Source: Microcaldota archaeon
Lineage (GTDB): Archaea > Micrarchaeota > Micrarchaeia > Micrarchaeales > CABMGC01
NCBI GenBank assembly: GCA_027449585.1
Contig: DAIDLJ010000003.1
Span: forward strand, 1-38,026
Direction: 5' to 3'
DNA: 38,026 bases
The position numbers and the translations under genes are program-made. Positions 1 to 38,026 of the stretch are shown piece after piece (position 1 is the first letter of the stretch; each line of letters begins with the position of its first letter). The notes beneath the pieces are model-generated. The model saw nothing but the letters and a program-made list of their open reading frames with translations. It was not told the DNA's origin and did no database searches.

Positions 1-177
1 CTGGCGCTCAGAAACATGAGCATGCAGTTCGTTTATGACGGCTTTGAAATAAATAACAGCAGCAACGATTCGCTTAGCAATGACGCAGTGACACGATTCT
101 CCGCCCAGGCGTTCTCATTTGTAGGCATGAACTACAGCAAGGTGATAGATAGCAAGGCCAATATTGGAGGCACTTGA
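1..177 (+). CDS. C-terminal fragment of a protein truncated by the window edge; unknown function
   Basis: Frame 1 is open from base 1 to TGA at 175-177 (LALRNMSMQFVYDGFEINNSSNDSL...ANIGGT*). Several N-x-S/T sequons. Confidence 0.5.
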   Translation: MALRNMSMQFVYDGFEINNSSNDSLSNDAVTRFSAQAFSFVGMNYSKVIDSKANIGGT

Positions 178-445
178 CATAATAGGATACAGAAAAGAAG
201 TATAAAACTGGGTAGAGTGCGCATAAAATTGCTTTGATTTAATGACACCAGTAGGGTTAAGGATGACCTGTAAGCTCCGCTATTATTTGCCATAAAACTG
301 CTCCCCAATTGTTGTTTCTAACGAACTGCGTGATTGTTTTATGCAATATATAGATATTTCTATGATTAGATAGGTTATTAATTCTAATCCAGAGGAGATG
401 ACGAGTGTTTTCCATAATTATGGTATGACTATATTGAACCTTTGC

Positions 446-1240
446 TCATATCCTAAAGAATTTCCTTATCGCATCCAGAATGTTGGAGATAACACTGTTC
501 TTTGGCTCCACGGTTCTTGACATACTTGCACCCTTCTTAGCGGCGTAGAACCTTACCAGAATATTCATGGCTACTGAGAACGTAGACCTCGGAGCCATGA
601 TCATGATAGGTATATGCGATGACTCACTGAATTCGACCTTTGGATCCTCTGGTATTGATACTATCGACCTACCATCGTATCCTGATTCTATCTCTGTTGC
701 CGAGAGCTCGTATTTGTTGCCTCTAACTCTATTTATTATTAAGTTGTGCTGTAGATGGTGCTTATCATATATTTTTGAGAGGCGTATTGAGCTAGCTACC
801 GATGCCATTGCAGGAGTTGACACTATTAGTGCTTCGTTGTAGAGCTCTGGCACGGCAGATGGAGCGTATCCTGGAGGCGTATCTACTATTACAAAATCGT
901 AATCGCCCTCCTTGGTTATCTTTTTTATGAGGTTTTTCATCTCTTTGTCAGATGGATAATCCCTTGGGGTCTGTGTACCGGGAAGTATATCTATTCCACT
1001 GACATCATGCCGTACTATAACGCGCTTTAACGTAGCCTTATTATCCATGACTTCCGAAATGCCTATGTTGACCTCTTCTATTCCAAGAAAGAAGGATACT
1101 GCAGGAGAGATTACATCCGAGTCTACAAGTAGAACCTTGTAATTCAATAGGCCCAGCGCTGTCGCAAGATTCACGGCTATGGTTGTCTTTCCTACGCCGC
1201 CTTTTTGCGACGACACTCTTAAGAAAAATGGTTTGTTCAT
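446..1240 (-). CDS. ParA/MinD-family ATPase
   Basis: Deviant Walker A SQKGGVGKTT, DYDFVIVDTPPG Walker B region. Confidence 0.85.
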   Translation of the reverse strand: MNKPFFLRVSSQKGGVGKTTIAVNLATALGLLNYKVLLVDSDVISPAVSFFLGIEEVNIGISEVMDNKATLKRVIVRHDVSGIDILPGTQTPRDYPSDKEMKNLIKKITKEGDYDFVIVDTPPGYAPSAVPELYNEALIVSTPAMASVASSIRLSKIYDKHHLQHNLIINRVRGNKYELSATEIESGYDGRSIVSIPEDPKVEFSESSHIPIMIMAPRSTFSVAMNILVRFYAAKKGASMSRTVEPKNSVISNILDAIRKFFRI

Positions 1241-1440
1241 AACGATTTCAACAGAGATTAATTATAGCACATTTAATACATGGCACATATGCACGTTAAT
1301 TTATATAAAGATTAAGGTAATTGTGCTGTGTTTACTAATTCCTCTCGATGTGCCAAAAACACTAAAAATCAGTCAGACGACAATAATTTTTATCAAGAAT
1401 CAGATGGCACAGTAATAATTAGTCAACATAGCAGGTAATT

Positions 1441-1525
1441 GCGGGAGGTGAGATTTGAACTCACGTATCCACAAAGGAAACAGGCCCTGAACCTGTCGCA
1501 TTTGACCAAGCTCTGCCACCCCCGC
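1441..1525 (-). tRNA. tRNA-Leu(CAG)
   Basis: Reverse complement GCGGGGGTGGCAGAGCTTGG...ACAGG-TTCAGGG-CCTGT...GAGTTCAAATCTC...CCTCCCGC; long variable arm, anticodon CAG. Confidence 0.9.
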
Positions 1526-1589
1526 ACGGCAGATTCTATTTGTTCAGAAATAATATTAAAGCTCACGCACGATTAAGAATTGTGGTTTT

Positions 1590-2759
1590 TTGCTAATAGG
1601 AATAGTCGGAGCGCCAAACAAGGGCAAGAGCACCATCTTCTCTGCAATGACATCCCAGGACGTTGAGATAGCCGACTACGCCTTCACGACGATAAAGCCC
1701 AATCTTGGCGTGACTCACGCTTCGCACCCGTGCGCTGAAGCTGAACTAGGTGTGAAGTGCACGCCGAGGAACTCTGCATGCTCCGGCGGGATAAGGATGA
1801 TACCTGCAAACGTTATAGACGTAGCGGGGTTGGTGCCTGGAGCCCATCTTGGCAAGGGTAGGGGAAACCAGTTCCTAAACGACCTTGTGAGCGCAGATGT
1901 GCTTGTGCAGGTGGTGGACCTTAGCGGAAGGACCGACGAGAACGGAGCGCCATGCGAAGGCTGCGACCCTGCACTTGAGGTAAAGATGATACGCGATGAG
2001 ATGGCCGAGTGGCTCGCCGAGATAGTAATGAGGCACAAGAACACGCTCCTGCGCAGGCCTGATGGAGATGCGGCCATAGTCGAACTGCTCTCTGGTTTCA
2101 AGACGGATGTTGAACAGATAAGGAAGGCTGCAGAAAAGAGCGCAGTAATACTCTCAAATACCAACTGGGATAGGGAGATGGCAAGGAGGTTTGCACTGGT
2201 ACTTCTCTCTCTAAATAAGCCAATAATTGTTGCTGCAAACAAAGCTGACCAGGCAGCTGAAGGTGCGTACGAAGCGCTAAGGAAAAGGCTTGGGGATTCC
2301 GTCGTGATAAAATGCTCAGCTGCAATAGAGCTTGCGCTTGTGAAGGCCGCAAAGGCAGGGATCATAGACTACTCGCCCGGAGCAAAGGGCTTTAGCATAA
2401 TCAAGGAGACCAGCACCGAGCAGAAGAGGGCGCTGGAATATATGAATGGCTACTTAAAAGCAAACGGAGGAACAGGGGTGCAGGAGGTTGTCAACACTGC
2501 TGTCTTCGGGGCTCTTGACAACATAGTAGTCTATCCTGTGGAGGATGAGACGCACTACTCGGACCATTCCGGAAACGTGCTTCCCGATGCCATACTCATG
2601 AAGAGAGGATCTACGGCACAGGACCTTGCATTCAAGGTGCATAGCGACATAGGGAAGGGGATGAAGTACGCAGTGGACGCAAGGCGCAAGATCAGGGTTC
2701 AAAAGGAGTATGAGCTGCATGACGGCGACGTCATAAGGATAATTAGCACCGCTAAGTGA
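1590..2759 (+). CDS. ychF: Obg/YchF-related GTPase with TGS domain
   Basis: G1 GAPNKGKST, DVAGLVPGAHLGKGRGNQFL, NKAD, C-terminal TGS-like DAILMKRGSTAQDLAFKVH; TTG start. Confidence 0.88.
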   Translation: MLIGIVGAPNKGKSTIFSAMTSQDVEIADYAFTTIKPNLGVTHASHPCAEAELGVKCTPRNSACSGGIRMIPANVIDVAGLVPGAHLGKGRGNQFLNDLVSADVLVQVVDLSGRTDENGAPCEGCDPALEVKMIRDEMAEWLAEIVMRHKNTLLRRPDGDAAIVELLSGFKTDVEQIRKAAEKSAVILSNTNWDREMARRFALVLLSLNKPIIVAANKADQAAEGAYEALRKRLGDSVVIKCSAAIELALVKAAKAGIIDYSPGAKGFSIIKETSTEQKRALEYMNGYLKANGGTGVQEVVNTAVFGALDNIVVYPVEDETHYSDHSGNVLPDAILMKRGSTAQDLAFKVHSDIGKGMKYAVDARRKIRVQKEYELHDGDVIRIISTAK

Positions 2760-2767
2760 TTACTAAT

Positions 2768-3280
2768 TTATCCGACCTTCTTGAGGAAGGAGAGCAGTGC
2801 AAAGGATTCCAGCGTTGCGATAAATACCATTATCGGGACTACGATGTCCTGGGTGACAAGCGCCTCCTTTGAGACGTACTGCATCGTGAGATAGCTTACT
2901 ACCATGTAGATCACTATTATCGCTATCAGGTATACCAGCGAGGCATATATGCCGTTTAGAAGCCCTGCCTTGGTGGCGCTCTTTGCCGATGTCGCCTTCC
3001 TGCCGACATCTGACCCGATCATTGCACCGATTATCAGAGGCAAAACGACCATGCCTGGGAACTGGAGTATGAACCGTATGTAATTGTCCGAGAGAGTATA
3101 GGTAAAGGTGCCCTGCGCGATGAATGGAGTATCCGCAAGTATTATGTTAAGCACCACGGCTACCGAGAGCAGAAATATCCATACGAACATCGGCTCGTAT
3201 ATCCTTACGTCTCCCTGCATTCCGGATTTTCTTGGATGCTCTTCTTCATCCTCGGAGTCAGAGGAGACATTCTTTGCCAT
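2768..3280 (-). CDS. Predicted multi-pass membrane protein, unknown function
   Basis: Acidic N-terminus followed by about four hydrophobic segments. Confidence 0.6.
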   Translation of the reverse strand: MAKNVSSDSEDEEEHPRKSGMQGDVRIYEPMFVWIFLLSVAVVLNIILADTPFIAQGTFTYTLSDNYIRFILQFPGMVVLPLIIGAMIGSDVGRKATSAKSATKAGLLNGIYASLVYLIAIIVIYMVVSYLTMQYVSKEALVTQDIVVPIMVFIATLESFALLSFLKKVG

Positions 3281-3374
3281 GAATCTGATTTATATCCAAA
3301 GATTAAAAGGTTTTGTGCATGCAGCGCAATGGAAACATTTTAAATGTTTTGACACAGATAATGATTTGGTTGAA

Positions 3375-3530
3375 ATGGCATCATTGAACACTCCGCAGTC
3401 GCAGGCAGGCGTACTTAGCTTCTACGATGCGCCTGAAAGAGGACCGCAGCTCAATGTCAAGATCTTCCTCGCAGTAGTTGTCATATTCATAGTGCTTGTG
3501 CTGGTCCTTGACCATGCAGCAATAGCCTGA
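3375..3530 (+). CDS. secG: Preprotein translocase subunit Sec61-beta/SecG (archaeal)
   Basis: 51 aa; MASLNTPQSQAGVLSFYDAPERGPQLNVKIFLAVVVIFIVLVLVLDHAAIA: archaeal Sec61-beta layout with one C-terminal TM. Internal ATG of the 3108..3530 ORF. Confidence 0.78.
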   Translation: MASLNTPQSQAGVLSFYDAPERGPQLNVKIFLAVVVIFIVLVLVLDHAAIA

Positions 3531-3535
3531 CGCTT

Positions 3536-4438
3536 TTAGGCTATTGAGAAGAGCTCCTTCTTCCTCTCCATCACGTCGCCACTCTCGGAGAGTATGCAGA
3601 GTATCCCACGGGCCCCCTCCTCATCCATGCCCAACTCCTTGGATATGTCAGCAAGCTTGTAGCTCCTCTCCCTTAGCTTCTTTAGTATGCTCTGGGCGTA
3701 CTTGTCGAAATAGGTCCTTGAGAGTATGTAGAACTCGCGGTTCTTGCTAAACGACCTTGTGCCAAGCACCTGCCCGTGCCTTATGCTCTGCTCAAGGAGC
3801 AACGAGACCTTGCTAGCCTCGGCCTCTGTCTGGAGCACAATGAATCCGTTCTTTTGAAGGTCTGCGATGCTGTCATCCTGGCCTGGCTGCGGCGCTGCCT
3901 TTGGAACGACGAAGTTGTATGGCTCCTCCTTCGCAGGAGGCCTCTTTCTCATCAGGAAGCGGTCATATATGCTCTTTGGTATGCTGTAGTGGTCCTTTCC
4001 ATCTTTTCCCTTGAACCTGCCAACCGCACTGTTGGCTACCAGCTTCTGGAAGACCTTCCTTTCGGATTCATTTAGTATTTTAAGTATGCTCTCCTGCGTA
4101 CGGTTCTCGTAGCGGATTGTGTCGAGCTTCCTAAGTACGCTAAGCTCCTCCTGCGAAGGTTGATACTGGCCTTCAACTAATGCTGGAGAGAAACTTGCAG
4201 CCTGCCTGGCAGGAGACCTTGCCTCTTCAGGTTTTGGCTGGCCCTGCAGCATGCTTACTATGTCGGAATTCTTTAGGAAGAGAAACGACTTGTTCTCCGC
4301 CTTGAAGAAGCCCACCTCGTCGCCGTCCTTTATCTTGAGCGAGCTTATCACGTCGAGCGGCAGGTATATGACTAGCTTACCGTTCTTTGATTTGTATACC
4401 TTTACTATAGAAACACCAGCAGGTATTAAACCTTGCAA
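3536..4438 (-). CDS. AbrB/SpoVT-type DNA-binding domain protein with long C-terminal region
   Basis: N-terminal VSIVKVYKSKNGKLVIYLPLDVISSLKIKDGDEVGF matches a swapped-hairpin AbrB domain; C-terminus has a winged-helix-like LADISKELGMDEEGARGILCIL. Confidence 0.6.
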   Translation of the reverse strand: MQGLIPAGVSIVKVYKSKNGKLVIYLPLDVISSLKIKDGDEVGFFKAENKSFLFLKNSDIVSMLQGQPKPEEARSPARQAASFSPALVEGQYQPSQEELSVLRKLDTIRYENRTQESILKILNESERKVFQKLVANSAVGRFKGKDGKDHYSIPKSIYDRFLMRKRPPAKEEPYNFVVPKAAPQPGQDDSIADLQKNGFIVLQTEAEASKVSLLLEQSIRHGQVLGTRSFSKNREFYILSRTYFDKYAQSILKKLRERSYKLADISKELGMDEEGARGILCILSESGDVMERKKELFSIA

Positions 4439-4483
4439 TAATATATACGGATAGCAATTATAAAAGCATTTGGCGTGCGGGAC

Positions 4484-5356
4484 ATGTCTGGTAAATACGA
4501 GCTTCTTGGCAGGAGAGATCTTGACGCAGCATCAAGGCCGCTGCGCCTTTATGCAGACAAGCGTGAACGAGGTACTGCGCTTATAGTAGGCGGGAGCTCG
4601 AGGTTCCACGGCGCGCCGGTCCTTGCTTCACTTGCTGCGCTGCGCACTGGCGCAGGATACGTAAAGACGTTTGTGCCTGGGGCGGTTGTTGACCCTGTGC
4701 GCAGGCTCTCCCCAAATATAATAGTCGCAGCGCTTGGAACAAGGCAGATACGCTTCAATAGAGAGATAAAAAAGGAGATAGCAAGGTCTAATGCCATTGC
4801 CATTGGTATGGGGATTGGGATTGAGAGTTCTGCTCTATCCTGCTCCAGGAGAATAATAGATAGCAGCATAGGAAACAAAAAGACAGTCGTGGTTGATGCG
4901 GATGCGCTCAGGGCACTGGGTGATATCGGATTCTCTGCGCGCAATGGGTCAATAATAGCAACCCCTCACGATGGAGAGTTTCGCATGATCACAGGCGCAA
5001 GGCCGTCGACCGACTTTTCAGCGCGTATAAAGGACGCTGCATCTCTTGCAGCCAAAAAAGGCATCGTAGTCGTATTAAAGGGCCACAAGACGATAGTTAC
5101 TGACGGGGAGAGGACGAGAGTGTGCAGGCCCAGTAGCGCGGCGCTTGCTACGATGGGCTCCGGGGATGTGCTTTCAGGGATAATATGCGGGTACGCAGCT
5201 CAAGGGGCGACGGCCTTCCAAGCTGCATGCGCAGGAGTCTATCTGCATGCTGCCATAGGCGATAGACTTGCAAAGAAGATGGGCGTGCACGTAATAGCTG
5301 CTGATCTTGTTGATGCAATACCACTAGCTATAAAAGAGTTTGATAAGAGTTATTGA
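4484..5356 (+). CDS. nnrD: ADP/ATP-dependent NAD(P)H-hydrate dehydratase (YjeF C-terminal/carbohydrate kinase domain only)
   Basis: GGSSRFHGAPVLASLAALRTGAGYV, TPHDGEF, VVLKGHKTIVTDG, GSGDVLSGIICGYAAQG. Confidence 0.85.
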   Translation: MSGKYELLGRRDLDAASRPLRLYADKRERGTALIVGGSSRFHGAPVLASLAALRTGAGYVKTFVPGAVVDPVRRLSPNIIVAALGTRQIRFNREIKKEIARSNAIAIGMGIGIESSALSCSRRIIDSSIGNKKTVVVDADALRALGDIGFSARNGSIIATPHDGEFRMITGARPSTDFSARIKDAASLAAKKGIVVVLKGHKTIVTDGERTRVCRPSSAALATMGSGDVLSGIICGYAAQGATAFQAACAGVYLHAAIGDRLAKKMGVHVIAADLVDAIPLAIKEFDKSY

Positions 5357-5365
5357 GTGAGTGCA

Positions 5366-6640
5366 ATGGCTCTTGAGATTAAGAAGCAGATATACGACAG
5401 CGTGCACGGCTACATAGGCCTTACGGAGACGGAGCTGAAGGTGATAAATAGCCCACTCTTCCAGAGGCTAAAGAGCATAACCTGCCTGGGCACTGTCAAT
5501 TTCGTCTACCCTGGAGCGACCAACAACAGGCTGGAGCACAGCCTCGGCACAATGTTCATGATGCAGCAGTTTCTCTCGCACGTGCGCGTGAACGGCAGCA
5601 TAGTAGATGACAAGGATACGGTGCAGAGAATGCGGCTCGCTGCTCTGCTCCACGACATCGGCCATTATCCGCTATCTCACACGACGGAGCACGTTATAAT
5701 GAAGAAACTCGGCGGAAGGAGCCATGAGGAGTTCGGCAAGCAGATGATAAAGAGGTTCTTCTCCGAGGAGCTTTCTGGATACGACATGGAGGAGATAACC
5801 AAGACCATAAGCGGCGGAGAGGGAGGAGACATGGGCATGCTGCTCTCGTCTGCCTTCGATGCGGACAAGGCAGACTATCTACTAAGGGATGCCTACCACA
5901 CCGGAGTCGGATATGGGAATGTTGGCATACAGAGGCTGATAAGGATAGCCTCATTTGATAAGGGCAGGATAATATTCGACAAGGACGAGGCCGCAGTAGA
6001 GAGCTTCCTACTAGGCAGATACCACATGTTTAGGTCGGTATATCACCATAAGACCAGCGTAGCCTTCGAGCTTATGATAGAGCGCATATTCGAGCTGCTT
6101 GTGCAGGAGGGAAGAATAAAGCACCCAAACGACCTCTATGAATCCGGAGACGAGATGGACCTGCTCGCATATGACGACCACATGCTATACGCGTCTATGC
6201 ACAACTACCTAAGTGGCGGATCCAACGCATTCCTAAAGGAGCTAATACGCATGTTCCTGCTTAGAAAGCCGATATCGGTTGCTTACATAAATCCTCTCCC
6301 GGAGGACGTAGAGGACACATCCGAAGAGAACAAAATGATAAAGGAGATGACCTACAATGATGCACGGATAAAGGATTTCTCCTCGAGGATGGGGATAGAT
6401 GACGCCGGCTGGATCTTCCCGGTCTATCTCAGGCCGCTGGGCATAATAGACGACAAGTCTCCGATATACATAAGGGACAGGGGATCGGTCAGCAACATAC
6501 TAAAGAGCAACGGATTGGTAATGCAGATGATAGGAAAGAAGAAGCTCTACGATGCAAGGATCTATACGCACCCAAAGTACAAGGTGAGGCTGTCCAAGGC
6601 GATGTCGGCTCTTAAGAGTGATTCTGATGGAGTCTCCTAG
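5366..6640 (+). CDS. HD-superfamily phosphohydrolase (COG1078/SAMHD1-like)
   Basis: DSVHGYIGLTETELKVINSPLFQRLKSI, HSLGTM, ALLHDIGHYPLSH, SSAFDADKADYLLRDAYHTG. Confidence 0.88.
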   Translation: MALEIKKQIYDSVHGYIGLTETELKVINSPLFQRLKSITCLGTVNFVYPGATNNRLEHSLGTMFMMQQFLSHVRVNGSIVDDKDTVQRMRLAALLHDIGHYPLSHTTEHVIMKKLGGRSHEEFGKQMIKRFFSEELSGYDMEEITKTISGGEGGDMGMLLSSAFDADKADYLLRDAYHTGVGYGNVGIQRLIRIASFDKGRIIFDKDEAAVESFLLGRYHMFRSVYHHKTSVAFELMIERIFELLVQEGRIKHPNDLYESGDEMDLLAYDDHMLYASMHNYLSGGSNAFLKELIRMFLLRKPISVAYINPLPEDVEDTSEENKMIKEMTYNDARIKDFSSRMGIDDAGWIFPVYLRPLGIIDDKSPIYIRDRGSVSNILKSNGLVMQMIGKKKLYDARIYTHPKYKVRLSKAMSALKSDSDGVS

Positions 6641-8531
6641 CGAGAGCGTAAGGCTCTGGTTCGCCTCTGCTATAGCTGCAGTGGTAGAGAAGAAGTATCC
6701 AGGATCAGGCATAGACAATGCGCAGGTGCTTAATTCAATCTCCGTTCCAAAGAAGGAGTTCGGTGACCTAAGCAGCTCAATTGCAATAAGGCTCTCGAAG
6801 ATTGCAAAGAAGAGCCCGAGAGAGATCGCATCGGAGATATCCACTGCGCTTGAGAGGACTGACCTTGTCAAGGAAGTCTTGGAAGCTGGAGGATATGTAA
6901 ACCTGATGCTCGATGAACAGAAATATTCAAAGATAGTATTTGATGCAGTAAATACGGCGGGCAAAAAGTACGGTGCGAACCATGACGGGAATGGCCGCAC
7001 TGTGCTCATAGAGTTTCCCGCAGTCAATCCTAACAAGCCCTGGCACATAGGCCATCTAAGGAACGCGCTTTTGGGGGACTCGATATCGCGCATACTGGAC
7101 TTTTGCTCCTATAACGTAGAGAGGGAAGACTACATAGATGACCTCGGGCTTCAGATAGCCGAGATAGTCTGGGGAAGCAGGAATCTGCCGCAGGAGCCTG
7201 TCAACAAGAAATTCGACCAGTGGCTAGGGGAGCAGTACGTCAAGGTAAATAGGATGATGGAGGAGAGGAATGCCAAGGCAGAGATATCAGAGGTACTTAA
7301 GAGGATGGAGGAGCCTGGAACGTTGGAGGCGGTGGCAGCGCGCGACATGTCGATGAAGTGCGTGAGAGCGCAGTATGAGACTGCTGCGGCTTATGGGATA
7401 TATCACGATGTAATGGTCTGGGAGAGCGACATCGTGCATGCCAAGCTCCTGGATAAGGCGCTTAAGATAGGTATTGACTCTGGCGCGCTGGAAAGACCGG
7501 CGCAAGGCAAGAACGCCGGATGCCTTGTCATGAACCTTGACAAGGCGCGTGAGTTCGGCAAGGCCTTCGAGAATCCTAACGAGCATGAAAAGGTGATAGT
7601 TAGAAGCGACGGCACTGCGACGTACGTTGCAAAGGACATGGCTTTCCACATGTGGAAGCTGGGCATACTCGATGCAGACTTCAGGTATGCAAACCTCGGA
7701 ATGCAGGCAAACGGCGTGGCGCTTTATTCGACTGCAAGTAAAGGAGAGGAGATGGACTTTGGCAGGGCTGACATTGTCGTAAACATCATAGGATCCGCGC
7801 AAAAGTATCCGCAGCTTATACTCAAAGCCATGCTGAGCCTGGCAGGATATCCCAAGAAGGCTGCAAGCATAGTCCACGTGGCGTATGGAGAGGTGAGCGT
7901 GGATTCGGGATCGCTTAGCGGAAGAAGCGGTGGCTGGATGGGAGAAGAGAAGGCATACACCGCAGACGTACTGCTTGAAGAGGCGCAGAAGAAGGCGCTT
8001 GAAGCCACGGAGAAGAGCAAGAAGATAGATGATAGCAGCAAGATAAGCAGCATATCCCAGGAGATAGGCAAGGCGGCGATAAAGTTCGAGTACCTAAGGG
8101 TCTCGCCTGAAAAACCGGTTGTCTTCTCATGGAGCAGCGCGCTGAACTTCGAGGGAAACAGCGGCCCCTACTGCATGTACTCCTACGCCAGAGCTGGCAG
8201 AATACTAAAGAAGGGAGGGTATTCTGGAATGGCTAAGCGGCAGGATTCCGATCTGATTTACAAGTCTGCGACAAGAGGCCAGGATTTCGAACTCGTCAAG
8301 CTCATAGGCGGCGCGGGCGAGGTGGTGAAGAAGGCGGCGGCAGGGTATACCACAAGCGTAATTGCGGATTATGTTATAGACCTTACATCTACGTTTAGCA
8401 GATTCTATGAGAGCATGCACGTGCTTGGAGACGAGTCCAAGGAGTACCGCATGGAGCTTGTGCACATTTACATGACGACGCTCTCAAACATGCTTGCACT
8501 GCTAGGCATAGGTACGGTTGATGAGATGTAG
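6627..8531 (+). CDS. argS: Arginyl-tRNA synthetase
   Basis: EFPAVNPNKPWHIGHLRNALLGDSI (HIGH motif) and C-terminal ArgRS anticodon-binding domain. Confidence 0.9.
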   Translation: MESPSESVRLWFASAIAAVVEKKYPGSGIDNAQVLNSISVPKKEFGDLSSSIAIRLSKIAKKSPREIASEISTALERTDLVKEVLEAGGYVNLMLDEQKYSKIVFDAVNTAGKKYGANHDGNGRTVLIEFPAVNPNKPWHIGHLRNALLGDSISRILDFCSYNVEREDYIDDLGLQIAEIVWGSRNLPQEPVNKKFDQWLGEQYVKVNRMMEERNAKAEISEVLKRMEEPGTLEAVAARDMSMKCVRAQYETAAAYGIYHDVMVWESDIVHAKLLDKALKIGIDSGALERPAQGKNAGCLVMNLDKAREFGKAFENPNEHEKVIVRSDGTATYVAKDMAFHMWKLGILDADFRYANLGMQANGVALYSTASKGEEMDFGRADIVVNIIGSAQKYPQLILKAMLSLAGYPKKAASIVHVAYGEVSVDSGSLSGRSGGWMGEEKAYTADVLLEEAQKKALEATEKSKKIDDSSKISSISQEIGKAAIKFEYLRVSPEKPVVFSWSSALNFEGNSGPYCMYSYARAGRILKKGGYSGMAKRQDSDLIYKSATRGQDFELVKLIGGAGEVVKKAAAGYTTSVIADYVIDLTSTFSRFYESMHVLGDESKEYRMELVHIYMTTLSNMLALLGIGTVDEM

Positions 8532-8589
8532 AGCAAGGAGTAGCAGAAAAACATTAAGAAGGTATTATCAGGTTTAATTCTACAGACCG

Positions 8590-9267
8590 ATGCTTATGAT
8601 AGTAAAAACCCAGATGCTGCGCTCCATGGCTGATCACGAAGACATCATGGCACATAGGCTTATGGCAAGCGGTGATGTACAAGGCGCAAAGCTGTTCTGG
8701 TCCTCTGCCTCAGCAAAATACGAATATCTTGCCAGGGAGTTTAGGGGAGATTCCAGGATGAACCTGCTCAATCTTTCACGTGAAATTGCCAGGCGCGCGC
8801 AGGACAGTCGGGCAGTGTATAGGATATCGTCCAAGATACTTGCGGTGATGGTATCGCCTGATGGCGAATTGCCAGTCATGGAACTTAGGCCGGAAACCAT
8901 AAGCGCAGAACCAGTAAGGGACTGCCCAAAGACGCATGAATTGATAGAGAAGGATTCTGGCAGTGCAAAGTATGTTTACAGGGTGGAGATACCATTTGAA
9001 AATTCGGCAAGGAATCAGTTCGCCGAGTTCAGGCGAAGGTTCCCTCCAGGATTACTAACAGATATGCTCGCTGGCTCTGTTAGGCAGACAATCTGGGTGC
9101 GCGACAGCGCAGAGAGCGGCCTGCTTAACGTTGGTTTTCAATACAAGCATACAGGGTATCTGAAGATCTTCTCAACCCATCCCAAAGAGAAGCATGAGTA
9201 CATGAAGGGCATCATAAACACCTATGGCGCAAGCCTCGACAGGATATTCCAGAATCTAAAGAGATGA
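8590..9267 (+). CDS. Tandem paralog 1 of an unknown family (N-terminal helical MIT/TPR-like hairpin, C-terminal alpha/beta)
   Basis: Shared pattern with the next two ORFs: G..xGAKLFWSSASAKYEYLA ... YVYRVE ... GYLKIFSTHPKEKHEYMKGIINTYGASLDRI. Confidence 0.7.
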   Translation: MLMIVKTQMLRSMADHEDIMAHRLMASGDVQGAKLFWSSASAKYEYLAREFRGDSRMNLLNLSREIARRAQDSRAVYRISSKILAVMVSPDGELPVMELRPETISAEPVRDCPKTHELIEKDSGSAKYVYRVEIPFENSARNQFAEFRRRFPPGLLTDMLAGSVRQTIWVRDSAESGLLNVGFQYKHTGYLKIFSTHPKEKHEYMKGIINTYGASLDRIFQNLKR

Positions 9268-9330
9268 CCGCGGATAATAGCAGAAAAGTTTTAAAAACAG
9301 TTTTTACCCTTATCAAGCAATTGCGGTTGC

Positions 9331-10032
9331 ATGGATAAGCTCACAAAAAATAGAATGACATATCTTCTGGCGCACTATGAGGGGGTTGTTGCTGGGAGGA
9401 TACTTGATGCAGGCAACGCACGTGGTGCAAGGCCGCTCTTTGGTAGCGCGATAAACAAGTACGAGCACATAGCCTCCATGAACGACGAGGAGGAGAGGAT
9501 GTCGATGCTAAATGAGGCGCTAAAACTCGCAAGGCGCTCTGGAGACAACGCAAATACATATAGACTGCTAAATACCATATCAAGGCTCATCATAAATCCA
9601 GATTCGGGCATGGCTTATGTGGAGATAAAGCCGGGCAAGATCGACATGCAGCCTATTCGCAATGCCATAATGAAGACATATGCAAATGCGATTTGCGGCA
9701 GCGAAAGCTATGTGTACCGGGTGGAGTTGAACAGGGATGGCTTCAACAGGCTAGCAGTGCTCTTCGATGACAGCGAGCTTGGCACTCTTATCGCCGATGC
9801 CAAAGGCAAGTACTTGGGAGATGGGGGAGTACAGGTAAATGATGGGCAAGTAATGGGCGTCGCAATCAAGTTTGAATACAACTACAGCGGATATCTAGCC
9901 ATATCCTCCAAACATTCTGCCCAACATCGCAGGTATGTTGAGAATGTCATCAACGTTTATGGCACAGCGCTGGACGGAATAGTTTCTGGATTAAATACAC
10001 TGCAGTGGGCTGAAAAATCCAGTAAACCTTAA
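9331..10032 (+). CDS. Tandem paralog 2 of the same unknown family
   Basis: GNARGARPLFGSAINKYEHIAS ... YVYRVELNRDGFNRL ... GYLAISSKHSAQHRRYVENVINVYGTALDGI. Confidence 0.7.
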   Translation: MDKLTKNRMTYLLAHYEGVVAGRILDAGNARGARPLFGSAINKYEHIASMNDEEERMSMLNEALKLARRSGDNANTYRLLNTISRLIINPDSGMAYVEIKPGKIDMQPIRNAIMKTYANAICGSESYVYRVELNRDGFNRLAVLFDDSELGTLIADAKGKYLGDGGVQVNDGQVMGVAIKFEYNYSGYLAISSKHSAQHRRYVENVINVYGTALDGIVSGLNTLQWAEKSSKP

Positions 10033-10067
10033 ATATGATGACAATGATTTAACCAGGTGGATGTGTA

Positions 10068-10724
10068 ATGGAGGTAATTACAAAAAGCAAGATGCTTGAC
10101 ATGCTCGCCAGGTGCGAGATGGGGCTCGCCGAGAGGAGATTTGAGGAAGGCAGCATGGAGACTGCTAAGCTTCTCTTTGCAGATTCTTCAAGGAAGTATG
10201 CATATATCGCATCGACCAGGGAGAAGAATGCCGATAGCATGCGCACCCTTGAACACGCGCTAAAGCTCGCTGTAAGAGGCGAGAGTCCAAAGGAGATATA
10301 TCGCATAACTAGCAGGATAGTTGAACTGGAGATGTTTCCTGAAAGGAGGCTTGTGATGGCAGAGCTTAGGGGAGACGGAGTCGAACTCCCTGGCACCACT
10401 TTTATACGCGGTATACCTAAAATTACAGAGATACACTCTACGGAAATGTCGTATTACAAATACATAATAGATATGCGCAATGGCAACTTCGAAAGACTGC
10501 TGGCAGCGGCGGAGGATAGTGATATGAAGAGGGTGCTCCTCAACCTCACTAGGGAGCAGGCAAAGGTAGTGGATGGGTCACTGGAGAATGCTGAGGTCAC
10601 GCTTAACTACGCTGTGCCGCTGGAATTCATCGACATATCATCAAAGCACAGAAGAGAAAATTCGGATTATATAAAGAACATGATAAACGTGCTTAGCGGA
10701 GGTTTTGAGCTTCTGCTTAAATGA
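10068..10724 (+). CDS. Tandem paralog 3 of the same unknown family
   Basis: GSMETAKLLFADSSRKYAYIAS ... YYKYIIDMRNGNFERLL ... LEFIDISSKHRRENSDYIKNMINVLSGGFELLL. Confidence 0.7.
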   Translation: MEVITKSKMLDMLARCEMGLAERRFEEGSMETAKLLFADSSRKYAYIASTREKNADSMRTLEHALKLAVRGESPKEIYRITSRIVELEMFPERRLVMAELRGDGVELPGTTFIRGIPKITEIHSTEMSYYKYIIDMRNGNFERLLAAAEDSDMKRVLLNLTREQAKVVDGSLENAEVTLNYAVPLEFIDISSKHRRENSDYIKNMINVLSGGFELLLK

Positions 10725-10762
10725 GAATTGCAGTTCGCAGGCACCAAAGATACCGGTGCAAA

Positions 10763-11608
10763 TCAGAAGGTCTCTGGTTTTGGCCACTCTATATCGGCAG
10801 GTGCATAAATCTCTGTTGCAGTAGTGCTGAATGCGCTCATCCTGCTATATACCATTGTGGATGAAGCTATTAGGAGTATGACGCTTGAAATCAGTGGATA
10901 AGTGATGCTTGTGCTTAGGTACTGATAAGCCATCAGGAAGGCCGAACCGAAGGTCGAGACAAAGGCTATTGCGAAAAGTACCAGCGAGTTCCTCAGCAAT
11001 GATATCGCGCTGGCGATGCCGACTGCCATTACTATTATGTCAGCAGCAGGGAATGTGTAGAGCGAGTTGAAGTTTATTATGAAGTTTGCAATTCCGTGCT
11101 GCAGCGCAACCTGCGCTATGAACTGGGTCTGACTATGCGTGAAATAGAAGAGCACGATGGCATTTATCAGTACAAGGGCCGAAGAGAACGCGGATATTGC
11201 ATTGTTTCTAGGAGCCTCTGTCACCTCCTCGTTTTCCACTCTCATTGCCGCATCAATGTCATTTAGGCAATAGCTCTTGCCTTTATACTCCACAAGATCG
11301 ACAAAACAGTAAGGAAGACTGTCTGTGGCGCAGTACCCGTATGCAGATCGCCATGGATGGTTTATGCATGTCTTGTTGCGTATGTCATCCTTAGGAGCCA
11401 TGCTAGGCCGTTGCTCCGGCGCGCTTTGCACCGGCTTTGGAGTGGGCTTGGGATTTTCTGGGACCGGCTGTGGCTCTACTTCTTGTTTTTCAATTTTTGG
11501 CGCCGACTTTGGAGTTTCTGTGACTGGCTCCTCTTTTTTCTGCTTCTGCTGGACGTTTATTCCTCTGCTCTTGAAGATCAAAAGATCGGAGAAGTCTTCA
11601 GAGCCCAA
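10763..11608 (-). CDS. B-box-like zinc finger protein with Pro-rich N-terminus and C-terminal TM helices
   Basis: CINHPWRSAYGYCATDSLPYCFVDLVEYKGKSYCLNDID Cys/His/Asp spacing; PKPTPKPVQ linker; about five hydrophobic segments. Confidence 0.6.
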   Translation of the reverse strand: MGSEDFSDLLIFKSRGINVQQKQKKEEPVTETPKSAPKIEKQEVEPQPVPENPKPTPKPVQSAPEQRPSMAPKDDIRNKTCINHPWRSAYGYCATDSLPYCFVDLVEYKGKSYCLNDIDAAMRVENEEVTEAPRNNAISAFSSALVLINAIVLFYFTHSQTQFIAQVALQHGIANFIINFNSLYTFPAADIIVMAVGIASAISLLRNSLVLFAIAFVSTFGSAFLMAYQYLSTSITYPLISSVILLIASSTMVYSRMSAFSTTATEIYAPADIEWPKPETF

Positions 11609-11631
11609 TATCCCACCAGCCCATCAGCGCA

Positions 11632-11868
11632 TCACGTTCTTCCAAATCTTGCCGCATGCCTTGCTGCCTGCTCTGCCTTCCTCTGGAAGACTCCCTGGTG
11701 CTTAGCGCAGCTTATGCAGTAGTAGACCTTGCGTGTCGTCATGAATTTAGTATCCTTGTTGTTCATGTCGATTCCGTACCTTATCACTCTTTCGTCCATG
11801 ACTGCCTTGGCTCTTGATACAGTTCTTCCGCAATTGTTGCATCTTACTAACGATTCGCTTCCTCTCAT
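11632..11868 (-). CDS. rps26e: Ribosomal protein eS26-like (S26e)
   Basis: VRCNNCGRTVSRAKAV...KVYYCISCAKHQGVFQRK; paired CxxC with the S26e signature YYCxSCAxH. Confidence 0.72.
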   Translation of the reverse strand: MRGSESLVRCNNCGRTVSRAKAVMDERVIRYGIDMNNKDTKFMTTRKVYYCISCAKHQGVFQRKAEQAARHAARFGRT

Positions 11869-11958
11869 TTTATCGCCTGTGAATTACGATAGTATATCTT
11901 TTGTATAGATATTTAAATATGCTAGTGGCATTATTGTAAATGTATATCAGGCGATATT

Positions 11959-12573
11959 ATCAAGATCCTTATAATAACCAACATACAGGATGCGGCTGAC
12001 AGGATAACTGATTCTATAGACTTTGGCGGAGCGACTGTTGTTTCCAAGGAAGTGGATGGCGACGTGCGGGCATTGGCAAAGTACACCGCATCGCTCTTCT
12101 CAAGCGGAGGTTATGACTTTGCCATAGTTGTCGTCGACAATACTGTGGCGGCAAGCATCGCACTCAACAAGTATGAGGGTATAACTTCCGCGGTATGCCA
12201 TGACGCAGACGAGGCAAGAGCGGCGAAGTCACAGGATGTCAACGCAGTCATAATAAAACATAGCAACATTGACGACGCAGATGCAATAGTCAACGCATTC
12301 GCAAAAGGGATGGGAATGCAACTCAAGATCAAGCTTCCTGAGGTGCAGCTGCCGCAGATAAAGATGCAGAAAGAAGAAGTGCAGGTACAGCGCAAACCGC
12401 CTGTTGCGATTAAAAAGCAGGCTGCCGTGCAGCCTGCAAAGCAGCAAGCATATGATGAGTCAATGCCTGCAAGACCAGGAGTCATGGGATGGATAAAGGA
12501 CTCGCTTGGAATAGTCGACGTCCAGGAAGATGAGACGCAGGTAAAGAAGAAGGAGAAGAAGGCCCAGCAGTGA
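11959..12573 (+). CDS. RpiB/LacAB-like sugar-phosphate isomerase-fold protein with charged C-terminal extension; start codon unresolved
   Basis: Frame continues upstream of the tracked GTG (12052): (M)KILIITNIQDADRITDSIDFGGATVVSKEVDGDV... then AASIALNKYEGITSAVCHDADEARAAKSQDVNAVII, similar to RpiB. No ATG/GTG/TTG at the expected N-terminus (ATC at 11959, ATT at 11956). Confidence 0.55.
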   Translation: MKILIITNIQDAADRITDSIDFGGATVVSKEVDGDVRALAKYTASLFSSGGYDFAIVVVDNTVAASIALNKYEGITSAVCHDADEARAAKSQDVNAVIIKHSNIDDADAIVNAFAKGMGMQLKIKLPEVQLPQIKMQKEEVQVQRKPPVAIKKQAAVQPAKQQAYDESMPARPGVMGWIKDSLGIVDVQEDETQVKKKEKKAQQ

Positions 12574-12899
12574 TCTGCATGAATACTTTAATGTGCTTGA
12601 ATATCTCCAGGGTTATACTTCCGGCAGTGAGGATAAATATAGCAAAGCAGCTTGATGGCAAGTACGACCTGAGGCAGATCGAGATAGCCAGGCGGCTGGG
12701 CGTAGCGCAGGTTGCGGTGAGCAAGTACCTTAGCGGCAAGTACTCCGAGTCCCTAAAGAGGGCAGTTGACAAGATAGAGAGATCAGGCATTGTGGATAGC
12801 GCAGTGATAAGGCTCGTGAAGATGGACAGCGCTCAGGAGATTGACGCGGTAGTGAACGAGCTGTGCACTAGGATAGCCACTGATAATTTGGTGAATTAA
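12570..12899 (+). CDS. XRE-family HTH transcriptional regulator
   Basis: YDLRQIEIARRLGVAQVAVSKYLSGKY helix-turn-helix. Confidence 0.75.
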   Translation: MICMNTLMCLNISRVILPAVRINIAKQLDGKYDLRQIEIARRLGVAQVAVSKYLSGKYSESLKRAVDKIERSGIVDSAVIRLVKMDSAQEIDAVVNELCTRIATDNLVN

Positions 12900-14165
12900 A
12901 TGACAGAAGAATTGAATCCTTTCAAGATAGCGCAGCAGGAGCTTGATTCCGCAGCCGAAATAATGAATCTTGACAAGACGGCACATACCTTGTTAAGGGA
13001 ACCTAAACGCATAATCAACTTCAACATACCTGTGAAGATGCGCGATGGGGAGACGAAAGTCTTCAACGGATTTAGGGTGCTCTACAACGATGCGCGCGGG
13101 CCTGGAAAAGGTGGCATAAGATTCCATCCTCTCGAGAGCCTTGACACCGTGAAAGCACTGGCAGCATGGATGACATGGAAGACCTCCCTTGCCAACATAC
13201 CTTTTGGAGGCGCAAAAGGAGGAGTGATATGCGATACGAAGAACATGAATGCCTACGAGCTTGAAAATCTCTCCAGAGGATATATAAGGGCTCTTGGAAG
13301 GGCAGTAGGACCGAAGGTTGACGTTCCGGCCCCCGACGTATACACAAATCCGCAGATAATGGCATGGATGATGGACGAGTACACAAAGATAGTTGGCCAT
13401 GAAGAACCGGCAATGATAACCGGAAAACCTCTCGAAGTGGGAGGCTCCGAGGGAAGGTTCAATTCGACGGCAATGGGCGGCATGTATGTGCTTAGAGAAT
13501 CTGCAAGGATGATAAATCTTAATCTAAAGGACTCGAAGGTTGTCATACAGGGATTCGGAAACGCCGGAATGTTTGCATTTGACATAGCCACAAGGCTTTC
13601 CGGTGCCAAGGTCGTTGGGATAAGCGACTCGGAAGGAGGCATATACGACCCAAACGGGATAGACTACAACAAGCTCGTCGATGCCAAGAAGAAGACCGGC
13701 AAGGTTCAGGGATATGACAAGGGAGAGAAGATAACCAACGAGCAGCTCCTTGAGCTTGACGCAGATGTGATTATACCTTCGGCAATAGAGAACCAGATAA
13801 CATCAGCCAACGCCGACAGAATAAAGGCCAAGATAGTTCTTGAACTGGCCAATGGGCCAGTCACCCCGGAGGCTGATGCAATCCTGTTCGAGAGAGGAGT
13901 GCTAGACATGCCGGACTTCCTTGTGAATTCTGGTGGAGTGATAGTATCGTACTTCGAATGGGCGCAGAACATGGCCGGATACTACTGGACAGAAGATGAA
14001 GTGTACAAGAAGCTTGATGCGATAATCACACGGTCCTTCAATGAAGTGACCGCTACGCAAAAGGACTACGCAAGCCGGGGCAAGAAGATAAGCCCTAGGA
14101 CCGGCGCATACATAGTCGCAGTGGACAGGGTTGCAAGGGCCATGAAGCTGCGCGGATGGTACTGA
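12900..14165 (+). CDS. gdhA: Glutamate dehydrogenase
   Basis: GPGKGGIRFHP, KTSLANIPFGGAKGGV, VPAPDVYTNPQIMAWMMDEY, VVIQGFGNAGMFAFD. Confidence 0.95.
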   Translation: MTEELNPFKIAQQELDSAAEIMNLDKTAHTLLREPKRIINFNIPVKMRDGETKVFNGFRVLYNDARGPGKGGIRFHPLESLDTVKALAAWMTWKTSLANIPFGGAKGGVICDTKNMNAYELENLSRGYIRALGRAVGPKVDVPAPDVYTNPQIMAWMMDEYTKIVGHEEPAMITGKPLEVGGSEGRFNSTAMGGMYVLRESARMINLNLKDSKVVIQGFGNAGMFAFDIATRLSGAKVVGISDSEGGIYDPNGIDYNKLVDAKKKTGKVQGYDKGEKITNEQLLELDADVIIPSAIENQITSANADRIKAKIVLELANGPVTPEADAILFERGVLDMPDFLVNSGGVIVSYFEWAQNMAGYYWTEDEVYKKLDAIITRSFNEVTATQKDYASRGKKISPRTGAYIVAVDRVARAMKLRGWY

Positions 14166-14167
14166 AC

Positions 14168-15775
14168 TTAGCGCATTGACGCTGAGCTTACCAGCTTAAT
14201 CAGCTCGCCCTTGTCGGCATTCTCTATGAAGAAGAAGTGCTTGGAGACCTTCTGCAGTACGGCAAGGTACCTTTGCACATAGTCAGACATATTGTTGCCA
14301 CGGTTTATGTAGACGGTTATCAGGTCAGCCTTTGCCTCGGCAAGATGCCGATTTAGGTTAACCATGTCTATTTGCGCCTCTCCGTCTGTTATTAGTATTA
14401 TCTCCTTCTTCTTTCGTGACCTATCCTTGGCCAGGTCATTGCATGCAGCAATTACGGCCTTTTCTATGTTGGTTCCGCCTGACACAGCCACCCTGCGCAT
14501 AAGCTGCGCGACCATGTCCTTCTTGTCGCGCCGCTCGTTCTTGAGCACGGTTATCGGGTCGTACACCACATCGTCGAAGTAAGTCAGATAGAAATCCCCT
14601 TTCTCCTTGACCGCTGAGATGTATAACGAAAGGGCTACAGCCTTTGCGAATATCAGCTTGTCGGCGCTCATGCTGCTTGACTTGTCGAACAGAACATACC
14701 TGGTCTTCTCGTTCTCTCGTATGCTCCTGTCGTATTTGGGCAGCCTCCTGTGCGCGTACAATGCGTAAAGCAGCTCGTCAGGATAGGCGAATGCGGATGG
14801 CACCGCGGCTGCAAAGTCACCGCCGATTGTAAAGCCGTTATATTCGCCTCTCGAGAATCTTGCCTTCTCCTTGGACTCTGACGATGCATTTGGAGAGCCG
14901 TTTAGAAGCTTGATTAGGTTCCTTATGTTAGTCTTGCTAAAGAGCATGTCTACAAGCGGATCGTGCTGGTTGAAGTCAAGAGTCCCTGCGCCGTGCCCTG
15001 CCATGTCCATCTGCTGCTTGAGCTTTTCGGGATCTGCACCTTCTTTGCCGGTCATGTTTGAGGCGTTCTGCGCGGCCTGCTCTGGAACGCTTCCGCTGGA
15101 GTCCTTGGTCCTGTTGGCCATGCTATTCTTAAGCTGGTCCATGAGGTCCTTGAGCTGCTGCTGCGTTGTGCTCTGCTCGATTAGTTTTTGTAGTAGCTCG
15201 GCGGCATCAGTCCTGTCGCTTAGCGATTGAAGGCTCTCCGGTGCACCTTGACCACGGCCCTGCCCCGGTTGTCCCGAACTTGGCTGTCCCTGACCGGATT
15301 GGTCCTGCATTCCATTGGAATTTTGCTGGCCCGTCTGCCCCTGCTGTCCTTGCTGCCCCTGCTGACCCTCCTGGCCCTCGCCGTTCTGACCCTGCTGCTT
15401 TGCCATCTCTTCAAGAGCCTTGATCAGGTTTATTGCAAGGTTTATTGCAGCGGCAGTGCTTGACTCTGCATTTGCCACGGTGTTTACCCGAAACCCCGAC
15501 TTGTTTAGCTGCTGGAGCAGATTTGATATAGTCTCAAAGTAGTCCTTGTTTTCCTGCGGATAGTTCTCCGTGAGCTGCGGCGATGGCAAAAAGAGCATGT
15601 TAAACAGATCGACCATAAGCACGCTCGATACCTTGTGACCGGTGAGTGCCGCGACTACATATGCCATGTCCTCTGCGCGATACTTTCCCTCCGCGGAGGT
15701 GGGGCTCACGCCCTTTATTGCACTTACTGAGATCTTCTCGTTTACCTTGCCTTCCTGCTTTACGGCTAAGGCCAT
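14168..15775 (-). CDS. VWA-domain protein (CoxE/RavA-partner type) with Gln/Gly-rich linker
   Basis: MIDAS DKSSS, SGGTNIEKAV, LITDGEAQ; low-complexity GQNGEGQEGQQGQQGQQGQTGQQ. ATG overlaps the MoxR stop (TAATG). Confidence 0.8.
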   Translation of the reverse strand: MALAVKQEGKVNEKISVSAIKGVSPTSAEGKYRAEDMAYVVAALTGHKVSSVLMVDLFNMLFLPSPQLTENYPQENKDYFETISNLLQQLNKSGFRVNTVANAESSTAAAINLAINLIKALEEMAKQQGQNGEGQEGQQGQQGQQGQTGQQNSNGMQDQSGQGQPSSGQPGQGRGQGAPESLQSLSDRTDAAELLQKLIEQSTTQQQLKDLMDQLKNSMANRTKDSSGSVPEQAAQNASNMTGKEGADPEKLKQQMDMAGHGAGTLDFNQHDPLVDMLFSKTNIRNLIKLLNGSPNASSESKEKARFSRGEYNGFTIGGDFAAAVPSAFAYPDELLYALYAHRRLPKYDRSIRENEKTRYVLFDKSSSMSADKLIFAKAVALSLYISAVKEKGDFYLTYFDDVVYDPITVLKNERRDKKDMVAQLMRRVAVSGGTNIEKAVIAACNDLAKDRSRKKKEIILITDGEAQIDMVNLNRHLAEAKADLITVYINRGNNMSDYVQRYLAVLQKVSKHFFFIENADKGELIKLVSSASMR

Positions 15776-17067
15776 TAACTTGCCACCTTATTTCTCTCCA
15801 CTGCCACGAGTTCGGCGGTCTTCGCCTTTCTCTGCTCGTTTAAAAGATTTAGTATGTCTGCCTGCTCGGCTATGTTCTTTAGCAGCTCCCTTGCGCTCTT
15901 TCGCAGCTCCTTGTTTGAGTGCTTCTTTAGAAGGTCCCTTGCATAGGAAGTTGCGGACGCGAGCGTCTCCAGATCCGATGCTATGTCCTGTGATGCCGAT
16001 GGATCCTCCCTTAAGGCCTTAGTTCCCAGAAGTATGTTCTCGTTGAGCTTGCCTAGCCTGTTGAGGTGGTTGACTGGAGAGATAAGGTCATTTAGTTTCT
16101 CCGTGACGGTTTTGCTCTCTTCCTCGTCTGCAGGCAGGATGTACTTGAGCACTGCGAGGTCTTCCACAGTCGCGCTCTTCCTTCCGTCTAGCATCGCGCT
16201 TGCTGCTATCATCTTCAGAGTCTTGCCTATTCTCCTGTCCGTGAAGTTTATGTGGTGCCTTTCATTGACCTCTATAAGAATCTTAAGAAGGTCATCCCTT
16301 ATCCTTGATGTATCGACCTCTTTTATCTTGTCGTAGAGCTGTGTTAGGTCTGAGGCAGATATGGCAGTCTTAGTTACCTTTGTGCTGCCAGCAAATTCTG
16401 CATTGAATGTCGCAGTTATAAGTTCTGACCAATACTTTTTTTCAACAGGTGTTATGAAGTGCCTGAGAAGGAACCGGTCATAGAATGCCTGATCCTCCTC
16501 ATCGTAGGAAACAAAATTTGTGGCGCTTATTATCGACCTTATCGGAACGTCCACAACCTTCTCCCCGTTGAACATCTTCCTCTCGTTCATTATGGAAAGC
16601 AGTGTGTCCCTTATCGCTGATCCGCCCCTGAATATCTCGTCTATGAAAGCAAGCTCTGCTTCTGGAAGCATGCCCTTTGTAACCATGCGATAGGCACTCT
16701 CCTTTGTAAGTGCAGGGATGTCCAGCGGCCCGAAGAGCTCCTCTGGAGCAGTGAACTTGCTTAGCTGCCTCTTGAAGAATTTTGAATCGGTAAGCTCTCC
16801 TGCCCTCATTGCAAGCGCAGACTTTGCAGTGCCGGGCTCGCTTACAAATATTATGTTCTCTCTGGTTATGAGCGCTAGGGCTATTAGCCTTGCCTCTTCC
16901 TCTTTGTTAACAAATGGCTCTGAGAGCTGCCTTGAAAACTCCTTTACCTTTGCAAAGAGCTGCGCATCCGTAGCCACGTTTGCCGCAGGCGCATCATTTG
17001 GTCGGACCTGCTCCTTTAACTCTGCACTCTGGTTTACTTTCCTCTTGAAAAGATTGCTAAAACCCAT
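15775..17067 (-). CDS. MoxR/RavA-type AAA+ ATPase
   Basis: VSEPGTAKSALA Walker A, AFIDEIFRGGSAIRDTLLSIMNERKM Walker B/MoxR signature. Confidence 0.85.
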   Translation of the reverse strand: MGFSNLFKRKVNQSAELKEQVRPNDAPAANVATDAQLFAKVKEFSRQLSEPFVNKEEEARLIALALITRENIIFVSEPGTAKSALAMRAGELTDSKFFKRQLSKFTAPEELFGPLDIPALTKESAYRMVTKGMLPEAELAFIDEIFRGGSAIRDTLLSIMNERKMFNGEKVVDVPIRSIISATNFVSYDEEDQAFYDRFLLRHFITPVEKKYWSELITATFNAEFAGSTKVTKTAISASDLTQLYDKIKEVDTSRIRDDLLKILIEVNERHHINFTDRRIGKTLKMIAASAMLDGRKSATVEDLAVLKYILPADEEESKTVTEKLNDLISPVNHLNRLGKLNENILLGTKALREDPSASQDIASDLETLASATSYARDLLKKHSNKELRKSARELLKNIAEQADILNLLNEQRKAKTAELVAVERNKVAS

Positions 17068-17096
17068 AGGCCAACAGTATAGTCTTCTTTGAATGC

Positions 17097-17120
17097 TATT
17101 TAAACATTTACTGCAAATTT
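17097..17120 (-). promoter_or_regulatory. Promoter element of MoxR-VWA operon
   Basis: Minus strand AAATTTGCAGTAAATGTTTAAATA; 23/24 identical to 32126-32149. Confidence 0.65.
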
Positions 17121-17124
17121 CCAG

Positions 17125-18855
17125 TTATTTTCCTTTATTGAAATGCTTCAAGAGCCCTTCAATCCCCATGGAGTTTATGACGCGCTCACTTGATAGCCAG
17201 CCCCTTTTCGCGGTGCTTACCCCATAGCGCATAAACATAAGGTCAGTTGTGCTGTGAGAATCGGTATCTATAGAGAACATTACCCGGTATTCCCTGGCTT
17301 TTATTATATTCTCGTCATTTAGGTCGAGCCTGCCAGGATTTCCATTTATCTCAAGCGCCACAGAGTTGTCCTCTGCGGCCTGGAACACCTTATCCAGATC
17401 AAAGGAGATCGGCCCCCTTGCATTTATCAGCCTGTCGGTGGGATGGGCGAGTATGTCGACGTTTCCACTCTCTAATGCAGTAATTATCCGCTTGGTCATG
17501 CTCGCCTTGTCCATTCCTAGATTTTGGTGCACTGCTGCAAGGCGGTAGTCCATCGCATCGAGGGTCTTTTTTGAGAGGTCCAAGCGACCGTCCTTTAGTA
17601 TGTCTATCTCGGAGCTCTTTAGCAAGGTTATCCCATCGAGCTTATCGTTTACCTTGTCAATTTCCGCAAAGTGCTTTGCAAATTTGCAATCGTCCATGCC
17701 GTGCGCTATGTACTCGCTCTTTGAATGGTCCGTTATGCCGATGTACCTATGACCAATCTTCTTTGCCGCCTGCGCCATCTCAATTATGCTCGCCGATCCG
17801 TCGCTGTGGTTTGTATGCGTGTGAAGGTCCCCCAGAATATCGCCCATCTCTACGACCTTGGGCAGCTTGTGTTTTAGAGAGAGCTGAACCTCGCCGCGGT
17901 CTTCGCGCATCTCCGGGTCCATGATGTCCATGCCTAGCCTGTCGTATATGTCCTTCTCTTCAAGGCCTGCAACATTGCGACCCTTCTTGTCGAAAAGCCC
18001 ATACTCGTTGAGTTTGTATCCAAGCCTTATGGCTACCTGTCTTACCTTGACGTTGTGATCCTTGTTGCCCGTAAAGTATTGCAAGGCGGCGCCAAAGCTT
18101 ATTGGATCGACGACGCGCACATCGCAATTTATTCCTATCTTAAGCCTGAGCGTGGTCTTTGTTGGCCCCCTGAGTACGACATCTGCAACCTCATCAAGGT
18201 GTGCTATAAAGTCCATTACTGCAGGTGGTCTTTTAGAGGTGACAAGAAGGTCTAAGTCTCCGACGGTTTCACGCATCCTGCGGGTTGATCCGGCTATGGC
18301 CGCGCGGTCGACTAGTCCGGACTCGCTTAGCTTTCGTATTATTAGTTCGGCTTCGGGCAGTGCGGTGCCTAGGGCCATTCTCCCCTTGCTTGATTCGAAG
18401 AGAGTTATGCCGTTCCTTATCTCGATCTCGCTCTTTGCGCCAAACCCCGCTAGCTTTCTTATACTTTGATCTTCAGCGGCACGCTTTAGGTCGTCGAGAT
18501 TGCGCACGCGCAGATTTGTGTATAACTTGAAAACCTTCTTCGCCCCAAGGCCCTGTATTTTTGTAAGAGTCTTGAAATCGACCGGATATCTTTTTTTCAG
18601 CTTCTCGAATTTCTCCATCCTTCCGGTATCTATGTACTCCTTTATCGAAGACGAGATCCCCTTGCCTATCCCTGGAAGCTCCATTAGCGCAGCTATGCCT
18701 CCTTTCTTGTATATCTCCAGTACACTTTCCTGCAGCCCTGAAAGAGTCTGCGCCGCCTTCCTGTAGGCAAGGACCTCGAACCTGCTTACGCCATCATCAA
18801 CAGACAGCATGTCTGCTATCTCCTCGAATATGTCGGCAAGCTCCGAATTTATCAT
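17125..18855 (-). CDS. polX: Family X DNA polymerase with C-terminal PHP domain
   Basis: HhH LMELPGIGKGISSSIKEYIDTG, GSTRRMRETVGDLDLLV, PHP LGDLHTHTNHSDG. Start set at internal ATG (MINSELADIFEEIADML), not the ORF start. Confidence 0.88.
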   Translation of the reverse strand: MINSELADIFEEIADMLSVDDGVSRFEVLAYRKAAQTLSGLQESVLEIYKKGGIAALMELPGIGKGISSSIKEYIDTGRMEKFEKLKKRYPVDFKTLTKIQGLGAKKVFKLYTNLRVRNLDDLKRAAEDQSIRKLAGFGAKSEIEIRNGITLFESSKGRMALGTALPEAELIIRKLSESGLVDRAAIAGSTRRMRETVGDLDLLVTSKRPPAVMDFIAHLDEVADVVLRGPTKTTLRLKIGINCDVRVVDPISFGAALQYFTGNKDHNVKVRQVAIRLGYKLNEYGLFDKKGRNVAGLEEKDIYDRLGMDIMDPEMREDRGEVQLSLKHKLPKVVEMGDILGDLHTHTNHSDGSASIIEMAQAAKKIGHRYIGITDHSKSEYIAHGMDDCKFAKHFAEIDKVNDKLDGITLLKSSEIDILKDGRLDLSKKTLDAMDYRLAAVHQNLGMDKASMTKRIITALESGNVDILAHPTDRLINARGPISFDLDKVFQAAEDNSVALEINGNPGRLDLNDENIIKAREYRVMFSIDTDSHSTTDLMFMRYGVSTAKRGWLSSERVINSMGIEGLLKHFNKGK

Positions 18856-18973
18856 AATATTGTTTTGCAATCTACAATTTATAATGCTTAATTGAATAGG
18901 AAATGGCCCGGCTAATTGCAAAATCCTTGGAAAGATGCGTAGAAAGATATTTAATTTAATCTGAGAAATAAGA

Positions 18974-20020
18974 GTGGCGACAAACATGTATGGCAATGGG
19001 ATAACTAGTCAAGGGTCTGATTTTGAAGATTATGATCTCTTCAAGCCAAGGATAGGCGTAGTTGGAGTAGGCGGAGGAGGCGGGAACACGGTACAGAGGC
19101 TGAGCAACTCAGATGTGAAGGGGGCAAAGCTCTTTGCGTTCAATACGGACTCGAAGCAGCTCAATATGATGAGCCCCAGCATAACAAAGCTCATGCTTGG
19201 AAGCTCATTGACCCATGGACTTGGCGCGGGCGGGTATCCAGAGATAGGCGAGAAGGCAGCCGACCTATCCAGAAACGAGATTGAGATACTTACACGCGAC
19301 CTCAACCTTTCCTTCCTGTGCGCAGGCATGGGAGGAGGGACTGGGACAGGAGCTGCCCCGGTAGTTGGCAGGGTGCTCAAGGACAATGGAGCAATAGTAG
19401 TAGGGATAGTTACCATACCATTTGCACTTGAAAGAGTAAGGCTAGACACCGCAAAAAAAGGAATACAGAAACTTAGGCAGAACATAGACACACTTATAGT
19501 CATAGACAACCAGAGGCTGGTAGAAGTATATCCGAACCTGCCTATGGAAAAGGCGTTTGCAATGGCGGACGAGATAACGACAAAGGCGGTGCGCGGAATA
19601 ACCGAGGCGATAACGCAGCCGAGCCTGATAAACCTCGACTTCGCAGACGTGAGGACAACAATGTCAGTAGGTGGCCTTGCGATGATAAGTGTTGGCAGCG
19701 CAAGGGGATCTAACAGGGTCGAAGACGTGGTTAACGACACCCTAAAGAACAAGCTCCTTGACGTTGACTACTCAAATTCAACTGGTGTTCTTCTGCACAT
19801 AACCGGAGGACCGGGCCTGACACTTGGCGATGCGAACCAGATAGGCGAGAAGCTTACAGCAAAGAGCGCGCCGAATGCGAATGTCATCTGGGGCGCAAGG
19901 CTGGATCCGAATTTCGGCGACAACATAGAAGTGATAGCGATATTTACTGGTGTGAGCGGCGCCTCGGTTATTGGAAAGACCGAGGAGAGGAAGGACAGCT
20001 ACGGCCTTGACTCGATATGA
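18974..20020 (+). CDS. ftsZ: Cell division protein FtsZ
   Basis: GVVGVGGGGGNTV, FAFNTDSKQL, GMGGGTGTGAAPV, NLDFADVRTTM. GTG at 18974, alternative ATG at 18986. Confidence 0.95.
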   Translation: MATNMYGNGITSQGSDFEDYDLFKPRIGVVGVGGGGGNTVQRLSNSDVKGAKLFAFNTDSKQLNMMSPSITKLMLGSSLTHGLGAGGYPEIGEKAADLSRNEIEILTRDLNLSFLCAGMGGGTGTGAAPVVGRVLKDNGAIVVGIVTIPFALERVRLDTAKKGIQKLRQNIDTLIVIDNQRLVEVYPNLPMEKAFAMADEITTKAVRGITEAITQPSLINLDFADVRTTMSVGGLAMISVGSARGSNRVEDVVNDTLKNKLLDVDYSNSTGVLLHITGGPGLTLGDANQIGEKLTAKSAPNANVIWGARLDPNFGDNIEVIAIFTGVSGASVIGKTEERKDSYGLDSI

Positions 20021-22336
20021 TCAGGCTTCGGATATCCTTGTCTCGCCGTTCTCTTCCTTGTTCCTATTGAGGATATAGATCCTTGCGTCGCTTACCTGCT
20101 TGAGCATCTCGTCGTGAGTTATTATGAAGACCTGGTCAACTATTCCGGGGAGAGTCTCGCTGAACATCTTCACGAATTTTGACAGTCCCTGCTGGTCTAT
20201 GTTGTGGGTTGGCTCGTCCAATATCAGCCACTTGAGGTTAGGCACCAGGACCAGTGAGAAGGCTATCCTCATCGCAAGGCATGCAGTACTCCGCTCACCT
20301 CCGCTGGCTATCGATTCGACGCTCTCCCACTCCTGCTGGCCGCCAGAGTTCACCTTCACCTTAAGCTCGTATCCATCATCTGAAGCATCCAAATTGACGC
20401 TCTGGTAATCACCGTAAGGATAGAGCTCTTTCCATACCTCGTGCATTATACCGTTTATAGAGTTTATCAATAGGACCCTTAGGACAGACTGTGTCTCTGA
20501 GAGCGCGAGCTTGAACTTGGAGAGGTTGTCTATTAGACCCTTGCGCCTTGCGAGCTTTTCGTGCATCCGATTTATCTTCTCGATCTCAGACTCCTTGGCC
20601 TTTATCTGCGCCTCCTTTTCGCTGATGCTTCTTGCGTATGATGCGATATTCGCAGTGTGCTTGCCCAGTTCTGCTTGCATCTCTAGCATAACCTTCTGAA
20701 GAGCGTCCACCATCTTGTCGTCGACGATTATTGAATTTGCCTCTGCAGTCTTTAAAGACAGATCCTTTGATATGCGCTCCCTATCTAGGATGTGACGCTC
20801 GTTTCTTTCTATGGCCTCGATGTCATTAGCATTCTTCTGCATCTTCTCGGAGATTGCCTGAATTGCCTTTGATATGCTTTCGTGCTCGGACTTGGTCTTC
20901 TCGTAGTTCTTCCTTGAGATCTCAAGTCCAAGCTCGGCCTTCCTGATCCGCTCAGTAGCGCCAGCATACTTCCTCTTCTGCTCCTCCATCACAGTGATTG
21001 AGTTTGATAGCGAGGTTAGGTCCTTTAGCTCAGCGCGGATTCTTGAGAGTTCTTGCTCAAGCTCCCTTGCCTTCGAATTGTGCTGCGCTATGAGTTGGCT
21101 CTTTCCCTGCGTTATCCTTGCTATCATGGCATCGTCAAGCTCCCTTTCGCATATAGGGCATTTGCTTAGGTGGGCCTTGAGCTCCTTTAGCTGCTTCTCG
21201 GTCTCAAGAACTACGGATTTTGAGTGGGCGGCATCGATAGAAAGCCCGTCAATTGATTTATTGCACTCGATTATTTTACTCTGCACCAGGTCCTTTTCGG
21301 ATTTCTTTAGCTGAGCATCTATTCTCTCAACTTCGGCATTCTCCTTCTTTGCATTTGACAGCTCCACTTCTAACTTGGCCATTTCAGAATGCAGATTTCT
21401 CTCCGCATCAGCGTCATGCCTCTCCTTTAGCCTTGCAGCTTCAATTTCCTTTGCAAGTAGCGACTTCTCAGCCAGGGCGTCGCTCTTCGCAGGCAGCCTA
21501 TGCAAATCCGCCTTCTTTATCTCTGATTCCAGCAGTTCGAGCCTGCCCTTGAGCCCCTCTATATCCTTGAGCAGCATCGTCTTGCGGTTCTGCATCTCCC
21601 TGAACGCTCGTGCTTTTATCTCAGTTTTTGATTTTTCATCATTGAGCCTCTTTACGCTCTTTTCTGCTTCGCTGCGCTCCTTCTCCAGCATCTGCATTGA
21701 ATCGCGAAGCTCCTTGAGGTCCGCAGTAGACTTAACTATATCGAACTCGCGCACCATCCGCTCGCTCTCAGATACGAGATCCCTTACGCGGTTTATCAGC
21801 GAGGTGGTGTTATCCTGCGCCGTAGCAAACTTGTCAAGCCCTAGCAGGCCATCTATCTGCTTCTTTCGATCAGAAGACCTAAGATCCAAAAAATAATCTA
21901 GCTGGTTCTGCTCAGAATATATCGCCTTTGAGAAGAGGTCATAGTCGACCTTGAGGATGCGCTCTATCTCCTCGTTTACACGCTCTGGCTGCGACTGCAG
22001 GTAGGATCCGTTTCTTTCTATGGTTGCAGCAGTCTTGCCGGTCAGGCTAAGCTCTCTGGTTATGGCATAGCTATCGCCGTTAACATCCATCTCCAGCCTT
22101 ATGCTTGCAGAGCTCTCCTGCCTGGGCCTGCTGCGTATCAGCCTGCTCACGGCAACTCTTTTATGATGTATGGCGGGAAAGGTGCCGAACAGGGCGAATG
22201 AGATGGCATCCATTAGTGAACTCTTTCCAGCGCCCATCTGGCCTATAAGTATGTTTGTTCCTTTTGAGAAGTCTAGCTTTGTGTTCTTGTGCGTCTTCCA
22301 GTTCTTTAGCTCTATGGATCTTATCAGAGGAATCAC
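20021..22336 (-). CDS. rad50: DNA double-strand break repair ATPase Rad50
   Basis: Walker A GQMGAGKSSLMDAI, zinc hook CPIC, coiled coils, SGGERSTACLAMRIAFSLVLVPNLKWLILDEPTHNID. GTG start. Confidence 0.92.
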   Translation of the reverse strand: MIPLIRSIELKNWKTHKNTKLDFSKGTNILIGQMGAGKSSLMDAISFALFGTFPAIHHKRVAVSRLIRSRPRQESSASIRLEMDVNGDSYAITRELSLTGKTAATIERNGSYLQSQPERVNEEIERILKVDYDLFSKAIYSEQNQLDYFLDLRSSDRKKQIDGLLGLDKFATAQDNTTSLINRVRDLVSESERMVREFDIVKSTADLKELRDSMQMLEKERSEAEKSVKRLNDEKSKTEIKARAFREMQNRKTMLLKDIEGLKGRLELLESEIKKADLHRLPAKSDALAEKSLLAKEIEAARLKERHDADAERNLHSEMAKLEVELSNAKKENAEVERIDAQLKKSEKDLVQSKIIECNKSIDGLSIDAAHSKSVVLETEKQLKELKAHLSKCPICERELDDAMIARITQGKSQLIAQHNSKARELEQELSRIRAELKDLTSLSNSITVMEEQKRKYAGATERIRKAELGLEISRKNYEKTKSEHESISKAIQAISEKMQKNANDIEAIERNERHILDRERISKDLSLKTAEANSIIVDDKMVDALQKVMLEMQAELGKHTANIASYARSISEKEAQIKAKESEIEKINRMHEKLARRKGLIDNLSKFKLALSETQSVLRVLLINSINGIMHEVWKELYPYGDYQSVNLDASDDGYELKVKVNSGGQQEWESVESIASGGERSTACLAMRIAFSLVLVPNLKWLILDEPTHNIDQQGLSKFVKMFSETLPGIVDQVFIITHDEMLKQVSDARIYILNRNKEENGETRISEA

Positions 22337-22338
22337 AG

Positions 22339-22356
22339 ATAAGAGACGTCTCTTAT
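22339..22356. promoter_or_regulatory. 18-bp perfect palindrome just upstream of rad50 start
   Basis: ATAAGAGAC|GTCTCTTAT, two nt upstream of the rad50 GTG. Confidence 0.55.
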
Positions 22357-22385
22357 ACGTGCATTTAGGAGCAGAACATTATATA

Positions 22386-22634
22386 TTAGATGAGGGTTTC
22401 GTCCTCCACTTCAACGTCCTTTATGCCGGAAATCTTCCTTAGACCTTCCTCGAAGCTTGTGCTTCCTTCCTGGTCCTCGTGGACAAACATAACCTTTATC
22501 ACTTTTATCCCAAAGCCTATGTCATCAACCTGCACTCCGGTGGGCTTGAGCTCCTGCGATATCTGCTTTGATATCGAATCGGCTTGAGCTATATCCTCAA
22601 GATATATCTTGAATACGGTTGCAACCTTTCCCAT
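22386..22634 (-). CDS. ef1b: Elongation factor 1-beta (aEF1B)
   Basis: 82 aa; GKVATVFKIYLED...VDDIGFGIKVIKVMFVHEDQEGSTSFEEGLRKISGIKDVEVEDETLI. Confidence 0.88.
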   Translation of the reverse strand: MGKVATVFKIYLEDIAQADSISKQISQELKPTGVQVDDIGFGIKVIKVMFVHEDQEGSTSFEEGLRKISGIKDVEVEDETLI

Positions 22635-22635
22635 T

Positions 22636-22803
22636 TTATGGCCCCTCAGTACCGCATCTTGGGCATCTGTATTTTGTATGCTTCTCCCTGCAGCCCTTGT
22701 CCCTTACGATTGTCTCCTCAAGGCATCCGGGACACTTGAACTCAACATATTCAACGCTGAGCTTTCCGCATGAAGAACATACCTTTCCTCTTTGTGATGA
22801 CAT
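22636..22803 (-). CDS. Small zinc-ribbon protein (HVO_2753-like), not in ORF track
   Basis: Hand translation: MSSQRGKVCSSCGKLSVEYVEFKCPGCLEETIVRDKGCREKHTKYRCPRCGTEGP*. Four Cys pairs and terminal EGP; adjacent to aEF1B. Confidence 0.78.
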   Translation of the reverse strand: MSSQRGKVCSSCGKLSVEYVEFKCPGCLEETIVRDKGCREKHTKYRCPRCGTEGP

Positions 22804-22869
22804 TGTCTCACTAGTGCAATATTATATGTAAAGTCTTTATAAATAGAAACTTATATAAAGTATTGTCGT

Positions 22870-22944
22870 GGGCATGTGGTGTAACCTGGATAGCATGCCG
22901 GCTTGCGGAGCCGTTGGTTGCGGGTTCAAATCCCGTCATGCCCG
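22870..22944 (+). tRNA. tRNA-Arg(GCG)
   Basis: GGGCATG acceptor pairs with CATGCCC; anticodon loop TTGCGGA; T arm GCGGGTTCAAATCCCGT. Confidence 0.88.
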
Positions 22945-23006
22945 TTCGACTTAATGCCAAATTCTTGTAGATAGGATTTAATAGGGGAAATGGAATTATC
23001 CGTATT

Positions 23007-24002
23007 ATGGCATTTGCTAGGTCTCCGGAGATGGGGAGATTTGAGGAAAGGGCCCTGTTTAAGGAGATGGAAAGGAGATTTCATGAGGGCAAGAAGGCGT
23101 TTAGGATAGTCAAATTCAGGGTTCCGTCAAGAATAATGAAGGATGCAGATGTCTACAATCCCACTGCGCCTTTTCACGGAGTGATCGTAGGTCGCGTGGA
23201 AAAGAGGGATAGCGAGTACTCGAAGTCCGTGTTCTTTAAGTACGATGAGAATTTGGTGTCTAACGGAAATAAGCTTCATGTTGATGATTCCGCGGCGGTG
23301 TTTGAGAATCTTCAGGATCCATTCTTCTCGGAACACGCACAGTTCATACTATTTGGAGGAGTCAAACTCATCTCCCAGCAGAAGGATAGCAGCACGTTCC
23401 GCACGGTGATATTCAAGGCAAATGACGTGCACGGGCTTGACCCGAATAATGTTTTTGCATCAGGACCGCTTGGAGAGAAGGATATACGTGTTCTTCAGCT
23501 TGAAGAGAACTCAGTCATAGTCTCTAGGAGGCCGCAAGGCGGGGAGTATGGCAAGGGAAGGATATACTACCAATTGATAGGCGGCGTTGATGATCTTCCA
23601 AAGACACTCGCTGCGCTTGATGGCATAAGATACCTCTCTACGCCCCAGCTAGACGAGCATTACGCCGCAGGAGGCTGGGCAGGAGTAAACCAGATGCTTA
23701 AGCTTGAAGACGGCAGAGTAGGCGTCATAGGCCACCTTGGCCGATTTGACGAATCGGGAGGCAGGAATTATAGCGCATTTGCCCTGAAGCTTGACCCCAG
23801 GACCGGAGATGCAACTGAATTTAAGATCATAGCAGATATAGGAAGCGTGCCGAAGATGGACCCTAAGCGCCCTGATCTTTCTGACGTCGTATTTCCCGGA
23901 GGACTTGTAAGGCATCCAGATGGAACGGCGAGGCTCTTCCTTGGAGTGCGTGACAGCTATAGCGTCGAACTTGACCTGCCTGATCCATTCGTTGGATCTT
24001 AG
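23007..24002 (+). CDS. Beta-propeller glycosidase-like protein (DUF1861-like)
   Basis: DVYNPTAPF, ...FFSEHAQFILFGGVKL, GRIYYQLIGGVDDLPKT, GRNYSAFALKLDPRTGDATEFKIIADIGSVP; propeller-like repeats. Confidence 0.5.
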   Translation: MAFARSPEMGRFEERALFKEMERRFHEGKKAFRIVKFRVPSRIMKDADVYNPTAPFHGVIVGRVEKRDSEYSKSVFFKYDENLVSNGNKLHVDDSAAVFENLQDPFFSEHAQFILFGGVKLISQQKDSSTFRTVIFKANDVHGLDPNNVFASGPLGEKDIRVLQLEENSVIVSRRPQGGEYGKGRIYYQLIGGVDDLPKTLAALDGIRYLSTPQLDEHYAAGGWAGVNQMLKLEDGRVGVIGHLGRFDESGGRNYSAFALKLDPRTGDATEFKIIADIGSVPKMDPKRPDLSDVVFPGGLVRHPDGTARLFLGVRDSYSVELDLPDPFVGS

Positions 24003-24133
24003 TCTGATATGTCCATCCGTATGAAGAGCCAGTAATCTACTACTTTAAGGTTGAGTACGCCTGAACCGATCTTGAATTGACGTTTTTCGGAGAAAACCTT
24101 TTAAAGGAAGAAATACGAGCTAATTGTGATAAC

Positions 24134-24601
24134 ATGGGAATGGCATTTGCCGAACATCCTGTGAACAAGCACACGATGGAAAGGCTAAGGGAGAACATAG
24201 GGAAGGAGGTTACAGTGGAGTATGTACTTCTAAAGAGGGATCTGGTAGTTTCTGGCAAGCTGATCGGCGTGCATGACTTCAATAAGCTGATCCTTGAAAA
24301 GTCGACGCAGAAAGGAGATGCATCAACGCACGACGGCGAGTATCTTATGGCAGGATGGAATGGCACGATAAGATCGGTAACAGTTGATGGAGTGGCAGTA
24401 TATGACAACAGCAAGAACGTGCCTTCTGGATTTAAGATAAAGACGCAGGAAGAATCCCGCGCTTTTAGGGAGGCAAGTTTTGGAAATGAAATTGCTGACG
24501 AGACGGACAGGAAATATGGCCTGGGGAAATTTGCACGCCCGGTTGAGAAGGTTGAAAAGACCAGAATGCAAAAAATTATTGGGCTATTGAAAAGGAGTTA
24601 A
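24134..24601 (+). CDS. Hypothetical protein, possible Sm-like/SH3-type beta-barrel N-terminus
   Basis: RLRENIGKEVTVEYVLLKRDLVVSGKLIGVHDFNKLILEKS resembles an Sm-fold segment; start set at ATG 24134 downstream of TTTTAAA. Confidence 0.5.
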   Translation: MGMAFAEHPVNKHTMERLRENIGKEVTVEYVLLKRDLVVSGKLIGVHDFNKLILEKSTQKGDASTHDGEYLMAGWNGTIRSVTVDGVAVYDNSKNVPSGFKIKTQEESRAFREASFGNEIADETDRKYGLGKFARPVEKVEKTRMQKIIGLLKRS

Positions 24602-24639
24602 GTCGCCTGACCTTAAATCTATTTAATTGGGCATTGGCA

Positions 24640-25689
24640 TTAAGTCCTGCAAAGCGAAGAATTAGAATAGCACACGGCATTGACTGCAGTTTGGGGAACG
24701 GAAAGGTATTGGCAATCGGTAAGAACCACAGAGGAAGATGTTATATTGTAGTACTTAGCCTGCACATACTGGCCGTTTATCATCTCCTGCGAAGAAGCAA
24801 GACATGAGTTGAATGATGTAGAGTTTATGCCTGACTGCAAAGCCAGTTCGCGCAGGAGATAGGCAGGCATGTAGCGATCCTGATACGTGGAATTCACCGC
24901 GTTAACGAATGCCGTGAAGTTGCGTTGACCAGAAGCACAGATTAGATACTTGCCCAGGAGCAACGTGTTGTTAAGCCCGTAGGTGTTTGCCACCTGCAAT
25001 GAATACTGCGAGGTGAGAAGCTTTACGCTGAGGCTGACATTGCCTCCAAATCTTCGCTCGAGATTGCTTGCATTGATAAGCGAGGAGACTGCGCCTGGGG
25101 CATAAGGGTCGATGAACCAGTACACGGGCACTGACCCGTTCTGCAACGGACATGAAGTTGATCCATGAAGCTTGACTACGCCTTCTGAGATTACGTAGTT
25201 CTGCGAGATGGATGCAGGACTTATTGTCTGTGTCATAGGGCTGAACTTTGAGAGGTTTGAATCGTTGATTAGCAGGCCGAATGTATAGCTCTTCCCGTTT
25301 ATCGGACCGATATATGGGATGGAGACGTACCAGTCCCCAAGGTCTTGGAGGTAGGAGACCTTTGCTGCGCTTACATTTGATATGTACGGGAGAAGTGAGA
25401 GCGAGGTGTTGTAGCTTGAGTAGCTTGCCAGGATGTGCTCTGCCTGAAGTAGAACCTGGCCTGAAGTGTGCGTTGTCGAGTACTGGCTGGAAGAGCAGTT
25501 CTGGCATGTGGAATTAAGTACAGTTATCTTGGTATTGAATGACATTGCGATAACAAGCAGCAGCAATATGGCCACAAGGACAATAAGAGCTAGGTGTATG
25601 TTGTCTAGGCCTCCGAGTCTTGAGACTGGCCTTACTAGTATGCTAGGCTCGCTTATCTTCCTGTTAAGCTTTGGCATGAAGAACAACAA
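24640..25689 (-). CDS. Membrane-anchored extracytoplasmic protein with possible degenerate thioredoxin/DsbA-like fold
   Basis: One N-terminal TM, many N-x-S/T sequons, VPVYWFIDPYAPGAVSSL ... QYLSVPQTAVNAVC. Confidence 0.45.
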   Translation of the reverse strand: MLFFMPKLNRKISEPSILVRPVSRLGGLDNIHLALIVLVAILLLLVIAMSFNTKITVLNSTCQNCSSSQYSTTHTSGQVLLQAEHILASYSSYNTSLSLLPYISNVSAAKVSYLQDLGDWYVSIPYIGPINGKSYTFGLLINDSNLSKFSPMTQTISPASISQNYVISEGVVKLHGSTSCPLQNGSVPVYWFIDPYAPGAVSSLINASNLERRFGGNVSLSVKLLTSQYSLQVANTYGLNNTLLLGKYLICASGQRNFTAFVNAVNSTYQDRYMPAYLLRELALQSGINSTSFNSCLASSQEMINGQYVQAKYYNITSSSVVLTDCQYLSVPQTAVNAVCYSNSSLCRT

Positions 25690-25739
25690 TTAGACACTAT
25701 TATTCAATATAAATGTTTGGCTTTGCGCTGTTGATTCGC

Positions 25740-26261
25740 CTAGCGAATCTTAAATGAAGCCACCTTTTTCCATTCCTTGCCATCCCATCTTCTTGCGTAG
25801 AGCCTTATCGTGTCTGCGTTAAAACCATCGCCGAAATAGTTGCCATCAATGCCTGAAAGCAGCTTTAGCCTCCGGCCCTTTGCAAGATTTGCGTACATCA
25901 GGCTCATGTGCGGTGTGAATTTTGTGCTTCTTGCCTCGAATTCCTTCTCCGCGAGCCTGCGCGCGCGGAAGAGCTCTGGACTGGCCCTCACTTTTATGAA
26001 TAGAGGCATAGTATACCTGCCTGAGTGCGAGGTGCCGCCAAAGATTATTGGCATTCTGCATAGCTTCGATGAGAGCCTTCTGGTCTTCTTTATTATGTCC
26101 TGCCGCTCCCCAGATATGTAGCCAAGCAGCGTGACGTGCGGATCGAATGATACCGTGCCGTTTGACTTGGAAATATCAAGTATTGTCTTTGCGACATTTC
26201 TTGCGGCGCGGCCATTGGGCATTACCCATATAGAATATTCATATTTGCCTCTTCTCGACAT
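25740..26261 (-). CDS. 2H phosphoesterase (2'-5' RNA ligase/cyclic phosphodiesterase family)
   Basis: Two H-x-T/S motifs: FDPHVTLLGY and FTPHMSLMY; N-terminal YSIWVMP. Confidence 0.72.
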   Translation of the reverse strand: MSRRGKYEYSIWVMPNGRAARNVAKTILDISKSNGTVSFDPHVTLLGYISGERQDIIKKTRRLSSKLCRMPIIFGGTSHSGRYTMPLFIKVRASPELFRARRLAEKEFEARSTKFTPHMSLMYANLAKGRRLKLLSGIDGNYFGDGFNADTIRLYARRWDGKEWKKVASFKIR

Positions 26262-26268
26262 AACATGA

Positions 26269-27168
26269 TCACTTTTGCTGCAATTGCGCAGTAAGTAAAG
26301 GCACGGACAGTATTATCTCGGCTATGCCTTTTCCATTAAGTATGGTGAATTTGTCTGCTATAGACTCTGAGCTTGCCTTCATAACAAATGTAGGCTCTGT
26401 TCCGTGCATCTCGGCATAGTGGAATACGCCGCTAGGTATCACAACAGTGTCACCCTTGCCCATTTTAATTGAATCCATTCCTCCTTTAATGGCATAGTGA
26501 AGAGTCATGCCGCTAAATGTTGTGTATGACTCAACAAGAACGCTGTGGATGTGGAAGTCCTGCGGCGATATCGAATTGCCCACGGAGAACTCCTGGTTAT
26601 CCGGGCCCAGTATAAGGTACTTTGGCTCCTGCCTGTCCAGTCTCTCGCCGCCAGTGGCGTTTATCTCACCGTTTATGTTCCTTGGGACTACAAGCTTATT
26701 GTAGCCGCGTTTTGGAAGTTGGTAGTCTATATTGTAGGCCGTAAAGCTTACTGGAGCAGATATGGAGCATTCCTGGGCAGATTCCTGTGCTATTCTGCCA
26801 AAGTACACTGTCCCTTTGAAATCTACAGAATAGGATGTCTGCCCTGGTATTGCAACTGCATTTATCCCCTCCATTCTCACCTTTTTCGCCTTTTCATTCG
26901 AATAACTTATGCTAAAAGGACTCTCTGAGAATATGAAGTGCATGCCCTTTTCAGATCTGTTGACGTTTACACTCTTTGGATCTGCGGAGTTCATTATGAG
27001 CAGTCTCATTTTTCCATTGGAGTATGATATCATTGATACGGAATCTGAATCAGGGCTTCTGATAAGTGTAGGACGTTTTGACTGCATAAGGGCCGAGCGT
27101 ATCTCCCCATTCGATAACTCGTTGAACTTAATGACCATTGCATTCACATTCTCTGGACATTTTATCAT
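26269..27168 (-). CDS. Bicupin-like protein
   Basis: C-terminal FHIHSVLVESYTTFSGMTLHYAIKGGMDSIKMGKGDTVVIPSGVFHYAEM cupin motifs; N-terminal beta-rich half. Confidence 0.5.
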   Translation of the reverse strand: MIKCPENVNAMVIKFNELSNGEIRSALMQSKRPTLIRSPDSDSVSMISYSNGKMRLLIMNSADPKSVNVNRSEKGMHFIFSESPFSISYSNEKAKKVRMEGINAVAIPGQTSYSVDFKGTVYFGRIAQESAQECSISAPVSFTAYNIDYQLPKRGYNKLVVPRNINGEINATGGERLDRQEPKYLILGPDNQEFSVGNSISPQDFHIHSVLVESYTTFSGMTLHYAIKGGMDSIKMGKGDTVVIPSGVFHYAEMHGTEPTFVMKASSESIADKFTILNGKGIAEIILSVPLLTAQLQQK

Positions 27169-27213
27169 ATAAAAACTTTATCAGTACTTGCGCCTTTTGT
27201 CTGAAGGTACAAA

Positions 27214-27288
27214 CGGGTCTGACGGGATTTGAACCCGCGACCTTAACCTTAGGACGGTTCCGCTCTATCCAAGCTGAGCTACAGACCC
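27214..27288 (-). tRNA. tRNA-Arg(CCT)
   Basis: Reverse complement GGGTCTG-TA-GCTCAGCTTGGATAGAGC-G-GAACC-GTCCTAA-GGTTA...GCGGGTTCAAATCCCGT-CAGACCC; anticodon CCT. Confidence 0.87.
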
Positions 27289-27341
27289 ACATTTGCATTA
27301 GAGATATGAACCGGATATGAATATAAAGTCTTTTGGTGGCT

Positions 27342-27893
27342 TTACGAACGCATTTCGGGCAGGACCTTCTTCATTGCGCTGATAGGAGGGTAGATGTAAA
27401 TCTCGTAGGTTCCCTCTGAGCCAATGCTGAGAAGCTCGTTCTTAACGGCTTCTGGGATGTCAGAAAACTCGATCTTCTCGAATCCGCGCTGGGTGAGTTC
27501 GTTGTGACCCTGGCTTACCCCGTTCTTGAGGGAGACTATTGTCGCCTTTGGGTCCGACGTGTTTATCGCATCTATTATCGCATCCTTGAGCTTTGAATTC
27601 AGGCCGTTTCCGCGGTATTCCGGAAGGACTACGGCTGCTCGGAGCTCAACCCATCCTGATTCTGGCCATTTTGAAGCTGCCTGATGGCCTATTATGTCCC
27701 CTTTTTCATTCTTGGCCACAAAACACATGCCGTGGTTTATCCATGACTTGACATCATCTTCGGTGACATGCAGGACTGCGCCGGAGCGCTTGAACTCGTC
27801 ATTTATAAGGTTCGTTACCTTCTTTGCCTCTGACATTTCTGCAGCAACTACGCTGAACTTAAAGGCGTTTTGATGCTTTAGCTGTATCCCCAT
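27342..27893 (-). CDS. GNAT-family N-acetyltransferase
   Basis: CFVAKNEKGDIIGHQ...VELRAAVVLPEYRGNGLNSKLKDAIIDAI. Confidence 0.75.
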   Translation of the reverse strand: MGIQLKHQNAFKFSVVAAEMSEAKKVTNLINDEFKRSGAVLHVTEDDVKSWINHGMCFVAKNEKGDIIGHQAASKWPESGWVELRAAVVLPEYRGNGLNSKLKDAIIDAINTSDPKATIVSLKNGVSQGHNELTQRGFEKIEFSDIPEAVKNELLSIGSEGTYEIYIYPPISAMKKVLPEMRS

Positions 27894-27935
27894 TTTAATC
27901 AGATAAATAGTGCATTAAATCCTATATAAACATTG

Positions 27936-27951
27936 TGCACTATTTAGTGCA
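27936..27951. promoter_or_regulatory. Inverted repeat operator candidate at GNAT promoter
   Basis: TGCACTA-TT-TAGTGCA; third half-site TAGTGCA at 27908-27914; TATA-like CTATATAAA between them. Confidence 0.55.
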
Positions 27952-28081
27952 AATTTGACTGTAAACGTACCATATGATACAATTTATATTTGAGGAGTGC
28001 AGCAGATAACAAGGGATATGTATACGGTGATTTGTACGCAGAGCTTTTGAAGAGAAAATTTATCGGCTTGTGGGAATCGAC

Positions 28082-28429
28082 TCATTTACCGCAGACTCCT
28101 TGAGAAGGAATATACTCTTCGTATTTTGGCTCATTTCGCCTTAACCTAAGAAGCTCTGCCGTCATCTCGCTAAGGGTCAGCTGATAGCCCGGTTTTATTA
28201 CGCTCAATGAGTTAAAGACCTCACCGTCATGCGTTTCGAAAAGCACATTGTGACCTATTATCTCCCCAGTCTCATTCTTGGCCACAATGGACTTTCCATC
28301 CTTTATCGCATCCTTTATCATAGATATTGAAGCGTTAGAATAGCGCGTGGAGCGGAGAAGAACCATTATGCCCATCATGTCATTTTCTGTGCTTTTTTGT
28401 ATCGTTATGCCCTTTTGCATAGTCTTCAC
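28082..28429 (-). CDS. Short GNAT-like protein lacking the acetyl-CoA loop half
   Basis: MMGIMVLLRSTRYSNASISMIKDAIKDGKSIVAKNETGEIIGHNVLFETHDGEVFNSLSVIKPGY aligns by eye with the N-terminal half of the neighbouring GNAT. Confidence 0.45.
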   Translation of the reverse strand: MKTMQKGITIQKSTENDMMGIMVLLRSTRYSNASISMIKDAIKDGKSIVAKNETGEIIGHNVLFETHDGEVFNSLSVIKPGYQLTLSEMTAELLRLRRNEPKYEEYIPSQGVCGK

Positions 28430-28519
28430 TGAAATGATAAGAATTATTATGATATATAAGCTTTTTGTGAGATTTTAGATTAGAATATCATATTTTATGG
28501 TATTGTATCAGGTGAAACA

Positions 28520-29113
28520 ATGACTGTATCGGACATAGTTAGGATGTACCTGAAAAACAAGCCCTACACATTGGAGGCGCTTGAAAATAGCATAGTGAAT
28601 TACAGTGCGCTTGCCAGGATAGTGCAGCGAGAGTTGCGCATAAAGAATTACCATGCGATTAAGGCGGCGCTGCGAAGGTATGCCCAGGAACTTAAGGAGA
28701 ACAGCATAAGCATAGAGAAGCATGCTACTTCCATAATAAAATCTAGCAAGATTACCATAGAGAGCGGTATAGCTGTGGTGATATCAACGTCTGATCTCGA
28801 CGTTGAGAAGAGCGGTAAGATAAAACTCAATGATTACTACATCTATCTCGTGCCCGATCCTTCTGAACTTAAGTACATAAAGAAGGGAAGGGGCACTATA
28901 AAGGTCCAGGAGAATGCATCTGCGATAACGATCCATTCAGAGGAGAGGCTTGAGGCGCTTCCGGGCTTTGTGGCATTCGTCGCTTCTTTGCTTGCTGAAC
29001 AGAACATAAACATAATAGAGTTCATATCATGCTACACCGAGACGCTGCTTGTTGTGAGCAACAGCGATGCACTAAAGAGCCATGGTCTTCTTATGGGCAT
29101 AACTGAGAAATAG
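28520..29113 (+). CDS. Predicted regulator with N-terminal HTH-like and C-terminal ACT-like domain
   Basis: ALARIVQRELRIKNYHAIKAALRRYA; C-terminal GFVAFVASLLAEQNINIIEFISCYTETLLVVSNSD typical of ACT. SD GGTGA upstream of ATG. Confidence 0.55.
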   Translation: MTVSDIVRMYLKNKPYTLEALENSIVNYSALARIVQRELRIKNYHAIKAALRRYAQELKENSISIEKHATSIIKSSKITIESGIAVVISTSDLDVEKSGKIKLNDYYIYLVPDPSELKYIKKGRGTIKVQENASAITIHSEERLEALPGFVAFVASLLAEQNINIIEFISCYTETLLVVSNSDALKSHGLLMGITEK

Positions 29114-29114
29114 C

Positions 29115-30026
29115 TCACTTGTTGCTTGCCAGTATCCCGTCTATTATTCCATTCACGCCTATTCCTCCAGTGGACCTCACCACTATCCTGTGGCTCAGCA
29201 CCGGCTTTGCGAGGAAGCGTATGTCCTCCTTTGTTACCTCGGACCTTCCCTCTATGAGCGCCTTTGCCTTTGCGCACTGCAGAAATGAGATGTCGGCCCT
29301 TGGACTTGCTCCCATGACTATGTGTATGTCCTTTCTGGTCGCATCGACGAGTTTTGTGAGGTACTGGCTCGCTTCTTCAGGAAGCACTATCGACTTGGCC
29401 TTCTGCTGAAGCTCCAATATGTCTGCAATTGTAAGTATCTTCTTGGTCTCGATATGCTCCTCGGACTCCTTTATCCTGAGCATCTTCTCTTCCTCCTCCA
29501 TGGAGGGATAGGTAACCTCGATCCTCATGACAAACCTGTCAGCAAGGACCTTTGGAAGGGCCTCTGTGCCCTCGATCCTGAGTGGATTTTGCGTAGCTAT
29601 CGCCATGAAGGGCTTTGGCAGCGGAATGGACTGCCCTCCGAGCGTCACCTGTCTCTCCTCAAGAGCCTCGAGGAAGGCGCTCATGGTCCTTGGCGGCGCC
29701 CTGTTGAGTTCGTCCATTAAGAGTATGTTGGTGAAAATTGGCCCCTTGTTTAATTTTATGTCCCTGTTCTCGTCATAGTAGGCCTGCCCCACTATATCCT
29801 CTGGAACAAGATCGGGCATGCACTGTATCCTCTTGAAGTTTGCCTGCATCGTGTCTGCGAGTGCCTTGCTCATCGTAGTCTTTGCAACTCCTGGAACCCC
29901 TTCGAGGAGCACGTGGCCGTTGGCGACAAGACCTATGAACAAAAGCTCTATCACTTCGGTCTTTCCGGAGATATGCTTCTTGAGCTCCTCCTCGACCTTC
30001 TGATAGGCTTCTTTTGGATCTGCCAA
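29115..30026 (-). CDS. MoxR-type AAA+ ATPase
   Basis: LLEGVPGVAKTTMSKALA, LLMDELNRAPPRTMSAFLEALEERQVT, ATQNPLRIEGTEALPKVLADRF. Confidence 0.9.
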   Translation of the reverse strand: MADPKEAYQKVEEELKKHISGKTEVIELLFIGLVANGHVLLEGVPGVAKTTMSKALADTMQANFKRIQCMPDLVPEDIVGQAYYDENRDIKLNKGPIFTNILLMDELNRAPPRTMSAFLEALEERQVTLGGQSIPLPKPFMAIATQNPLRIEGTEALPKVLADRFVMRIEVTYPSMEEEEKMLRIKESEEHIETKKILTIADILELQQKAKSIVLPEEASQYLTKLVDATRKDIHIVMGASPRADISFLQCAKAKALIEGRSEVTKEDIRFLAKPVLSHRIVVRSTGGIGVNGIIDGILASNK

Positions 30027-30073
30027 TCAATCAACAATTAGATTTGTTTCTCAGTCTTTAAATAACTGCGCAG

Positions 30074-31090
30074 TTAGTTTGCAATCTTCTTGTGCACTGC
30101 GACTGGCTTTGGCTGGGCGCCTCGCTCCAGGGCAGAGAATTGATACTGCTTGAAGAGCGGCGTGAGGACATCTTTGGACTCTGAGAGCAGAACATAGTGA
30201 TAGGCGCTTAAGCCACTTTTATCGACAAGATTCTGGTTTGCACCGGCCTCCAGCAGGGTCTTGCACATCTCAACGTCCCCGCTTATTGCAGCCAGTATCA
30301 AGGCAGTGTTTCCGAGCAGGTCCTGAGCGTTTACGTTAGCCTCCTTTTTCTTGAGTATCTCCTTCATTATGTAAAGGTTCTCGTTTGATGCGGCAAGTAT
30401 TAGGGCGGTTTCCTTATGCTTGTTCTCTGCGTTTGGATCGGCATTCTTTAGTAGGAGCAACGTGGAGGTCCTGAAATCGTCTGCACGGACCGCAAGAAGC
30501 AGTGGCGTTTCTCCCTCAGCATCATACGCATTGACATTTGCTCCGGCTATTACGAGGAGCTCTGCGGTGTCAAAATAGCCTTTGTGAAGCGCAGTAAGAA
30601 GCGGGGTGTTGCCTTTGACGTTTGTGGTGTTTACGTGCGCGCCGCTCTTTATAAGAAGGTCGATCATGTCGTTGTCCCCTGTGAAGGTGGCATAGGTTAG
30701 AGGGGTGTTTCCTGCCCGGTCCTGGAAATTTACATCTGCGCCTGCATCTATGAGCATTTTTGCGACCTCTTGATTTCCACCGTTGGCCACGCGATGAAGA
30801 GGCGGACTCTCGCCTAGAAGATACGCATTTGGATCGGACCTCCTTGAAAGCAGGAGCCGGACTATCTCTGGATTCATGTTCTTTACAGTTACTGCAAATA
30901 CAAGCGGATGAAAGAACCTGTTCATAGGTCCTTTGGGGGTGTTGACAATTCCCCATAGCATCGGCTCTTCAACGTTTGCACCAAGATCAAGAGCCATCTC
31001 TGCAAGCCCTCTGTTTCCTTCCAGCAGCGCGTCGCGTAGCAGCGCGTTGCCCATTACCTTTAGGGTCTCTGGATTTGCTTCTGAGGACAT
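30074..31090 (-). CDS. Ankyrin-repeat protein
   Basis: Multiple ~33-aa repeats, e.g. GNTPLTYATFTGDNDMIDLLIKSGAHVNTTNVKGNTPLLTALHKGYFDTAELLVIAGANVNAYDAEGETPLLLAV. Confidence 0.9.
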   Translation of the reverse strand: MSSEANPETLKVMGNALLRDALLEGNRGLAEMALDLGANVEEPMLWGIVNTPKGPMNRFFHPLVFAVTVKNMNPEIVRLLLSRRSDPNAYLLGESPPLHRVANGGNQEVAKMLIDAGADVNFQDRAGNTPLTYATFTGDNDMIDLLIKSGAHVNTTNVKGNTPLLTALHKGYFDTAELLVIAGANVNAYDAEGETPLLLAVRADDFRTSTLLLLKNADPNAENKHKETALILAASNENLYIMKEILKKKEANVNAQDLLGNTALILAAISGDVEMCKTLLEAGANQNLVDKSGLSAYHYVLLSESKDVLTPLFKQYQFSALERGAQPKPVAVHKKIAN

Positions 31091-31100
31091 TAATACACCA

Positions 31101-32096
31101 TCATATTCCGGTTACTTTCTTCTTTTTATCTGGAGCTATCTCTACCTTTCCAGGCTCGCTAGCCCTAAGAAGGCTTATCAGGTGCCTGTTGCCGCCGGCG
31201 TTTGCCAGGGATATCAGGGATTCCCATTCCTTGCCTGCATCCTTGAGCTCTGGATGCTTCTCCATCATGTAATCGAACACTTCGCAGTTGTTTGTCTTGA
31301 CTGCATACATTGCAGCATTCATACCAAAACTGTCCGTCGCATGCATGTCCGCACCGCAGTCTATTAGCGCCTTTGCTGCTGCGTTGCTTCCCTTCTGCAC
31401 TGCATAGATGAGCGGAGTTTCCATGTTGGCTCCTCTCACATCGAGACTTGCGCCATGCCTTATCAGCATCTTTGCAATCACGTCGTTGTCAAGCTGCGCT
31501 GCGTAGTGGAGCGCAGTATATCCTTCCGAATCCCTTACGTTGGCATCGACATTGTAATCCAGAAGTATTGCAAGCATTCCATCGCGGCCCTTCTTTGTAG
31601 CCTCTATTACCGGGAAGATGTTTGCCCATCCCCCCGCGTTTGGATTTGCACCGGCTTCAAGCAGTATACTCATATTCATCGATCTGTTGCTCTCTATTGT
31701 ATTCACAAGTGGCGTAGAGCCTTGGGCGTCGGGCTGGTCGAGGCTGACTCCGGGTTCGTTTGTTATGAGTTGCAGTGACCTTGGAGAGCCTTTGTATGCG
31801 GCATAGTGCACCGGGCCTGCTTCCTGAAGCGCCTGATCGAAAGTGGGATCTGCGCCGTTATCGAGCATGGCCTTTATTATCCTATGATCGATGTCAGGTA
31901 TGGTTAGGGCAATTAGTAGCGCTGGAAGGGAACGAGAAGTCTCGACTTCTCCGTTCTTTATCTTTACTGGAAAGGAGACGTTGAGCGCCGCTCCGAGCTC
32001 TATTGCAAGCTCGACCTCCTTATAACTCTTTGACTTTGTTATTGCATCAAGGAGCATATTGTTTACTAGCTCTACGAATTTTCCATCATCTTCCAT
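31101..32096 (-). CDS. Ankyrin-repeat protein
   Basis: Repeats such as GYTALHYAAQLDNDVIAKMLIRHGASLDVRGANMETPLIYAVQKGSNAAAKALIDCGADMHATD. Confidence 0.9.
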   Translation of the reverse strand: MEDDGKFVELVNNMLLDAITKSKSYKEVELAIELGAALNVSFPVKIKNGEVETSRSLPALLIALTIPDIDHRIIKAMLDNGADPTFDQALQEAGPVHYAAYKGSPRSLQLITNEPGVSLDQPDAQGSTPLVNTIESNRSMNMSILLEAGANPNAGGWANIFPVIEATKKGRDGMLAILLDYNVDANVRDSEGYTALHYAAQLDNDVIAKMLIRHGASLDVRGANMETPLIYAVQKGSNAAAKALIDCGADMHATDSFGMNAAMYAVKTNNCEVFDYMMEKHPELKDAGKEWESLISLANAGGNRHLISLLRASEPGKVEIAPDKKKKVTGI

Positions 32097-32125
32097 TCAT
32101 ACCCAACTTAAAGGACATTTTTCCA

Positions 32126-32149
32126 TATTTAAACGTTTACTGCAAATTT
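32126..32149 (-). promoter_or_regulatory. Promoter element of Ank-Ank-MoxR operon
   Basis: Minus strand AAATTTGCAGTAAACGTTTAAATA; near-identical copy at 17097-17120 at identical distance from its ATG. Confidence 0.65.
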
Positions 32150-32257
32150 TCGAACCTTGCTCTTGACTTATCAGATTGATGGCGTAGGACCGTTCCATAC
32201 AAAAGGTTTAAATTAAAGCGTTTTGCTAATATACTCAGTTAAATTTGGGGCTTTTTT

Positions 32258-32599
32258 ATGGCAGGAAAGAAGAGATCTGACACTAGGCTAGCTTCTGTAC
32301 CGGAGGTACTAAACATACTTGAAGACAGGAAGAAGGACAGTGAGTTTGGCTACGAACAGACGCTTGCGTATGAATATGCCACCAAGTTCTCGCAGGTAAA
32401 GGAGTCCGATGCCAAGAAGATGGTAAAGGAACTCGAAGAGCTTGGACTTGAAGAAAAACTTGCTCTGAAGATGGTGGAGATAATGCCGGACAATGCAAGC
32501 CTGGTAAAACTGGTTCTTGCAATGGACAAGAACAGGCAGCCTACGGATGACGATACTGTTGGGAAGATACTGGGAGTAGTGAAGAGCTACTCAAATTAA
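32258..32599 (+). CDS. rpoF: DNA-directed RNA polymerase subunit F (Rpo4/Rpb4)
   Basis: VPEVLNILEDRKKDSEFGYEQTLAYEYATKFSQVKESDAKKMVKEL; followed by the usual DUF655 partner. Confidence 0.85.
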   Translation: MAGKKRSDTRLASVPEVLNILEDRKKDSEFGYEQTLAYEYATKFSQVKESDAKKMVKELEELGLEEKLALKMVEIMPDNASLVKLVLAMDKNRQPTDDDTVGKILGVVKSYSN

Positions 32600-32617
32600 T
32601 AAATTTTGGGTGTTGGT

Positions 32618-33199
32618 ATGGTTGAGTTAGAGCAGAGAAGGGAGAATCTGGAGGAGCACGCAATAGTGCTGGACTTCCTACCTACAGGAAGATCCTCCAG
32701 TGCAAGGTCCGAGCCGCTGGTTCAGATGATAGGCGAGGAGAAGTTCACGCTGCTTGAGGCTGTTCCAAAGGTCCCGGAGATAAAGATAGGGGAGAAGGTC
32801 TACATAGGAAAAGGGGAGAGGGACAAGATCGCGATAATAAAGGGTAGGCTTGCATACAACGACCTCACCGAAGTCTCGAAGAACGAGCTCCATACGGCAA
32901 TAACGAATGTGATAAGGGGCAATGAGAAGAAGTTCGTTGGCATATTCAATAGCGCAGGTCCGCTCAACATAAGGATGCACTCGCTAGAGCTGCTGCCTGG
33001 TGTCGGCAAGAAGCATCTGGCCGCCATACTCGATGCGCGTGACGAGAAGCCTTTCGAGAGCTTCGAGGACATAGCAAAGAGGGTGGCTCTTCTGCAGGAT
33101 CCTGTCAAGCTGCTCACCGAAAGGGTAATACTTGAGCTCAAGGGAGAGTCGAGATTCTACATACTTACAAAGATGCCGGCTAGGGAGCATCAATTCTAA
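32618..33199 (+). CDS. DUF655 family protein (HhH-containing RNA/DNA-binding protein)
   Basis: EEHAIVLDFLPTG...IKIGEKVYIGKGERDKI...LHSLELLPGVGKKHLAAILDARDEKPFESFEDIAKRV. Confidence 0.85.
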   Translation: MVELEQRRENLEEHAIVLDFLPTGRSSSARSEPLVQMIGEEKFTLLEAVPKVPEIKIGEKVYIGKGERDKIAIIKGRLAYNDLTEVSKNELHTAITNVIRGNEKKFVGIFNSAGPLNIRMHSLELLPGVGKKHLAAILDARDEKPFESFEDIAKRVALLQDPVKLLTERVILELKGESRFYILTKMPAREHQF

Positions 33200-33229
33200 T
33201 TGTAATATTTGAAAAATTAGCAGCAGCGC

Positions 33230-33517
33230 TTAGGCCTTCTCAAGATGCGCCTGGGGCACTATTATCTTGACGGACTTTGACTTTGACGTGGGAACAAGCA
33301 CAACATAGGCGTCCCCCCTCTTCTCTATGACAGTGCCGACCCTTCCCTTGTACCTTGGATGAGGTATGTTCTTCATGTTGCCCTTTGGAAGTATCAGCGC
33401 GCGCTCGCCTATCTGGAAGTTCTTTATGAGCGTAGTTATTCCCATCCTTGAGAGTCGGTGATGCCTGGCAAGTTGCCTTGTTCTTCCGACGAAGAGACCG
33501 TGAGATCTTTGTGACAT
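33230..33517 (-). CDS. rpl21e: 50S ribosomal protein L21e (eL21)
   Basis: MSQRSHGLFVGRTRQLARHHRLSRMGITTLIKNFQIGERALILPKGNMKNIPHPRYKGRVGTVIEKRGDAYVV. Confidence 0.88.
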   Translation of the reverse strand: MSQRSHGLFVGRTRQLARHHRLSRMGITTLIKNFQIGERALILPKGNMKNIPHPRYKGRVGTVIEKRGDAYVVLVPTSKSKSVKIIVPQAHLEKA

Positions 33518-33530
33518 GCAAATCAGCAAC

Positions 33531-33550
33531 GCTAATTAATCGTAATTAGC
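33531..33550. promoter_or_regulatory. Perfect inverted repeat in eL21/TBP divergent promoter
   Basis: GCTAATTA-ATCG-TAATTAGC, 8+8 bp perfect with 4-nt spacer. Confidence 0.55.
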
Positions 33551-33613
33551 AAATACTTGTCCATATCAATATATAAATACCTTTCCAGTAGATATCTTTA
33601 AATAGTGGTAAAG

Positions 33614-33967
33614 ATGGCTAATACGAACTTTGCAAAGACCAAGTCGGGTAAGAGGGTTGAACTGAATACTAAATTCAAGATAGAAAACATAGTTGCAAGC
33701 GCAGATTTGGGGGTCGAACTTGATCTCTATGGCATAGCAAAGGCCTCGCCTGACGTCGATTACGAGCCGGAGCAGTTCCCTGGAGCCATCTGCAAGATAC
33801 ACGAGCCCAAGACCGCGCTGCTTCTCTTCAAGAATGGCAAGATAATCTGCACTGGGGCAAAAACCGAGGCAGACATCAAGAGAGCAATAGACCAGGTCAT
33901 AAAGATAGTAAAGAACTACATACTTGAGGCGAAGGAGAAGCCTGTCGAAGTGAAGGGCAAGAAGTAA
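33614..33967 (+). CDS. tbp: TATA-binding protein, single-repeat form
   Basis: KIENIVASADLGVELDLYGIAKASPDVDYEPEQFPGAICKIHEPKTALLLFKNGKIICTGAKTEADIKRAIDQVIKIVK is one complete TBP repeat; the ORF then ends in a Lys-rich tail and TAA. TATA box ATATAAATA at about 33571-33579. Confidence 0.85.
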   Translation: MANTNFAKTKSGKRVELNTKFKIENIVASADLGVELDLYGIAKASPDVDYEPEQFPGAICKIHEPKTALLLFKNGKIICTGAKTEADIKRAIDQVIKIVKNYILEAKEKPVEVKGKK

Positions 33968-34591
33968 TCAGCCCTTTATTCTTTTCATTCCTGCCTTGTA
34001 CACGAAGTAGAGCACTACGGCAAAGAGGGCTAGGACTGCGAACATCACCTGGATGTTTGTTATCGAAAGTGCATAGTATCCGAATACTATCAGCGCAGTA
34101 TTCCATATGAGTGCGCCTATAAGCGAGTAGAGATAGAAGTCCTTTAGGTTCATCTTGGCAAACCCTGCCGGGAAGCTTATCAAGCCCCTTACCACTGGGA
34201 GCATCCTTGATACGAACACCGTGAATGCGCCGTTCTTTGCAAACCATCCGCTAAAAGCCTCAAGCGATGACCTATTTATTCTGAAGGTGCGCAGGTGCCT
34301 GTAAACGACGTCCTTCTCTATGAAATAGGCTATCCAATAGTCCACTGATATTCCTATGGCCGTGCCAACCATTGATGCAACTATTGCAATTATCATGTTT
34401 AGGTTTCCGGTGCGCACAAAGTGGCCTGCGAGTGGAAGTATGACCTCGCTTGGCAGGGGAAGCGACGCGGACTCAAGCGCCATAAGGACGATTATTGCCA
34501 AGTAATCGTAGAGAGACATAAAGGCACTTATCGTTGAATATGTGCCTGAGAGTATGTTCACCATCGCACTTGAGATCGATAATATCAGCAT
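33968..34591 (-). CDS. DedA/VTT-family membrane protein
   Basis: SLPLPSEVILPLAGHFV, FVSRMLPVVRGLISFPAGFAKMNLKDFYLYSLIGALIWN. Confidence 0.85.
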   Translation of the reverse strand: MLILSISSAMVNILSGTYSTISAFMSLYDYLAIIVLMALESASLPLPSEVILPLAGHFVRTGNLNMIIAIVASMVGTAIGISVDYWIAYFIEKDVVYRHLRTFRINRSSLEAFSGWFAKNGAFTVFVSRMLPVVRGLISFPAGFAKMNLKDFYLYSLIGALIWNTALIVFGYYALSITNIQVMFAVLALFAVVLYFVYKAGMKRIKG

Positions 34592-34642
34592 GCAAAGACC
34601 TTATGCTCAGCAAATCTTTATATTATGTGCAATGGGCTTTGG

Positions 34643-35989
34643 TTATTCTATGTATTGCAGCGTGTTAGTGCTCCCTGCATGGTTTGGTGAGCCTGATACT
34701 ACTATGTACCTCTTTATCCCGCGACTTGCTGCAACCTCCTTTACAAGGCGCAGCATCTTGTCAACGCTGCCATACCCCCTTATCTCTCCGCTGCGCACGC
34801 CGTAGAACATGTTAAGCATTCTCCTCACCTTTGGAGACCTGCTCAGGGCTATTATGTTTGAACTCGGCCTTAGGGCTGAGAGCTTCATGGCCGTGCTGCC
34901 GGTCTGCGTAGGCGCAAATATGCAATCGGTCTTGTAGTTGTCGGCTATCTCTGCGGCTGCGAATGTGATGCTGTCGCTTATCCCGCCGATCTTAAAGCTC
35001 TGATTCCTGCTTGACATCTCCTCGGCGCCCTTCGCCGTGGCTGCAAGAGTCCTTACGGCCTCGACCGGATAGCTGCCTACGGCAGTCTCTTCGCTGAGCA
35101 TTACGCAGTCCGCGCCGCCCATTACCGCGCCTGCTATGTCGTTGACCTCTGCGCGCGTGGGCATTGGGCTATTGACCATACTTGCAAGCATCTGCGTTGC
35201 CACTATGACTGGCTTGTGGTGCTTCATTGATGAGCGTATTATCTTCGCCTGGGCTATTGGAATCCTCTCTACAGGTATCTCAAATGCAAGGTCTCCCCTT
35301 GCGACCATTATGCCATCGGCCTGCGCGGCTATCTCATCGATGTTCTTCACGGCTTCGGCGCGCTCTATCTTGGCCACTATGAACAGCTCTCCGGCCGCCT
35401 TCCTCATCCTAAGTATGTTTTCAGCCGACCTGACAAATGAGAGGCCTATAAAGTCGAAATTGTTTTTCTTGGCAAACTTTGCAAGCTTCACATCCTCTGG
35501 CGTTGGTGGTGCCGCAGTGACATTTCCGTTTCTTATGTTTATGCCCTTCCTGCTCTGCAGCATGCCAGAATTCATGGCCCTGCATATTATGTCGCCTTTA
35601 CTGAGCTTCTTTATGCTAAAACTCATGTATCCGTCCCCTATTGATATGCTAGAACCGGTTGTAAGATAAGGGTAAATATCATGGTCCAGTGGAATCCGTC
35701 CCTCGGAAGGCCTGCCGTACCTGAAAGTCACGGTCTCTCCCTTCTTGACGCTTATCTCCTTCTCCAGAGAGCCAAGCCTTATCTTGGGGCCGGGAAGGTC
35801 TGCAAGAAGTGAGACCTCCTTGCCTTGAATCCTTGATACGCTAAGTATGTTATCGACAGCATCAAGCCAGGACTCCGTGCTTCCATGTGAAAAGTTTATA
35901 CGGAATACGTCTACGTGAGGGACGATCTTTGAAAGCACAGGCCTGCGCTCTATCCCTGGCCCGTAGGTGGCGATTATTTTTGTCTTCAT
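34643..35989 (-). CDS. pyk: Pyruvate kinase
   Basis: VFRINFSHGS, LADLPGPKIRLG, IMVARGDLAFEIPVERIPIAQ, KPVIVATQMLASM...MLSEETAVGSYPVEAV. Confidence 0.95.
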   Translation of the reverse strand: MKTKIIATYGPGIERRPVLSKIVPHVDVFRINFSHGSTESWLDAVDNILSVSRIQGKEVSLLADLPGPKIRLGSLEKEISVKKGETVTFRYGRPSEGRIPLDHDIYPYLTTGSSISIGDGYMSFSIKKLSKGDIICRAMNSGMLQSRKGINIRNGNVTAAPPTPEDVKLAKFAKKNNFDFIGLSFVRSAENILRMRKAAGELFIVAKIERAEAVKNIDEIAAQADGIMVARGDLAFEIPVERIPIAQAKIIRSSMKHHKPVIVATQMLASMVNSPMPTRAEVNDIAGAVMGGADCVMLSEETAVGSYPVEAVRTLAATAKGAEEMSSRNQSFKIGGISDSITFAAAEIADNYKTDCIFAPTQTGSTAMKLSALRPSSNIIALSRSPKVRRMLNMFYGVRSGEIRGYGSVDKMLRLVKEVAASRGIKRYIVVSGSPNHAGSTNTLQYIE

Positions 35990-36060
35990 GGAATCGAACG
36001 TTCAGATATTGAAAAGGAATATTTAAAAACAAGCAGAGCGGGTTTGACATTTGATGTAGA

Positions 36061-36600
36061 TCAGTATATTATCAGGGATGATATCCGGTGGCTTCCCAGC
36101 CTGAGGCGCCCTTTTAGGGCGGAGAGTTCGACTATGAAGGCAAAGCCAGCAACATTTGCGCCAAGGCTCGTTATCAGGTCTGCAGCGGTGCTTGCGGTGC
36201 CTCCTGTGGCAAGGAGATCGTCGACGACAAGGACGTTGCTCCCCTTCTCCACCGAGTCCTTGTGGATCTCTATTGTCTCAGCGCCATATTCCAGCGTATA
36301 GGTCTTGCCGATCTTGTCGAACGGCAGCTTGCCCTTCTTCCTTATCGGTATGAACCCCTTTCCAAGCTTGTATGCCAGGGCGGATGCAATTATGAAACCC
36401 CTTGCTTCTATCCCAGATATGTAATCAAAGCGGTAATCGGATATGGAGTCCGCAAGCATGTCTATTGATTTCGAGAATGCGTCGCCGTCCTTGAGCAGGG
36501 GCGTTATGTCCCTGAATGTTATTCCCGGCTTTGGATAATTAGGTATTGCCCGTATCCTTGAGCCTATCACTGATTGCGCATCGTAGGTTTTATCAGGCAT
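36061..36600 (-). CDS. apt: Adenine phosphoribosyltransferase
   Basis: IPNYPKPGITFRDITPLL, GIEARGFI, PRPP motif VLVVDDLLATGGTA. Confidence 0.92.
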   Translation of the reverse strand: MPDKTYDAQSVIGSRIRAIPNYPKPGITFRDITPLLKDGDAFSKSIDMLADSISDYRFDYISGIEARGFIIASALAYKLGKGFIPIRKKGKLPFDKIGKTYTLEYGAETIEIHKDSVEKGSNVLVVDDLLATGGTASTAADLITSLGANVAGFAFIVELSALKGRLRLGSHRISSLIIY

Positions 36601-36760
36601 AGGATTAGCTTTTGATTAAAGATTATTTATAACTTTCTAATTCCTTCCAATTCTCCGATCCCCTTATAAATTTCCAGTGCGTTGGTGTGCGGCAATAGCC
36701 GATGCACATCTGCCTGTTATAAATACATTTTATGAGTTGTATGGCTTGAAGGTCTTTCCC

Positions 36761-38002
36761 ATGAAGCTCTTATTCGTGATACTTGACGGCGCTGCGGACA
36801 GGGCAGATGATGCACTTGGAGGGCTGACTCCGCTTCAGGCGGCAAAAATGCCGAATTTGAGGCAGCTGGCATCCGGGTCGGTCAAGGGCATAATGAACCC
36901 GATAGGACAGGGAATAGCGCCAGAGTCCGATGCCGCGGTATTCTCGATACTTGGATATGAGATGTCTTCCTACACCGGAAGAGGGCCGCTCGAGGCTTTT
37001 GGGGCAGGTTTGAAGGTGACGGAGAGGTCGGTTGCATTCAGATGCAATTTTGCAACGATAAACCAAAGCAGGGAGATAATCGACAGGCGCGCAGGCAGGA
37101 TAGACACCCGCGATGCCAAGTCACTGCAGAAGGAGATATCTGAAATAGACCTTGGGATTGAGGGAGTACGATTCAGGTTCAAGTCTACTGTCGGACATAG
37201 GGGAGTGTGCGTATTTTACAGCAGGAGAAAGGATCTATCTTCAAACGTCTCAAATGCAGATATAGGATACGTTAGGAAAGGCAGCATATCGGTAGCCGAA
37301 GAGGCCTCCAGCAAGTTGCTGCCAAAAGTGGTCGCGCTCGACGATTCGAAGGCTGCAGCAAACACTGCAATGATAGTTAACACTTTCATAGACAAGGCTA
37401 TCGAGAAGCTCTCCGGCTCGCAGACCAACGCAGCGAGGGAAAGTGCGGGGCTGCTTAAAGCAAATGCCATACTCTTAAGAGACGCGGGCATGGGGCTGCC
37501 GTCGGTTAAGACGTTCGAGGAGAAGACCGGACTCAACTCCGCATTCCTTGCGGAGATGCCTGTCGAGATGGGCATAGCAAAAGCACTAGGCATGGATCCT
37601 ATAAAAATAAGTAAGATAAAGAACAGGAAGAGGAGATATAGGGCAATGGCCCAGCTGGTAAACGAAAACGCTGGCAGATATGATTTCATATACGTCCACA
37701 TAAAGGGTCCGGATGAGCCAGGGCACGACGGCGATGCCAAGCTCAAGAAAAGGATACTTGAAGAGATAGACGAAGGATTCTTTGCAGGAATAAAGGACCT
37801 CAAGACAGACTTGTGTGTCACGTGCGATCACTCTACGCCGTGCCAAATTAAGGCGCATTCTTCGGATCCTGTTCCGGTTATGCTTAGGCGGCAAAATTCA
37901 AATAAGCATGACGAGATGCAATTTGATGAATCGATAGACGGACTTGGGAGCCTTGGTGTCATGGACGGAAACGAGCTTGTCGACAGGATATTGAAGAGAT
38001 AA
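36761..38002 (+). CDS. apgM: 2,3-bisphosphoglycerate-independent phosphoglycerate mutase (archaeal type)
   Basis: MKLLFVILDGAADR...GIAPESDAAVFSILGYE...YTGRGPLEAFGAG...VHIKGPDEPGHDGD...VTCDHSTPC. Confidence 0.93.
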   Translation: MKLLFVILDGAADRADDALGGLTPLQAAKMPNLRQLASGSVKGIMNPIGQGIAPESDAAVFSILGYEMSSYTGRGPLEAFGAGLKVTERSVAFRCNFATINQSREIIDRRAGRIDTRDAKSLQKEISEIDLGIEGVRFRFKSTVGHRGVCVFYSRRKDLSSNVSNADIGYVRKGSISVAEEASSKLLPKVVALDDSKAAANTAMIVNTFIDKAIEKLSGSQTNAARESAGLLKANAILLRDAGMGLPSVKTFEEKTGLNSAFLAEMPVEMGIAKALGMDPIKISKIKNRKRRYRAMAQLVNENAGRYDFIYVHIKGPDEPGHDGDAKLKKRILEEIDEGFFAGIKDLKTDLCVTCDHSTPCQIKAHSSDPVPVMLRRQNSNKHDEMQFDESIDGLGSLGVMDGNELVDRILKR

Positions 38003-38026
38003 GATAGAATATTGAAGGGATAAAAT

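Follow-up and report, generated by a model that had tools for sequence, protein, structure and literature searches.

A single-repeat TATA-binding protein as the only TBP of a Micrarchaeota genome and its probable action as a homodimer

Essentially all archaeal and eukaryotic promoters depend on the TATA-binding protein (TBP), whose two-repeat chain is regarded as universal; in the canonical protein the contacts with TFB are located in the C lobe. Canonical archaeal TBPs of solved structure (Pyrococcus woesei, 1pcz/1ais; M. jannaschii, 2z8u; S. acidocaldarius, 1mp9) share with the protein described here the fold, the contact Asn/Phe pairs and the YEPEQFPG stirrup, and TFB and BRE-TATA promoter motifs are, at the level of sequence, present here as well. 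They differ in that the canonical chain has two repeats and ours one, and in that the canonical N and C identities are missing throughout the Micrarchaeota/Diapherotrites lineage. One TBP-like lobe per chain is also present in bacterial RNase HIII and other nucleases of the TBP-domain superfamily, but the RNase HIII-type lobes are fused to a nuclease, are no transcription factors and match our structural model weakly (3asm, E 0.5). In the Methods of Ravarani et al. 2020 single-lobe archaeal TBPs were noted, in line with Brindefalk et al. 2013 (PMC7221094). These are the same kind of object, to which the text consulted gives a single sentence and no taxon, genome context, phylogeny or mechanism (PMC7221094). 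Our literature search found no analysis of single-lobe archaeal TBPs beyond this passing mention. New here are the sole TBP of a lineage, its A and B paralogues, a single repeat clade, re-duplicated and tandem forms, and the promoter and TFB context.

The window, i.e., the whole 38,026-nt stretch of DNA that was analysed, belongs to a metagenome-assembled genome of 851 kb in 50 contigs (87% complete). As listed in Table 1, it encodes a TBP of 117 AA with one PF00352 repeat (residues 20-102, profile positions 1-85 of 85, 104.7 bits at a cut-off of 22.9), which confirms the one-repeat TBP proposed by the sequence-only reading of this DNA. The product is intact, as that reading had it, but the length of 118 AA given there included the stop codon. 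The protein departs from the canonical chain of two repeats and approximately 180 AA, and the NCBIfam TBP models give half-length matches to it (65-102 bits vs. cut-offs of 181-347). The frame ends at a TAA codon, and a minus-strand DedA/VTT gene starts directly after it, at 33968; since this convergent gene abuts the stop codon, no second repeat follows downstream, as had been claimed. The frame is open from 12 bases 5′ of the ATG, which leaves no space for a repeat ahead of it either. The C-terminal tail, described before as basic, is mildly so (+2 across residues 103-117). Elsewhere in the window, two adjacent ankyrin-repeat genes (30074-31090 and 31101-32096, both on the minus strand) were seen beside an rpoF (Rpb4)-DUF655 pair.

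Table 1. Features of the single-repeat tbp locus and of related TBP forms (positions refer to the window unless a genome and contig are given)
Feature	Position	Strand	Basis or remark
Candidate tbp promoter, AA (BRE-like) + TATATAAATA	33568..33579	+	sequence fit to genome motif
Single-repeat TBP gene (type A), 117 aa + TAA	33614..33967	+	translation; PF00352 104.7 bits
Lone TBP repeat, PF00352 positions 1-85	33671..33919	+	profile match; AF2 model
Asn25 codon (IENIV)	33686..33688	+	invariant in 40 homologues
YEPEQFPG stirrup: Glu51/Glu53 TFB-contact positions, Phe55 intercalating position	33761..33784	+	invariant in 40 homologues
Phe72 codon (LLLFKNGK), second intercalating Phe position	33827..33829	+	invariant in 40 homologues
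TAA stop of tbp frame	33965-33967	+	translation
Convergent DedA/VTT-domain membrane protein gene, locus boundary only	33968..34591	-	PF09335 75.5 bits
Tandem TBP of genome G027, locus L057	G027:C39:8000-11423	reverse, from contig end	linker QEEKRTKGARKPVL; contig breaks within upstream copy
Micrarchaeota families with single-repeat TBP: f1, f2, f3, f5, f6, f7, f8, f10, f13, f14, f16, f17, f18, f21
Micrarchaeota families with two-repeat TBP: f4, f9, f11, f12, f15, f19, f23, f26, f27

A second TBP was searched for in the 87%-complete assembly and none was found, in agreement with the congeners and a one-contig relative: the gene at 33614-33967 is the sole PF00352 match in the 851-kb assembly, and a family-specific profile detected no further TBP repeat at E≤10. 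The fragmentation of the assembly into 50 contigs would fit a two-repeat TBP cut short by truncation or frameshift, but the gene is located 14 kb into a contig of 48 kb and is closed off by a complete DedA gene, and one single-repeat gene of equal architecture is present on different contigs in 10 of 11 congeneric genomes. An assembly fault at about 33967, named before as a possible objection, thus finds no place; the single-repeat state shared by the congeners already refutes it, and we give this explanation practically no weight. Compared with those 10 congeners the tbp domain shows 9-43 silent and 0-7 replacing codon differences. Because replacing changes are few and silent ones many, the repeat is not decayed, in agreement with the sequence-only reading, and the gene is under strong purifying selection.

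The same state is found across family f1, in which none of 79 genomes contained a complete two-repeat TBP. Exactly one TBP match was present in 39 genomes of 10 genera, including the one-contig genome G113, and in 15 genera another single-repeat gene, paralogue B, occurs unlinked to the first; genome G243 has two near-identical A copies. In family f2, unlinked A and B are encoded in nearly every genome, one-contig ones included. Such coexistence in nearly all f2 genomes and in 15 f1 genera would suit a heterodimer, in which the saddle needs a different second half (B or a diverged partner) and A-only genomes miss the partner through incompleteness. Within one genome A and B share 44-55% identity, which makes pairing of the two plausible where both occur. 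Against a required partner, B is absent from the 39 genomes mentioned, which are about 60-97% complete, the one-contig G113 among them, and the window's genome has no other repeat at E≤10. B also groups with A (support 93.8/99, SH-aLRT/UFBoot), and the sister position of the two indicates that B is a later paralogue and not a split-off C repeat; placing B with canonical C was disfavoured by 25-27 log-likelihood units, though short of rejection (p-AU 0.09 and 0.06). We consider an obligatory heterodimer unlikely.

The structure of the single repeat was evaluated with an AF2 model based on 40 homologues of the 117-AA protein (pLDDT 87); prediction from the single sequence was unusable (pLDDT 46). 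The model superposes on one lobe of human TBP (1cdw) at 0.8 A over 81 columns, and a structure search with it returned 44 matches at E≤0.001, which were TBPs without exception. In the alignment of these 40 homologues Asn25, Phe55, Phe72, Glu51 and Glu53 are invariant. The contact residues named by the sequence-only reading, i.e., the Asn of IENIV and both Phe residues, are accordingly present; Asn25 occupies what we take, from established TBP structures, to be the minor-groove Asn position. The assignment of Glu51 and Glu53 follows the TFB-contact positions C.L3.2 and C.L3.4 of Ravarani et al. (PMC7221094).

Results of the comparison with canonical repeats did not bear out the proposed mixture of N- and C-repeat features. 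Across 18 two-repeat archaeal TBPs, the N and the C repeats both have YEPEQFPG as their consensus, and therefore it is not a mark of the C repeat, as which it had been read. The window repeat gave a log-odds score of -50 (canonical N, -53 to -122; canonical C, +56 to +111). Every segment of it leans weakly toward N and none is clearly C-like, so that no mosaic is seen and a chimeric repeat made by intragenic crossover between N and C was ruled out.

The host lineage is Micrarchaeota (Microcaldota at NCBI), of which searches at class and phylum level met one class. Single-repeat TBPs were found in 14 or more of its families; one was also found in family f24. In the Diapherotrites-labelled phylum TBP is mostly single-repeat. 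On an RpoB tree the one- and two-repeat states are interleaved, and at equal costs parsimony cannot decide between a single loss with four regains and five or six losses. Among 12 viral contigs we saw mostly two-repeat TBPs and no intact single-repeat relative. Some further TBP forms were encountered in the survey. In a Diapherotrites-labelled genome (G314), an open frame of 726 AA contains four TBP repeats (G314:C8:9538-10695), and the genome additionally encodes a 377-AA two-repeat TBP. One f2 genome with two more TBP matches carries a canonical-type two-repeat TBP (locus L021, G164:C43), whose repeats group with Thermoproteota/Bathyarchaeota-type TBPs, which points to transfer or contamination. 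In Vulcanisaeta sp. JCM 14467 (L199) the N and C repeats of TBP lie in two overlapping frames on one contig, reflecting a frameshift or a sequencing error.

For the phylogeny we used 69 repeats and 85 columns, with DPANN sampled by Micrarchaeota and Diapherotrites; an earlier tree of 131 repeats, in which the search was too shallow and constraint trees scored higher, left the question unresolved and was not relied on. The tree is divided into three clades: canonical N (UFBoot 91), canonical C (99) and all Micrarchaeota/Diapherotrites repeats (SH-aLRT 99.2, UFBoot 100), the last of which includes both repeats of two-repeat TBPs. Forcing orthology of the lobes costs 46-55 log-likelihood units under LG (p-AU 0.007-0.026) and 29-42 under C20 (p-AU 0.0145-0.107). 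Under C20, full N/C orthology is rejected only marginally (p-AU 0.056), and holding the C repeats of the two-repeat proteins alone with canonical C gives a p-AU of 0.107.

The sequence-only reading had proposed a resemblance to the ancestor of TBP before its duplication, or else a secondary loss of one repeat. As a relic, the protein would mean that the N/C duplication never took place in the line leading to Micrarchaeota and Diapherotrites, and that their two-repeat TBPs were made by independent duplications. Single-repeat genes are indeed widespread across the two DPANN phyla, and solved archaeal TBPs match the window repeat twice and near-equally (Pyrococcus, 77.7 and 78.0 bits). Yet the repeat leans toward canonical N in its log-odds score instead of lying in between, and such a relic requires DPANN to be the first archaeal branch. 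As the repeats of this lineage form their own clade beside separate canonical N and C clades, the pre-duplication origin is not favoured, and we regard it as very unlikely. If true, it would make this protein a surviving pre-duplication TBP, and the two-repeat forms of the lineage would repeat the event behind canonical TBP.

The two-repeat proteins of Micrarchaeota sit among the single-repeat ones in the tree, and in Diapherotrites the N repeats group as sister to the C repeats (80 UFBoot). Identity between N and C inside one chain reaches 49-80% in Micrarchaeota two-repeat TBPs vs. 40-51% in canonical ones. The TBPs of families f4, f12, f15, f19 and f26, which belong to the same repeat clade as the window TBP, are linked near-identical repeats (up to 80%), like a joined version of the presumed homodimer. 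In f1 genome G027 we detected an in-frame tandem tbp at a contig end, with a period of 309 nt and an exact match of 99 nt, which appears to be a covalently linked pair of identical repeats.

The simplest reading of these data, which rests on 85 alignment columns, is that TBP was reduced to one repeat and was then re-duplicated in several lineages; we infer that the direction of change was toward one repeat. The ancestor shared by Micrarchaeota and Diapherotrites would have cut its two-repeat TBP down to one repeat type, or one type would have overwritten it, and later lineages would have kept the single gene, duplicated it as unlinked A and B, or re-fused two copies in one chain. The chief rival to reduction with re-duplication is gene conversion before loss: the two ancestral repeats overwrote each other and were followed by several later losses, with the same homodimer function today. 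Conversion between repeats could imitate the Micrarchaeota/Diapherotrites clade, since it would yield the same grouping, and parsimony with cheaper losses favours a two-repeat ancestor. It is opposed by the nesting of the two-repeat proteins among single-repeat ones and by the sister relation of the Diapherotrites repeats. Both readings alike require loss of N/C identity. We hold gene conversion to be a possible but less probable course of events.

As a symmetric TBP raises the question of how promoter direction is set, TFB and promoters of the genome are of relevance. The window's genome has one canonical TFB with a zinc ribbon and two cyclin repeats, whose BRE-reading helix hardly differs from that of Pyrococcus TFB; in f1 genome G034 (94% complete) TBP is present with no TFB match, probably because of an assembly gap. 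From 240 upstream regions of the window's genome we learned a promoter motif de novo (AAgaTTTATATAT), which reads AA-nn-TTTATATA with a log-likelihood of 158 vs. 73-92 in shuffles. The A-only genome G113 gave AA-gct-TTATAAA (156 vs. 73-92). The TATA core is near-palindromic in both (r 0.74-0.83 in the window's genome and 0.94 in G113), and the BRE-like AA element stands on one side of it only, upstream. Near-palindromic TATA boxes are usual also in archaea with two-repeat TBP. In the two-repeat Micrarchaeota genome G148 the top motif of the upstream regions was TGCAAA-like, giving no TATA motif for a comparison of symmetry. The candidate promoter of tbp itself reads AA-TA-TATAAATA and is located about 42 nt 5′ of the ATG. 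TFB and the BRE-TATA promoter motif are both present in the window's genome, and TBP would be expected to work with them. Promoter polarity in archaea is attributed to the TFB-BRE contact (PMC7289017), so a TBP dimer that is symmetric would not stand in the way of directed transcription. The puzzle of promoter direction posed by the sequence-only reading is smaller than stated, given the BRE-reading helix of TFB and the one-sided AA element.

The single-repeat TBP most likely works as a homodimer, as suggested by TBP structure, its sole copy and its re-fused relatives. Two copies would pair along the faces at which the halves of ordinary TBP meet. The resulting saddle would have true two-fold symmetry and would use two Asn and four Phe residues to bind and bend TATA DNA. 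Direction would be set not by TBP but by TFB reading the BRE on one side of the TATA box. For the whole reading, i.e., a one-repeat TBP as general factor, acting as a symmetric homodimer with direction from TFB-BRE and derived by secondary reduction, we estimate a probability of roughly 0.8.

A lineage with a one-repeat protein as its sole TBP shows that life can do without the asymmetric fused form. Its close relatives offer probable natural homodimers, possible A+B heterodimers and freshly fused tandems, with which the role of the internal asymmetry of TBP in polarity and TFB recruitment becomes directly testable. Together they may represent a repetition, in nature, of the gene duplication from which TBP is believed to derive.
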